Shown: positions 1 through 64,000 of the stretch, piece by piece
How the letters are laid out: each line of letters starts with the position of its first letter
Position numbering within the stretch: the first letter of the stretch is position 1
Assembly (NCBI RefSeq): GCF_000802235.1
Contig: NZ_JTDL01000082.1
Location: forward strand, 1-64,000
Reading direction: 5' to 3'
Source: Sinomonas humi
Lineage (GTDB): Bacteria > Actinomycetota > Actinomycetes > Actinomycetales > Micrococcaceae
DNA: 64,000 nt
The notes under the pieces: model-generated
Seen by the model: the letters and a program-made list of their open reading frames with translations, nothing else
Told to the model about the DNA's origin: nothing
Databases searched by the model: none
Position numbers and translations under genes: made by a program

Positions 1-721
1 CCCCCCCCCCCGTCCCCGCCTCCCCTTGGCCGGCAAGCTGGATGCGGGTTCCCGTCGAGACGCCGGCCGGAATCTTGACCGTGAGGGAACGCCGGCTGCG
101 GACCCGGCCCTCCCCGCCGCACTCGTTGCAGGGATTCGGGATCTCGGTGCCGAAGCCGCCGCACGAGGGGCACGTCGCCGTCGTCATGACCTGGCCGAGG
201 ATCGAGCGGACGGCGCGCTGAACGTGCCCACTGCCGTGGCACACGCTGCACCGCACGGGCTGCGTTCCGGGCTCGCAGCAGGAACCTTCGCACCGGGAGC
301 AAAGGACAGCTGTATCGACCTCGATCTTCTTGTTGACGCCGAAGACGGCGTCCTTGAGCTCGATCCGCACTGCGATGAGAGCGTCTTGCCCGCGACGCAC
401 CCGCGTCGCCGGACCAGTCTGAGCCCCTCCCCCGCCGAAGAAAGTCTCGAAGATGTCCTGGAAGGCGAAGCCCGCCCCGTTGTACGCGCCCGAGAACCCG
501 TTGTCCGTGCCGTTCTCGTTGCCGGTCGCGTCGTAGACGCGGCGCTTGTCCGGATCGGAAAGCACCTCGTAGGCATGGGTCACAGCCTTGAAGCGCTCCG
601 ACGCCTCGTCGCCCGGGTTCACGTCCGGGTGAAACTTGCGGGCCAGCTTCCGGTAGGCCTTCTTGATCTCCTCGCCGCTCGCATCCGGTGATACGCCGAG
701 GGTTTCGTAATGGCTGCTCAC
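1..721 (-). CDS. dnaJ: Chaperone protein DnaJ (partial, C-terminus beyond window)
   Basis: This is a J-domain co-chaperone that stimulates the DnaK ATPase and delivers unfolded clients in the cytoplasm. About 240 residues are visible. The J domain covers roughly residues 3-68 with the HPD motif at 31-33, followed by a Gly/Phe-rich stretch (about 70-105) and a zinc-finger region with four cysteine pairs at 141/144, 158/161, 184/187 and 198/201. The first zinc repeat reads CSRCEGSC rather than the usual CxxCxGxG. The start is GTG at 721, 12 bases after the hrcA stop, so the two genes are one operon behind the CIRCE site. The pairing with hrcA suggests the second, HrcA-linked DnaJ of actinobacteria rather than the copy of the dnaK-grpE-dnaJ-hspR operon; that is inference. 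The reading frame leaves the window in a run of 11 G on the coding strand. Confidence 0.93.
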
Positions 722-733
722 TGTCTTCTTTCT

Positions 734-1747
734 CTAGCTTCCGGCGAGGATCTTCGAGAGGTACCGCGCAACCGCGCGCACCGCTGCCATCGTGGCCGGG
801 TAGTCCATCCGTGTCGGGCCGAGTATGCCGATCTTGGCGTCGTCCCGACCGTACCCGGTTGCCACGACCGAGGTCTCGGCGAGCGAATCGGCGGCGGTCT
901 CGTGGCCGATGGCCACTGCCACGCCTCGCGCATCGCTTGCCATCTCGGACAGGAGGCGCAGGAGCACTACCTGTTCCTCAAGGGCTTCGAGCACCGGCGA
1001 GATGCTCAGGAGGAAGTCGCTGTTGGACCGTGCGAGGTACGCCGTACCCGCGGTCACGATCCGCTCTTCGCGGCTCGCCGCGGCAAGCGCTGCAAGGCCG
1101 GCGGCGAGTTCTGCCGCGACGGGACGATCCTCAGGGAGGAGCGAATCCATCGTGGCCGCCACATTCGCCCCAACCTGCGAGACCGGCTTGCCTGCCGTTG
1201 CTGCAAGGAAGCTCTGGCGCAGCACCGCTAGGCGGTCGTGGTCGAGGTCCTCCCCCAACGTCACGACCCTCTGTTCGACCGTGCCGCTGTCCGCGATGAG
1301 CACGAGCAGGACCTGCCGCGGGGCGAGGCCCACCGCCTCGACGTGCCGCACGCGTGCGCGGCCCAGCTGGGGATACTGCACGACGGCGACCTGATTCGTG
1401 AGGTGCGAAAGCAGCCGCACGGTGCGCTCGAGAACGTCATCCAGATCGTCGGCGCCTTCCAGAAGGGACTGGATCGCGTGCTTCTCCGCAGACGAGAGCG
1501 GGCGCACCGCCGCGAGCTGGTCGACAAACACGCGATAGCCCTTGTCCGTCGGGACGCGCCCGGCGCTCGTATGGGGCGCAACGATGAGGCCTTCGTCCTC
1601 GAGGGCGGCCATGTCGTTGCGGATCGTTGCGCTTGAGACTCCGAGACGATGGCGCTCCACGAGGGCCTTCGAGCCAACAGGCTCCCGATAGTGGACGTAG
1701 TCCTCGACGATCGCCCTCAGGACCTCGAGTTTGCGTGGCTCGTTCAT
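734..1747 (-). CDS. hrcA: Heat-inducible transcription repressor HrcA
   Basis: HrcA represses class I heat-shock genes by binding CIRCE operators, with GroEL normally modulating its activity. The 337-residue product has the expected N-terminal winged helix (about residues 1-75, including GVSSATIRNDMAALE), the HTSAGRVPTDKGYR segment just after it, and the long C-terminal HrcA domain. I place the start at ATG 1747 because GAGGAGGTGG lies immediately upstream and the conserved family N-terminus begins there (MNEPRKLEVLRAIV). A longer open frame to 1834 would run into the CIRCE site. It is followed after 12 bases by dnaJ. A CIRCE element 68 bases upstream makes autoregulation likely. Confidence 0.95.
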   Translation of the reverse strand: MNEPRKLEVLRAIVEDYVHYREPVGSKALVERHRLGVSSATIRNDMAALEDEGLIVAPHTSAGRVPTDKGYRVFVDQLAAVRPLSSAEKHAIQSLLEGADDLDDVLERTVRLLSHLTNQVAVVQYPQLGRARVRHVEAVGLAPRQVLLVLIADSGTVEQRVVTLGEDLDHDRLAVLRQSFLAATAGKPVSQVGANVAATMDSLLPEDRPVAAELAAGLAALAAASREERIVTAGTAYLARSNSDFLLSISPVLEALEEQVVLLRLLSEMASDARGVAVAIGHETAADSLAETSVVATGYGRDDAKIGILGPTRMDYPATMAAVRAVARYLSKILAGS

Positions 1748-1814
1748 TCCACCTCCTCTGCGGGCAGTAACCAGCGCTTTGACGCGCCTTCCGTACAGGA
1801 CGTTCATCAAATCC

Positions 1815-1841
1815 TTAGCACTCTCTCTACCCAAGTGCTAG
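1815..1841. promoter_or_regulatory. CIRCE operator upstream of hrcA-dnaJ
   Basis: The sequence is TTAGCACTC, a 9-base spacer, then AAGTGCTAG. The consensus is TTAGCACTC-N9-GAGTGCTAA, so the left arm is perfect and the right arm differs only at its two outer bases. It lies 68 bases upstream of the hrcA start, and a possible -10 box (CATAAT on the minus strand, near 1847-1852) sits just upstream of it, which would place the operator over the start of transcription. HrcA is the known ligand of this element. Confidence 0.9.
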
Positions 1842-1997
1842 ATCTATTATGCGCCCTTCCGCGCGTACACCCGGGGCATCAGGACACGCGGCCGGAAGGG
1901 CCGAAGGCTTCGCCTTCCCGCCACTAGCATGAAGGCCGACCCAGTTCTGGACCGATCCAGCCCTGAGGTGCGTCAGTGCAAGGAGGCGAAGGACCGG

Positions 1998-2843
1998 ATG
2001 TCCTACTACGACCAGTGGGGGCCGGCTGAAATCGCCGCCCCGAAGAAGAGCGTCCTGCCGGAGGTCGCGATCGAGTTGGGCATGGTGCTCGAGGACAGCC
2101 AGACAGGCTGGGTGGGTGCTGTCACCCGCGTCGAGAAGTCTGGCGGCATGCACGTCTTCAGCCTCGAGGACCGGCGCGGCAAGACGCGCTCGTTCGAACT
2201 CGGCTACGGATTCCTGCTCGAGGGGCGTCCGGTCCGGCTCGCTCCTCCTGCCCCGCGGCAGAAGGCGGTGGTTCCCAAGCGGACCGCGTCGGGTTCCGTT
2301 GCAGTCGAAGGCGCTCGGGCGAGAGTGGCCCGGGCAAGCCGCATCTGGGTCGAGGGCAAGCATGACGCCGAACTCGTCGAGAAGGTCTGGGGCGACGATC
2401 TCCGCCTCGAGGGCATCGTCGTCGAACCCCTCCACGGCGTCGACGATCTCGCAGCCGCCGTCGCTGACTTCCGGCCTGGCCCCGAGAGACGCCTCGGCAT
2501 CCTCGTCGACCACCTCGTCGAAGGTTCGAAGGAAACACGGATCGCAGAAAAGGCTCTCGCGGTAGCCGGGGCGCCAGGGAACGTCCTGATTGTGGGGCAC
2601 CCGTACGTGGACGTATGGCAGGCCATTCGACCGCAGGTCCTAGGGATTCCGGCGTGGCCCACAGTTCCCCGCGGGCTCGACTGGAAGACGGGCATCCTCC
2701 GTGCCTTCGGGTGGCCCCACGAAACGCCCGAGGATCTCGGCCTCGGCTGGCAGCGGCTGCTCAGCGCGGTCCGCACGTACGCCGATCTCGAGCCGGCTCT
2801 CCTCGGCCGCGTCGAAGAGGTCATCGACTTCCTGACCGCCTGA
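1998..2843 (+). CDS. DUF3097 family protein with TOPRIM-like signature
   Basis: This 281-residue protein matches the actinobacterial DUF3097 family, whose function I do not know. The N-terminal 95 residues look like a small beta-rich domain. The C-terminal part carries VEGKHDAELVEK (118-129), a glycine-rich turn near 147, and GILVDHLVEGSK (167-178). These resemble the conserved Glu and the Asp-containing motif of TOPRIM nucleases and primases, though this rests only on motif shape. I prefer ATG 1998 to the open-frame start at 1929 because AAGGAGG lies 11 bases before it. The gene is divergent from hrcA and about 50 bases ahead of a DUF4870 gene on the same strand. Confidence 0.85.
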   Translation: MSYYDQWGPAEIAAPKKSVLPEVAIELGMVLEDSQTGWVGAVTRVEKSGGMHVFSLEDRRGKTRSFELGYGFLLEGRPVRLAPPAPRQKAVVPKRTASGSVAVEGARARVARASRIWVEGKHDAELVEKVWGDDLRLEGIVVEPLHGVDDLAAAVADFRPGPERRLGILVDHLVEGSKETRIAEKALAVAGAPGNVLIVGHPYVDVWQAIRPQVLGIPAWPTVPRGLDWKTGILRAFGWPHETPEDLGLGWQRLLSAVRTYADLEPALLGRVEEVIDFLTA

Positions 2844-2893
2844 GTTCGGTATTCTGAGGGCCAAGACCCTGTCCCCGAATGCAAGGAAGTGCT

Positions 2894-3298
2894 GTGTCCC
2901 AGAACTGGCAGGATCACCGTGAGCCCCAAGGGGGCCGGCTCGGGAAGGTCGGAGGCGCCGAGCCTTTCACCGCCAGCGAAGACCGTCAGTGGGCCACGCT
3001 CGCGCACTTCGGTGGAATTCTGGGCTGCGTCCCGTCGCTCCTCGTCTACCTCTCCTTCAAGGATCGGGGGCCGTTTACCGCCCAGGAGTCGAAGGAAGCC
3101 CTCAACTTCACGCTGCCCCCAACGATCGCCGCGCTCGTGCTGAACCTGTTCTCCTTCATCCCCGTGATCGGCGTCTACTTCGCCGTGGTGGCGACGCTCA
3201 TCTGGGTGGGCCTTGCGATCCTGTCCGTGACGGCAGGCATCGAGGTCAACCGCGGGCAGCCGTTCCGCTATCGATTCAATCTGCGCTGGATCAAGTAG
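2894..3298 (+). CDS. DUF4870 family small membrane protein
   Basis: The 134-residue product has a hydrophilic head of about 40 residues and then hydrophobic segments at about 42-60 and 80-120, ending in a short basic tail, the pattern of DUF4870 (Tic20-like) proteins of unknown function. The conserved FKDRGPFTAQESKEALNF stretch is typical of the family. I chose GTG 2894 because AAGGAAG lies 5 bases upstream; an in-frame ATG at 2879 has no ribosome-binding site. It ends 15 bases before the convergent hemW stop and could share a message with the DUF3097 gene. Confidence 0.85.
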   Translation: MSQNWQDHREPQGGRLGKVGGAEPFTASEDRQWATLAHFGGILGCVPSLLVYLSFKDRGPFTAQESKEALNFTLPPTIAALVLNLFSFIPVIGVYFAVVATLIWVGLAILSVTAGIEVNRGQPFRYRFNLRWIK

Positions 3299-3313
3299 GG
3301 CTCGTAGTTCAGC

Positions 3314-4594
3314 TCACGGCATGAGGCGGCGCACGACCGCGTCAGCGAGGAGCCTGCCCGCAAGGGTGAGCACGAGGCGTCCCCTGAACGCAGTCGGCCC
3401 GTCCACGAGGCCTTCCGCGATGAGTCCCGCGACCTCGTGCCTGGAGGTGGGCGGAAGGACTTCGATCGGGAGGCCCGTGGCGAGCCGCAACTCAAGGATT
3501 ATTCGCTCCTCGAGGCGCGTCGCGTCGTCGAGCGTCTCACGTCCCGCCGCTGGCGAATCTCCTTGGCCCAGACGCGCCGCATAGGCGCGCGGGTGCTTGA
3601 CGTTCCACCAGCGGACGCCGCCGACGTGCGAGTGCGCACCCGGCCCCACGCCCCACCAGTCCCCGCCACGCCAGTAGGCGAGGTTGTGCTGGCACTCGAA
3701 TCTGCCGTTCTCGGGGCCGTCGCCTGGCACGCCGCGCGCCCAGTTGCTCACCTCGTACCAGTGGAACCCCGCGCTGCCGAGCACGGTGTCGGCGATCTCG
3801 TACTTGGCCGCATGGTCGTCGTCGTCGACGTCGGGGACCTCGCCCCGGCGGATTTGGGCGGCGAGGCGCGTGCCCTCCTCAACGATGAGGGCATAGGCGC
3901 TCACGTGGTCCGGCTCGGAGGCGAGCGCGGCATCGAGGGACCGACGCCAGTCGTCCATGCTCTCCCCGGGAGTGCCGTAGATGAGATCGAGGCTGACGTC
4001 GAGCCCTGCGTCCCGCGCCCAGCGGACCGCCTCGGGAACCCGGCTCGGGGTATGCGTCCGATCGAGAACACTGAGGACATGTGGGACGGCCGACTGCATG
4101 CCAAAGGAGACGCGCGTGAACCCAGCCTCACGCAGCGTGAGGAGGGCTTCAGGAGTGACGGAATCTGGATTGGCTTCGGTCGTGACCTCTGCGCCCGGCG
4201 CTAGGCCCCACTCACTCACGGCTGCCTCGAGGATGGCGGCGAGGTCGCGGGCCGGCAGGAGGGTCGGGGTGCCGCCGCCGAAGAACACGGTGGACAGACG
4301 ACGCCGGGGCACGCCTGAGGCGTCAAGCGCTCGGGCTGCGAGCCGCACCTCGCCGACGGCCGTCTGGGCGTACTCGTTCTGGGAGGCGCCCCCGCCCAGC
4401 TCAGCCGCAGTGTACGTATTGAAATCGCAATAGCCGCACCGTACGGAGCAGAACGGGATGTGCGCGTAGAGCGAGAAGCCCCGCGCCTCGGCGCCGATGC
4501 CCGCCTGGGCCGGCAGGACGCCGTCGGCCGGCGCCGGGTCCCCGAGGGGAAGGCTGCTGGGCAACCTAGGCCACCGCCTTCCGGGCAGCCGCAC
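3314..4594 (-). CDS. hemW: Radical SAM heme chaperone HemW (coproporphyrinogen oxidase-like)
   Basis: HemW is a radical SAM protein related to HemN that binds heme and is thought to deliver it to heme enzymes. The 4Fe-4S motif CxxxCxxC is at about 49-56 (HIPFCSVRCGYCDF), followed by FFGGGTPTLL near 103-112 and the SAM-binding TTEANPDS segment. Length (426 aa) is normal. The start is uncertain: GTG 4594 gives a basic extension of ten residues, while TTG 4564 would begin at LPSSLPLGDP and has a GGAAGGCGG sequence upstream. It follows lepA by 15 bases, the usual actinobacterial lepA-hemW order, so the two are probably co-transcribed. Confidence 0.92.
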   Translation of the reverse strand: MRLPGRRWPRLPSSLPLGDPAPADGVLPAQAGIGAEARGFSLYAHIPFCSVRCGYCDFNTYTAAELGGGASQNEYAQTAVGEVRLAARALDASGVPRRRLSTVFFGGGTPTLLPARDLAAILEAAVSEWGLAPGAEVTTEANPDSVTPEALLTLREAGFTRVSFGMQSAVPHVLSVLDRTHTPSRVPEAVRWARDAGLDVSLDLIYGTPGESMDDWRRSLDAALASEPDHVSAYALIVEEGTRLAAQIRRGEVPDVDDDDHAAKYEIADTVLGSAGFHWYEVSNWARGVPGDGPENGRFECQHNLAYWRGGDWWGVGPGAHSHVGGVRWWNVKHPRAYAARLGQGDSPAAGRETLDDATRLEERIILELRLATGLPIEVLPPTSRHEVAGLIAEGLVDGPTAFRGRLVLTLAGRLLADAVVRRLMP

Positions 4595-4609
4595 CGAAAA
4601 CGTGCATGT

Positions 4610-6463
4610 CTACTTCTTGGCCTTGTCCTTCGATTCGTCCGTGGTCAGCGCCGCGATGAACGCCTCCTGGGGAACCTCCACGCGGCCCACCATCTTCATG
4701 CGCTTCTTGCCCTCTTTCTGCTTCTCCAAGAGCTTGCGCTTACGCGTGATGTCACCGCCATAGCACTTCGCGAGGACGTCCTTGCGGATCGCCCGGATGT
4801 TTTCACGAGCGATGATGCGCGAGCCGATGGCGGCCTGAATCGGCACCTCGAACTGCTGACGAGGTATGAGCTCCCGGAGCTTCGACGTCATCATGACGCC
4901 GTAGGAATACGCCTTGTCCCGGTGTGTGATGGCGCTGAAGGCGTCGACCTGCTCTCCTTGGAGGAGGATGTCCACCTTGACGAGGTCTGCCGCCTGCTCC
5001 CCCTCGGCCTTCCAGTCGAGCGAGGCGTACCCTCGCGTCTTCGACTTGAGCTGGTCGAAGAAGTCGAACACGATTTCCGCGAGCGGAATCCAGTAGCGCA
5101 GCTCGACCCGGTCCTCAGACAGGTAGTCCATGCCCTTCATCTGTCCGCGGCGCCCCTGACAGAGCTCCATGATCGCGCCGACGAACTCGTTGGGCGCGAG
5201 AATGGTCGCTGAGACCATCGGCTCCCGGACTTCCTTGACCTTGCCCGTCGGGAACTCGCTCGGGTTGGTGACCGTCACCACCGATTTGTCCTCGAGCGTG
5301 ACCTCGTAGATGACGTTCGGGGCCGTCGAGATGAGGTCGAGGTTGAACTCTCGCTCGAGCCGCTCGCGCACAATCTCGAGGTGCAGAAGCCCGAGGAAGC
5401 CGACGCGGAAGCCGAAGCCCAAGGCTGCCGACGTCTCGGGTTCGTAGACAAGAGCTGCATCATTGAGCTTGAGCTTGTCGAGGGCATCCCTCAGGTCTGG
5501 ATAGTCGGAGCCGTCCAGCGGGTACAGGCCCGAGAAGACCATCGGCTTGGGATCCTCGTAGCCGCCCAGGGACTGGGCGGCAGGGCGCGAGAGGTTGGTC
5601 ACGGTGTCACCGACCTTGGACTGCCGCACGTCCTTCACGCCGGTGATGAGATAGCCGACCTCGCCGACCCCGAGGCCCTTGCTCGGGATCGGTTCGGGAG
5701 AGATGACGCCGATCTCAAGGAGCTCGTGGCTGGCCTTGGTGGACATCATCTGGATCCGCTCGCGCGGCGAGAGTGCGCCGTCGACAACGCGCACGTAGGT
5801 GACGACTCCGCGGTAGGTGTCGTAGACAGAGTCGAAGATCATGGCCCGAGCGGGAGCCGTCGCGTCGCCGACCGGGGCGGGGATGTCCTGAACGATGCGA
5901 TCGAGGAGGCCCTCGACACCGACGCCGGTCTTGCCGGAAACCTTCAGGACGTCAGCAGGGTCCCCACCGATGAGGTTGGCGAGTTCTTCGGCGTACTTCT
6001 CGGGCTGCGCGGCGGGGAGGTCGATCTTGTTCAGGACCGGGATGATGTGCAGATCGTTCTCCATGGCGAGGTACAGATTGGCGAGCGTCTGGGCCTCGAT
6101 ACCCTGCGCTGCGTCGACCAGCAGGACTGCGCCCTCGCACGCGGCCAGCGATCGGGACACCTCATAGGTGAAGTCGACGTGGCCGGGCGTGTCGATCATG
6201 TTGAGCGCATACGAGACGCCTTCGACCTCCCACGGCATGCGGACAGCCTGGGACTTGATCGTGATTCCGCGCTCACGCTCGATGTCCATGCGATCGAGGT
6301 ATTGCGCCTTCATGTCCCGGGGCTGCACGACGCCAGTGAACTGCAGCATTCGGTCCGCGAGGGTCGACTTGCCGTGGTCGATGTGGGCGATGATGCAGAA
6401 ATTGCGGATGATCGACGGATCGGTCGCGGCGGGCACCGGTGCGGTGCGGGCCTGTGGAGACAC
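4610..6463 (-). CDS. lepA: Elongation factor 4 (LepA) GTPase
   Basis: LepA/EF4 is a ribosome-associated translational GTPase that helps in ribosome assembly or back-translocation. The 617-residue protein shows the P-loop AHIDHGKS at 26-33, switch [13 protein letters not shown]3 DTPGH and G4 NKID, then the EF-G-like domains and the basic LepA-specific C-terminus ([19 protein letters not shown]). The GTG start at 6463 fits the family length. The upstream 317-base gap divergent from rpsT must hold its promoter. hemW follows after 15 bases. Confidence 0.97.
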
Positions 6464-6481
6464 CCTGTACGTCCTCTACTG

Positions 6482-6515
6482 CTGTGCGGCTGTTAGTGCT
6501 GTGCGCCTGTTACTG
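6482..6515. repeat. Two-copy 17-bp tandem repeat upstream of lepA
   Basis: CTGTGCGGCTGTTAGTG (6482-6498) is followed directly by CTGTGCGCCTGTTACTG (6499-6515), with two mismatches. It lies 19 bases upstream of the lepA start, inside the likely 5' untranslated region. I cannot assign a role. Confidence 0.7.
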
Positions 6516-6646
6516 CTGAATCCAGCTATCCTGTGCCAGCGGGGCAATGCTGACTTCCCAGTCTCCCACGGATCCAGTCCCGACGGAGAGCCCTGAAGCT
6601 TCGCCGCGCCGTCGCGAGCGAAGGCGGCGGGATGTCTTCGGTCTGC

Positions 6647-6652
6647 TAGGAT
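6647..6652 (+). promoter_or_regulatory. Candidate rpsT -10 box
   Basis: TAGGAT matches the TAGRRT form of actinobacterial -10 boxes and is preceded by TGC. No good -35 hexamer is present at the right distance. If used, transcription would start near 6659 and give rpsT a leader of about 120 bases. Confidence 0.35.
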
Positions 6653-6780
6653 TGTCTGCTGTGTGTCCGTGCAGGTCGACGGGCACTGATGGCCGGCCGC
6701 CAAAGGCATCCCCACGCCGCTCAGTCGAGGCCGGTCTGAAAGCCCTCTAGACCCTGTTAGCAAAACAAGAAAGTTCACAC

Positions 6781-7041
6781 GTGGCGAACATCAAGTCCCA
6801 GAAGAAGCGGATTCTCACCAACGAGAAGGCCCGCCAGCGCAACATGGCCGTCAAGTCCGAGCTCAAGACCCTCATCCGCTCGGTCAACGCGGCTATCGAG
6901 GCATCCGACAAGGATGCCGCGAACTCGGCGCTGCTTCGTGCGACCAAGAAGCTCGACAAGGCTGTGAGCAAGGGCGTGATCCACAAGAACCAGGCGGCGA
7001 ACCGCAAGTCTGCGATCGCCAAGAAGGTCAGCGCGCTCTGA
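6781..7041 (+). CDS. rpsT: 30S ribosomal protein S20
   Basis: S20 binds 16S rRNA early in assembly of the small subunit. The 86-residue, very basic protein starts at GTG with [20 protein letters not shown] and ends AIAKKVSAL, all typical of bacterial S20. It stands alone between divergent lepA and convergent holA, and a long GC-rich hairpin follows 20 bases after the stop. Confidence 0.97.
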
Positions 7042-7059
7042 CACACCCGTCAGGCAACG

Positions 7060-7097
7060 GCTGGGGCCGGGCATCCTTGCGGATGCCCGGCCCCAGC
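7060..7097 (+). terminator. Strong hairpin terminator after rpsT
   Basis: A perfect 17-bp inverted repeat (7060-7076 with 7081-7097) encloses the loop TTGC. The arms begin GCTGGGGCCGGGCATCC. There is no run of T after it, as is common for GC-rich actinobacterial terminators. It ends the rpsT message and may also act on the opposite strand for holA. Confidence 0.85.
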
Positions 7098-7177
7098 TGG
7101 TTAACGGGGCCAGCTGGTTAAACGGCCCCACTTGGTTGGACGGCCCCACTTGGTTGGACGGCCCCACCTGATTGGAC
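7089..7177. repeat. Five-copy 17-18 bp tandem repeat between rpsT and holA
   Basis: Units of about 18 bp repeat head to tail. Three consecutive copies (7124-7141, 7142-7159, 7160-7177) are GGCCCCACTTGGTTGGAC with at most two changes, and two more divergent copies (7089-7105 and 7106-7123) carry AGCTGGTTAA in place of ACTTGGTTGG. The first copy overlaps the 3' arm of the rpsT terminator. On the minus strand it reads as repeated SNQVGP codons, but no gene is evident there. Its role is unknown. Confidence 0.85.
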
Positions 7178-7214
7178 GGGCGGCGTCGTCGTCGGGGCGC
7201 GACCAGCGCGCGGC

Positions 7215-8243
7215 TCACCGGGCCCGCGCAGAGGCGCTCACGACGGCGAGGGCCCGTTCGACGGCATAAGCGGGGTCTCGAGCGAGTCCCTTCACTTCGG
7301 CATCCGCCTCGGCGACAGCTCGGATCGCCGTCGCAAGGCTCTTCGGTGTCCATCCCCGGATGTCGCGCTGAGCCTGCTCTACGAGCCAAGGCTGCAGGCC
7401 AAGCGTACGGGCGATGCTCTGGGACGATCCGTTCTCTCCCGCAACTTTCGCAAGCGTTCGCAGCTTCGACCCCACGGCGGCGACGATCGGAACCGGATCC
7501 ACTCCGGTCTCGACTGCGTGACGGAAGGTGGACAGGGCCAGAGCGGCGCGTCCTGCGAGTGCGGCATCGGCCACCTTGAAGGCGGTTGCCTCGACGCGGC
7601 CGCCGAAGTACTTCTCAACCGTAGCGACGTCGACGGTCGAGGTCGCATCGAGCTGGAGCTGGCTGCACGCTGCTCCCAGTTCGGCCAGGCTGCTTCCAAC
7701 CGCCGCCACAAGCGCATCGATCGCATCCCGCTCGATGCGACGCCCCGAGCCCTTGAACTCGGCCGCGACAAATGCAACCTTGTCTGCGTCTCTCTTGAGC
7801 GGCTGGCAGTCGACGACGGGTGCGCCCGAGCCTCGCACGGCGTCGAGGAGCTTCTTCCCCCGCGTTCCGCCTGCGTGCCGAAGGACGAGGACGATGTCTG
7901 GCTCCGGCGCGGAGAGGTAGGCCAACGCGTCTTTCAGGAAGTCCTCATTCATTGATTCGAGGCCGCTCGCCTCGATGTACTTCTGCTCACCGAACAGGGA
8001 CGGTGACGCCGCAAGCAGGAGCGTTCCCGGCGCGTAGGTCTGCGCATCGAGGCGTGTGAGCTCGAGATCGGGATGCGCGGTCCGCGCCTGTTTCCGTATT
8101 GAATCCATGGCGCGAGCCGCGAGATAGTCTTCGGGGCCAGAGACGAGCACCACCGGTGCGGGAGCGGCGTTCCTGAAGTCGATTCCAGCTGAGGAGGGGC
8201 TTGAGGGACCCAGTCGCGGGGTCCGCCGTCCGGCCGCTGCCAT
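7215..8243 (-). CDS. holA: DNA polymerase III subunit delta
   Basis: The delta subunit opens the beta sliding clamp within the clamp-loader complex. The 342-residue product has the HolA N-terminal fold (VVLVSGPEDYLAARAMDSIR), the LFGEQKYI segment and the C-terminal clamp-loader domain ending near AVERALAVV. I chose ATG 8243; the open frame continues upstream to 8345, but the extra 34 residues do not look conserved and an AGGAACAGG sequence precedes 8243. Gene order next to rpsT and the comE genes is common in actinobacteria. Confidence 0.93.
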   Translation of the reverse strand: MAAAGRRTPRLGPSSPSSAGIDFRNAAPAPVVLVSGPEDYLAARAMDSIRKQARTAHPDLELTRLDAQTYAPGTLLLAASPSLFGEQKYIEASGLESMNEDFLKDALAYLSAPEPDIVLVLRHAGGTRGKKLLDAVRGSGAPVVDCQPLKRDADKVAFVAAEFKGSGRRIERDAIDALVAAVGSSLAELGAACSQLQLDATSTVDVATVEKYFGGRVEATAFKVADAALAGRAALALSTFRHAVETGVDPVPIVAAVGSKLRTLAKVAGENGSSQSIARTLGLQPWLVEQAQRDIRGWTPKSLATAIRAVAEADAEVKGLARDPAYAVERALAVVSASARAR

Positions 8244-8504
8244 CACGATCCTGTTCCTGCCGCAGTGGGGTTCACTGGACAACCTTGCCACGGGGGTGTC
8301 GCGTGGCCAACTCGGTAGGGCAGTTCCGACTGCCAGTCTCGGCACGGTTCTAGTCCAAAAGTGACTTCCTTACTCACCCCGGGTTCGGATCCTGTTCATC
8401 TTGTGGCAAAGGGAGATGGGTAGGCTCGCAGGCACCTGATGAGAATTGCCGTACGGGGACGTCTCCCCTGCTGCATGAGATTGGCTGCACGGAGGAAGCA
8501 CGAG

Positions 8505-8747
8505 ATGAATGAACTGGCCGAAGCGTGGGCTAGCGGGCCAATCCGAATCCGTTTCGAAGGAATCGGGACGATCACCCTTCCGCCCGCGGACACCCTTGCC
8601 TTCCTTGGGGGCGCCTCCCTCCTTGCGGCCATCGGACTTATCGAGTGGCCGATCGCCGTGATCGCTGTCCTCGCGCGCCTCCTGACGCTCTCACGCCGCA
8701 GTCAGAGCCTGCGGGGGGTGGGCGAAGCCTTGGCCCTCCTGCGCTAG
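8505..8747 (+). CDS. Small single-span membrane protein, unknown function
   Basis: The 80-residue protein begins MNELAEAW and has one long hydrophobic stretch from about 28 to 57 containing FLGGASLLAAIGLIEWP, then a basic tail with LSRRSQSLRG. I do not recognise a named family, though small actinobacterial membrane proteins with a G-(I/V)-EWP core are familiar. ATG 8505 is preceded by GGAGGAAG at 8491-8498; an upstream in-frame ATG at 8439 has no such site. A similar but shorter sequence lies facing it on the minus strand at 8750-8865. Confidence 0.7.
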   Translation: MNELAEAWASGPIRIRFEGIGTITLPPADTLAFLGGASLLAAIGLIEWPIAVIAVLARLLTLSRRSQSLRGVGEALALLR

Positions 8748-8749
8748 TC

Positions 8750-8865
8750 AGGGAACAAGAAGGCCGCACCGCGGCGACTACAGGCCATTCGAGGACGCCT
8801 ACGACGCCGGCCGCCGCGAGACCGCCAAACCACAGGAGCCGCTTCGGCTCCATGAGCTCGTTCAT
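8750..8865 (-). pseudogene. Possible decayed paralog of the 8505-8747 membrane protein
   Basis: Reading from ATG 8865 on the minus strand gives MNELMEPKRLLWFGGLAAAG and then VVGVLEWPVVAAV. This parallels MNEL, LAFLGGASLLAAIGLIEWP and IAVIAVL of the plus-strand gene that faces it. After VVAAV the frame becomes Ser/Arg/Pro-rich and runs antisense through the plus-strand gene to a stop at 8638, which does not look like real protein. No ribosome-binding site is obvious. I read it as a truncated or frameshifted relative; a genuine short gene is possible. Confidence 0.35.
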
Positions 8866-8969
8866 CGCCGGAATCTGCGGGCAATTCGCCCTACTTCCGA
8901 GCTGCCCCTGGGGAGGGAGCGCTCCTGCATCGGCCCACCACGTCGAGCCTGTGGCCGGTAGATTCATGC

Positions 8970-10775
8970 TCAAGTCGGAGGTGTTCGCGCTGCTCGACGT
9001 CGATGCCCGAGGCCGCAGACGAGAGCCGCCGTGGCCAGGGACACGAGCGCCATTCCCACGCTGCCGACAGGTCCCCCCGCCCAGGGGAGCCGGGCCCCTG
9101 GCAGGCCCGCGAACGCGTGTGCGGCCCCCGCAAGCAGCTCTGCCGGAAGTCCGGCGAACGCGGTCGCTACGAGTGCAATCGGCGCGCACAGCGGCCCTGC
9201 TGCGAGGGCAAGGGTTGCACCGACGGTGATCGGCGGGACGAGCGGTGCGACCGCGAGGTTGGCAGCGAGCGACCATGTCTGGAACGAGGGCTCGAGCAGG
9301 ACGACGACCGGCCCGCAGAGGAGCTGCGCCGAGAGTGGTACCGCGACGGCCGCTGCAAGCCACGCCGGCAGACGTGCAGAGAGCCGCGTCGCGAGCGGGC
9401 GAGCGATGAGCGTGATCCCCAAAGTGGCCAGGACGGACAGGGCGAAGCCGAAGCTGAGGGCGAGCGCCGGGTCGGCCAGTACGACAGCGATGATCGCTGC
9501 CGAGAGGGCCGCCGAGCCCGCACCAGTGCGCCCTGAGGCAAGGGCCATGAGGGAGACGACTCCCATGGCACCAGCCCGGAGGACACTGGGCTCCGGGCCA
9601 ACAATCCCGACGAAGCACACCAGAACCACGCCGGACACACCATGCACCACTTTCCGCGGCAGTCGGAGCGCCCTGAGGAACAGCACGACCGTCCCCACGA
9701 CAATGGCGAAATTCGCCCCGCTAACGGCGGTGAGATGAGTGAGGCCCGCGACGGACATAGCGCCTTCGAGCTGGGGATCGAGGCGGCTGCGGTCGCCGAC
9801 CGCGAGGGCGGGGACGAGGCCGGCGGCGTTGGCCGGGAGCCAGGCCGAATGGGTGCGCAGCCCCTCTCTGGCGGAGGCGCGCCATCCAGCTGCGGCAGCC
9901 GGAGGAGCGATTTCCCTTGGAGACCCCTGCGCCGTGACAAACGCCGTCCCGGGGCCTCGAGGGGAGACTCGCACAGCCACCTCAACCCGCGTGCCCGCAG
10001 CCAGACCTCGAAGGTATTCGCCGCCGGCCAGAATCACGCGCGCGGAGGCACTGAACCGTTGGCCGTCCCTGACGGCGGCAAGAAGCCGTGCGTCTGTCAT
10101 GTATCTTGGCCCGGTTGCGAAGCGAGCGGTGACTGCCTGCCTCCGGGGCTCGGAAAGGATCTCGAGGGAAGCCATTGCTGCTCCCCCTTCGGAGATGAGC
10201 GTGCCGGCAGGGCCAGCGGTATCCGCCGAGAGACGCGCGGCACCCGCTATGAAGCCGACACTTCCAGAAACAGCGGTCACGACAGCAATCATCGCGAACT
10301 TATGTCCCCAGTCACGCACGGCCTTTCCGCCGCCGCTCCGACAGAACAAGCAGGCAGAAGCCTTCATCCGCCGATGCCGGGCGTGTCTTCTAGCCGATGC
10401 TGCGACTGCCCAGGCTCCGGCGATGACAAGCAGGGTGCATGATCCCAATGCCCAAGTCCAGCGATCCCCTTCTCCGAGGCCAAGGGAGGCGCTCGCCGGT
10501 GGCCAGGCAGCCCCCGCCCAAACGGCCGCGGCGGGCGGGAGAAGCCGTAGATCCCTCCATCCCCGATGCTCCTGCCCATGATCGCCGTGGTTCGACGTGT
10601 GCCCTCGAGCCACGCGAAGCGCCAACCATTCCCGCAGAGCCTCGAGGCCGCCCCCAACGTGGCTCTGGGTGCGCGGTCTGACATACGCCGGATCGGCGTC
10701 CGCCTTGCCGGTCGCCGAATCAACGTAACGCCGCCAGGCTTTCCGAGACGCGCAGTTCAGCTGCCTCCTGCTCAC
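8970..10775 (-). CDS. comEC: ComEC/Rec2-type DNA uptake channel protein, no metallo-hydrolase domain
   Basis: ComEC forms the inner-membrane channel for single-stranded DNA uptake. The protein has N-terminal hydrophobic segments (about 80-120 and 155-180), a soluble OB-like domain (about 190-300) and the Competence domain with the conserved LTHLTAVSGANFAIVVG near 336-352, followed by many membrane spans. At 601 residues it ends after the Competence domain, so the C-terminal metallo-beta-lactamase-like domain found in many ComEC proteins is absent. GTG 10775 overlaps the comEA stop by 4 bases (GTGA), but the first 75 residues are poor in hydrophobic content and the true start may lie downstream, before LRLLPPAAAVWAG. 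Confidence 0.88.
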   Translation of the reverse strand: MSRRQLNCASRKAWRRYVDSATGKADADPAYVRPRTQSHVGGGLEALREWLALRVARGHTSNHGDHGQEHRGWRDLRLLPPAAAVWAGAAWPPASASLGLGEGDRWTWALGSCTLLVIAGAWAVAASARRHARHRRMKASACLFCRSGGGKAVRDWGHKFAMIAVVTAVSGSVGFIAGAARLSADTAGPAGTLISEGGAAMASLEILSEPRRQAVTARFATGPRYMTDARLLAAVRDGQRFSASARVILAGGEYLRGLAAGTRVEVAVRVSPRGPGTAFVTAQGSPREIAPPAAAAGWRASAREGLRTHSAWLPANAAGLVPALAVGDRSRLDPQLEGAMSVAGLTHLTAVSGANFAIVVGTVVLFLRALRLPRKVVHGVSGVVLVCFVGIVGPEPSVLRAGAMGVVSLMALASGRTGAGSAALSAAIIAVVLADPALALSFGFALSVLATLGITLIARPLATRLSARLPAWLAAAVAVPLSAQLLCGPVVVLLEPSFQTWSLAANLAVAPLVPPITVGATLALAAGPLCAPIALVATAFAGLPAELLAGAAHAFAGLPGARLPWAGGPVGSVGMALVSLATAALVCGLGHRRRAARTPPT

Positions 10776-11614
10776 ACCGTTACCAGGGGCAGTAGGGAGT
10801 CAAGCATTTTCGAACCGATGCCCGGAACGGCGTCCAGATCCTCGGGAGAAGAGAAGCGTCCGTGCTGCTCGCGGTACTCGACGATCCTCCGCGCGAGGAC
10901 GGGCCCCACGCGCGGAAGCTGAGCGAGTTCCTCGGCGCCTGCCGTATTGAGATTGACCTTCGTGCCCGGGCTTGCCGAGCGGTTGTCCGCGGCGCCGGCT
11001 CCGCTTCCCACTCCGGCCTCGACTGCCTCACCGCGGCGCGGAACCGCAATCCGCGCTCCGTCTTCCACCTGCGCGGCAAGATTGAGACGATCCGCTTCCG
11101 CATCGGGCAGGGGTCCTCCGGCGGCGGTGATGGCGTCATGGACGCGGCTTTCCTTGACTAGCTGGTAGACGCCCGGCTTGGCGACGGCTCCCGCAACATG
11201 GACGACGACGATCTGGACACCGGCCGCTTCTCGGCTCGCCGTCATCCAGCTCCCACCACCGCTGGATGTTCCCCCGTCCGTGGATCGAGGGGCGTTGTGC
11301 GGCTCGGCCGGACTGACCTCCGGCGGGGACGCTGCGGTGGACCACCACCAGAGCCCGGCACCGATGCCCAGAACGCACAGGACGAGGGCGGCGAGCCCTC
11401 CGGAGAGAATCCAGCGCCGCGCCTCTGCCGAGCCCACTTGCTCATCGGCCTCAGGGGACTCGTCCGGGTCCGGGCTCTCCGGGAACCGGGCCGCCAGCAA
11501 ACCCTCGTCTTCGGGCTCCCGCAACCAAGGGGCTTCGCCCTGACTGCCCGGCCCAACCACGCGGTCCCAGCGGTGCCGCGCCCTCAGGCGCTCGCCGCGT
11601 TTCCGTCGTCCCAT
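10772..11614 (-). CDS. comEA: ComEA-type DNA-binding competence protein
   Basis: ComEA is a membrane-anchored receptor that binds double-stranded DNA for uptake. The 280-residue protein has a charged cytoplasmic head, one transmembrane segment at about 69-91 (ILSGGLAALVLCVLGIGAGL), a linker, an SLBB domain (about 135-195, VHVAGAVAKPGVYQL) and a C-terminal helix-hairpin-helix pair (about 217-277, VNLNTAGAEELAQLPRVG and DAVPGIGSKMLDSL). The stop overlaps the start of comEC, so the two are translationally coupled. A DegV gene lies 125 bases upstream on the same strand. Confidence 0.93.
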   Translation of the reverse strand: MGRRKRGERLRARHRWDRVVGPGSQGEAPWLREPEDEGLLAARFPESPDPDESPEADEQVGSAEARRWILSGGLAALVLCVLGIGAGLWWWSTAASPPEVSPAEPHNAPRSTDGGTSSGGGSWMTASREAAGVQIVVVHVAGAVAKPGVYQLVKESRVHDAITAAGGPLPDAEADRLNLAAQVEDGARIAVPRRGEAVEAGVGSGAGAADNRSASPGTKVNLNTAGAEELAQLPRVGPVLARRIVEYREQHGRFSSPEDLDAVPGIGSKMLDSLLPLVTV

Positions 11615-11739
11615 GCTGCAACCTTGGCAAGAAGGGCGGTGAGCTGGGGCGGCAAGCAGCGGCTATGTGGACGTACACGCGCGAGCGCGTGGCTGGAGGA
11701 GGAAAACCCAACTAGTCCTCCACAGTCGTACGGCCCCGA

Positions 11740-12759
11740 TCAGCCTTTCGTGGCTTCCGCAGGATCTGTAGCTTCGCCGAATCGGCCCGTGACCACAATT
11801 GCGAGGACGCCGAGCCCAGTGTGCGCCGCGAGGACGGCCGGGAGCGGTGTGACAACGATCTTGGCTTCCCGCATAGAGGAGGATGTGGCTTTCAGATCCA
11901 GCTCCTGGACGAGTTCATGGGCAAGCTCCTCAGCCTCGGAACGATTGCCGAAGTAGTGAACAGCGAGCCTAGGGGTGGTGCGCCTGCGCGCGTCTGCCGT
12001 TGAGAGTTCGCGCAGCCGAGGGAGGGCCCGGGCGCTCGTCCTGATCCGCTCGAGCGGGACTATCTTTCCATCCTGGACCGCGAGCAGTGGACGGATGGAA
12101 AGCATCGTGCCTACCCATGAGGCGGCGGCACCGATCCGGCCGCCGCGCCGCAGCTGCTCGAGGCTCGGAAGGAAGAAGCGGACTTCGGCACCGTCCAACG
12201 TTCCGCGGGCCGCGGCAAGCACTGCTTTCTGGTCCTGCCCGGCCGCGGCGGCACTGCAGGCAGCCTGGACGGCGAAGCCCTGTGCCATGGCGGCGGTGCG
12301 CGTATCCAGGATCTCCACCGGCACATCTACCCGCTCCGCTGCGAGCCGCGCGGCATCCGCCGTGCCCGAAAGCGCCCCCGAGAGGTGGATCGACACGACC
12401 GCTTCGAACCCCTCGGCTTCGAGCCGCCGGTAGACGCGCTCGAAAACTCCGGGAGCGGGACGGGAAGTCTTCACCGGCCTTCCGGCCGCCAACGCTATTC
12501 CGAGTGCAGTTTCAGCCTCCGGGCCGTCCGGGAAGATCTCGTCCCCCGCCATGACCGAGAGGGGAACTGCTTCGAACCAAGGCTCGGCCTCCGCTGCCGC
12601 GAGCCACTCGAGCGGGAGTCCGCACGCGCTGTCGGTGACGACGGCGGTGCGGACCCGCGTCTGGCTGGCGGGCCGAAGTGCCGAGAGCCTCAGGCGGCCG
12701 AGACGCTCCCAAAGGAAGCGGTCGCCCAGCCACCAAGGCGCCGGGGGGCGCTCAGTCAA
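11740..12759 (-). CDS. DegV family fatty-acid-binding protein
   Basis: DegV/FakB proteins bind a fatty acid, and in some firmicutes present it to the FakA kinase. The 339-residue product has an N-terminal leader of about 35 residues, then the DegV core starting VRTAVVTDSACGLP, with PVKTSRPAPGVF, the SIHLSGALSGT motif near 125-135 and SLEQLRRGGRIG, all family hallmarks. No FakA-like kinase is visible here, so the ligand and partner are unknown. It lies 34 bases downstream of leuS and upstream of comEA on the same strand. Confidence 0.9.
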   Translation of the reverse strand: MTERPPAPWWLGDRFLWERLGRLRLSALRPASQTRVRTAVVTDSACGLPLEWLAAAEAEPWFEAVPLSVMAGDEIFPDGPEAETALGIALAAGRPVKTSRPAPGVFERVYRRLEAEGFEAVVSIHLSGALSGTADAARLAAERVDVPVEILDTRTAAMAQGFAVQAACSAAAAGQDQKAVLAAARGTLDGAEVRFFLPSLEQLRRGGRIGAAASWVGTMLSIRPLLAVQDGKIVPLERIRTSARALPRLRELSTADARRRTTPRLAVHYFGNRSEAEELAHELVQELDLKATSSSMREAKIVVTPLPAVLAAHTGLGVLAIVVTGRFGEATDPAEATKG

Positions 12760-12793
12760 CCGCTCCCCCGATCGCTGGCGCTAGGGCTATGGC

Positions 12794-15337
12794 TCATGCC
12801 GGAACGATGTTCACCAACTTCGGGGCACGCACGATGACAGTGCGGATGCCCCGACCATCGAGGATGCGCTCCACATTCGGTGACGCGAGAGCGAGTTCCC
12901 GCAGGGCGTCCTCGGCAATGTCAGGCGCCACCTCAAGACGGTCCCGGACCTTGCCTTGGACCTGGACCACTGCCGTGACCGTCTCCTCCACAAGCAACGA
13001 CGGGTCGTAGGCGGGCCACTCGGCGTTCGCGACCGAGGGTTCGTGGCCGAGGGCAGCCCAGAGATCCTCGGCCGTGTACGGGGCGATGAGGCTCAGGATG
13101 ATCGCGACGACTTCGACCGCCTCGCGTACGGCAGGATCTGCCCCTCCGGGCCCGCTGTCGATCGCCTTGCGGGTCGCATTGACGAGCTCCATCGCCTTGG
13201 CGACCACGACGTTGAACTTGTGCGACTCGAGGAGCTCCGCGGCGTCGGCGAGGGTCCGGTGCGTGACGCTCCGCAGCGCGCGGTCACCCTTCGCGGGGTC
13301 GACGCCGGGCTCGCTCGTGACATCCTGCCCGAGGCGCCACGCCCGAGCGAGAAATTTCGCGGAGCCTGCTGGAGAAACGTCGGCCCAGTCGACGTCGTCC
13401 TCCGGCGGGGAGGCGAACACCATGGTGAGGCGCACAGCATCGACTCCGTACTGGTCGAGCTGCTCGCCGAGGTCGACGCCGTTGCCGAGGGACTTGCTCA
13501 TCGCCTTGCCGCCGTTGAGGACCTGCCCCTGGTTCATGAGCGCTGCGAACGGCTCGTCGAAGTCGATGAGCTCCATGTCCTTGAGGACCTTGGTGAAGAA
13601 CCGGCTGTACAGAAGGTGGAGGATCGCGTGCTCGACGCCGCCCACGTACTGTGCCACGGGCATCCAGCGCTTCGCGGCCTCCGGGTCGAACGGTCCCTCG
13701 GTGTAATCGGGTGAGAGATAGCGAAGGTAGTACCAGGACGAGTCCACAAAGGTGTCCATGGTGTCCGTGTCACGCTTGGCGGCACCTCCGCAGTTCGGGC
13801 ACGTGACATTGACCCAGTGCTCGGCCGCGGCGAGCGGGGAGGTTCCCTTCGGGGCCAGCTGTTCACCGCGAAGGTCGTCCGGGAGACGTACGGGAAGCTG
13901 ATCGTCCGGCACCGGAACCTCGCCGCACGCCTCGCAGTGGATGATCGGGATCGGTGCGCCCCAGAAGCGCTGGCGCGACAGGAGCCAGTCGCGGAGCCGG
14001 TAGTTGACCGTGCCCTCGCCCGTTCCCGCGGCTTCGACGATCTCGATGGCCTTTGCGATGCCTTCAGCCTTGGAGAGCCCGTCGAGCGGCCCGGAGTTGA
14101 TGATCGTCCCCTCGCCGGCCGTAGCAACTCCGGTCACGGCCGGGTCGTCCTCGCCGGTGTCGAGCACCGTGCGCACAGGCAGCCCGAATGCCCGGGCGAA
14201 GTCGAGATCTCGCTGGTCATGCGCGGGCACCGCCATGATGGCCCCAGTGCCGTAATCAGCGAGCACGTAGTCGGCGGCCCAGACGGGCAGCTTCTCCCCG
14301 CTGAGAGGGTTCACCGCGTAGCGTCCGAGGAACACGCCGGTCTTCTCGCGGTCAGTGTTCTGGCGCTCAATCTCGGAAAGCGCTTTGACCCGATCCTGGT
14401 ATTCGGCCAGAGCGGCCGCTTCCTCGGGCGCCACCAGTTCGGTCGCGAGGTCGGCGTCGGCCGCTACGACGAAGAACGTGGCACCGTAGAGCGTGTCGGG
14501 CCGCGTTGTGAAGACCGTGACCTTGCGCGACGGCTTGGTGCCGTCCCCGGTTGCCTCGACTTCGAAGTCGACATGCGCGCCCTCGGACCGCCCGATCCAG
14601 TTGCGCTGCATCGCGAGGACCCGCTCGGGCCAGTGGCCCTCGAGTTCGGTCATATCGTCGAGCAGGCGGTCGGCGTAATCCGTGATCTTGAAGTACCACT
14701 GGTTCAGCGCCTTCTTGGTCACGGGCGTGCCGCAGCGTTCACACGCGCCGTTGACGACCTGCTCGTTGGCCAGCACGGTCTGATCCTTGGGGCACCAGTT
14801 GACCGGGTGGTTCTTGCGGTACGCGAGCCCGCGCTCATAGAAGCGCAGGAAGAGCCACTGCGTCCAGCGGTAGTACTCGGGGTCGGAAGTGTGCAGACGG
14901 CGTGACCAGTCGAGGCTCAGTCCGTAGCGCTTGAATGACGCCGCCTGGGTGTCGATGTTCGCGTAGGTCCACTCGGCCGGGTGTGCGTTGCGCTTGATGG
15001 CGGCGTTCTCGGCGGGCAGGCCGAAGGAGTCCCAGCCGATTGGATGGAGCACGTCGTAGCCGCGAAGGCGCCAGTAGCGGGACACGACGTCACCCATCGC
15101 GAAGGCTTCTGCATGGCCCATGTGGAGATCGCCCGAGGGGTAAGGGAACATATCGAGGACGTACCGGCGCTCCCGGCTCCCATCGTCCTTGGGCGTGAAG
15201 ACGCCCAGCTTCTCCCATACCGCGGGCCACTTGGCCTCGATCGCGGCAAAGCTGTAGGCAGCCTCCCCCGCGGCCGTAGCCTCGGCTACGACCGCCTGCT
15301 CCGCGCCCTGCTGTTCGCTCACCCTGCTTCTCTCCAC
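12794..15337 (-). CDS. leuS: Leucine-tRNA ligase
   Basis: LeuRS charges tRNA-Leu in the cytoplasm. The 847-residue class I synthetase has HMGH (the HIGH motif) at 72-75, the CP1 editing domain including the [17 protein letters not shown] threonine/aspartate region, and AMSKS (the KMSKS motif) near 612. A zinc-type CxxC pair appears in both the ERCGTP and CPNCGG segments. GTG 15337 has GAGGTGA 7 bases upstream; GTG 15322 with GGAG 9 bases upstream is an equal alternative and removes five residues. An attenuator-like leader precedes it (15383-15462), implying control by leucine or charged tRNA-Leu. Confidence 0.97.
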
Positions 15338-15382
15338 TGTTCGTCACCTCGGCGTTACGACAGCATTCGTCCCCTGACACAC

Positions 15383-15405
15383 AAAAGCCCCTCACAGGGA
15401 GGGGC
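15383..15405 (-). terminator. Attenuator terminator of leuS
   Basis: On the minus strand GCCCCTC, a CCTGT loop and GAGGGGC form a 7-bp GC-rich stem followed directly by TTTT and then GTGTGT. It lies about 45 bases upstream of the leuS start and after the Leu-rich leader peptide. A terminator ahead of the gene rather than after it fits transcription attenuation; it may also end glpK read-through. Confidence 0.75.
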
Positions 15406-15406
15406 G

Positions 15407-15424
15407 GCCGCTCGCTGGAGCGGC
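15407..15424 (-). other. First hairpin of the leuS leader
   Basis: GCCGCTC and GAGCGGC form a 7-bp stem with a CAGC loop. Its 5' arm starts at the last base of the leader peptide stop codon, so a ribosome stalled on the Leu codons or resting at the stop would cover it. I could not find a clean alternative pairing with the terminator arm. Confidence 0.65.
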
Positions 15425-15450
15425 TAGCGAAGCAGGAGGATGCCGTGCAT
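15424..15450 (-). CDS. Leader peptide of leuS attenuator (MHGILLLR)
   Basis: An 8-codon frame, ATG 15450 to TAG 15424-15426, encodes MHGILLLR with three consecutive leucine codons CTC CTG CTT. It is located between the glpK stop and leuS, and two hairpins follow immediately. A TAGGAT box ends only 6 bases before the ATG, so the transcript may begin at or next to the start codon and be leaderless. The Leu run in front of a synthetase for leucine is the expected pattern for ribosome-mediated attenuation; this is inference from sequence. Confidence 0.75.
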   Translation of the reverse strand: MHGILLLR

Positions 15451-15456
15451 ACCGCT

Positions 15457-15462
15457 ATCCTA
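15457..15462 (-). promoter_or_regulatory. Candidate leuS -10 box
   Basis: TAGGAT on the minus strand fits the actinobacterial TAGRRT -10 form. It lies 6 bases before the leader peptide ATG. No good -35 hexamer is visible 16-18 bases upstream. Confidence 0.45.
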
Positions 15463-15491
15463 GCGCAGCCACGGCACCCTCCCGCCTCGGC

Positions 15492-17009
15492 CTAACGGAC
15501 GTCGGCGTCGACCCAGTCCATCGACTTCGTGACGGCCTTGGTCCACTGACGCATCAACCGGTCGCGCTCCGAGTGGTCAAGCTGCGGGCTCCAGCGCATG
15601 TCTTCGTCCCAGTTCGCGGAAAGCTCGCCGAGGTCGCCCCAAAAGCCGACGGCAAGTCCGGCTGCGTATGCAGCGCCGAGAGCTGTCGTTTCGATGACCT
15701 TGGGACGGACCACGTCCACTCCAAGGATGTCGGCTTGGAACTGCATGAGCGCATCGTTGGCGACCATTCCGCCGTCGACCTTGAGCTCTCGCAAGGGCAC
15801 GCCGGAGTCTCGGTTGACGGCATCAAGGACCTCCCGCGTCTGGAACGCCGTGGCCTCGAGGGCCGCCCGCGCAATGTGGCCTTTGTTCGCGTAGCGCGTG
15901 AGCCCGACGATCGCTCCGCGAGCGTCGGCACGCCAGTAGGGCGCGAAAAGCCCCGAGAAGGCCGGCACGATGTAGACGCCGCCGTTGTCCTTGACCGAGC
16001 GGGCAAGCTCCTCCACCTCTGGCGCGGTTCGGATGAGGCCGAGATTGTCCCGCAGCCACTGGACGAGCGAGCCGGCTACCGCGATTGAGCCTTCGAGCGC
16101 ATAGTGCGGCTCGCCTTCCCCGAGCTTGTAGCCGACGGTGGTCAGGAGGCCGTTCTTGGAGTGGACGATCTCCTCTCCGGTATTGAAGATCAGGAAGCAG
16201 CCCGTGCCGTAGGTGTTCTTGGCCTCGCCCTTGGCGAAAGCCGCCTGGCCGAAGGTCGCGGCCTGCTGGTCGCCCAGGATGCCCGCTATCGGGACCTCGC
16301 GCAGGAGTTGTGACGTGTGGACCTCCGCGTACACCTCGGACGAGGACTTGATCTCGGGCAGCATCGTTGCGGGGACGCCGAAGACATCTAGGATCTCCTG
16401 GTCCCACGAGAGGGTCTTGAGGTCCATGAAGAGGGTGCGGGACGCGTTGGTCACGTCGGTTACATGGACGCCGCCGTCGACTCCGCCCGTGAGATTCCAG
16501 ATGAGCCACGCGTCGGTGTTCCCGAAGAGGAGATCTCCCGCCTCGGCTCTGGCCCGGGCGCCTTCTACGTTGTCGAGGATCCACTTGATCTTCGTGCCGG
16601 AGAAATACGTGGCCAGCGGGAGGCCCACCTTGTCCTTGAAACGGTCGACGCCGCCCTCGGCCGCGAGCTCGTCGGCGATGGACTGCGTGCGCGTGTCCTG
16701 CCAGACGATCGCGTTATATACCGGCTCCCCCGTCCTCCGATCCCACACGACGGCGGTTTCGCGCTGGTTCGTGATGCCCGCAGCGGCGATGTCGTGCCGG
16801 GTCAGGTTCGCCTTCGAGAGGGCCTGACCGATCACCTCGCGGGTGTTGTCCCAGATCTCCCGCGGATTGTGTTCGACCCAGCCCGCCCGAGGGAAGATCT
16901 GTTCGTGCTCGAGCTGCCCCGTCGAGACGATCGAGCCCGCGTGGTCGAACACGATCGCCCGCGTGCTGGTGGTGCCCTGGTCGATCGCAAGGACGTACTG
17001 CTCAGACAT
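15492..17009 (-). CDS. glpK: Glycerol kinase
   Basis: GlpK phosphorylates glycerol to sn-glycerol 3-phosphate using ATP. The 505-residue FGGY-family protein starts with the phosphate-binding [15 protein letters not shown] (about 7-21), includes the [15 protein letters not shown] segment, and has the C-terminal signature [19 protein letters not shown]. The ATG at 17009 overlaps the end of glpD by 8 bases, so the two are translationally coupled. No glpF facilitator gene is present beside them. leuS follows behind its own leader. Confidence 0.97.
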
Positions 17010-18792
17010 TCACGGCTCCCTCGATCGTGATCGCCCCTTCTCCTCTAGCGCTGAACCCTCCACTGGCTTCGAGCGCCGGGCCCGCGACGCCGTGGAGATC
17101 GGCAAGCGTGTGCTCGGCATGCTGGACCTCCTGGCGGACGCGCTCAGAATCCCAACCTAGATGGGGTGCAAGCCCCTCGGCCACCTCCCGGATGACCTTC
17201 TGCGTGACCAGACCACGGAAGGCGAGCGAGGTGCGCCGGATGAGGACATCCACGACGTGCCCGACATGTTCGTGCTGGGCCATGTAGGCCAGCTCACGGA
17301 CGCTGAGCTCCTGCGTGCTCTCGAGCAGGCGGTCAGAGCCCTCGGCAAGGAAGGCCGCGACCTCAATGGCACGCGTCCCGTAGCGTTCGAGGAGCACCTC
17401 CGCCCTGGTGGTCGCCAGTCCCGGAAGGTGCGAGGCGATCCACTCCCGACGTGCAGCCGTCCCCTCCGGAAAGCCCGCGCCACCACCGATGGGCAGCTCA
17501 GCAGTGCTCTGCCGCCGCGCGACGCGGAGCTCGCGGAGCACGGAGTCCGCCAAATGCTCGGAGAGGGCGCGGAATGTGGTCCACTTCCCGCCCACAAGGC
17601 TCAGCCGTACGGGTGCCCCGTCCGCACCGTCCGACCGCTCGATCCGGTAGTCCCGTGAGACGAAACCCGGTGCCGTGTCGTGGCGCGGGAGCGGGCGGAC
17701 GCCCGAGAAGGTGTAGACGATCTGGCTCGGTTCAACCGTGACGCTGGGGAAGACGTGGTGGATCAGTTCGAAGAAGTACTCGACCTCTTCTTCCGTGCAG
17801 ACGGGGGTGAGGTCTTCCCCGGCATCGATGTCCGTGGTCCCCACGAGCACCCGGTCGCCGATCGGGTAGATGAGGACGATGCGACCGTCGGAGTGCTCGA
17901 AGAAGATCTCCCGGCCACCGGTTGCAGCGAGCAGATCGGGGGCGTCGAGGACGATGTGAGAGCCCTTGGTCCCACCCATATAGAACGTCTCTGCTCCGAG
18001 AGCAGAGTTCGTCCGGTCTGTCCACGCTCCGGTCGCATTGACGACGACGTCCGCGGCGAAGTCGAACACCTCACCGGTGAGCTCGTCGCGCAGCTGCACC
18101 GCGCCGTCGTGCATCCCGACAGCACTCACATAGTTCGCCGCCCGTGCTTCAGGGTTGGCTTCGAGACCGTCCCGCAGGACATCGAGCGTGAGGCGCTCGG
18201 GATTGTGGACGGAGGCGTCGAAGTAGGTGGCCGCGTACTTGACGTCTGGGCGCAGCCGCGGAAGCTCGGTCAAGGCGCGCCGGCGGCCCACGAACTGGTG
18301 CCGTGGCACGCGGCCGCCCTCACGGGAGAACGCGTCGTAGAGGGCGAGGCCGAGCTTGATCAGGAGCGCCCCCCGCGCCCTGGGCTTGCCGGAATGATGG
18401 GTCAGGAAGCGCAACGGGGCGTTGAGCAGCCCCGAGAACGTGGTGAAGATCGGGATCGTGGTCTGGAGCGGTCTCACGTAGTGGGGGGCGATGCGCAGGA
18501 GACGGTTTCGTTCGACGACCGATTCGTGCACGAGCCGGAACTCGCCATTCTCGAGATATCTGATGCCTCCGTGGATCATGTGCGAGGACGCCCCTGAGGC
18601 GCCTTGGCAATAGTCGCCGCGCTCTACGAGCGCCACGTCCACGCCCTGCAGCGCAAGGTCTCTGAACGTGCCCACGCCGTTGATCCCGCCCCCGATGATG
18701 AGGACCTGCGAGCGGGGCCTCGCTCTGAGAGCCGAGACCAGAGAGCGAGCGGGCAGCGAGCCGGCCGGGACACCGGGATTGTGCGGGGCCAC
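17002..18792 (-). CDS. glpD: Glycerol-3-phosphate dehydrogenase (FAD-dependent, aerobic)
   Basis: GlpD oxidises glycerol 3-phosphate to dihydroxyacetone phosphate and passes electrons to quinone at the membrane. The 596-residue product has the FAD-binding GxGxxG-type motif [12 protein letters not shown] (near 30-41), [19 protein letters not shown] and [11 protein letters not shown], then the C-terminal DAO domain with [12 protein letters not shown] 18792 is favoured because AAGGAGG is 7 bases upstream; the frame is open to 18837. It overlaps glpK by 8 bases and is divergent from a SorC-type regulator, with a palindrome in the gap that may be the control site. Confidence 0.96.
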
Positions 18793-18835
18793 AGGGATTC
18801 CTCCTTTGAAGACATGCGATGGCTGTTCTGCAACC

Positions 18836-18865
18836 ATTCTTCGAGGATGTGAGAGGAATCTTCAA
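18836..18865 (-). promoter_or_regulatory. Candidate glpD promoter
   Basis: TTGAAG (18865-18860) and AAGAAT (18841-18836) on the minus strand are separated by 18 bases, a plausible -35/-10 pair. Transcription would begin near 18829, giving a leader of about 37 bases before glpD. Confidence 0.4.
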
Positions 18866-18871
18866 GAGCGA

Positions 18872-18885
18872 TGCACGAACGTGCA
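18872..18885. promoter_or_regulatory. Palindromic candidate operator between glpD and sorC-type gene
   Basis: TGCACG and CGTGCA are perfect inverted arms around AA. The site lies 7 bases upstream of the candidate glpD -35 box and just before the likely start of the divergent regulator, so one protein bound here could control both directions. The binding protein is inferred, not shown. Confidence 0.5.
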
Positions 18886-18888
18886 AGA

Positions 18889-19911
18889 ATGTCCCTCGTG
18901 ACGCTCCCAGCTTCGCTTCCAGATCCCTCCGAGGCAGGGTCTTCCGCACAAAGTCCCGTCACCCGAAGGCAGCGAGAAGCCCTCCTCGCCGCGCGGCTGT
19001 ACTACCTCCAGGACCTCACGATGGATGCGATCGCGCGCGAGCTGAAGACCTCGCGCTCCACGGTCTCGCGCCTCCTGACGTTTGCCAGGGAAACCGGGCT
19101 CGTCCAGATCCAGGTCTGGAACCCCCTCGAATCGTCGGCAGAGCTCGAATCCGCGATCGCCCGGCGCTACCGCATCCGCGCCCACGTAGTCCCCCACGTG
19201 TCGAACCTCAACGAGGCCGAGACGCTCGACCGGGTGGCGATGTATGCCGCCCGCACTCTCACTCCCTTCGTCGGATCGAACACCGTGCTCGGTGTGGCGT
19301 GGGGTTCGACCCTCACGGCGATGAGCAGGTACCTCAATCGGAAGTCGACGCACGGCAGCACGGTCGTCCAGCTCAATGGCGCTGCCAACACCCAGACGAT
19401 GGGCTTGGGGTACGCGAGCGAGATCATGCGCCGCTTCGGGGCCGCCTACGACGCTTCCGTGGAGGAATTCCCTGTTCCTGCCTTCTTCGACCGTGCAGAG
19501 ACGAAGCGGCTCATGTGGCAGGAGCGGAGCGTTCGGCGTGTCCTCGACCTTCAGGCTCGCATGTCGATTGCCGTGTTCGGGGTGGGCTCGATAGACGCCG
19601 ATGTGCCGAGCCACGTCTATACGGGGAGCTACCTCGACACCGCAGATCTGCAGTCCCTCGTTCACGAGAGGGTCGTGGGCGACGTCGCCACGGTCTTCTA
19701 CCGTGAGGACGGGAGTTCCGACGGGATCGCGCTCAATGAGCGGTCGACCGGCCCGGACCACGCACTCGTGCGCGGCGTCGAGCACCGCTTCTGCGTCGTT
19801 TCGGGCCGGGCGAAGGCTCGCAGCCTGCGCGGCGCGCTCAAGGCGGGCCTCGTGACCCAGCTTGTCATCGACGAGGCGACCGCCCGGGCTCTCCTCGCGC
19901 TCGATGCCTGA
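18889..19911 (+). CDS. SorC/DeoR-type sugar-binding transcriptional regulator
   Basis: The product has an N-terminal helix-turn-helix (about residues 44-66, with TSRSTVSRLLTFA) and the C-terminal sugar-phosphate-binding domain of the SorC family, seen in VLGVAWGSTLTAMSRYL, VQLNGAANTQTMGLGYAS and FGVGSID. Such regulators sense phosphorylated sugars. Position, divergent from glpD-glpK with a palindrome between, suggests control of glycerol use, possibly sensing glycerol 3-phosphate or dihydroxyacetone phosphate; this is inference. The start is uncertain: ATG 18889 (340 aa) avoids the palindrome, ATG 18871 adds six residues across it, and neither has a strong ribosome-binding site. An aldo/keto reductase gene follows after 36 bases. 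Confidence 0.88.
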   Translation: MSLVTLPASLPDPSEAGSSAQSPVTRRQREALLAARLYYLQDLTMDAIARELKTSRSTVSRLLTFARETGLVQIQVWNPLESSAELESAIARRYRIRAHVVPHVSNLNEAETLDRVAMYAARTLTPFVGSNTVLGVAWGSTLTAMSRYLNRKSTHGSTVVQLNGAANTQTMGLGYASEIMRRFGAAYDASVEEFPVPAFFDRAETKRLMWQERSVRRVLDLQARMSIAVFGVGSIDADVPSHVYTGSYLDTADLQSLVHERVVGDVATVFYREDGSSDGIALNERSTGPDHALVRGVEHRFCVVSGRAKARSLRGALKAGLVTQLVIDEATARALLALDA

Positions 19912-19947
19912 GGCCGGGCGAAGCGATCGGCCGGTAGAGTCGGGGGC

Positions 19948-20781
19948 ATGACCCAGGCTCCCCGCGTGACCCTGTCCGGCGGCATCGACATGCCCCAACT
20001 CGGTTTCGGGCTCTACAAGGTGCCGGCGGAGGATGCCGCACGGCTCGCCGGAGAGGCACTCGGAGCGGGTTACCGGAGCCTCGATACGGCAGCCATGTAC
20101 GGCAACGAGGCCGGCGTGGGACTCGCTGTGGCGGAGGCGGCCGACGGCGGTCTTCCGCGCGAAGACGTCTTCGTCACCACCAAGCTCTGGAACAGCGATC
20201 AGGGGTACGACCCGGCGCTCCGGGCATTCGATCGTTCCCTCTCCGCGCTTGGGCTCGACTACGTGGACCTATACCTCATCCACTGGCCGTGTCCAGCACG
20301 TGGGCTCTTCGTCGAGACCTACCGCGCGCTCGAGCGTTTGCTCGAGGACGGGCGGGTCCGGGCCATCGGAGTCAGCAACTTCCAGCCTGAGCATCTCCGG
20401 CGCCTTGCTGCCGAGTGCACCGTCATGCCCGCTGTGAACCAAATCGAGCTCCACCCGTGGCTCCAGCAGGATCTGCTCAAAACCGTCCATGCGGAGCTCG
20501 GGATCCGCACGGAGGCGTGGTCTCCGCTCGGGCGCGGTCGAATCCTTCGGGATCCAGTGATCGCGGAGATCGCCGCTGCCCACGGTGTCTCCCCTGCCCA
20601 GGCCGTGGTCCGGTGGCACCTGCAGTGCGGCCACATCGTCATTCCAAAGGCCAGCAGCCCCGAGCGCATCCGTGAGAACGCCGATGTGTTCGGGTTCGAG
20701 CTCACGGCCGACGACCTCGACCGCATCGCTGGGCTCGACCGCGGGGAGCGGACCGGTTCCGACCCCAGCGAGGTGAACTGA
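19948..20781 (+). CDS. Aldo/keto reductase
   Basis: The 277-residue (beta/alpha)8 NADPH-dependent oxidoreductase shows the full catalytic tetrad: Asp46 and Tyr51 in SLDTAAMYGNE, Lys79 in TTKLWN, and His112 in YLIHWP. GVSNF and the C-terminal IPKASSPERIRENADVF cofactor-binding stretch place it with the AKR5/2,5-diketogluconate-reductase-like group. The natural substrate is unknown. Its stop shares one base with the ATG of the next gene (TGATG), and the SorC-type regulator lies just upstream, so the reductase may answer to that regulator. Confidence 0.93.
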   Translation: MTQAPRVTLSGGIDMPQLGFGLYKVPAEDAARLAGEALGAGYRSLDTAAMYGNEAGVGLAVAEAADGGLPREDVFVTTKLWNSDQGYDPALRAFDRSLSALGLDYVDLYLIHWPCPARGLFVETYRALERLLEDGRVRAIGVSNFQPEHLRRLAAECTVMPAVNQIELHPWLQQDLLKTVHAELGIRTEAWSPLGRGRILRDPVIAEIAAAHGVSPAQAVVRWHLQCGHIVIPKASSPERIRENADVFGFELTADDLDRIAGLDRGERTGSDPSEVN

Positions 20782-21701
20782 TGGCCGTCGCAGCGGGGGA
20801 AGGCTTCCTCTCCTCAGCCCTGGGTGCCCGAGAGCGGCGGACAGACCTCGAACTTCTCGGTTCAAAGACGGCCGTCTATACGTACGAGCCGGTGGACGGC
20901 GAAGGGGCGCCGACGATCCTTGCCATCCACGGCTTCCGCGGGACCCACCACGGGCTCCTGCGCATCGTCGATCTCCTGCCCGATGTCCGGATCGTGATGC
21001 CGGACCTGCCCGGCTTCGGCGCCTCCTCGCCGATGAGCGGGCACCGGCACGACATCGAGGGCTATGCCGCGTGGGTGGACGCGCTGGCCCAGGCTCTTGG
21101 ACTCGGCCCCGAAACCGTCCTGCTCGGGCATTCCTTCGGGTCGATCGTGGCGGCCCGCGTCTGCTCCGAGCATCCGGAGGGGTTCTCGCGGCTCGTACTC
21201 GTCAATCCGATCTCATCGCCAGCGCTCGAAGGTCCGCAAGCCATCCTGAGCCGCCTTGCGGTCGGCTACTACCGCGCTGGGGCCGGCCTGCCCGGGGCAG
21301 TCGGGTCTGCACTCCTGCGCCACCCCGCAATCGTCCGGGTCATGAGCGAAGCCATGGCCAAGACACGCGATCCCGAGCTCCGGCGATTCGTCCACGCCCA
21401 GCATGCACAGTACTTCTCCAGCTTCGCGAGCCGCGATGTGCTCCTCGAGTCGTTCCGCGCCTCGGTCTCGCACACGGCGGCCGAGGCCGCCGACGGGCTC
21501 TCGCTGCCCGTGCTCCTGATCGCAGGCGATCGCGATGAGGTCGCACCGTTGCCGGCCGTGCGGGACTTTCATGCAAGGCTCGCCGACTCGCGGCTCACGG
21601 TGATTCCCGGCGTCGGGCATCTGATCCATTACGAAACGCCGCAGCCGGCGGCGGACGCAATTCACGCGTTTCTGGCCGAACCCAAGGAGAAAGCAGGCTG
21701 A
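20781..21701 (+). CDS. Alpha/beta hydrolase
   Basis: The 306-residue enzyme has the oxyanion-hole HGF at 50-52, the nucleophile elbow GHSFGS with Ser118, a probable acid at Asp250 or Asp252 (LLIAGDRDEVAP) and His280 (GVGHLIHYE). The 180-230 region is a helical cap. The substrate cannot be told from sequence. It overlaps both neighbours by one base (TGATG on each side), so reductase, hydrolase and glycosyltransferase are translationally coupled. Confidence 0.92.
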   Translation: MAVAAGEGFLSSALGARERRTDLELLGSKTAVYTYEPVDGEGAPTILAIHGFRGTHHGLLRIVDLLPDVRIVMPDLPGFGASSPMSGHRHDIEGYAAWVDALAQALGLGPETVLLGHSFGSIVAARVCSEHPEGFSRLVLVNPISSPALEGPQAILSRLAVGYYRAGAGLPGAVGSALLRHPAIVRVMSEAMAKTRDPELRRFVHAQHAQYFSSFASRDVLLESFRASVSHTAAEAADGLSLPVLLIAGDRDEVAPLPAVRDFHARLADSRLTVIPGVGHLIHYETPQPAADAIHAFLAEPKEKAG

Positions 21702-22825
21702 TGAGGCTCCTGATCGATGCCCGCTTCACGCGGACCGACCAACACGATGGGATCAGCCGCTACGGCGCGAGCCTGATCGAGGCTGTCGCGTCCCGCACAG
21801 AGACTGCGATGCTTATCAGCGATGAGCGTCAACTCGCCCTCCTGCCCGACGTGCCGCACGTGAAGGTCTCGAGTCCCCTCTCCCCCGCAGAGCTGTTCAT
21901 CGCCGCACGGGTCAACGGGCTCGAACCGGATGTCGTGTTCTGCCCCATGCAGACGATGGGCTCGTGGGGGCGGCGCTACCCTCTGATCCTCACGCTCCAC
22001 GACCTCATCTACTACGAGCACCCCACCCCGCCCGGGTTCCTGCCTGCCCCCGTACGCCTTCTGTGGCGCCTTTACCACAAGGCCTACTGGCCCCAGCGGG
22101 TCCTCCTCAACCGGGCCGACGTCGTCGCCACCGTGAGCCGCACGACCAAGTGGCTCATGGCGGAGAAGCGGCTCACCAGGCGTCCGGTGCGGATCGTCGG
22201 CAACGCACCCCAGGGAGGACTCGTGCCGCGGGACCCCGACGCACAACCGGGCCGAAGCCTCCTCTACATGGGCTCATTCATGCCGTACAAGAATGTCGAG
22301 ACCGTGATCGCCGGAATGGCGGCGCTTCCCGACTACACGCTGCATCTCCTCAGCCGCATCACCCCGAACCGGCGTGCCGAGCTCGAATCGAGCATTCCAC
22401 CGGGCGCTTCAGTCGAATTCCACAACGGCGTGAGCGAGACCGAGTACGAGGAGCTCCTGCGGGGCGCGACGGCACTCGTGACCCTCTCCCGTTCCGAAGG
22501 CTACGGGCTGCCCCTCGTGGAGGCCATGTCCGTCGGAACCCCCGTCATCGCGAGCGATATCCCCATCTTCCGGGAAGTCGGGGGCGACGCCGTGCGCTTC
22601 GTCGACCCCGATTCGCCGGAAGCATTCGCGGCTGCCGTGCGCGAGCTCGAGGTCCCGCACACGTGGAGCGAGGCCTCCCGCGACTCGGTGAGGCAGGCCG
22701 AGAAGTTCAGCTGGGACCATTCGGCCCAGGCCCTGCTCGAGGCGGCCGAGGAGGCGATCGAGCAATTCGGCGCCCGCCGCGGTGCCTTCACGCGCGCCGG
22801 GACCCGCACCGCCGGGCCGGCTTAG
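21701..22825 (+). CDS. Glycosyltransferase family 4 (GT-B fold)
   Basis: The 374-residue protein begins MRLLIDARFTRT and has the N-terminal acceptor half with HDGISRYG, a linker near 170-185, and a donor-binding half starting LLYMGSFMPYKN. The EX7E motif is intact with Glu266 and Glu274 in SEGYGLPLVEAM. These features fit retaining GT4 transferases such as mannosyl- or glucosyltransferases. There is no signal peptide or membrane span. It is the last gene of the reductase-hydrolase-transferase trio. The acceptor is unknown; a glycolipid or compatible-solute role is possible. Confidence 0.92.
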   Translation: MRLLIDARFTRTDQHDGISRYGASLIEAVASRTETAMLISDERQLALLPDVPHVKVSSPLSPAELFIAARVNGLEPDVVFCPMQTMGSWGRRYPLILTLHDLIYYEHPTPPGFLPAPVRLLWRLYHKAYWPQRVLLNRADVVATVSRTTKWLMAEKRLTRRPVRIVGNAPQGGLVPRDPDAQPGRSLLYMGSFMPYKNVETVIAGMAALPDYTLHLLSRITPNRRAELESSIPPGASVEFHNGVSETEYEELLRGATALVTLSRSEGYGLPLVEAMSVGTPVIASDIPIFREVGGDAVRFVDPDSPEAFAAAVRELEVPHTWSEASRDSVRQAEKFSWDHSAQALLEAAEEAIEQFGARRGAFTRAGTRTAGPA

Positions 22826-22846
22826 CCCCGCGCCCGAGTCCGGCTC

Positions 22847-22878
22847 ACGGCAATCGGCAGACGGCAATCGGCATACGG
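22847..22878. repeat. 14-bp tandem repeat between glycosyltransferase and priA
   Basis: ACGGCAATCGGCAG (22847-22860) is followed by ACGGCAATCGGCAT (22861-22874) and a partial third ACGG. It fills the 67-base gap between two convergent genes. No terminator is evident there otherwise. Confidence 0.7.
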
Positions 22879-22892
22879 CGGGCAGCTACCAG

Positions 22893-25046
22893 CTAGACGA
22901 GATCAGAGCCGTCGAGCCGGAGCTGGACGGGTTCCGAGCCGCGCCGCGTGGCCAAGGCGATCCGGGCTGCCCTCAGCCCGCGTGACACTTCTGGCCCCTC
23001 AGCAATGGGGAAGAATGCGAGCAGGCGCCAGACGTCTTCCTCTGTCCGCACCCCAGCGGCGGCCGAAACTGGGACGGGGCCAGCAGTTCGTACTCCCGGC
23101 CGGGCGAGTACTGATGCGGCGGCGCCAGCGAACGTCTCGACGCCCGCCCGTGTTCCGGTGATAGCTGCGAGGCGTACGGCTGGGGGCAGCCCGAGGCTCT
23201 TCCGCACGGTGAGCTCGCGTTCGGCGAAGCCCGCCGGATCCCATCGCACGAGGGCAGCGACGGCCTCGTGTTCGCTCGCCGTCACGACGACGCGGCCGCC
23301 GTCGTCAGCGCCCCGCACGAGCGCCGCAGCGTTGAGCCAACGCCGGAGGGCCTCCTCTCCCGCCCTCAGGGTCTCGCGAGAGAGCAGGGAATCGCCATCC
23401 AGGAGGAGCGCGGCGGCGTAACCCGTCGGCGCGACGGGCTCGGCGCCGACCGTCGCGACGACGAGGGCAGGACTGTCGGGCACCTCGGACTTGACCTGAT
23501 CGCCCGATGAAGTAATGACGACGGCGCCCGGGAATGCACGCCCCAGTTCTTCGGCCGTGCGCAGCGCGCCCACAGAGGAACGGCGGAACGAACGGCCCCC
23601 GCAATACGGGCAAGCCCATGCCCCGCTCGGCGTGCCGCACCAGCGGCACGCGACGGTGCGGGCCCCTCCGGTCAGGGTTTCCGCGAGCGGGCCTGAACAA
23701 TGCACACAACGCGCCGGCTCCCTGCAGCGCTCGCATGCAAGCGACGGCGCGTACCCTGCCCGGGCCACTTGGACCAACACTGGACCGTCTGCGAGGGCCT
23801 CGCGCGCGAGCTGCCACGCCGCATGTGGAAGGCGGGCCATCCGTGCATACGGATCGCGTGCGCTCTCGAAGCTGTCCGCGGTACTGGTGACCCTGGGAAG
23901 CCGCTTCCGGACGATCGACCGCGCCGGCTCGACGCTCTGGAGCCAGCCCGAGTCGACGAGCCGGCGCGTCTCAGTGGAGACGGTGTGGCCCGCGAGCAGG
24001 AGCGCGCAACCTTCCATCTCGGAGCGGAGGAGGCAGACCTCCCGCGCATGGAAGTAGGGGGCGCGCGGCTCGGCGTGGAGGTCGTCGCCGTCATCCCAGC
24101 ACACCACCAGCCCAAGGTCACGGACCGGAGCGAGGACAGCCCCCCGGGTTCCCACCGCAACACGCGCACGACCGGTCAAGAGATCCAGGAAGCCCCGGTA
24201 ACGCTGGCTGGGGCCGTCCTCAGCCGCAAGCCGCACAACGCGCTCGCCCGGGAGCGCTTGCTCGAGAACGAGCTGCATCCGCTCGAGGTCGCGCCGGTCC
24301 GGGACGACCACGAGCACGCCTCGTCCTGAGAGCCGCGCCGTCCGAATGGCCTCGGCGACGAGCTGGGGCCATCCGCGAGGGCCGTAACCCTCGACTGCCT
24401 GCACTGAGGCCCGGGGGCTGCCTCCCGCTGCGAGGTGGCGAAGGAACGCGGAGCCTCGCTGGAGCTCGGCCCACAACGACGGCGACGACGGCGGAGCCGG
24501 TGAATCCTTCTCTGCAGCTGGGTCGCTCGCGTTCTCGGGCTCTTTTCCTGCCGCGCGATCAGCGAGCTCTGGGAGATACTCGGCCTCGACGCGCGCCGCC
24601 CGGGGCGGTACGGCGAATCGCAGAACGTCACCGAGTGCGCCCGCCCATCGCTCGGCGACTGCCGTTGAGACCTTCAGAACCTCGGGAGTGAGAACGACAG
24701 CAGGCGAAACGACTTTGGCGAGTGGTTGAAGGGCAACGCCGGCGTCGGAAGACTCGGCTCGTTCGAGGATGAGGCCGCTGTGCTCTTGACCCGCGACGCG
24801 CACGCGCACCCGCACTCCGGGCTTGGCAGCCTCGGACAGCTCTTCCGGGACGAGGTAGTCGAACGGTCGGTCGAGTTGCGGGAGGGGAGACTCGACGCAG
24901 ACTCTGGCGACGGGAAGCTCGCTAGCCGCCCGAGGGGCAGCTGGCGCGAGCACGGGCTCGGGAAATCCGAGCAGGAGCGAAGGCTGTGCGACTCGCTGCG
25001 ACCCCGAGCCCGAGCCTCCCCCGCTGCCGGGCCTCGCTGCCGCCAT
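22893..25046 (-). CDS. priA: Probable replication restart protein PriA, helicase motifs degenerate
   Basis: PriA loads the replisome at stalled forks. The 717-residue protein keeps the 3' DNA-binding domain (about 45-150, SPLPQLDRPFDYLVPEEL) and the zinc cluster (CERCREPARCVHC and CRWCGTPSGAWACPYC, about 445-490), but where the Walker A should be it reads GYGPRGWP (about 220-227) with no GKT/S, and the DEAH-box position reads WDDGDD (about 317-322). It therefore probably cannot hydrolyse ATP as a helicase, a state known for actinobacterial PriA-like proteins. ATG 25046 shares one base with the metK stop, which fixes the start despite an open frame to 25097. Confidence 0.9.
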   Translation of the reverse strand: MAAARPGSGGGSGSGSQRVAQPSLLLGFPEPVLAPAAPRAASELPVARVCVESPLPQLDRPFDYLVPEELSEAAKPGVRVRVRVAGQEHSGLILERAESSDAGVALQPLAKVVSPAVVLTPEVLKVSTAVAERWAGALGDVLRFAVPPRAARVEAEYLPELADRAAGKEPENASDPAAEKDSPAPPSSPSLWAELQRGSAFLRHLAAGGSPRASVQAVEGYGPRGWPQLVAEAIRTARLSGRGVLVVVPDRRDLERMQLVLEQALPGERVVRLAAEDGPSQRYRGFLDLLTGRARVAVGTRGAVLAPVRDLGLVVCWDDGDDLHAEPRAPYFHAREVCLLRSEMEGCALLLAGHTVSTETRRLVDSGWLQSVEPARSIVRKRLPRVTSTADSFESARDPYARMARLPHAAWQLAREALADGPVLVQVARAGYAPSLACERCREPARCVHCSGPLAETLTGGARTVACRWCGTPSGAWACPYCGGRSFRRSSVGALRTAEELGRAFPGAVVITSSGDQVKSEVPDSPALVVATVGAEPVAPTGYAAALLLDGDSLLSRETLRAGEEALRRWLNAAALVRGADDGGRVVVTASEHEAVAALVRWDPAGFAERELTVRKSLGLPPAVRLAAITGTRAGVETFAGAAASVLARPGVRTAGPVPVSAAAGVRTEEDVWRLLAFFPIAEGPEVSRGLRAARIALATRRGSEPVQLRLDGSDLV

Positions 25047-26278
25047 CAGTCGTTGAAGTAGTCCTTGAGGGCTTGGACGCGGTCGAGACGCTCCCAAGTG
25101 AAGTCGGGATCCTCCCGGCCGAAGTGGCCGTGAGCCGCCGTCTTCGCATAGATCGGGCGCCTGAGGTCGAGCGCGTCGATGATGGCCCTCGGGCGCAGGT
25201 CGAAGATCTCGTTGATCGCGGCGCTGATCCGCAGCGGGTCTACGCTCTCGGTTCCGAACGTCTCGACGTAGATGCCTACGGGACGGGCCTGGCCGATCGC
25301 ATAGGCGATCTGGATCTCCGCGCGACGCGCGAGCCCCGCGGCGACGACGTTCTTGGCGACCCAGCGCATCGCGTAGGCGCCTGAACGGTCTACCTTCGAC
25401 GGATCCTTCCCTGAGAAGGCGCCGCCGCCGTGCCGGGAGAAGCCCCCGTAGGTGTCGACGATGATCTTCCGCCCCGTGAGCCCCGCGTCGCCGACAGGGC
25501 CGCCGATGATGAAAGGACCGGCCGGGTTGAGGATGCTCCTGACGTGAGCGCTCTCGAGCTGGCTCGCAGCCAGCACCGGAGCGATGACGTGATCGGCAAG
25601 GTCGGCCCTGAGCTGGGCCAGCTGGGTGCCCTCGGCGTGCTGGCTCGAGATGACGACCGTTTCGACCGTCACCGGCTCGTCGCCGTCATAGCCCACAGTC
25701 ACCTGCGTCTTGCCGTCGGGGCGCAGATAGGCGAGCTCGCCGCTCTTCCGCACCTCCGTGAGCCGCTCTGACAGTCGGTGAGCGAGCCAGATTGGCGTCG
25801 GCATGTAGGACGGGGTCTCGTCGCTCGCATAGCCGAACATGATGCCCTGATCGCCGGCGCCCTGGCGGTCGTATTCGTCCTCGAGGGTCCCTTCACGGGA
25901 TTCGAGCGAGTTGAACACGCCGTCGAAGATGTCGGAGGACTGCTGCCCGATGGACACCGAGACGCCGCAGCGGGCTCCGTCGAAGCCATTCGCGGACGAG
26001 TCGTAGCCGATGCCGAGGATCGTGTTGCGGACGATCTGAGGGATCTCGACGTAAGCGTCGGTTGTGACCTCGCCCGCGACGTGGACGAGCCCCGTCGTCG
26101 CCATCGTCTCCACGGCGACCTTCGACTCAGGATCGGCCGCGAGGAGCGCATCGAGGATCGCGTCGCTGATCTGATCGCAGATCTTGTCGGGATGCCCCTC
26201 GGTCACGGACTCGGACGTGAAGAGCCGTAGGGCGGTCATGTCGGCCGGGAGTCCGGCGCCATAGGGAGCGTGGGTCAC
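25046..26278 (-). CDS. metK: S-adenosylmethionine synthase
   Basis: MetK makes S-adenosylmethionine from methionine and ATP. The 410-residue protein has the family signatures [28 protein letters not shown] and [16 protein letters not shown]. The start may be GTG 26278 or ATG 26239, which would begin [11 protein letters not shown]; the first has a weak GGAAG upstream. No SAM riboswitch is visible in the 75-base gap after coaBC. The stop overlaps the priA start by one base. Confidence 0.96.
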
Positions 26279-26353
26279 TGCTCTACTCTACTTCCTGCCC
26301 ACCGACGAACCGGGGCATGTATTGCGCTGCGGGAAGAGCTCAGGTCCCGCCCG

Positions 26354-27604
26354 TCAGCGGGCTTCGAGCGCGCGGGCAAGCCGGACGACGACGGCGCGCG
26401 CCACCTCGTCCTTGCTGCCCGCCACATGCTCGGGTGCGGCTCCGTCCTTCGAGAGAATCGTCACACTGTTCTCGTCGAGCCCGAATACGCGGTCGGTCCC
26501 GACCTCGTTGACGACGAGGAGGTCACAGCCTTTGCGTTCGAGCTTTGCCCGTCCGTAGGCGAGGACATCGCCGCCCTCGTCTCCGGTCTCAGCGGCGAAG
26601 CCGACCACGACCTGCTGGGTGCCGGCCGCATCTCGCCCTCTGACAAGCTCGGCGAGCACGTCGGGGTTCCGCACGAGTTCGATCGGCAGATCGGGGGCGT
26701 CGTCGCGCTTCTTGATCTTTGCGTCGCTGCGGCGGGCCGGGCGGAAGTCGGCGACCGCGGCAGCCATGACGATCGCGTCCGCAGAGGCGGTGCGCTCGAG
26801 CATCTCTTCGCGCAGTTCGAGCGCTGACTCGACCTTCACGACTTCGACGCCCTCGGGAGGGGAGACTTCGAGGTGCGCTGCCACAAGTGTCACGTGCGCG
26901 CCCGCTTCGAGCGCCGCGCGGGCCACCGCAACCCCCTGCTTGCCCGACGAACGATTGCCGAGGAAGCGGACGGGATCAATGGCCTCGCGCGTCCCACCTG
27001 CGGAGACGACGACCCGACGCCCAGCGAGCGGGCCCCCCTCAGGCGCGGTGCCGGCGTCGTGCTCGGCATCCCTGTTCTGTCCGCCCGCGAAGCTGAGGGC
27101 CGCAGCGAAGATGTCCTCAGGATCGGGCAGCCGGCCGGGACCGCTGTCCTTCCCGGTAAGCCGGCCTTCCGCGGGGTCGAGCACGTGCACACCCCGCTCG
27201 CGAAGCAGGGAAACGTTCGCCTGGGTCGCGGGGTGGCGCCACATCTCGGTGTGCATCGCCGGCGCCATGACAACTGGGCACCTTGCCATGAGAAGCGTGT
27301 TGGTGAGCAGATCGTCGGCGTGTCCGCCGGCGGCTCGTGCGAGCAAGTCGGCGGTCGCGGGCGCCACGACGATGAGATCGGCCTCGTGGCCGAGCCGAAC
27401 GTGGTTGACGCTCTCCACGGCTTCGAATACCTCGGTGCGGACAGCCTTCCCGGAGAGGGCCTCCCACGTCGCCTTGCCGACGAAGCGGAGCGCTGCCTCC
27501 GTCGGGACGGCCGTTACATCGTGCCCGGCTTCGGTGAAAAGACGCAGCAGCAGGGCCGCCTTGTAGGCGGCGATGCCGCCACCCACACCCAGGACGACGC
27601 GCAC
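26354..27604 (-). CDS. coaBC: Bifunctional CoaBC (phosphopantothenoylcysteine synthetase/decarboxylase)
   Basis: CoaBC joins cysteine to 4'-phosphopantothenate and then decarboxylates the product in coenzyme A synthesis. The N-terminal FMN-binding decarboxylase half (about 1-180) has GVGGGIAAYK, the NHVRLGH segment with the catalytic His and PAMHTEMW; the C-terminal synthetase half has VVVSAGGTREAIDPVRFLGN, NRSSGKQG and AAVADFRP. I chose GTG 27604 because the family begins at VRVVLGVGGG and AGAGG precedes it; the open frame reaches back into rpoZ. It starts 13 bases after rpoZ. Confidence 0.93.
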   Translation of the reverse strand: MRVVLGVGGGIAAYKAALLLRLFTEAGHDVTAVPTEAALRFVGKATWEALSGKAVRTEVFEAVESVNHVRLGHEADLIVVAPATADLLARAAGGHADDLLTNTLLMARCPVVMAPAMHTEMWRHPATQANVSLLRERGVHVLDPAEGRLTGKDSGPGRLPDPEDIFAAALSFAGGQNRDAEHDAGTAPEGGPLAGRRVVVSAGGTREAIDPVRFLGNRSSGKQGVAVARAALEAGAHVTLVAAHLEVSPPEGVEVVKVESALELREEMLERTASADAIVMAAAVADFRPARRSDAKIKKRDDAPDLPIELVRNPDVLAELVRGRDAAGTQQVVVGFAAETGDEGGDVLAYGRAKLERKGCDLLVVNEVGTDRVFGLDENSVTILSKDGAAPEHVAGSKDEVARAVVVRLARALEAR

Positions 27605-27617
27605 GCGGCCTCTGGCC

Positions 27618-27890
27618 TCAGTCCTGGGACTCGGCGTCGCCCTCAACGCGCTTGGCCACGAGGAGGCCGTCGTTGATTTCACGCAGCGCGATGGAGAGGG
27701 GCTTCTCGTTGAGCTTCGTGTCGACCAGAGGGCCGACGTACTCGAAGAGGCCCTCGTGGAGCTGCGCGTAGTATGCGTTGATCTGGCGGGCGCGCTTGGC
27801 CCCGAAGATCACGAGCCCGTACTTCGAGTCCGACTTCGTGAGCAGATCGTCGATCGGCGGGTTGATGATTCCTTCGGGGTTCGAAGTCAC
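27618..27890 (-). CDS. rpoZ: RNA polymerase omega subunit
   Basis: Omega assists folding and assembly of the beta' subunit of RNA polymerase. The 90-residue protein starts at GTG 27890 behind TTGGAG with a 6-base gap and contains [27 protein letters not shown] and LSIALREI, characteristic of the family. It is located between gmk and coaBC, the standard actinobacterial order. Confidence 0.95.
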
Positions 27891-27931
27891 GACATTCTCC
27901 AATGCACTGTGCGGTTGGCCTGAACAGCCCT

Positions 27932-28564
27932 CTAGCGCGCCGACTGGCGCGCGTGCGGGGTCAGGCCCATGAGTGAAACAAGCTCGTCTGCCGCGCGCCG
28001 GACGTCGTCATTGACGACGGTGAAATCGAACTCCGGTTCGGCAGCGAGTTCTATTTTAGCCGTTTCCAGCCTCGCCTGCTGTTCCTCGGGACTTTCGGTG
28101 CCGCGGCCGACGAGTCGGCGCACCATTTCCTCCCAGCTGGGAGGAGCCAGGAACACGAATCGTGCCTCGGGCATGGCAGCCTTGACCTGGCGCGCGCCCT
28201 GCAGATCGATCTCGAGGAGCACCGACTTGCCCTTGGCGATGGCCTCCTCGACGGATGCGCGGAGTGTGCCATAGCGATTCTGGCCATGCACGATTGCCCA
28301 CTCGAGGAAGGCGCCCTCTTCGATGAGCCGATCGAACTCCTCGGGGGACTTGAAGAAGTAGTGGACTCCCTCTTGCTCCCCGGGACGGGCAGGTCTCGTG
28401 GTAGCGGACACCGAGAGCCAGACCTCGGGATACGTATCGCGGATGTACGTGGAGACAGTCCCCTTGCCGACGGCGGTGGGTCCGGCGAGCACCGTGAGCC
28501 CTGTGTGCTTCGCAGCGCCTCCTGCGCGGCCTCCGTCAGTCGGTGCGCTCGTTGTACTGTCCAC
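27932..28564 (-). CDS. gmk: Guanylate kinase
   Basis: Gmk phosphorylates GMP to GDP. The 210-residue protein has the P-loop [11 protein letters not shown] (about 27-37), the GMP-binding [13 protein letters not shown] segment with VHYFF, and the lid region. An N-terminal extension of about 20 residues precedes the core. It is followed by rpoZ and preceded by mihF. Confidence 0.96.
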
Positions 28565-28667
28565 GCCTTGTCCCTAGCTCCCTCCGCCGTCGCTATGCGG
28601 CGTTGTCTTGTCGGTGCCCGATTCGCGCTGGGCACCATGCGGCTTGGGGACCAGCGTGCCCAAGCCG

Positions 28668-28985
28668 TCAGTCCGCTCTGAGAAAATCTATCAGCGCCCG
28701 GCGCTGATGGATGCCGAGGCCCCGGAGCCGCCGGCTTGCGGCAATGCCGAGCTGCTCGAGGATTGCGAGCGAGCGCACGGGGCCGATGCCGTGAAACGAC
28801 TCGAGGAGCTCCGTGACCTTGAGGCGAGCGAGGGCCTCGTCCTCGTCGGCTTGCTGGAAGAGCTCGGCCAGGCTCAGGCTTCCCGCTCTGATAGCCGACT
28901 TCGCTTCGGCTCGGCGCGCACGCGCAGCTGTCGCCTTGGATACGGCCCGGTTTCGTTCTTCAGCGGTCAAGGGGTTGAGTCCCAA
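28668..28985 (-). CDS. mihF: Mycobacterial-type integration host factor MihF
   Basis: Actinobacterial IHF is a small nucleoid-associated DNA-binding protein unrelated to enterobacterial IHF. The 105-residue product has a basic N-terminal half (KATAARARRAEAK), the conserved LLESFHGIGPVRSLAILEQLGI and a C-terminal helix. I take TTG 28985 as the start because GGGAGG lies 6 bases upstream and the family begins with LxPLTxEER; the frame is open to 29024. It lies between pyrF and gmk as in related genomes. Confidence 0.93.
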   Translation of the reverse strand: MGLNPLTAEERNRAVSKATAARARRAEAKSAIRAGSLSLAELFQQADEDEALARLKVTELLESFHGIGPVRSLAILEQLGIAASRRLRGLGIHQRRALIDFLRAD

Positions 28986-29114
28986 TGCTCGCCTCCCACG
29001 TAGATGTCGCGCGCACCCCCGCACGGATGCCTCCGAACCTAGTCCGCTAGCTCCAACGTGGCAATGCCGTCTCGAAGCCCGGAGCCCTCGCTGTGCAGCA
29101 ATCCCGAAGTCAGC

Positions 29115-29988
29115 TCAAGCCAGGTCGGCGAGAGTCCGTTCAGCCCGTTCGCGGAGACCGGAGCGGGATGGGCCGCCCGCGAGGATCTCCCGGCTGGATG
29201 TCCCCAGGACGCGAGGGGCGGCCGCCCCGAACGTCGCACGAAGGACGGCGCCCGTCGCTCCCTGAGCGCCGAGCCCCGGCGCGAGGATGGGACCGCCCAT
29301 CGCGGCCAGGTCGAGGCCGAGCCGCACGACGGCGTCTCCGACCGTCGCGCCGACCACGAGGCCCACGCTGCCGAACGGCTCGCCCGCATAGCGCGTGTTT
29401 TCCGCACCCGCTGCCTCACAGACGGTTTTGGCGACGGAGTGCTCGCCTCCCGTGTGCTGGATCGACGCTCCCTCCGGATTGGATGTCAGGGCGAGAACGA
29501 AGACCCCGCGCCCAGTCGCCGCGGCTGCGTCGAGGGCAGGCCTGAGGGACTCGAACCCGAGGTAGGGACTCAGCGTCACGGCATCGGCCGCAAGCGGAGA
29601 GCCTTCCCCGAGCCAGGCGTCGGAGTATGCCGCCATCGTCGAGCCGATGTCCCCGCGCTTGGCGTCCGCGATCGTCAGGACGCCGGCTTCCGCCGAGACC
29701 TCGAGGACGTCCTCAAGGACAGCGAGGCCGGCCGAGCCGTGGCGCTCGTAAAGCGCCACCTGCGGCTTGACGGCCGCGGCCAAATCCCCGACTGCCTCGA
29801 CGACGGCGAGGGAGAAGCGACGCAGCCCCTCGGCGTCGTCCGAAAGACCCCACGCCGACAGGAGCGACGGGTGCGGGTCGATACCCACGCACAATGGGCC
29901 TCGCGCGCCCATCGCAGAGGCGAGCCGCGCGCCGAAGGGCGCGCGGCTCGCCGCACGGCTCAGAGTCTGCTCCGCTCCGCGGCCCAGC

Positions 29989-29996
<8 letters not shown>
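29115..29996 (-). CDS. pyrF: Orotidine 5'-phosphate decarboxylase
   Basis: PyrF converts OMP to UMP, the last step of de novo pyrimidine synthesis. The 293-residue protein is the longer type found in actinobacteria, with [12 protein letters not shown] near 32-43 and the catalytic [10 protein letters not shown]. The start is GTG 29996, which overlaps the carB stop by 8 bases (GTGTCTGA); the open frame upstream is antisense-like Arg/Ser-rich sequence and not coding. Confidence 0.95.
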
Positions 29997-33335
<3,339 letters not shown>

Positions 33336-33336
<1 letters not shown>

Positions 33337-34532
33337 TACTTCGCTTCCTCGCTCTGAGAGGTCTTCTGGCTGTCCATGAGATCGATGAACCTGTCGAACA
33401 GGTAGGCGGCGTCATGGGGGCCTGCCGCCGCTTCGGGGTGGTATTGGACCGAGAAGGCGGGAATGTCGAGGCAGGCAAGGCCTTCGACAACCTGGTCATT
33501 GAGGCTCACATGGCTCACCTCGACGCGCCCGTAGCGCTCCTCGGGCGCTGGGGTCGGCCCATCGAGAGGGGCGTCAACCGCAAAGCCATGGTTCTGGGAC
33601 GTGATCTCGACCTTGCCAGTCCGACGGTCCAGGACCGGCTGGTTGATCCCCCGGTGGCCGTACCGGAGCTTGTAGGTGCCGAAGCCAAGTGCCCGGCCGA
33701 GGATCTGGTTGCCGAAGCAGATGCCGAAGTAGGGGATCTTCTCGTCCAGCACCGAACGGAGCAGCGCAACCTGCCCATCAGCCGTGGCGGGGTCACCGGG
33801 GCCGTTCGACATGAAGAATCCGTCAGGGCCGACAGCCTTGACGTCATCGAGCGTCGAGCTCGCAGGCAGGACGTGAACCCGCACGCCGCGCTCGGCGAAG
33901 CGGTGCGGCGTCATCGACTTGATGCCGAGGTCGACGGCGGCAATGGTGAAGCGCGGTTCGCCCTCCCAACCGTGGTCGCCGGGCTCCACGGTGTAGGACT
34001 CGTCCACGCTCACCTCTTCGGCGAGACGCGAGCCCTCCATCGGCGCGCTCCCGAGCACCTCGTCGAGCAGCTCCTTGTCGCTGCGCTCGGCGTCCGAGCC
34101 GGAGAAGATCCCGGCCCGCATTGTCCGGTGCTCCCGGAGGTGCCGAGTGATAGCACGCGTGTCGACGCCCTGGATGCCGACGACGCCCTGCCGCGCGAGT
34201 TCCTCGTCGAGGCTGCCCTCCGAGCGCCAGTTCGACGGGCGGCGCGCGGCGTCGCGGACGACGTAGCCCGCGACCCAGATGCGGCGCGATTCGGGATCTT
34301 CGGTGTTGACGCCTGTGTTGCCAATGTGGGGCGCCGTCTGCACGACGATCTGGCGATCGTAGGAGGGATCGGTGAGCGTCTCCTGGTACCCGGTCATGCC
34401 GGTCGCGAAGACCGCTTCGCCGAGGGTCGTGCCCACCGCGCCGTAGCTGCGACCGCGGAACATGCGCCCGTCCTCAAGCACCAGCACAGCGGGCGTGTTG
34501 TGGTTGGCCGCCCCGTTCGTCACATCAGTCAC
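33336..34532 (-). CDS. carA: Carbamoyl-phosphate synthase small subunit
   Basis: CarA is the glutaminase subunit feeding ammonia to CarB. The 398-residue protein has the CarA N-terminal domain ([19 protein letters not shown]) and a class I glutamine amidotransferase domain with the nucleophile Cys in [13 protein letters not shown] and the His-Glu pair in [13 protein letters not shown]. The 3-base gap to the PH-domain gene upstream and the 1-base overlap with carB show one operon. Confidence 0.97.
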
Positions 34533-34535
34533 TGT

Positions 34536-35069
34536 TCACTCTTCTTCCTGGTCTGCTGGCGCGCTGCCGTCCCGGCGTCCCGCACTCATGAGATCTTCGA
34601 TCGCTGCCACGAGGGCAGCCTTGTCTTCTGGTCGTCGGGTCCGGAACCCCGTGTCCAAGGCCTTGTCGCCGAGCCGCCACTCGAGCACCACAAGGCCGTT
34701 GCGCTCGACGAACTTCCCGGCCATCCCGCTGCCGAGCCGGACCTCCGCGAGATCCCCGGCGGGGACCCACAGCGGGCCGGATCCCGCTCGGTCGAAGAGG
34801 ACCCCGCCGTCGCACACCACGGCGTCGGCACGCGTTCGGATCCCGAGTCCATGGACCGCAATCCGGTCGAGCCAGTCTCCCGCCGCCGTCGTCGTGACGT
34901 ATTGCCCCTCGGCCCGGAAGCGCAGGCCGCCGGGATCGTCCGGGAAGGGAATCGGCGAGGGCACGTCGGCCTGTCGGCGCCTGCGTGCGCGCCAGCCCAA
35001 GGAGACGAGCAGCACGAGAAGCCCGACGAAGATGACCGACGTGACAAACGTCAGGAGGTGATCGCTCAC
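34536..35069 (-). CDS. Membrane-anchored PH-like domain protein of the pyr operon
   Basis: The 177-residue protein has one N-terminal membrane span at about 8-25 ([19 protein letters not shown]), a basic stop-transfer (RARRRR) and a soluble domain that looks like the bacterial PH-like transporter-type family. Homologous genes are found at this place in actinobacterial pyr operons, including mycobacteria, but I know of no proven function. The start overlaps the pyrC stop by 4 bases (GTGA), and it ends 3 bases before carA. Confidence 0.85.
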
Positions 35070-36430
35070 TGCGCCACCACTGGGGCTGCCTGCGGATGCG
35101 GGGCGTTGAGCGCCCCGTCGAGGACCGTCGGATGCCCACGGAAGAACGTCGCAACGACCCGCCCTGGCAGCTCGCGGCCCACGAACGGGGAGTTCCGCCC
35201 CTTCGTCGCCTGTCTCGAGGGATCAACCGTCCACCGTGCGGACGGATCCACGAGGGTGATGTTCGCAGCCTCGCCCTCCGCGAGAGGCCGCCCCTGATCC
35301 GCAACACGCCCGATCTTCGAAGGGACGACCGACATCGCCTCGGCGACCCGTGCCCAATCCATGAGGCCGCTCTCGACCATCGTGTGCTGCACGACCGAAA
35401 GCGCTGTTTCGAGGCCGGTCATGCCCATCGCCGCCTGCGCCCACTCGCATTCCTTGTGCTCGCTCGGGTGTGGGGCGTGGTCGGTGCCGACGACGTCGAT
35501 CGTGCCATCGGCGAGGGCCTCCCGGAGCGCCTCCACGTCCTCCTGTGTGCGGAGGGGCGGATTCACCTTGTAAACAGGGTCGTAGCTTCGCACGAGCTCG
35601 TCCGTGAGCCACAGGTGGTGGGGCGTGACCTCGGCGGTGACCGAGATGCCACGCGACTTCGCCCACCGGATGATCTCGACCGATCCTGCCGTCGAGACAT
35701 GGCACACGTGGAGGCGCGATCCGACGTGCTGCGCAAGAAGGACGTCCCGCGCGATGATGCTCTCCTCCGCGACTGCCGGCCAGCCCGGAAGACCGAGCAC
35801 CGCCGAGACGACGCCTTCGTTCATCTGGGCGCCCGCTGTGAGGCGCGGCTCCTGCGCGTGCTGGGCCACGACGCCGTCGAACGCCTTGACGTACTCGAGC
35901 GCGCGCCGCATGAGCACGGGATCGTGGACGCACATTCCGTCGTCCGAGAACATCCGGACCTGCGCGGCCGAGCTCGCCATGGCCCCGATCTCCGCCAGCT
36001 GCTCGCCGGCAAGGCCGACGGTCACTGCCCCGACGGGGCGGACGTCCACCCACCCTGCCCTGCGGCCAAGGCTGTGGACCTGTTCGACGACGCCCGCCGT
36101 ATCCGCCACTGGGCTGCTGTTGGCCATCGCATGGACGGCGGTGTAGCCGCCGAGCGCCGCGGCCCGCGACCCGGTCTCGACGGTCTCTGCGTCCTCCCGT
36201 CCCGGTTCGCGCAGGTGAGTGTGCACGTCAACCAGGCCCGGAAGCGCGACGAGCCCTTCGGCGTCGACCACCGTCGCTCCAGGCGCGCCTGCAATGCTGC
36301 CGACCTGGGCGATGCGTCCGTCTTCGACGAGGAGGTCGACTCGCTCGCGTCCTAGCAGTGACGCCCCGCGGAGAAGGTAGCGGGCGCTGCTCGAGGCTGA
36401 GGCGCCTGAGGCGTTGGTCGGAGTGGTCAT
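35066..36430 (-). CDS. pyrC: Dihydroorotase
   Basis: PyrC closes N-carbamoyl-aspartate to dihydroorotate. The 454-residue amidohydrolase has the metal site [10 protein letters not shown] near 60-69, PHH in [11 protein letters not shown] and the catalytic Asp in [17 protein letters not shown] 36430 overlaps the pyrB stop by 4 bases (ATGA). A longer open frame upstream overlaps pyrB antisense to nothing recognisable and is rejected. Confidence 0.97.
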
Positions 36431-37398
36431 CGGGCAGACTCCTTCGCGGACATGAGCAGATACAGGACAGCCATTCGCACCGAGACTCCGTTGGCAACCT
36501 GGCGCAGCACCTGCGAGCGGTCGGAGTCGGCGGCCGTCGACGAGATTTCGAGGCCTCGGACCATCGGCCCGGGGTGGAGGATCACCGTGTCCTTGAATGC
36601 GGGCGTGTCGAAGCGGTCGAACCTCTCGTCCCCGAGCCCCCAAAGCCGCGAGTACTCGGCAGTCGAAGGGAAGTACGAGGCGTTCATCCGCTCGGCCTGG
36701 ACGCGGAGCATCATGACGGCGTCCGGTGCCTGATCGAGCGCCGCGTCGAGGTCGTAGCTCACTGCACACGGCCAGTGCTCGACGCCGATCGGCAGGAGGG
36801 TGGGCGGCGCGACGAGGGTCACACGCGCACCGAGCGTCGTGAGAAGCCACACGTTCGACCGCGCAACGCGCGAGTGCAGGATGTCGCCCACGATGACGAC
36901 GTGGGCACCCGCGAGATCGGCGCCGGCGGACGGCGTCCCTGCGACGCGCGCAAGGTGGCGCCTGAGCGTGAAGGCATCGAGCAGGGCTTGGGTCGGGTGC
37001 TCGTGGGTGCCGTCGCCCGCATTGACCACCGCGGCCTGGATCCAGTCCGTCACCGCGAGCCGATGGGGCGCGCCCGCGGCGGAATGGCGGATGACGACGG
37101 CGTCGGCGCCGATCGCCTCAAGCGTCTGCGCAGTGTCCTTGAGCGACTCGCCCTTGGAGACCGAGGAGCCCTTGGCCGCGAAGTTGATGACGTCGGCCGA
37201 GAGCCGCTTGGCCGCAGCCTCGAACGAGATCCGCGTGCGCGTCGAATCCTCGAAGAAGAGGTTGACGACCGTCCGGCCCCGCAGCGCAGGGAGCTTGCGG
37301 ACCTCCCGGTCATTGACCGCAGCCATCTCCTCGGCGGTGTCGAGGATGCCGATGGCATCGCCGGGCGTGAGGTCACGAGTTGAGAGGAGGTGTTTCAT
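36427..37398 (-). CDS. pyrB: Aspartate carbamoyltransferase catalytic subunit
   Basis: PyrB condenses carbamoyl phosphate with aspartate. The 323-residue protein begins [16 protein letters not shown] and has the carbamoyl-phosphate loop [11 protein letters not shown] (about 51-61), the [12 protein letters not shown] segment and [11 protein letters not shown]. Neither a regulatory PyrI subunit nor an inactive PyrC partner is present here. It overlaps pyrR and pyrC by 4 bases each. Confidence 0.97.
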
Positions 37399-38048
37399 CG
37401 GGTTCGCTCCTCCGTCTCGGCGCCCGCAGGGGACTCGATCGCCACGTGGTCCTCGAGGAAGCTCGCATCGGCGGGACCGTCGGTTTCGGCAAGCCGCACC
37501 CGTACCTTCTCCGCGGCAGAGGTGGGCAGATTCTTGCCCACATGGTCCGCTCGGATCGGCAGCTCCCGGTGCCCCCGGTCCACGAGGACGGCTAGCCGCA
37601 CGATGCGCGGGCGGCCGAGGTCCACTAGCGCGTCGAGTGCCGCGCGGATCGTCCTCCCGGAGTACAGGACGTCGTCGACGAGGACGACGACCTTGTCATC
37701 GATCCCCTGAGCCGGGAGCCTCGTGGGAGAAGGTGGGCGCGTGGGCTGCCTGGAGAGGTCGTCGCGGAACATCGTGATGTCGAGCTGGCCGACGATCTGC
37801 TCAGCTGCGATGCTCGGATCCGCGGCGGCGAGCTTGCGCGCGAGCCTGACGGCCAGCGGGAAGCCGCGGCGGGGAATGCCGAGGAGGACAAGATCCTGAG
37901 GGCCCTTGTTGGCCTCGAGGATTTCATGCGCAATGCGCGTGAGGGCGCGATCGATATCCGCTGCGCTCAGGACGACGCGGCCCGAGAGCGCGTTCTGCGC
38001 TGGGGCTGCGGTCCGTGACGCTCCGTTGTCTGCTGCGGCTGTTGCCAA
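37395..38048 (-). CDS. pyrR: Bifunctional pyr operon regulator / uracil phosphoribosyltransferase PyrR
   Basis: PyrR senses UMP/UTP and binds pyr mRNA; it also has weak UPRTase activity. The 217-residue product contains [16 protein letters not shown] and the PRPP-binding [14 protein letters not shown] (about 138-151). I choose TTG 38048, with AAAGGGG 6 bases upstream, over GTG 38072, because the GTG lies inside a sequence that matches the PyrR recognition loop. It is the first gene of the pyrR-pyrB-pyrC-PH-carA-carB-pyrF run, each overlapping or nearly touching the next. Confidence 0.93.
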
Positions 38049-38059
38049 GGCAGACCCCT

Positions 38060-38081
38060 TTCCCCGCCTCACAGGACGGAA
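38060..38081 (-). promoter_or_regulatory. PyrR-binding loop in the pyrR leader
   Basis: On the minus strand the site reads TTCC, then GTCCTGTGAGGC, then GGGGAA, so the ends can pair (UUCC/GGAA) around a loop matching the conserved PyrR target RUCCNGNGAGGY. Its 3' side overlaps the AAAGGGG ribosome-binding site of TTG 38048. PyrR bound with UMP would then block translation, the mode proposed for mycobacteria; the mode is inference, the sequence match is direct. Confidence 0.7.
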
Positions 38082-38084
38082 TTA

Positions 38085-38112
38085 AAAAGGATGTGAAGGC
38101 TGAACCGCCTTC
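38085..38112 (-). terminator. Small hairpin with T-run ahead of pyrR
   Basis: GAAGGC, loop GGTTCA and GCCTTC form a 6-bp stem on the minus strand, followed after ACATCC by TTTTT. It lies just upstream of the PyrR loop. It may be a weak terminator or part of the leader; a TAGCTT -10-like box at 38114-38119 would place the transcript start close to it, so I am unsure. Confidence 0.35.
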
Positions 38113-38211
38113 AAAGCTATCACAGGGCAGGGATGACCCAGCGGCCGATGTGGGCCACGGAACATTCCAACGCTCCCCCGCGCCCTAAGGGCCCCAAGCT
38201 AGCCTTGGGGC

Positions 38212-39390
38212 ATGACGAGCAACGCGCCGTGGCCGCCGCCAGCCGGGCGCCCCGGACTTCCGCCGCAGGTCCTCTGGGATATGCCGGCCCCGCCACAGCC
38301 GCCCCGCCCGCGGAAGCCGGGCCTCACCGCACTCTTGCTGGCCGGCGGGGTCCTCGTCCTTGCAGGCCTGGCGCTCGTGGTGCCGTTCCTGCTTTCCTCG
38401 ACCGGGACCGGCGGGCTCGCGATCGGCTTCGTGCTCTCCCTCGTGCCCTTGGCGATCGTTCTCGGCACGGTCGCATTCGTGGACCGCTGGGAGCCCGAGC
38501 CCAAGCGTCTGCTTGCGTTCGCACTTGCCTGGGGGTCCGTCGTCGCCGTCGCTACCACGACGCTTGCCCAGCCAGTCTTCATGGCTGTCTTCGCGCCGAT
38601 GAACGCCGATCGTGATGCGACGCTGTCCTTCCTTGCGACTGTCGAGGCGCCGTTTGTCGAAGAGGTCTCAAAGGGGATCGGCCTGCTCGTGCTCTTCCTC
38701 GCCGCACGCAAGTACTTCGACGGTCCGGTCGACGGCATCGTCTACGGGATGACGATCGCTGCCGGCTTCGCCTTCACCGAGAACATCCTGTACTTCGGGA
38801 GGGCGTTTGCCAACGGAGGGGGCTCCGCGAGCGGGCTGGTCGTCGTGTTCATGCTGCGGGGCATCCTCTCGCCCTTCACGCATGCGATGTTCACGGGAAC
38901 GCTTGGCGCCGCTCTCGGCTTCGCTGCCAGACGGTGGAACGCAGGCCTCGGCATCGTGGCCTTCGTCGTCGGGCTGATCCCCGCGATGTTCCTCCACCAC
39001 TTGTGGAACAGCTCGGGCGACAGCTTCTTCTTCCTGTACGTCGCCGTCCAGATTCCGCTCTTCTGCGTTGCCGTCGCGGGGATCTACCTCCTCCGCCGCG
39101 CTGACGCCCGGCTGACGCACCGGCGGCTGACGGAGTACGCCGTCGCCGGTTGGTTCACCCCGCTCGAGGTCGACATGCTCGCGACGCCGCGAGGCAGGAG
39201 GGCCGGGATTCGCTGGGCGGCCTCCCGCGGGCGCGCACCCGCCATGCGACAGTTCATCCGCGTTGCCACCGAGCTGGCCTATAGCCGGCAGCGCGCCGTG
39301 AGCGGACGCGACCTCGCGGGCTATGCCCTCGCAGAGAAGGGCTACTTGGACGAAGCGGGCCGGCTCAGGCAGGCGATTGTCGCTCCCTGA
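38212..39390 (+). CDS. PrsW family intramembrane metalloprotease-like protein
   Basis: PrsW proteins are multi-span membrane proteases; in Bacillus PrsW cleaves an anti-sigma factor. The 392-residue protein has a Pro-rich N-terminal tail, about eight membrane spans between 38 and 290, and the three family motifs: EEVSKG near 147-152, GFAFTENILYF near 182-192 with the Glu-Asn pair, and HHLWN near 263. The last 100 residues are cytoplasmic and basic. The substrate is unknown and no anti-sigma gene is adjacent. It is divergent from pyrR. Confidence 0.88.
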   Translation: MTSNAPWPPPAGRPGLPPQVLWDMPAPPQPPRPRKPGLTALLLAGGVLVLAGLALVVPFLLSSTGTGGLAIGFVLSLVPLAIVLGTVAFVDRWEPEPKRLLAFALAWGSVVAVATTTLAQPVFMAVFAPMNADRDATLSFLATVEAPFVEEVSKGIGLLVLFLAARKYFDGPVDGIVYGMTIAAGFAFTENILYFGRAFANGGGSASGLVVVFMLRGILSPFTHAMFTGTLGAALGFAARRWNAGLGIVAFVVGLIPAMFLHHLWNSSGDSFFFLYVAVQIPLFCVAVAGIYLLRRADARLTHRRLTEYAVAGWFTPLEVDMLATPRGRRAGIRWAASRGRAPAMRQFIRVATELAYSRQRAVSGRDLAGYALAEKGYLDEAGRLRQAIVAP

Positions 39391-39404
39391 ACCGGCCCGC
39401 TTCG
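39351..39404. terminator. Possible bidirectional terminator between prsW-type gene and nusB
   Basis: A perfect 13-bp inverted repeat, CGAAGCGGGCCGG (39351-39363) and its complement (39392-39404), is separated by 28 bases that include the stop of the protease gene. It lies between two convergent genes 33 bases apart. There is no T-run on either side. Confidence 0.45.
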
Positions 39405-39423
39405 GCCTAGTACTGTGCCGCCC

Positions 39424-39834
39424 TCAGGCGAGCAGCGTCGGCTTGAGCGACTGGAGACGCCCGAGGAGCCCGTTCACGAATGCCGGAGAGTCGTCGGTGG
39501 ACATCGTGCGCGCGAGCGCTACTGCCTCGCTCACCGCGACGCCGTCCGGAACCTCGTCGTTGAACAGCAACTCCCACGTGCCGATCCGCAGGATCACGCG
39601 ATCGACGGCGGGCATCCGCTCAAGCGTCCAGCCTTGCGCGTAGGTGCGCAGGATCTCGTCGATCTGGCCCTGCTTCTCGACCACGCCCGAGACGATTTCC
39701 TCGGTGTACGGATTGATCTGCTGGTCCGTCCGCTCGCGGCGCCGCTGGATGACTTCAGAGGGCGCGACCGAGCGCTGCTCAGCCTCGAAGAGGATGTCGA
39801 GGGCCCGGCTTCGGGCCTTGCCGCGGGCGCTCAC
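39424..39834 (-). CDS. nusB: Transcription antitermination factor NusB
   Basis: NusB binds boxA RNA with S10 (NusE) in rRNA antitermination. The 136-residue all-helical protein begins with SARGKARSRALDILFEAE and has GVVEKQGQIDEIL and TWELLFNDEVPDGVAVSEAV-type family segments. The GTG start shares one base with the efp stop (TAGTG). Confidence 0.95.
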   Translation of the reverse strand: MSARGKARSRALDILFEAEQRSVAPSEVIQRRRERTDQQINPYTEEIVSGVVEKQGQIDEILRTYAQGWTLERMPAVDRVILRIGTWELLFNDEVPDGVAVSEAVALARTMSTDDSPAFVNGLLGRLQSLKPTLLA

Positions 39835-40397
39835 TAGTCGTTGACACGTCCCAGGTAGCTGCCGTCGCGCGTGTCGACCTTGACCTTGGTACCGGTTTCC
39901 AGGAATAGCGGAACCTGGATCTCGTATCCGGTCTCGAGCGTCGCCGGCTTCGTGCCAGCGGAGGAGCGGTCGCCCTGAAGGCCCGGCTCCGTGTACGTGA
40001 TCTCGAGGGTCACGCTCGGCGGGAGCTCGATGTAGAGCGGAGCACCCTCGTTGAGCGCGATGAGCACATTCTGGTTCTCGAGCATGAAGTTCGCCGCGTC
40101 GCCCACGGCTTCAGCCGAGATGTGGATCTGGTCGTAGTCCTCCGTGTCCATGAACACGAAGTCGGTGCCGTCCTTGTAGAGGTACTGGTAGTCGCGCCGA
40201 TCCACGGTCGCGGTGTCAATCTTCGCGCCAGCGTTGAACGTGCGGTCGACGACCTTGCCGGACGTGATGTTGCGCATCTTCGTGCGCACGAACGCGCCGC
40301 CCTTGCCCGGCTTGACGTGCTGGAACTCGATGATGTTCCACAGCTGGCCGTCAATCTTCAGCACGGTGCCGTTCTTGATGTCGTTGGTCGTTGCCAC
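39834..40397 (-). CDS. efp: Elongation factor P
   Basis: EF-P rescues ribosomes stalled at polyproline stretches. The 187-residue protein has three beta-barrel domains and the functional loop VKPGKGGAF with Lys near position 32 at the tip. In Corynebacterium the loop PGKGP works without modification of the lysine; here the second proline is glycine. The C-terminal signature starts near LPPSVTLEI. It is followed by nusB. Confidence 0.96.
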
Positions 40398-40472
40398 GTA
40401 TCCCTCTCATGTCTGCGTGCTGGCGCCACTGAGACAGGGGCCAGCAGCACGCGCGGAAATCCGGGGTCTATT

Positions 40473-42652
<2,180 letters not shown>

Positions 42653-42656
<4 letters not shown>

Positions 42657-43852
42657 CGCGTGATCGAATCCATTTCGGCGGGAATGTTCTCAAGGAAGGA
42701 CTCGAGATTGCGCTTGGTCTCGACGACGGAGTCCCCGCCGAACTTCTCGAGAACGGCCTGGGCGAGGACGAGGGCAACCATGGCCTCGGCAACCACGCCC
42801 GCAGCAGGTACGGCACACACGTCCGAACGCTGATGGTGGGCCTTCGCGGCCTCGCCCGTCGCGATGTCGATCGTGCCGAGCGCGCGAGGCACCGTTGCGA
42901 TGGGCTTCATGGCAGCGCGCACGCGCAGCACGTCACCGATGCTCATGCCGCCCTCGATGCCGCCGGCGCGGTTAGTCGAACGCACGATCTTGCCGTAGGC
43001 GTCGCGGACGATCTCGTCATGGGCCCTCGAACCGCGACGTGCCGCAGTGCGGAAGCCGTCGCCGACCTCGACCCCCTTGATGGCCTGGATGCCCATGAGG
43101 GCGCCGGCGAGCCGCGCGTCGAGACGGCGGTCCCAATGCACGTAGCTCCCGAGGCCCGGCGGGAGGCCATAGGCGAGGACCTCGACGACGCCGCCGAGGG
43201 TCTCGCCTTCCTTGTGGGCAGCATCGACCTCGGCGACCATCGCCGTCGATGTCTCCGGATCGAAGCAGCGCAGCGGGTCGGCGTCGAGGGCATCGACGTC
43301 GGACGGCAGCGGAAGCGCGGCGTCCTCGGGTACGGCTACCGCGGCGATCTGGGTTGTGTGGCTCACGAGCTCGATCCCGAGCTGGCGGAGGAAGTTGGCG
43401 GCAACGGTCCCGAGCGCGACCCGGGCCGCGGTCTCCCTCGCCGACGCACGCTCGAGCACCGGACGCGCTTCCTCGAAGCCGTATTTCTGCATGCCCGTGA
43501 AGTCTGCGTGCCCCGGGCGCGGCCGCGTGAGGGGCGCATTCCGGGCGACCCCCTCGAGCACGTCCGGGTCAATCGGATCGGCCGACATGACCTGCTCCCA
43601 CTTGGGCCACTCCGTGTTGCCCACTTGGATCGCGACGGGGCCGCCCTGAGTCAGTCCATGCCGAACGCCCCCGACGAGAGTCACCTCGTCCTGCTCGAAC
43701 TTCATCCGGGCACCGCGGCCGTAGCCGAGGCGGCGGCGTGCGAGTGCTCGGCGTACGTCCTCACTCGTCAGCTCGACCCCTGCCGGAAGCCCCTCGACGA
43801 TCCCAACGAGTGCCGGACCATGCGATTCCCCGGCGGTCAACCAACGCAACAT
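42653..43852 (-). CDS. aroC: Chorismate synthase
   Basis: AroC makes chorismate from EPSP using reduced FMN. The 399-residue protein begins [17 protein letters not shown], the family signature, and includes [15 protein letters not shown], the [18 protein letters not shown] helix region and [15 protein letters not shown] place the start at the ATG 43852, with AGGA 8 bases upstream; ATG 43861 three codons earlier is also possible. Confidence 0.97.
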
Positions 43853-43878
43853 GCCATCCATCCTGCCATGCGGCCCCG

Positions 43879-44754
43879 CTAGCGAGCTCGCTGCGGAAGG
43901 CCGACTGAGTTACACATCACATCTATGACGTCGAGGCTCCGTGCATCCTCGCGCCCCGTGAAGAGGACGATTTGCTCGACCGCCTGGTAGACAAGCATCT
44001 CGAGACCGTGCAGCACCCGACCGCCTCGCGCCTCCCACGTCTCCCCGAGCCGACTCGGCCACGGGTCGTAGGCGACGTCCAGCAATAGGCCGGCGCCGCC
44101 GTCGTCCGCAGAGCGGGAGGCCAGCTCGGCCGCCAGTGCGTCAGCAGCGCGCGGAGGAAGCGTGCTCACGACGACGTCGGCCGCCGCCAGCGCAGGCGCG
44201 CCCCCTGCGATTGCCTCGAGTTCGACGGCGAGACCGAGACGCTCGGCGAGGCCCACCGCCTCGCCTGCACGGGAGGGGTCACGGACAAGGAACTGGGCTG
44301 AGGCCGCGCCCAGCTCGGCGATGGCGGCCACCGCGGCGAGGGCCGTGTTGCCAGCGCCGACGATCACGGGAGCAACGGCACGAGTAACGCCTGCTTGGCG
44401 GAAGGCCTCGACGATTCCTGCCACATCCGTGTTGTGCCCGACGAGGCGAAGCGTCCCGGAAACCCTCTCGAAGGTGACCGTGTTGAGGACTCCGAGCAGG
44501 GCAGCGTTGCCTTCCAGCCGGTCCATCGAGCTCACGAGAGCCGCCTTGAGCGGCATCGTGACGGAAAGGCCGCACCAGCCGTCCTCGGAACGCACGCGCT
44601 GAACGAAGTCGGCGAGCTGTTCCGGCACCAGATCGTACGAACCGTAGTCGATGTCTTCGCCCAAGGCTTCATAAGCCGAGCTATGGAGCGAGGGCGAGCG
44701 TGAATGACCGATCGGATGGCCGAGGACGGCCGCCCGACGCCTGCCTGTGGTCAC
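43879..44754 (-). CDS. aroE: Shikimate dehydrogenase
   Basis: AroE reduces 3-dehydroshikimate with NADPH. The 291-residue protein has the substrate-binding [18 protein letters not shown] (about 11-28), GLSVTMPLK with the catalytic Lys, NTDVAGI with the Asp, and the nucleotide loop [13 protein letters not shown]. The last residues include [14 protein letters not shown] 44754 overlaps the mltG stop by 4 bases; the open frame continues to 45738 only as an out-of-frame read of mltG. Confidence 0.95.
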
Positions 44755-46763
44755 TGGCACTTCCCGGGGTTGGCGGTGCACCACTGCTGGTACTGGGCGA
44801 CGTTGGCCTGGTGCTGAGCATAGGTCGAGGCGAACTTCGTCTCGCCCGAGTCCAGGTTCACCGTGACCCAGTACAGGTAGTTGTTCGGCGTCGGATGCGC
44901 CGCCGCCGCGACCGCCTTCGCCCCCGGAGAGCCGATCGGCCCCGGCGGCAGCCCCGGATGCACGTACGTGTTGTACGGATTGCCCGGATCCGCCTTCTGC
45001 GCGTCCGTGAGCTGGACAGTCTTGGTCCCCAGCCCGTACGTGACCGTCGCATCCGACTGGATCAGCCCGTTGGTCTGGTCGTTCGGCTTGAGCCGGTTGT
45101 AGATCGCCCCCGCCACATTGCCGTAGTCCGCCTGGCCGCCCTCGGCCTGGACGATGCTCGCCACGATCAGGTCCTGGTACTGCTTGGTCGGATCCGTGAT
45201 CCCGTCGGCCTTGAGCTCGTCCACCGTGGTCGAGACCAGCTTCGCGATGATGTCCTTCGCCGGGGTCCCCACCGGGAACTTGTACTCCCCCGGGGCCAGG
45301 TAACCCTCGAGGCTCTTCGCCTGCGGCGGAAGGCCGAACTGCTGCGGCTGGCTGTTCAGCGCGTTCAGATCGTTCGGGTTCACCCCGGCAGCCTGCGCGA
45401 TCGCAGCCAGCGAATCGCTGACCCGCATCCCCGCACTGAGCGCGAAATAGATCACCGGAGCAGTGTTCCCGGCCAGGATCTGCGCCGCATCCGAAGACTT
45501 CATCTGCTTCTTGAACGTGAAGTCGCCCGGATGGAGGCTCGCCCCGGTGGCGGCGAAGGCGTTGAGGAACGTGTCGGAGTCCGCGACGACGCCGTCCTGC
45601 TGCAGCTCGTCTGCGACCGCACGCGGCCCCGACCCCGGCTGCACCGTGATGGTGACCTGTCCGGAGCCGGGGCCCGGGTAGTCGCTCACCTTGTCCATGC
45701 CGAGCAATGGGCGCAGGACGGCCGCGCCGAGGAAGCACGCGCCGACGATGAGCGCCAGCGCAACCGTCATCGAGATGATGGCCTTGAACTGCCGCGAACG
45801 GCGCCGCGGCGCCTTGACCACTTCAGCCGAGGCGAAGACTGCCTCGTGCACTGTGGACTCTTCGGGGCCGACCGGCCCAGCCGACTGGGCAAGGAGCGCG
45901 TCAGCGGCAGCGACCACGTCTGGCTCAGCGACTGCTGTCCCGGTATCCGCAAGTGTCCCTGTATCTGCGAGCGAAACCGCGGGATCGGCAACCTCGACGC
46001 TCGACCCTGCTCGGTGTCGCAGCGCAGCATTCCGATGGCGCCCGTCGACGCCCTCCGCAGGCTCCGAGTCCCATACCGCGTTCCGGCTGAGGCCGGCCTC
46101 TGATCGGAGTGCAGAAGGATCCGCTTCCGTATCAGCGGCGGCTCGAACGGCTTCGGCGCGCTTGATGACGGACCGGGCTGAAACAGCTGTGGCCGCGAGA
46201 CGCGGTCCTTGCGTCGCGACAGACGCCGGGCGCGGCTCTGTAGGCGAGTCGCTCGATTCCGGCGCCTCGCCGCGAGCGCTTGGAGCGCTCGGGTCTACGG
46301 CAGGCAGGAAGCGTGTGGTCTGGGCATCTTTGCCGCCGGCAGGGTTCGTTGGGCGCCGGAGTCCTCGAGCCAGGCGTTCTTCAGCCTCGTACACTGGCTC
46401 GCCCTTCACGGCGAGGTGGCTGGAGGAGGCGGGGACCGGTGCCGGCCAGTCCGCGAGCGTGCGCCCGGTCCGGGGGCGCGAGCGTGGAGCCGCCTCCCGC
46501 GAAGGGGTCGAGGCTGGGCGACCGTCGCCGTCTTCCTGTGCGGCGCCCGAGGACTGATCTACATCGGGGGTCTCGGCAGGCGGCACGGTCGACGCCGGGC
46601 GGTACGGAGACGCGGTGGGCCGCGACGACGACGCTGTGGCCGGATTCGGTCCGGACTGCTTCCGCTGCTGGGTCTCGGTCACTGCACGCTCCCGAGCCCT
46701 GAGCTCGCGGCGGGTCAGGGGCCGGTCAGACGTGGGCCGGGTGTCATGGTCCTGAGGGTCCAT
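44751..46763 (-). CDS. mltG: Endolytic murein transglycosylase MltG (YceG-like)
   Basis: MltG cleaves nascent glycan strands at the membrane and is thought to release peptidoglycan. The 670-residue protein has a very long cytoplasmic N-terminal region (about 1-325) rich in Pro, Ala, Ser and Glu and probably disordered, one membrane span near 328-350 (IISMTVALALIVGACFLG), a LysM-like segment, and the YceG domain with the catalytic Glu in ASIVQAEGG near 536, then QSDATVTYGLG and the YNTYVHPGLPPGPIGSPG signature. It overlaps aroE by 4 bases and follows ruvX by 5. Confidence 0.94.
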   Translation of the reverse strand: MDPQDHDTRPTSDRPLTRRELRARERAVTETQQRKQSGPNPATASSSRPTASPYRPASTVPPAETPDVDQSSGAAQEDGDGRPASTPSREAAPRSRPRTGRTLADWPAPVPASSSHLAVKGEPVYEAEERLARGLRRPTNPAGGKDAQTTRFLPAVDPSAPSARGEAPESSDSPTEPRPASVATQGPRLAATAVSARSVIKRAEAVRAAADTEADPSALRSEAGLSRNAVWDSEPAEGVDGRHRNAALRHRAGSSVEVADPAVSLADTGTLADTGTAVAEPDVVAAADALLAQSAGPVGPEESTVHEAVFASAEVVKAPRRRSRQFKAIISMTVALALIVGACFLGAAVLRPLLGMDKVSDYPGPGSGQVTITVQPGSGPRAVADELQQDGVVADSDTFLNAFAATGASLHPGDFTFKKQMKSSDAAQILAGNTAPVIYFALSAGMRVSDSLAAIAQAAGVNPNDLNALNSQPQQFGLPPQAKSLEGYLAPGEYKFPVGTPAKDIIAKLVSTTVDELKADGITDPTKQYQDLIVASIVQAEGGQADYGNVAGAIYNRLKPNDQTNGLIQSDATVTYGLGTKTVQLTDAQKADPGNPYNTYVHPGLPPGPIGSPGAKAVAAAAHPTPNNYLYWVTVNLDSGETKFASTYAQHQANVAQYQQWCTANPGKCQ

Positions 46764-46768
46764 CCTGG

Positions 46769-47329
46769 CTACGCACTCCTGTTCGGGTCGTCTCGGCGGA
46801 TCCCCCCACCGTGCTCCGCTCCGGGCGGCACAAGTTCTCCGGTTTCGCCACGGCTCCCCTTGAGCAGGTTCAGGGCATGCTCGAGGATGCCGACGGCGGC
46901 CACCTGATCCACTACTTTACGGTGGTCCCGAGTGGACAGGCCAGCCGAGCGCAGGTTGCGGTGCGCCTCGACAGTGCTGAACCTCTCATCGACGAGCCGG
47001 ACCTCGCACGCTGAGCCGTCCGCAGCGAGGCGGTCCGCGAGCAGCCCAGCGAAGCTGCGAGCCATTTCCGCCGACGCGGATTCGGAACCGTTCAGGCGCC
47101 GCGGTAGCCCGACGAACACCTGGATGGCGCCTCGCTCGACGGCTTCATGCGCGACGAGCCCGATGTCGTGGTTGCTCTTCGGGTCCCGCGCCAAGGTCCG
47201 GACGGGACTGGCAAGAATCCCGTCCGGATCGCAGGCTGCGAGGCCCACGCGGACCATGCCGACATCGACGCCGAGGCGGACCCCGCGGCGGAACGCCGGG
47301 GTCTGCGGATCAGGGGTGCCGAGGGACAT
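46769..47329 (-). CDS. ruvX: Putative pre-16S rRNA nuclease / Holliday junction resolvase YqgF
   Basis: YqgF-family RNase H-fold nucleases trim the 5' end of 16S rRNA; older annotation calls them Holliday junction resolvases. The 186-residue protein has the acidic residues expected in RLGVDVGMVRVGLA (about 18-31), VGLPRRLNGSES and LVDERFSTVEA, with the C-terminal Asp in DQVAAVGILEHAL. It ends in a polar tail of about 25 residues. It lies between alaS and mltG. Confidence 0.94.
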   Translation of the reverse strand: MSLGTPDPQTPAFRRGVRLGVDVGMVRVGLAACDPDGILASPVRTLARDPKSNHDIGLVAHEAVERGAIQVFVGLPRRLNGSESASAEMARSFAGLLADRLAADGSACEVRLVDERFSTVEAHRNLRSAGLSTRDHRKVVDQVAAVGILEHALNLLKGSRGETGELVPPGAEHGGGIRRDDPNRSA

Positions 47330-47338
47330 GTGCCTCCT

Positions 47339-50029
47339 TCAGTGAGCGGCCACGGCAGCTGCTACGGCGCTCAAGGCCTCAACAACCTTCGAAGCGTCCG
47401 TGCCGCCGCCCTGCGCCACATCATCCTTGCCGCCTCCGCCGCCCCCAAGGACGCCAGCGGCAGTCCGCACCAAGGCACCGGCCTTGACGCCGGACTCCCG
47501 AGCCGCTTCATTCGTCACGACGAGCACCACGGGGCGCCCGTTCGCGACCCCGGCCACAGCGACAGCGGCAGCCGGGGCGGACGCGCCCGTGCCCAGTCGC
47601 CCGCGAAGATCGAGCGCGAGTCCCCGCAGCTCGTCCGCAGAGCTGACCTCCCCGGCGTCGTGCGTGATGAGGCGCACTCCGGCGACGTCCTTCGCCGTGC
47701 CGACCAGGGCCGCGGCCGAAGCTGCCACCTTCTCCTTGCGGAGCCGCTCAAGTTCCTTTTCGGCGTTCTTGAGCTTGGCGAGGGTCGCACCGATGCGTTC
47801 CGTCAGCTGTGCCGAGGGGACCTTGAAGATCTCGGTGAGCTCGGACACGAGCGCTCGTTCCGCGGCCTGATGCCGGAAGGCATCGAGACCGACGAAGGCC
47901 TCGACGCGCCGGTTGCCCGAGCCCACCGACTGCTCGCCAAGCAGCGTGAGCGAGCCGATGAGCGCGGTGGAGTCAACGTGCGTACCACCGCACAGCTCCA
48001 TCGACCACGGACCGTTGATCTCGACGACGCGGACGCGCGAGCCGTAGTTCTCGCCGAACAGGGCCATAGCTCCCGCAGCTTTGGCCTCAGCAAGCGGCAT
48101 CTCCGACGTGTTCACGGTGAAGTTATCGCGGATGGCGAGGTTGGCGACCTCCTCGATCTCGCTCCGAGAAGCACCACTGAGCTGCTCGCCCCATGCGAAG
48201 TCGAACCGCAGATACCCGGCCTTGTTGAAGGATCCACGCTGCACGGCCTCCGGGCCGAGAATCTGACGCAGAGCCGCGTGGACGAGGTGGGTGGCGGTGT
48301 GCGCCTGCTCTGCAGCATGACGGCGTTCCCGGTCGACGGCGGTGCGCACGAGCGCATCCGAGGGCAGCTCGCCTTCGCGGACGATGCCCTTGTGCACGCT
48401 GAGTCCCTTGATCGGGCGCTGCACATCGAGTACCTCGACCACGAAGCCATCGCCGCTGATGAGTCCCGTGTCTGCAGCCTGGCCACCGGCCTCGGCGTAG
48501 AACGGCGTCTCTTCGAGGACAATCTCCACCTCCGAGCCCGACTCCGCACGGCTGACCTGTGAGCCGTGGGACAGGAGGCCTCGAATACGCGATTCCCCGT
48601 CGAGTTCGGTGTAGCCCGTGAAGACCGTTGGCCCCTCGGCGAGCAGCTCTTGGAAGGCGCTGAGATCGGCGTGGCCGCTCTTCTTCTCCTTCGCGTCGGC
48701 CCGTGCCCGCGTGCGCTGGTCCTCCATGAGGGAACGGAAACCGGCCTCGTCGACTGGGACTCCCGCTTCCTCGGCCATCTCGAGGGTCAGGTCGATCGGG
48801 AATCCATACGTGTCGTGCAGCGTGAACGCTTCCTCGCCCGAGAGCGCGGTTCCGGACGCCCGCGACAGCTTGACTGCCTCTTCGAGCCGCGTCGTGCCCG
48901 CAGCGATCGTCCGGAGGAACGCCTTCTCCTCGGCGTAGGCTATCCGGCTGATACGGTCGAAGTCCTTCTCGACCTGCGGGTAGACGCCCTTCATGGCGTC
49001 CCGCGAGGCGGGCAGCAGCTCTGGGAGGACGGGCTTCTCGACGCCGAGCAGCCGCATCGCGCGTACAGCTCGGCGGATGAGGCGCCGCAGCACGTAGCCG
49101 CGGCCCTCGTTCGAGGGAGTGACGCCGTCGGCGATGAGCATGAGCGCCGAGCGAACGTGGTCGGCGACGACCCGCATCCGCACGTCATCCGCATGGTGCG
49201 GGTCGTCCGCGGTCTCGGCGGAGGTGTACTCCCGGCCCGAGAGCTCCGAGGCCTTGTCGATCACGGGGCGCACCTGATCGGTCTCGTACATGTTCTCGAC
49301 GCCCTGGAGGATCATCGCGAGGCGCTCCATGCCGAGGCCCGTGTCGATGTTCTTCTTGGGGAGCTCGCCGACGATGTCGAAGTCGACCTTGGAGCGCACA
49401 TTCTCGATCTGGTACTGCATGAACACGAGGTTCCAGATCTCGATGTACCGGTTGTCGTCCACCGCTGGGCCGCCCTCAATCCCGTATGCGGGGCCGCGGT
49501 CATAGTAGATCTCGGAGCAGGGACCCGCGGGGCCAGGCTGGCCGGTCGACCAGTAATTGTCGCTCTTGCCCATCCGCTGAATGCGCTCGGGCGGAATGGA
49601 CGTATGGGTGAGCCAGAGGCGCTCGGCCTCGTCGTCCTCTTCGTACACCGTGACCCAGAGACGCTCGGCTGGGAGGCCGTAGCCGCCGTCGTCCACGCTC
49701 TTGGTCAGCAGCTCGAACGCGAACTTGATCGCGTCTTCTTTGAAGTAGTCGCCGAAGGAGAAGTTGCCGCACATCTGGAAGAACGTGCCGTGGCGGGCGG
49801 TCTTTCCGACTTCTTCGATGTCACCCGTGCGGATGCACTTCTGGACGCTCGTGGCGCGCGGGTAAGGCGGCTCTTCCCGAGCCGTGAGGTAGGGGATGAA
49901 GGGGACCATGCCCGCCACCGTGAAGAGCAGCGAGGGATCGCTGGAGACGAGCGACGCCGAGGGCACCGCCGTGTGCCCCTTGCTGACGAAGTAGTCGACC
50001 CAGCGTCGAGTGATCTCGTGCGACTTCAT
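47339..50029 (-). CDS. alaS: Alanine-tRNA ligase
   Basis: AlaRS charges tRNA-Ala and edits mischarged Ser and Gly. The 896-residue protein has the class II catalytic core (FTVAGMVPF, RATSVQKCIRTGDIEEVG), the editing zinc site HTATHLVH and CGGTHVDSTA, and the C-terminal C-Ala domain with GGGGGGKDDVAQGGG. I place the start at ATG 50029 where the family begins (MKSHEITRRWVDYF); GTG 50062 upstream is in frame but adds an unconserved 11 residues. A GC-rich hairpin and a short upstream frame lie 60-90 bases before it. Confidence 0.97.
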   Translation of the reverse strand: MKSHEITRRWVDYFVSKGHTAVPSASLVSSDPSLLFTVAGMVPFIPYLTAREEPPYPRATSVQKCIRTGDIEEVGKTARHGTFFQMCGNFSFGDYFKEDAIKFAFELLTKSVDDGGYGLPAERLWVTVYEEDDEAERLWLTHTSIPPERIQRMGKSDNYWSTGQPGPAGPCSEIYYDRGPAYGIEGGPAVDDNRYIEIWNLVFMQYQIENVRSKVDFDIVGELPKKNIDTGLGMERLAMILQGVENMYETDQVRPVIDKASELSGREYTSAETADDPHHADDVRMRVVADHVRSALMLIADGVTPSNEGRGYVLRRLIRRAVRAMRLLGVEKPVLPELLPASRDAMKGVYPQVEKDFDRISRIAYAEEKAFLRTIAAGTTRLEEAVKLSRASGTALSGEEAFTLHDTYGFPIDLTLEMAEEAGVPVDEAGFRSLMEDQRTRARADAKEKKSGHADLSAFQELLAEGPTVFTGYTELDGESRIRGLLSHGSQVSRAESGSEVEIVLEETPFYAEAGGQAADTGLISGDGFVVEVLDVQRPIKGLSVHKGIVREGELPSDALVRTAVDRERRHAAEQAHTATHLVHAALRQILGPEAVQRGSFNKAGYLRFDFAWGEQLSGASRSEIEEVANLAIRDNFTVNTSEMPLAEAKAAGAMALFGENYGSRVRVVEINGPWSMELCGGTHVDSTALIGSLTLLGEQSVGSGNRRVEAFVGLDAFRHQAAERALVSELTEIFKVPSAQLTERIGATLAKLKNAEKELERLRKEKVAASAAALVGTAKDVAGVRLITHDAGEVSSADELRGLALDLRGRLGTGASAPAAAVAVAGVANGRPVVLVVTNEAARESGVKAGALVRTAAGVLGGGGGGKDDVAQGGGTDASKVVEALSAVAAAVAAH

Positions 50030-50089
50030 GGCCTGTTGTTCAACCCTTCCGAAATTGTCCACACTGCTTCTCTACGGCCCCGTGTGGGC

Positions 50090-50108
50090 GCGGCGGGCGA
50101 ACCGCCGC
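50090..50108 (-). other. GC-rich hairpin upstream of alaS
   Basis: GCGGCGG and CCGCCGC pair as a 7-bp stem with a 5-base loop. It lies 60 bases before the alaS start and 48 bases after the small upstream gene, inside a 13-codon frame MLRRFARRAHTGP. It may be a terminator for the upstream gene or a leader structure. Confidence 0.4.
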
Positions 50109-50156
50109 AACATTCCATTGTGCCCTGTACGGCCTCTTGGCCGCGAACGGACGCGC

Positions 50157-50369
50157 TCAGCCCTCGATGCCGAGGGCGCTGCGCAGCTCGGCTTCCCGCG
50201 CGGCCATCGCACGCCGGACGTCCTCGGCGAAGTGCGCCGCACTCTCCGCAACGCGGTTCGCGGCCCGGTTGAGGCCGCCGCCCGTTGGCTCACCGCGCAA
50301 CTGCTGCACTGCCCGGTAAGCCACCACGCCGACGGCCGCCCCGAGGGAGAGCCAGATCAGACTCCTCAT
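50157..50369 (-). CDS. Small membrane-anchored protein (DUF6167-like)
   Basis: The 70-residue protein starts MRSLIWLSLGAAVGVVAYRA, a single N-terminal membrane segment, followed by a charged helix with EDVRRAMAAREAELRSALG. This pattern resembles actinobacterial DUF6167 proteins found next to alaS, whose function is unknown; the family name is from memory. It sits 71 bases after a DUF948-type gene on the same strand and before alaS. Confidence 0.75.
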   Translation of the reverse strand: MRSLIWLSLGAAVGVVAYRAVQQLRGEPTGGGLNRAANRVAESAAHFAEDVRRAMAAREAELRSALGIEG

Positions 50370-50440
50370 GCCATGCCCCGTTCGTTCTCCGGTGGTTCTG
50401 TACGCTGGTTCGCCACGCTGGTTAGCCCCGTGCCGAGGGC

Positions 50441-50821
50441 CTAGCGGCTTCGGCGGCCGGACGGCCTCGCCGTGCTGCCCCGTTGGGCCCACGCGGTCCG
50501 CACGCCGTAGGTGAAGGAAGCGACCTTGACCAACGGCGAGCCGACAGTCGCCGCCACGAGCGAGGAGAGGGCCGAGACGTTTGCGGTCGCGTCGGAGACG
50601 TTGGCCGCGATCCCGTCGACCTTCTTGAGCTGTTCGTGGGTCGTCGAGACCGTCGAGGTCACCTCGTCCATGAGCGGTGTGGCGCCGTCGGCGACCGTCC
50701 GGATCGATGCGCGCAGCTCGTCGAAGACGCGGCCGAGCTTGATGATCGGCACGGCGAGCAGTGCAACGAGCACAGCAAACACGCCGGCAGCGATGAGGCA
50801 GGCGATGTCGGCTCCGGACAC
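50441..50821 (-). CDS. DUF948 family membrane protein
   Basis: The 126-residue protein has a near N-terminal membrane span (about 6-27, IACLIAAGVFAVLVALLAVP) and a long helical region with heptad-like Leu/Val spacing (about 30-100), typical of DUF948 general-stress-type proteins. GTG 50821 follows AGGAGG by 7 bases; the frame is open to 50869. Function is unknown. It lies between rpsD and the DUF6167-like gene on the same strand. Confidence 0.85.
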   Translation of the reverse strand: MSGADIACLIAAGVFAVLVALLAVPIIKLGRVFDELRASIRTVADGATPLMDEVTSTVSTTHEQLKKVDGIAANVSDATANVSALSSLVAATVGSPLVKVASFTYGVRTAWAQRGSTARPSGRRSR

Positions 50822-50985
50822 AGGGTTCCTCCTTACGGGACAGCCAGCACGGCGTCCCTTGGCTACCATACAGGGGCCCCCGCGCCCTTCGGCTCACGAA
50901 TTCTGCCCTCAGGTTGGCAGGGTTCGCGCCCTGCAAATTAGCGCTCTGCGAGGCTGACGGCGCAGGCCGGGGCACGGGCAACAAA

Positions 50986-51016
50986 GGAGCCCGCGGCAAT
51001 CCCGGCCGCGGGCTCC
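50986..51016 (-). terminator. Terminator after rpsD
   Basis: A perfect 12-bp inverted repeat, GGAGCCCGCGGC and its complement, encloses a 7-base loop, and TTTGTTG follows on the minus strand. It begins 29 bases after the rpsD stop. Confidence 0.9.
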
Positions 51017-51045
51017 TTGCTGGTCGGCCCGGAGGCCGAGGGGAA

Positions 51046-51669
51046 TCAGCGCGCGTAGTACTCGACGACGAGCTGCTCTTCGCAGGTCACCGGGATCTCG
51101 GTGCGCTTCGGGCGGCGCACGAGGCGTGCCTGAAGGGCCTCGAGCTTGACGTCGAGGTAGCCCGGGACGGCCGGGAGGACGTCACGGTGGGCGCCGGCCG
51201 CGGCGACCTGGAACGGCGCCATCGTCTCGGAGCGCTCGTGGACGCCGATGAGCTGGCCCTCGCTGACGCGGAACGACGGGCGGTCGACACGCTTGCCGTC
51301 GACCGTGATGTGGCGGTGCACGACGAGCTGGCGGGCCTGGGCGATCGTGCGGGCGAAGCCGGCGCGGAGCACGAGGGCGTCAAGACGCATCTCGAGGAGC
51401 TCGATGAGGTTCTCACCGGTGAGGCCCTTGGTGCGCTTGGCCTCCTCGAAGGCACGAGTCATCTGCGCCTCGCGGATGCCGTACTGGGCGCGGAGACGCT
51501 GCTTCTCGCGAAGGCGGACGGCGTAGTCCGAGTCCTGCTTCTTGCGGGCGCGGCCGTGCTCACCGGGGCCGTACGGACGGCGCTCCATGTACTTGGCGGC
51601 CTTGGGGGTGAGGGCGAGGCCGAGAGAGCGCGAGAGGCGCGTCTGACGGCGGGCACGAGTGCTCGACAC
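51046..51669 (-). CDS. rpsD: 30S ribosomal protein S4
   Basis: S4 nucleates 16S rRNA assembly. The 207-residue protein has a basic N-terminal domain (RARRQTRLSRSLG, ERRPYGPGEHG) and the S4 RNA-binding motif LEMRLDALVLRAGFARTIAQ (about 95-115). GTG 51669 is preceded by AAAGGA at 5 bases; the open frame to 51690 is not conserved. As in other actinobacteria it is a stand-alone gene rather than part of the alpha operon, with a leader that may be an S4 target. Confidence 0.97.
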   Translation of the reverse strand: MSSTRARRQTRLSRSLGLALTPKAAKYMERRPYGPGEHGRARKKQDSDYAVRLREKQRLRAQYGIREAQMTRAFEEAKRTKGLTGENLIELLEMRLDALVLRAGFARTIAQARQLVVHRHITVDGKRVDRPSFRVSEGQLIGVHERSETMAPFQVAAAGAHRDVLPAVPGYLDVKLEALQARLVRRPKRTEIPVTCEEQLVVEYYAR

Positions 51670-51781
51670 GTGTGTCCTTTCGTAGTGCAACGGCTTGCGT
51701 GAATCCTGGCCTCCAGGCGGGAGAGCTTCGGCCCGTTGCTGCCATCAGCTGCCGTCCGTGCTGCCTTCCAGGCATGCCTCT

Positions 51782-51798
51782 GCACAAGTCACTTGTGC
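51782..51798 (-). promoter_or_regulatory. Hairpin in the rpsD leader (possible S4 autoregulation site)
   Basis: GCACAAG and CTTGTGC form a perfect 7-bp stem with a TGA loop. It lies about 115 bases upstream of rpsD within the probable leader. Ribosomal protein S4 often represses its own translation through a structured leader, so this is a candidate part of such a site; no match to a known motif was tested. Confidence 0.35.
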
Positions 51799-51852
51799 GG
51801 GAGAACACGTCATGGGGAAGGATCAGACACGCGACGTGCCAGACGGTCAACT

Positions 51853-51858
51853 AGCCTA
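51853..51858 (-). promoter_or_regulatory. Candidate rpsD -10 box
   Basis: TAGGCT on the minus strand fits TANNNT and directly follows the rarA stop codon. If used, it gives rpsD a leader of about 175 bases. No clear -35 is seen. Confidence 0.35.
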
Positions 51859-53319
51859 TCACGAACCCCGAACGATCGACCGCAGCCGCTCTAGCCGTGC
51901 AGCGATGTCCCGCTCCGCGCCGTTGCCGGTGGGAACGTAGTAGTCCTTGCCGACGAGATCGTCAGGGGGATACTGCTGACTGGCGACCGAATGTGGGGCG
52001 TCGTGCGAGTAGACGTAGCCGGCGCCGTGCCCGAGGCGCTGCGCTCCTGCATAGTGGGCGTCCCGCAGATGGGCCGGAACCCCGATGCCGCGCCCTGCCC
52101 GGACGTCCGCGATCGCCGCGTTGATGCCCATGTAGGAAGCGTTCGATTTCGGTGCGGTCGCGAGATGGACGACCGCCTCCGCCAAGACGATCCGTCCTTC
52201 GGGCATCCCGATGAGCTGGACAGCCTGAGCGGCAGCAACAGCAGTCTGGAGAGCGGTTGGATCAGCCATCCCGATGTCCTCGGCTGCCGAGATGATGATG
52301 CGCCGGGCAATGAAGCGCGGGTCCTCCCCCGCCTCGACCATCTTCGCGAGATAGTGCAGGGCGGCGTCGACGTCCGAGCCTCGGATGGACTTGATGAAGG
52401 CGCTGATGACGTCATAGTGCATGTCGCCCTGGCGGTCGTAGCGGACCGCATGCACGTCGAGGGCTTTCTCCGTGTGCCGCACCTCAAGGGTGACGGGCGC
52501 GCCCTGGCCCGCTCCGCCGTCGTGCGCGCCTTCCCGGGCGGCCTCGTCCAACGCGACCGCGGCGGCGGCCTCGAGGGCCGTGAGCGCACGGCGGGCGTCG
52601 CCCCCGGCAAGCCGCACGAGGTGCTCCGACGCTTCCTCCGAAAGGACGACGGCGCCGCCCAGCCCCCGCGGATCCTCGACCGCGCGCTCGAGGAGACCGC
52701 GGATATCGTCCTCGGTGAGTGGCTGAAGCGTGAGAAGCAGGGACCGGGAGAGAAGAGGAGAGACGACGGAGAACGAGGGGTTCTCCGTCGTCGCCGCCAC
52801 TAGAACGACCCAACGGTTCTCGACGCCCGGCAGGAGCGCGTCCTGCTGGGCCTTGGTGAAGCGGTGGATCTCGTCGAGGAAGAGGACTGTCGTGATGCGG
52901 TGCAGATCGCGCGCGGTGAGCGCCTCGTCCATGACGCGGCGGACATCCTTGACCCCCGCAGTGATGGCCGAGAGCTCCACGAACTTTCGGCCCGGACCCC
53001 GCGCGATCACGTGTGCGAGCGTCGTCTTCCCTATGCCGGGCGGACCCCAAAGGATCACCGAGCTCGGACCAGTGGGGCCTCCCGATGCCTCTGCGCCAGC
53101 AGCGAGCTGGCGCAGAGGCGAACCCGGGCCGAGCAGATGCTGCTGGCCCACTACCTCGTCGAGGCTCCTTGGTCGCATGCGCACCGCAAGGGGGCTGCGC
53201 TGTGCTTCCCGCCGCGCGCGCTCGGCACGATCCTCACGTCCTCTGGATCCGGACTCCCCTTCGCGCACACGGTCGATCCCGCCGTCGTCCATGGGCTCGA
53301 GTCCGAACAGATCTTCCAT
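51859..53319 (-). CDS. rarA: Replication-associated recombination protein RarA (MgsA)
   Basis: RarA is a clamp-loader-like AAA+ ATPase that acts at stalled replication forks. The 486-residue protein has an N-terminal charged region, [15 protein letters not shown], Walker [10 protein letters not shown] near 92-100, Walker [10 protein letters not shown], sensor TTENPSFSV, and the C-terminal tetramerisation domain with [10 protein letters not shown] and [14 protein letters not shown] 53319 fits the family start MEDLFG. It follows aspS by 30 bases. Confidence 0.95.
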
Positions 53320-53349
53320 CAGCACTACGGTACGCCGCTGCGGCGGCAG

Positions 53350-55179
53350 TCAGGCGCGCGCCTTCTCCCCAACCGGCTTCTGTGGCGGGTTTCCGGCGGG
53401 AGCCTTGGCGGGGTCGAGCTTCGCATCGACCCCCGCCTCCTTGCGCTGTTCGGGAGTGATCGGGGCGGGCGCCGCAGTCAACGGGTCATAGCCGTTGCCC
53501 GTCTTCGGGAACGCGATGACCTCCCGGATGGATTCGACCCCTGCGAGGAGGGCGACCACCCGGTCCCAGCCGAACGCGATTCCGCCGTGCGGCGGGGCGC
53601 CGTACTTGAAGCCCTCGAGCAGGAACCCGAACTTCTCCTGCGCGGCTTCCTCGTCAATGCCCATGACCTTGAACACGCGCTCCTGCACGTCACGCCGATG
53701 GATGCGGATTGAGCCTCCGCCGATCTCGTTGCCGTTGCACACGATGTCGTAGGCGTAGGCGAGAGCGCTCCCCGGATCCTGGTCGAACGTGTCCAGGAAT
53801 TCGGGCTTCGGCGAGGTGAAGGCGTGGTGCACGGCGGTCCATGCGGAGTAGCCGAGCGCCACGTCTCCGGAAGCGACTGCGGCCTCCGAGGGCTCGAAGA
53901 GGGGCGCGTCGACAACCCACACGAACGCCCAGTCCGCAGGGTTGATCAGGCCGGTGCGGTGACCGATCTCGACACGCGCCGCGCCGAGCAGCGCGCGCGA
54001 CGCCGTCCGCTCGCCAGCCGCGAAGAAGATGCAGTCGCCGGGCTTGGCTCCGACGGCCTCGGCGAGCCCCTCGCGCTCAGCGTCGGTGAGGTTCTTCGCG
54101 ACCGGGCCGGCGAGTTCGCCGTCCTCCTTGAAGAGGACGTAGGCGAGGCCCTTCGCGCCGCGCTGCTTGGCCCACTCCTGCCAGGCGTCGAGGGTGCGAC
54201 GGGGCTGGGACGCGCCACCGGGCATGACGACGGCGCCGATGTAGCCCGCGGCGTAGCCGGCCTTGAAGACGCCGAACTCGGTGTCCTTGAAGTATTCAGT
54301 GAGGTCAGTGAGTTCGAGGCCGAAGCGCAGGTCGGGCTTGTCCGAACCGTACTTGGCCATCGCCTCGGCGTAGGTCATGCGCGGGATGGGCGTCTGGATC
54401 TCGACACCGATGAGCTTCCAGATCGCGGCGACGATCCGTTCGCCGAGCGCGATGATGTCGTCCTGCTCGACGAAGCTCGCCTCGATGTCCAGCTGAGTGA
54501 ACTCGGGCTGACGGTCGGCGCGGAAGTCCTCGTCCCGGTAGCACCGGGCAATCTGGTAGTACTTCTCAATGCCGCCGACCTGGAGCAGCTGCTTGAAGAG
54601 CTGAGGCGACTGCGGAAGCGCGTACCACGAACCGGGTGCAAGGCGCGCAGGCACGAGGAAGTCGCGCGCGCCCTCCGGAGTCGAGCGCGTGAGCGTTGGA
54701 GTCTCGACCTCCACGAACCCTTCGTCGTGCAGGAGCTCCCGCGCCACGCGGTTCGCGTCCGAGCGAAGCCGCATCGCACGCGCAGGCCCGGGCCGGCGGA
54801 GGTCGAGGTACCGGTGCCGAAGACGGGCCTCTTCGCCGACCTCGACGTGCTCGTCAACCTGGAACGGCAGCGGCTCGGCCGTGTTGAGGACGGTCACGCG
54901 ATCAGCGATGACCTCAATCTCCCCGGTCGCGAGATGCGGGTTCTCATTGCCCTCGGGACGCTTCTCGACCGTGCCGACGATCTGGAGGACGTACTCGTTG
55001 CGCAGCCCGTGGAAGATCTCCTCCTCGCGCACGACGATCTGCGCCACGCCCGAGGCGTCCCGCAGGTCGACGAACGCCACCCCGCCGTGGTCGCGGCGGC
55101 GGGCCACCCAACCGGCAAGCGTGACGGTCTGTCCAATGTGCTCGGCGCGGAGGGAACCGAGGTCATGTGTGCGCAGCAC
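53350..55179 (-). CDS. aspS: Aspartate-tRNA ligase
   Basis: AspRS charges tRNA-Asp. The 609-residue class II synthetase has an N-terminal OB-fold anticodon domain (about 1-110), motif 2 [20 protein letters not shown], the bacterial GAD insertion domain (about 290-420) and motif 3 [13 protein letters not shown] near 555. The Pro/Lys-rich tail of about 30 residues is extra. It follows hisS by about 120 bases, which hold nothing recognisable. Confidence 0.97.
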
Positions 55180-55302
55180 GGCGCTCCTCTTCAGAAGTTC
55201 TGGTCTTCGATGCGATCAGGACCTGAGCCTGCCGTCCATACCGCTGGCCCACGGGGTGCGCCGACGGCGGGCATGCTGGACCTGTCGGATATCCCTGAAA
55301 GT

Positions 55303-56649
55303 CTACCTGCCTTGATTCGGGCGGATCTGCGGCACGAGGTCCTCAGCCGGCGGCGCCCACGAGGCGGGATCAGCGGGGACCTGGTCCCCTGAGCGGATGT
55401 CCTTGACCTCGTGGCTGCCATCGTGATGGGGGAACCAGACGAACGGAATGCCTCGCCTGTCGGCGTACTTGATCTGCTTCCCGAACTTCTCAGCGCTCGC
55501 GGCCACCTCGGTCGCAATGCCCCTCGAACGGAGCTGGGCGGCAACTTGCTGGGCAGCGGGCCACGAATCGTCATCTGCGAGGGCAACGAGTACTGCTGTG
55601 GGCACGGACCTGGTGGCAGCTGCCAGTTCGGCCCCGATGATCCGGCTCACGAGCCGCGTCACCCCCACCGAGAGGCCGACACCGGGAAATTTTCGATTGC
55701 CCTTCGTCGCGAGCGAGTCGTAGCGGCCTCCCGAGCAGATCGAGCCGAGGTGCTCGTGGCCGACCAGGACCGTCTCGTAGACGGTGCCCGTGTAGTAGTC
55801 GAGGCCACGGGCGATGCTGAGGTCGGCAACGACGGTCCCGGGAGCCACAGCGGACGCGGCGCCGATCACCTGCTCGAGCTCGTCGAGACCCTCCTCGAGC
55901 AGTTCGTCCTGCACGCCAAGATCACGCACCCGGGACACGAAAGACGTGTCCTCCGTACGAATCGACGCGAGTTCGAGAGCTGCCTTGGCCTGCTCGGGCG
56001 TCGCTCCGAGTTCCTCATGGAGGAGCTCGGCGACGCGCTCGGGCCCAACCTTCTCGAGCTTGTCGATGCTGCGCAGCACTCCTGCAGTGTCGGTCAGCCC
56101 GATTCCGCGATAGAAGCCCTCAGCGAGCTTCCGGTTGTTGACTCGGAGCCGGAACGGCGGGATCGGGAGCGCGGAGAGGGCTTCGACGATGACGAGGGCG
56201 AGTTCGACGTCGTAGCGGAACGGCAGGCTGCCGTCGCCGACAACGTCGATGTCCGCCTGCGTGAATTCGCGGGCACGTCCCTCCTGTGGGCGTTCGCCGC
56301 GCCACACCTTCTGGATCTGATAGCGGCGGAACGGGAAGGCGAGGTAGCCGGCGTTCTCCACGACGTAACGCGCGAATGGGACGGTCAGGTCGAAATGAAG
56401 CGCGAGCGCATTTGCGTCCGCCTTGCTGGCGGCGTCCTCGTCGTCCTGCAGACGGCTGAGCCCGTAGACCTCCTTGTCGATCTCGCCCTTGCGCAGCAGC
56501 TGGCCTACCGTCTCGACGGCGCGCGTCTCGATCGACGCAAACCCGTGGAGCTCGAACGTCTTCCGGAGCGTGTCCAGCACATGGAGCTCCACCAGTCGCT
56601 CTTGCGGAAGCCACTCGGGGAATCCGGACAGCGAGGCGGTACGTGCCAT
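55303..56649 (-). CDS. hisS: Histidine-tRNA ligase
   Basis: HisRS charges tRNA-His. The 448-residue class II enzyme has SLSGFPEWLPQERL at the start, motif 2 VWRGERPQEGRAREFTQADID near 115-135, the HisA motif ARGLDYYTGTVYE near 270 and a C-terminal anticodon-binding domain. ATG 56649 has AAGGAG 10 bases upstream; the open frame further up crosses the divergent cyclophilin gene and is not real. Confidence 0.96.
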   Translation of the reverse strand: MARTASLSGFPEWLPQERLVELHVLDTLRKTFELHGFASIETRAVETVGQLLRKGEIDKEVYGLSRLQDDEDAASKADANALALHFDLTVPFARYVVENAGYLAFPFRRYQIQKVWRGERPQEGRAREFTQADIDVVGDGSLPFRYDVELALVIVEALSALPIPPFRLRVNNRKLAEGFYRGIGLTDTAGVLRSIDKLEKVGPERVAELLHEELGATPEQAKAALELASIRTEDTSFVSRVRDLGVQDELLEEGLDELEQVIGAASAVAPGTVVADLSIARGLDYYTGTVYETVLVGHEHLGSICSGGRYDSLATKGNRKFPGVGLSVGVTRLVSRIIGAELAAATRSVPTAVLVALADDDSWPAAQQVAAQLRSRGIATEVAASAEKFGKQIKYADRRGIPFVWFPHHDGSHEVKDIRSGDQVPADPASWAPPAEDLVPQIRPNQGR

Positions 56650-56733
56650 GAGGTCAATGCTCCTTGAGTGCGAACGGCGTGCGTAGACTGACTGATGCCC
56701 AAGTTTATGCGGTAGCCAGGGAGGTCGGTCCGC

Positions 56734-57549
56734 GTGCCAAAACGCAGCGCCCAGGAGGCGCGCCGCCGCGTCCAGCTCATGGAGGCCAAGCAGGCCCTCC
56801 GGCGCGGTCAGCAGGCTCGTCGTCGCCGCGACAACATCATCGCTGCCAGCGCCGTCGTCGTGGCGCTTGCGCTCGCAGGCGTCCTCCAGGGAACAGTCTT
56901 CGCGTCGAACCCCACAGCAGAGCAGTACGCCGCGGTCCAAGCGGGCCTAGGCTCGCCGTCGGCCTCACCCACTGCATCGGCGACGCCATCAGCGGCGGCG
57001 ACCAACGCTCCCGGCATCCCGGCCGCCAGCACTGCAGCTGGGAAGACGTTCACGGGCAGCCTCGTGCTGAACACCGGCACGCTCGGCATCCAGATCGACG
57101 GGACGAAGGCGCCCCAAGCCGCCGCCGTGTTCAAGTCCCTCGCAGACAAGGGAACGCTCAAGGGGCGGGTGTGCCATCGGCTGACAACGAGCGCGACGGC
57201 GTCGATCCTCCAGTGCGGTGCCGAAGACGCAAGCGGCAAGTCGGATCCCACCTACACGTGGGGCCCCCTTGAGAACACGCCCTCTGACCAGAAGTACCCG
57301 GCGGGGACGATCGCCGTCGCCCGGACCGCGGACAACGCGTATGGCAACGGGCAGCAGTTCTTCATCGCCTACAAGGACTCGACGTTCCCGAACGACTCCG
57401 CGGGCGGGTACACGATCGTCGGCCACGTCACGTCCGGCCTCGATGTCATTACCAAGATTGCCGCGGCAGGGGTGAAACCGGGCGGCTCCTCGGCGGATGA
57501 CGGGTCCCCGGTGACCCCAGTCACGATAGACTCATTCACACTGAACTAA
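56734..57549 (+). CDS. Membrane-anchored cyclophilin-type peptidyl-prolyl isomerase
   Basis: The 271-residue protein has a basic N-terminus, one membrane span near 34-58 (IIAASAVVVALALAGVL), a Ser/Thr/Ala-rich linker (about 70-105) and a cyclophilin domain with VCHRLTTSATASILQCG and NGQQFFIAYKDS. The Arg and Gln of the classical active site appear kept, but the FMIQGGD-like loop is altered, so activity is uncertain. The anchor places the domain outside the membrane. It is divergent from hisS and probably begins at GTG 56734. Confidence 0.88.
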   Translation: MPKRSAQEARRRVQLMEAKQALRRGQQARRRRDNIIAASAVVVALALAGVLQGTVFASNPTAEQYAAVQAGLGSPSASPTASATPSAAATNAPGIPAASTAAGKTFTGSLVLNTGTLGIQIDGTKAPQAAAVFKSLADKGTLKGRVCHRLTTSATASILQCGAEDASGKSDPTYTWGPLENTPSDQKYPAGTIAVARTADNAYGNGQQFFIAYKDSTFPNDSAGGYTIVGHVTSGLDVITKIAAAGVKPGGSSADDGSPVTPVTIDSFTLN

Positions 57550-57602
57550 GCCGCGGGCTACGCCCGTAACTCCAGTCCATCACAAGCGAAAGACTTCTAG
57601 CG

Positions 57603-59015
57603 GTGACCGAAAGTCAGCAACCCGACGACGCCGCAGCCCCCCAGGCTGCTCCCGTTCCCTCCGTTCCCTCGCCGGCGGCCTTCGCCAAGGCGAAGCCCAG
57701 TCCGGTCCCTTCGCCAGCACCGGCAGCAGCTCCCGCCGCTCCGGCGGCTCCCGCCGCCGTCAACCTCATCGAGGCCCGGAAGTGGGGCCGTGTCGAGGGC
57801 GACGGTCACGTGTTCCTGACTGTGGATGGCGAAGAGCACTCCGTCGGGCAGTACCCCGGCGTGTCCGAGGACGAGGCCCTCGCGTACTTCGCGCGCAAGT
57901 TCGAAGACGTGCTCGCGCAGATCGTGCTCCTCGAGCAGCGTGTCACGTCACATGCCGCCGCAGGTGATGTGCGCAAGGCGTCAGGGCATCTGCGTGCCCA
58001 GCTCACTGAGCGTGCAATGGTCGGTGACATCCGCGCGGCCGAAGCCCGGCTCGACGCCCTCGACGCCGCAGTCGCAGAAGCCGAGGCAGAGCAGAAGGCT
58101 GCACACGAGAAGGCACGGGCGGAGGAACTCGCGAATCGCGAGGCGATCGTCGCGGAGGCTGAATCGATCGCAGGGCAGGACCCCCAGCGGACTCAGTGGA
58201 AGACGAGCGGCGCCCGCATGAACGAGCTGTTCGAGGCGTGGAAGACCTCGCAGAAGTCCGGCCTCCGGCTGGGTCGGGCCGCGGAAGACGCCCTCTGGAA
58301 GCGCTTCCGTGCCGCGCGCACCCAGTTCGACCGGCACCGGAGGGCGTATTTCTCGCAGCTCGACAATGCGAACGCTGCGGCCAAGGCCGTGAAGGAGCGT
58401 CTCATCGCGGAGGCGGAGGCGCTCCAGACATCTACGGATTGGGGCTTCGCCGCTGGCGAATACCGCCGGCTGATGGATGAATGGAAGGCTGCTCCACGGG
58501 CCAATCGCAAGGAAGACGACGCGCTGTGGACGCGGTTCCGGGCGGCCCAGAACGTGTTCTTCGAAGCGCGCCAGGCGGCGAACGAGGCGGTTGACCGCGA
58601 GTTCGCGGCCAATCTGAGTGTCAAGGAGGCGCTTCTCGCAGAGGCGCAACAGCTGCTCCCGATCACGGATGTCAGCGCGGCCAAGCGCGCTCTGCAGTCG
58701 ATCCGTGACCGCTGGGAGGATGCGGGCAAGGTGCCACGCGCGGACATGGGCCGGATGGAGGCGGGCCTCCGGAAGGTCGAGGACGCCGTCCAGCACGCAG
58801 AGAACGAGAACTGGCGCCGGACCGACCCCGAGATCCAGGCCCGTACGGACTCGGCACTCTCGCAGCTTGAAGCCTCGATCGCCAGTCTGCGGGACGAGCT
58901 CACGCGCGCCGAGTCTTCGGGCGACGCGCGGGAGGCGGCTAAGGCGCGCGAGGCTCTTGAGGCCCGTGAGTCTTGGCTCGAGACCCTCCGGCGTTCCGCG
59001 AGCGAACTCGGCTGA
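57603..59015 (+). CDS. DUF349 repeat protein
   Basis: The 470-residue protein has an Ala/Pro-rich head (about 10-55), a small domain with ARKWGRVEGDGHVFLTVDG (about 58-80), and then helical DUF349 repeats seen in WKTSGARMNELFEAWK, EYRRLMDEWKAAPRANR and LQSIRDRWEDAGKVPRAD. Such proteins have been linked to ribosome-associated or stress roles, but I know no firm function. GTG 57603 is the start. A long hairpin follows. Confidence 0.88.
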   Translation: MTESQQPDDAAAPQAAPVPSVPSPAAFAKAKPSPVPSPAPAAAPAAPAAPAAVNLIEARKWGRVEGDGHVFLTVDGEEHSVGQYPGVSEDEALAYFARKFEDVLAQIVLLEQRVTSHAAAGDVRKASGHLRAQLTERAMVGDIRAAEARLDALDAAVAEAEAEQKAAHEKARAEELANREAIVAEAESIAGQDPQRTQWKTSGARMNELFEAWKTSQKSGLRLGRAAEDALWKRFRAARTQFDRHRRAYFSQLDNANAAAKAVKERLIAEAEALQTSTDWGFAAGEYRRLMDEWKAAPRANRKEDDALWTRFRAAQNVFFEARQAANEAVDREFAANLSVKEALLAEAQQLLPITDVSAAKRALQSIRDRWEDAGKVPRADMGRMEAGLRKVEDAVQHAENENWRRTDPEIQARTDSALSQLEASIASLRDELTRAESSGDAREAAKAREALEARESWLETLRRSASELG

Positions 59016-59024
59016 CTTAGACCC

Positions 59025-59071
59025 CGAAGGCCCTGAGCCTCATCCGAAAGGGATGGGGCTCAGGGCCTTCG
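59025..59071 (+). terminator. Terminator after DUF349 gene
   Basis: A nearly perfect 21-base inverted repeat (59025-59045 and 59051-59071, one mismatch) encloses GAAAG. The arms begin CGAAGGCCCTGAGCC. No T-run follows. Confidence 0.8.
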
Positions 59072-59123
59072 CAGTTATCCACATTCAGCCCCCAAGGGGC
59101 CTCCTCCGCGTGCGGTTGCAGGC

Positions 59124-59765
59124 ATGATGGCTTCCATGCGCCATGCTCCCCTTCCCCTGCCGAAGTCGTCGCGGCCGCTTCCCGCGGGCCGCCTGCCCGA
59201 GGTCCTCGTACCGGGCCGTCCTTTTACGAGCTCAGAGCTTCAAGCCATGGCGAACGACGGGGTGCTTCAGCAACTCGTGGACGACTCCTACGCTCCGGCC
59301 GCGACCGCGCCGACCCCGGAACTGCGAGCAGCGGGCCTAGCTGCTGTCCTCACCGCCCAGCTCAAACGACGAACGGTCGTGGGCAGGATGTCCGCAGCCT
59401 GGATCTACGGGTGCGCTCACCCGCCGCCGGCGCCCGTGCTACTTGTACCTGCACCGCGGCGGCTCTCTTCCACCGGTCGAGGCCACGGGGCCCTCCTCCA
59501 CGAGGTGGTCCTGGGTGACTACGACGTCCTCGAGTTCGGGGCGATTCTGGTCACGAGTCCGCTCCGCACCGCCGTCGACATCGCGGTCCACTCCGAGGGC
59601 AGGCTCGCGGCGCAGACGCTGCGGCGGCTGTTGGGGCAGCCCGGGCTCGGACTTACTCCCTCACTCGTTGCGAGGGCGCTTGAAACACTCCCCCGTCAAC
59701 CACACAAGCAGCGCGCCCGCAATCTCCTCACGCGCCTCGCTGCGACAGCTTCGAACACCCGATGA
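59124..59765 (+). CDS. AbiEi-antitoxin-like protein, no partner visible
   Basis: The 213-residue protein has an N-terminal region with FTSSELQAMANDGVLQQLVDDSYAP-type winged-helix spacing and a central VVGRMSAAWIYG, LLHEVVLGDYDVLEFGAILVTS and TAVDIAVHS pattern. This resembles the AbiEi-type antitoxin/DUF559-neighbour proteins common in actinobacteria; I am not certain. No AbiEii nucleotidyltransferase toxin is near. ATG 59136 is an alternative start. It ends 5 bases before the convergent relA stop. Confidence 0.65.
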   Translation: MMASMRHAPLPLPKSSRPLPAGRLPEVLVPGRPFTSSELQAMANDGVLQQLVDDSYAPAATAPTPELRAAGLAAVLTAQLKRRTVVGRMSAAWIYGCAHPPPAPVLLVPAPRRLSSTGRGHGALLHEVVLGDYDVLEFGAILVTSPLRTAVDIAVHSEGRLAAQTLRRLLGQPGLGLTPSLVARALETLPRQPHKQRARNLLTRLAATASNTR

Positions 59766-59770
59766 GGCCT

Positions 59771-62374
59771 TTAGGTCCGGCGTCGGTTCCCAGTGGTGCG
59801 GTAGACGTCGAAGACGCCGTCAATACGCCTTACAGCACTCAGCACATGGTTGAGGTACTTCGGATCGCCCATTTCGAACGCGAAGCGCGAGAGGGCGAGA
59901 CGATCGCTCGATGTGTGGACGTGCGCCGAGAGGATGTTGACGTGGTTCTCCGCGAGCACCCGTGTGACGTCAGAGAGAAGACTCTTGCGATCGAGCGCCT
60001 CGACCTGGATCTCGACGAGGAAGACGCTCGACTGCGTGGGCGCCCAGGCCACCTCGACAATCCGGTCAGATTGCGCGCGCAGGCCGGCCGCGTTCGTGCA
60101 GTCCGTTCGGTGAACGGAGACGCCCGAGCCGCGTGTCACGAAGCCCAGGATCGGATCGGGCGGCACGGGCGTACAACACCGAGCGAGCTTCACCCATACG
60201 TCGTCTACGCCCTTGACGATGATGCCCGAGTCCGAGTACTTCGGCGGCGCGGAGGTAGCCGGCGCGATCGTCTCGGCGATATCCTCCGCGGTCCCAGCGG
60301 CGCCCCCAAGGCTGTCGACGAGCTTCTCGACGACGGACTGCGCGGATGCATGCCCATCGCCGATTCCGGCGTACAGACCCGCGATGTCCTGGTACCGGAA
60401 CTCCTGAGCCACAGCCAGAAGCGTGTCGTGGCTCAGAAGCCGCTGAAGCGGGAGGTTCTGCTTGCGCATGGCACGCGTGAGCAGTTCCTTCCCCTTGTCG
60501 ATGGCCTCCTCGCGGCGTTCCTTGCTGAACCACTGCCGGATCTTGTTGCGGGCCCGGGCGCTCTTGACGAAGTTCTGCCAGTCCTGGCTGGGACCCGCCC
60601 CTTCGGCTTTCGACGTGAAGATCTCGACGACGTCGCCATGATTGAGCTCGCTGTTGAGCGGGACCAGCTTGCCGTTGACGCGCGCGCCGATTGTCCTATG
60701 CCCCACCTCGGTGTGGATCGCATACGCGAAGTCCACCGGAGTCGAGCCCGCAGGCAAGGCCATGACCTCGCCCTTCGGGGTGAAGACGAAGACTTCCTTC
60801 GCGTTGATCTCGAACCGCAGCGAATCAAGGAATTCCCCAGGGTCCGACGTCTCCTGCTGCCAGTCCACAAGCGAGCGGAGCCAGCCCATCTCGGCAGCCT
60901 TGCCAGTGGGGGTATGGGAGTTCCTGTTCGACTGGTCCTTGTACTTCCAGTGAGCCGCGACGCCGTATTCTGCCCGCCGGTGCATCTCGTGCGTGCGGAT
61001 CTGGATCTCGACCGGACGACCGTTCGGCCCAATGACCGTCGTGTGAAGCGACTGGTACATGTTGAACTTCGGCATCGCTATATAGTCCTTGAACCGGCCC
61101 GGGAGCGGGTTCCACCGCGCATGCATCGCGCCGAGCACGGCATAGCAGTCACGCACGGAGTCCACGAGGATTCGGACGCCCATGAGGTCGTTGATGTCGT
61201 CGAATTCCTTCTGGCGGACGATCATCTTCTGGTAGATCGAGTAGTAGTGCTTGGGCCGGCCAGTCACCTCGGCGCGGATCTTGGCCCCGCGCAGATCTTC
61301 GACGATCTGGTCGCGGATCACAGCCAACTGCTTCTCACGCTCAGGGGTCCGCGCGCCCACCATGCGCACGATCTCCTCGTACACCTTCGGGTAGAGCGCC
61401 GCGAACGAGAGGTCTTCGAGCTCCCACTTGATGGTGTTCATGCCGAGCCGGTGGGCCAGCGGCGCGAAGATCTCGAGGGTCTCCCGGGCCTTGCGGGCCG
61501 AAGACTCCGGAGAGACGAAACGCCAGGTCCGCGCGTTGTGGAGCCTGTCCGCGAGCTTGATCACGAGGACGCGGATGTCCTTGGCCATCGCCACGACCAT
61601 CTTGCGGACGGTCTCGGCTTGAGCAGCGTCTCCGAACTGCACCTTGTCGAGCTTGGTGACGCCGTCCACGAGCATCGCAACCTCGGGACCGAAGTCCTTG
61701 CGGAGCTGGTCCAGCGTGTAGGTCGTGTCCTCCACAGTGTCGTGCAGGAGGGCTGCGGCGAGGGTCGTGCCCGTCATCCCGAGTTCCGCGAGGATGGTGG
61801 CGACGGCCACAGGATGGGTGATGTACGGGTCGCCGCTCTTCCGCTTCTGGCCTTGGTGGCTGCGCTCCGCTACCTCATAGGCCCGAGTGATGAGGTCGAA
61901 ATCCTCCCTCGGGTTGTTGGCACGGACCGTGCGGAGCAAGGGCTCGAGGATCGGCGAGTGGGCCGCAATGCTGCGACCAGTGAGCCTGGCAAGCCTCGAG
62001 AACGTCCGATCCCTCCGGCCCAGCATCGGGCGCTCGAGGAGACTGTTACCACCGACCGGATCGTCGGCGGCGGGCCGGGGCGGTGCAACAGCGGTACGGG
62101 CCGCGGCACCACCCGGAGCTGGCATAGAGCCTGTCGGAGCCGGCGTGACGTCGGCCGGAGCTGGCGATGCGCTCGAGGGAACGGGGTTGGAGGGCGTTGA
62201 GTTTGAGGCAGCCGGCGCCGACGAGGAGGGTGCAGCTGGAGCGGACGACGACGATCCCTCCCGTGCGGACGGGTCGCTCTGGGCGCGACGCAGCTCCGGC
62301 TGACCGTTGCCAGCCGACCCCGCTGACTGCGGGGCGCCGGACCGGGCCGGAACGGGCGTCGAGCGCTCCTCCAC
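59771..62374 (-). CDS. relA: Bifunctional (p)ppGpp synthetase/hydrolase RelA/SpoT
   Basis: This enzyme makes and degrades the stringent-response alarmone (p)ppGpp. The 867-residue protein has a Ser/Ala/Pro-rich extension of about 110 residues, the HD hydrolase domain with [10 protein letters not shown] near 210-220, the synthetase domain with [15 protein letters not shown] near 390, a TGS domain near 528-590 with [17 protein letters not shown], a zinc-finger/CC region ([12 protein letters not shown]) and a C-terminal ACT domain. The intact HD motif implies it can hydrolyse. GTG 62374 has AGGAGG 5 bases upstream. secF lies upstream, separated by a hairpin. Confidence 0.96.
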
Positions 62375-62536
62375 GCGAGCCTCCTGAAGGGTAAGAGGAT
62401 TAATTCAGTCTATGCCTCTCGCAACATCTCGAAGAATCGTGCACATTCCCCGCGAGGGCCCTAGTTCGCTGAAGGCTTCGCTGGCGGGGACGCCTTGTGC
62501 GTCACTGCGGCCGAGCATGCGGCGGCGCGTACGGCA

Positions 62537-62580
62537 ACGGCCCGAGCCGCTCCCCTTCCAGCGGGGGCCGCTCGGGCCGT
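62537..62580 (-). terminator. Terminator after secF
   Basis: ACGGCCCGAGC (62537-62547) and its complement (62570-62580) form an 11-bp stem, with inner CCCC/GGGG pairing possible. It begins 24 bases after the secF stop and separates the sec genes from relA. Confidence 0.75.
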
Positions 62581-62603
62581 CGTCGTTATGTTTGTCGAGG
62601 CGC

Positions 62604-63608
62604 CTAGACTGTGCTGGCTGCGGCAGCGGATGCCCGCCTGGCGGCAACCTTCTCGGCCTGCTTCACCAGGTCCGGCTCCCGCTGGCGTAGAGCGGCGTAC
62701 ATCGGTGCCGCAATGAACAGCGTGGCGGCAGTTCCGACGAGGATGCCGACGAACAGCGCGAGCGAGAGGTCTCGGAGCGTCCCGGCCCCGAGCAGCCCGG
62801 CGCCGATGAAGAGAATCGCCGCGACAGGCAGGACCGCGACCATCATCGTATTGATGGAACGGACGAGGGTCTGGTTCACCGCTAGATTGACCTCTTCGGC
62901 GAAAGTCCTCCGGGAGGAGGTCTTGATGTCGGCCGTGTTCTCGCGGATCTTGTCGAACACCACCACGGTGTCGTACAGCGAGTAGCTAAGGATCGTGAGG
63001 AAGCCGATGATTGCGGACGGGCTGATCTCGAAGTTGCTGATCGCGTACACGCCCTCGGTGATGAAGATCGTCACGAGCATGCCGCTCAGCGCTGAGAGGG
63101 ACATCTTCCAAGTTCGGAAGTAGAGGGCCATGAGGACTGCTGCGAGCAGGACGAAGACGATGAAGCCGATGATGGCCTGATTCGTCACGTCCGCACCCCA
63201 GGTCGGACCGATGAAGGTTGACGTCACGTTGTTCTGGTTGACGCCGTACGCGGTCGCCAGCTTGTCCCTGAGCTGCTGGGCCTGGGCCTCGGACAGCTGA
63301 TCGGTCTGAACCTGGACCGTGTTCCCCGCTACTGTCGTGACCTGGGGAGCGCTGCCCGGCACCACCGCGTGGACAGCATTCTCGCCCGGCAGGGTGTCGT
63401 TCGTCTTCGCGGCCGAAATGGTGAACTGGGATCCGCCGCGGAAGTCGATGCTGAGGTTGAACCCTCCACGGAGGATCGGCACGACGATCGCGATGAGCAC
63501 GGCAATGCCCGCGATCATGAACCACAGCTTCTTCTTGCCGACGAAGTCGTAGGAGCGCTTGCCCGAGTAGAGGTCGTTGCCGAAGCGGGCGAGGGTGGTC
63601 GTCGACAT
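62604..63608 (-). CDS. secF: Protein translocase subunit SecF
   Basis: SecF with SecD uses the proton gradient to pull exported proteins out of the SecYEG channel. The 334-residue membrane protein has a first span near 30-48 (WFMIAGIAVLIAIVVPIL), the FNLSIDFRGGSQF motif, a periplasmic domain and five further spans with SLYDTVVVFDKIREN. The ATG shares one base with the secD stop region, so the two are coupled. Confidence 0.96.
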   Translation of the reverse strand: MSTTTLARFGNDLYSGKRSYDFVGKKKLWFMIAGIAVLIAIVVPILRGGFNLSIDFRGGSQFTISAAKTNDTLPGENAVHAVVPGSAPQVTTVAGNTVQVQTDQLSEAQAQQLRDKLATAYGVNQNNVTSTFIGPTWGADVTNQAIIGFIVFVLLAAVLMALYFRTWKMSLSALSGMLVTIFITEGVYAISNFEISPSAIIGFLTILSYSLYDTVVVFDKIRENTADIKTSSRRTFAEEVNLAVNQTLVRSINTMMVAVLPVAAILFIGAGLLGAGTLRDLSLALFVGILVGTAATLFIAAPMYAALRQREPDLVKQAEKVAARRASAAAASTV

Positions 63609-64000
63609 CAGTTCTCCTCCTGGGAGCGCTCGTTGCGCTGTGTGCTCTTGCCCGCTGCAGCGAGATCGGCCTGTCCCTCGCCCTTCGCCTGGGCCTCGGC
63701 CGCCCGGCGCTCGGCGATGGTCATGCGGCGACCTGCCTCACGCGCAGCGGCCGCGTTCTTCGGCTTGAGCGACGACTGGGCGGCCGCGGAGGCCTCCCTC
63801 AAACGACCCGCGCCCCGGTAGAGAGGAACCGCTCCGAGTTGGACCGGGTCGAGGCCGGAGAAGCGGTGCCCCTCGCCGAAAAACTTCGTCCGGGCGATGA
63901 CCTGGAGGGTTGGGTGGGTGAACATGAACACCACGAGAAGGTCTGCGATCGCCGTGAGGCCGAGCGTGAAGGCGAAACCCTGCACGTTGCCGACCGCGAC
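63608..64000 (-). CDS. secD: Protein translocase subunit SecD (partial, N-terminus beyond window)
   Basis: Only the last 130 residues are visible. They hold the final membrane spans (GFAFTLGLTAIADLLVVFMF), a cytoplasmic loop and an Ala/Arg-rich charged tail of about 70 residues ending SQEEN. The frame is open to the window edge. It sits directly before secF as usual. Confidence 0.88.
   Translation of the reverse strand, partial: VAVGNVQGFAFTLGLTAIADLLVVFMFTHPTLQVIARTKFFGEGHRFSGLDPVQLGAVPLYRGAGRLREASAAAQSSLKPKNAAAAREAGRRMTIAERRAAEAQAKGEGQADLAAAGKSTQRNERSQEEN

Follow-up and report, generated by a model that had tools for sequence, protein, structure and literature searches.

Between glpK and leuS of Sinomonas humi lies a frame of eight codons with three successive leucine codons, and the question is whether it senses leucine and controls the synthetase gene. 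The original prediction had taken the frame and the hairpins after it for a ribosome-mediated leucine attenuator of leuS. Comparison across relatives supports this reading: leuS is probably (at a probability of about 0.8) controlled by ribosome-mediated transcription attenuation, with charged leucyl-tRNA as the signal that is sensed. Leucine attenuation of this type, described before in a few Streptomyces, would then reach roughly one in two of the class genomes that were sampled. Our data also suggest that the antiterminator fold, the step usually assumed, is not conserved in leuS leaders. A covariance model and natural variants (a moved stop codon, a lost leader) make the mechanism testable. 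The window referred to below is the whole stretch of 64,000 nucleotides of contig NZ_JTDL01000082.1.

The element ahead of leuS in Sinomonas humi

With both strands read, the whole element was located on the minus strand between glpK and leuS (Table 1). The predicted frame MHGILLLR with CTC CTG CTT was confirmed in the sequence (minus-strand codon positions: ATG 15450, CTC 15438, CTG 15435, CTT 15432, stop TAG 15426-15424), and its neighbours were identified by NCBIfam. The hairpin predicted to start at the leader stop was found to begin at the G of TAG, and the leader RNA folded into this hairpin 1 and the terminator when the window sequence was used. A terminator scan of 15000-15700 found the terminator (2 overlapping matches; shuffles expect 0.3). 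The claim of a terminator with a T-run thus held for the terminator but not for an uninterrupted run, the tail TTTTGTGTGT being broken. Within its own genome of 4.4 Mb, CTTTTGTGTGT is present once, at the leuS element only, which ruled out that the tail is a common terminator style of this organism. The true start of leuS may be an in-frame GTG at 15322, which is preceded by GGAGAG.

Table 1 Features of the leuS leader region of Sinomonas humi (window positions).
Feature	Position	Strand	Basis or remark
-10-like box TAGGAT, putative leaderless promoter	15457..15462	-	sequence; 6 nt (AGCGGT), then leader ATG
Leader ORF MHGILLLR*, ATG CAC GGC ATC CTC CTG CTT CGC TAG	15424..15450	-	sequence; short Leu-run frame conserved
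Last Leu codon CTT, 5 nt ahead of hairpin 1, proposed stall codon	15430..15432	-	CTT in 130/141 parsed elements
Hairpin 1, GCCGCTC-CAGC-GAGCGGC, first base is G of stop TAG	15407..15424	-	folding; conserved and covarying
Terminator hairpin, GCCCCTC-CCTGT-GAGGGGC, 1 nt past hairpin 1	15387..15405	-	terminator scan; conserved
Terminator tail TTTTGTGTGT	15377..15386	-	exact in 90/95 leuS upstream regions
leuS, leucyl-tRNA synthetase, GTG 15337	12794..15337	-	NCBIfam TIGR00396; start read from sequence
glpK, upstream neighbour, outside the switch	15492..17009	-	NCBIfam NF000756

No sigma-70 consensus -35/-10 pair was found in 15000-15700. At gathering scores, Rfam models, including T-box and other leaders, matched nothing in the window, and the element itself drew only sub-gathering matches; at the element of one Streptomyces-type locus (L231), Rfam gave no match. 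A 20-nt inverted repeat (85%) joins window positions 15428-15447 in the leader frame with 15470-15489 upstream of the promoter box. Its identity is 17/20 in the window and 15/20 and 14/20 in its two nearest relatives, values that none of 100 shuffles reached in any of the three. In the remaining 10 of the 13 Sinomonas elements it is near background, with 5 to 99 of 100 shuffles doing as well, and the repeat was rejected as a shared feature.

Conservation, geometry and distribution of the element

A LeuS search gave 95 upstream regions, from all 15 genomes of the genus and 80 named loci (the best 80 of 584); six genomes are represented twice. The named loci belong to Sinomonas, Arthrobacter, Pseudarthrobacter, Paenarthrobacter, Kocuria and others. 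Eighty of the 95 loci show a strict pattern in which a short frame contains three Leu codons in succession and follows closely on TAnnnT. Among the 15 misses, one Leu codon of the run is substituted in nine (L023, L027, L030, L049, L051, L069, L088, L091 and L096), two of them (L023 and L069) in a seven-codon register. The remaining six are L028, L041 and L054, whose leader stop is gone, L005 and L017, whose frame is decayed, and the Kocuria locus L094, which has no element upstream of leuS. Where the tail was not exact, four of the five regions carried one- or two-base variants of it.

Elements were then counted in sets. Eighty-five distinct Micrococcaceae elements were gathered by rule (TAnnnT 5-8 nt ahead of the start and at least two Leu codons), four with variant tails being added by hand, so that in this set the rule itself accounts for part of the promoter spacing and Leu content; this applies less to the 80/95 count and to the counts on 54 loci below. 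Codon 7, counted without a CTN rule, encodes Leu in 84 of these 85 elements and is CTT in 79, and the 85th is a register slip. The last Leu codon differs among elements at its third base (CTT, CTA or CTG) without a change of residue. Alignment A1 holds 69 of the 85 elements, near-duplicates and L023 being left out; L005/L017 and L094 are absent from all element sets.

Several natural variants were seen. The leader stop is lost (CAG or AAG) in L028:1838-1931, L041:1841-1934, L054:1841-1934 and L069:1877-1969; in the first three, the frame runs for 17 codons, crossing hairpin 1 as far as a TAG in the 3′ arm, and in L069 it runs for 10 codons to a TGA. In S. gamaensis (L005/L017, one genome) the frame is decayed, with ATT for ATG and a single Leu codon remaining out of three, yet the two hairpins and the tail persist. 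This leader is, by its sequence, a natural loss of the sensor. By eye, an extra hairpin with apparently compensating changes lies just ahead of the leuS ribosome binding site in L028, L030 and L049 (Arthrobacter/Pseudarthrobacter), and a GC-rich stretch (CCCGCCCGCTTCGCGGTGCCCACCACACC...) with inverted ends, perhaps a repeated element, recurs upstream of the leader promoter in L027, L028, L030 and L051.

The distance of the promoter box was measured in 54 loci picked without regard to a promoter. TAnnnT ends 6 nt (39 loci) or 7 nt (7 loci) ahead of the start codon, that is in 46 of 54, whereas a control stretch placed 24 nt farther upstream contains any TAnnnT in 1 of 54. For the full set of 148 elements, many of which were collected by the promoter rule, the spacing is 6 nt in 116 and 7 nt in 21. 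The original prediction had suggested from the TAGGAT box that transcription begins at the start codon, and the reading of the leader transcript as putatively leaderless is supported by this spacing together with the leaderless S. lividans homologue described in the available part of PMC8079986.

The 148 elements comprise 143 distinct ones, and 141 were parsed (7 failed); two of them (L089 and L217) had been parsed wrongly, so that folding used the other 139. The parse required CTN eight bases ahead of hairpin 1, so that the 5-nt spacing and the nearest Leu are imposed. Counted back from hairpin 1, the three regulatory positions carry Leu in 141 (the nearest, required by the parse), 128 and 131 of 141 elements, and positions further upstream in 8/141, 4/141 and 0/139. 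Among 48 parsed elements that were found by the model and not through any rule on Leu frames, 37 have three Leu, 9 have two and 2 have one. The last Leu codon, for which the parse required CTN, is CTT in 130 of the 141, CTA in 8 and CTG in 3; CTT makes up 41 of the 323 Leu codons in seven window genes. One codon follows the last Leu in 110 elements, four in 23, five in 5 and ten in 3 (141 elements), so that the stop codon falls either where hairpin 1 begins or within it. The stop thus moves, while 5 nt always separate the last Leu codon from hairpin 1, as the parse demanded (7/148 failed). The gap between hairpin 1 and the terminator is 0-3 nt in 139 of 141, the other two being the mis-parsed elements.

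RNAalifold returned two hairpins from the 69 aligned elements. Without fitting to a model, 5 of 14 pairs were changed on both sides, which was equalled by 1 of 500 shuffles. Over 74 elements from several families, 10 of 14 pairs were two-sided against 4.3 expected (0 of 500 shuffles), although fitting to the model biases this alignment in its favour. With Micrococcaceae as its only source, a covariance model (R1) matched 158 of 295 family genomes at E up to 0.001, from 18 of 32 genera, and 63 of 297 order genomes at E up to 0.1, from 34 of 94 genera. The conservation of Leu codons and terminator in Micrococcaceae, on which the original prediction had staked its reading, was thus borne out, although 137 of the 295 family genomes (14 of 32 genera) had no R1 match under strict filters. 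Of 60 places sampled from the family and order R1 matches, 54 have leuS directly downstream; the six without a downstream LeuS match were left out, and some of the 54 come from genomes also among the named loci.

R1 also recovered nine of nine Streptomyces-type loci (a label that we infer for class-level loci) selected through LeuS and by scanning for Leu frames with a leaderless start (E 3e-9 to 0.003). Only these nine class-level loci test R1 independently, since the other 65 of the 74 sources are 18 training rows and 47 earlier R1 matches. The scan found a frame in 10 of 25 loci, many of the others starting mid-gene and giving no true negatives. Six of the scanned Streptomyces-type frames read MRAVRLLLSEPR, the published LeuL2 peptide of S. 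lividans. A broader model (R2), with training loci from 14 of the 149 class genomes that it matched, found these 149 among 296 class genomes at an E-value limit of 0.01, in 69 of 115 genera. With the limit tightened to 1e-6 there were 114 R2 matches, 60 of them checkable because the place of LeuS was listed for their genomes; in 58 of the 60, LeuS follows on the same strand after 27-171 nt (48 of 50 after removal of training genomes). Weak R2 matches in the own genome, the second best of which is an apparent tRNA gene followed by a terminator, were set aside as candidates for further elements.

Proposed mechanism and alternatives

According to the proposed mechanism, transcription would start at or beside the leader ATG, and a 70S ribosome would begin on the leaderless mRNA and reach CTC CTG CTT. 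With ample Leu-tRNA, the ribosome would pass, terminate and leave, hairpin 1 would close beside the terminator, and most transcripts would stop at TTTTGTGTGT. With scarce Leu-tRNA, it would pause when CTT, the last Leu codon, occupies the A site. A ribosome protects about 15 nt counted from the first base of the P-site codon. The stalled footprint would cover the 5′ base of hairpin 1 (GCCG), keeping hairpin 1 open, and polymerase would read into leuS. Both stalled and terminating ribosomes would cover the 5′ arm of hairpin 1; because they would differ in the duration of their stay, the presence of the ribosome on hairpin 1 is proposed as the signal. The leader very probably lets Sinomonas humi, a soil bacterium, make more LeuS when charged leucine tRNA is short. 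As to how termination is decided, the odds are somewhat below even that hairpin 1, 0-3 nt from the terminator, aids termination by timing or stacking and that the presence or absence of the ribosome, not a 2:3 fold, is the signal. Counting against the switch, leader and terminator are separable, S. gamaensis having kept its hairpins after loss of the start codon and of two of the three Leu codons. The four leaders with a lost stop, the 137 family genomes lacking an R1 match and the Kocuria locus L094 weigh on the same side.

The most obvious alternative concerns the RNA fold. When the stalled ribosome was masked, the terminator stem kept a probability of at least 0.9 in 133 of 139 elements, and equilibrium RNA folding therefore does not explain the switch. 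Neither equilibrium folding, from Micrococcaceae to class level, nor pair counts in Micrococcaceae uncovered a mutually exclusive conserved antiterminator, in agreement with the remark in the original prediction that no clean antiterminator fold could be seen. Pairings of the leader Leu codons or of the tail (GTGTGTC) with the terminator arms were also inspected by eye, and nothing was consistent across groups. The only candidate found pairs the 3′ arm of hairpin 1 with the 5′ arm of the terminator. As in a classical attenuator, a ribosome on the 5′ arm of hairpin 1 would free GAGCGGC to pair with GCCCCTC long enough for polymerase to pass. Antiterminator and terminator hairpins were described for Streptomyces leuS leaders, as far as the available part of Seliverstov et al. 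(PMC1262725) goes, and the stalled intermediate of the window forms a hairpin of -7.1 kcal/mol before the 3′ arm of the terminator is made. Once that arm is made, however, the terminator wins. Four of the five antiterminator pairs form in 61/67 up to 69/69 Micrococcaceae, but the fifth is broken in 30 of 67, and in the window sequence a C-C mismatch breaks the helix. Only 8 of 500 shuffles equalled the share of paired cells, yet much of this conservation follows from the two hairpins using the same bases. On stalling, this pairing rises on average from 0.27 to 0.45 in 13 Sinomonas elements, whereas it goes from 0.31 to 0.37 in other Micrococcaceae, from 0.29 to 0.23 in the order outside that family, and from 0.24 to 0.13 in class-level genomes. 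The 2:3 antiterminator was thus rejected as a conserved feature, given the pair breaks and the little gain on stalling outside Sinomonas, and we consider the classical scheme unlikely for this element. A kinetic antiterminator effect is possible, above all in Sinomonas.

Two other explanations would leave the leucine frame with a lesser role. The position of the element between the two genes, with glpK within 1.3 kb upstream in 57 of 94 loci, could mean that the terminator merely ends the glpK transcript and that the short frame is incidental. The other 37 of the 94 loci, nine class-level ones included, carry the element without glpK in that interval, a promoter box stands at a fixed distance ahead of the frame, and the Leu codons and their position are conserved. 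A terminator belonging to glpK itself was rejected on the ground that the element is kept without glpK, and this explanation is highly improbable. It is also conceivable that the terminated leader RNA acts in trans, or that a protein binds the hairpins, the Leu frame only tuning the response; the hairpin bases and the tail, exact in 90 of 95 loci, are indeed conserved in sequence beyond the needs of pairing. This view is at odds with the location of strong R2 matches in cis to leuS (58 of the 60 checkable) and with sister elements that change their codons and their target gene together. We give it little credence, if slightly more than the one centred on glpK.

Known systems and sister elements

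Membership of the element in the leuS attenuator type already described in Streptomyces is strongly supported by sequence comparison. In the portions of the sources available, leuS attenuators were predicted in S. avermitilis and S. coelicolor (Seliverstov et al. 2005, PMC1262725), and LeuL2 of S. lividans precedes leuS, is leaderless and is followed by a hairpin and a uridine stretch (PMC8079986). The present element resembles these in its gene, its putatively leaderless LLL leader and the succession of hairpin and terminator (PMC8079986; PMC1262725). Its Leu-run short frame lies directly upstream of leuS, and its hairpin and its terminator with a U-rich tail are homologous to the Streptomyces ones, judging from the nine of nine loci recovered by R1 and from covariation. 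The core CTTCTGCTTAGCNAGCCGC is common to Arthrobacter and Streptomyces-type leuS leaders. In Micrococcaceae, the codon GAG of Streptomyces is mostly replaced by the stop TAG (95/102), and the peptide therefore has 8 codons and ends where hairpin 1 begins, whereas the Streptomyces-type leader has 12 codons and ends inside hairpin 1.

In the literature searched for leuS leaders and attenuators, as far as the texts were available, we found no description of leuS leaders outside Streptomyces. Lopatovskaya et al. 2010 (doi 10.1134/S0026893310010164) may already list further leuS leaders, and for this reason the Micrococcaceae leaders are not claimed here as unreported. Two features go beyond the accounts that we found in print: the last Leu codon fixed 5 nt ahead of hairpin 1 while the stop moves, and the lack of a conserved antiterminator.

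The trp, leu and his attenuators of enterobacteria likewise have a leader peptide rich in the sensed residue, a hairpin and a terminator ahead of the gene. The leuS leader shares with them the enrichment in codons of the sensed residue. Unlike them, it is putatively leaderless, its three regulatory codons form one run, and equilibrium folding and pair counts revealed no conserved, mutually exclusive antiterminator. The ilvB-II motif of Corynebacterium is similar in that a uORF with I/L/V codons overlaps a hairpin (P1) that is followed by a terminator (P2), and its reporter was high in minimal and low in rich medium; it differs in its gene and in a proposed antiterminator between the P1 loop and the 3′ side of the terminator (PMC10272879, in the part available). 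The LEU element before leuA is another leucine gene leader of Actinobacteria with upstream Leu codons (PMC1262725), and LeuL1 before leuA is leaderless in S. lividans (PMC8079986), as the leuS leader here putatively is. In contrast to the leuS leader, a pseudoknot and no typical terminator are reported for the LEU element in the available portions of both papers (PMC1262725; PMC8079986), and the gene is different.

Some weaker R1 and R2 matches showed the same layout with other codons upstream of other genes. Of 20 places inspected, 6 precede leuS, 10 an acetolactate synthase gene and 4 a citramalate synthase gene. The acetolactate synthase leaders (L257, L258 (VHSILVVIEHVA), L260, L261, L265, L269, L270, L271, L272 and L273) are rich in I/L/V codons, and most have the two-hairpin layout. 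Those of citramalate synthase (L259, L262, L263 and L266) have Ile codons and the two-hairpin layout; their peptides include LHHVIIIR (L259), MQHRHIVIP and VTRSLIIT, the frame of L263 not being among them. As the sister elements were found by models that contain the layout, their layout is not independent evidence, whereas their codons, which differ according to the target gene, do provide it. A literature search on such leaders found no report of an attenuator before citramalate synthase genes; ilvB leaders are already known.

We tentatively suggest, at odds somewhat below those given to the role of hairpin 1 itself, that an attenuator design without an antiterminator is common to the leuS, ilvB and cimA leaders of Actinomycetia, in which the ribosome on the last regulatory codon (mostly NTT) would decide termination. 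The hairpin held open would have its base exactly under the leading edge of the ribosome and would abut the terminator. Visual inspection of the 14 sister elements showed that in 10 of them the final I/L/V codon has TT as its last two bases, with NNN NAG and then the hairpin after it.
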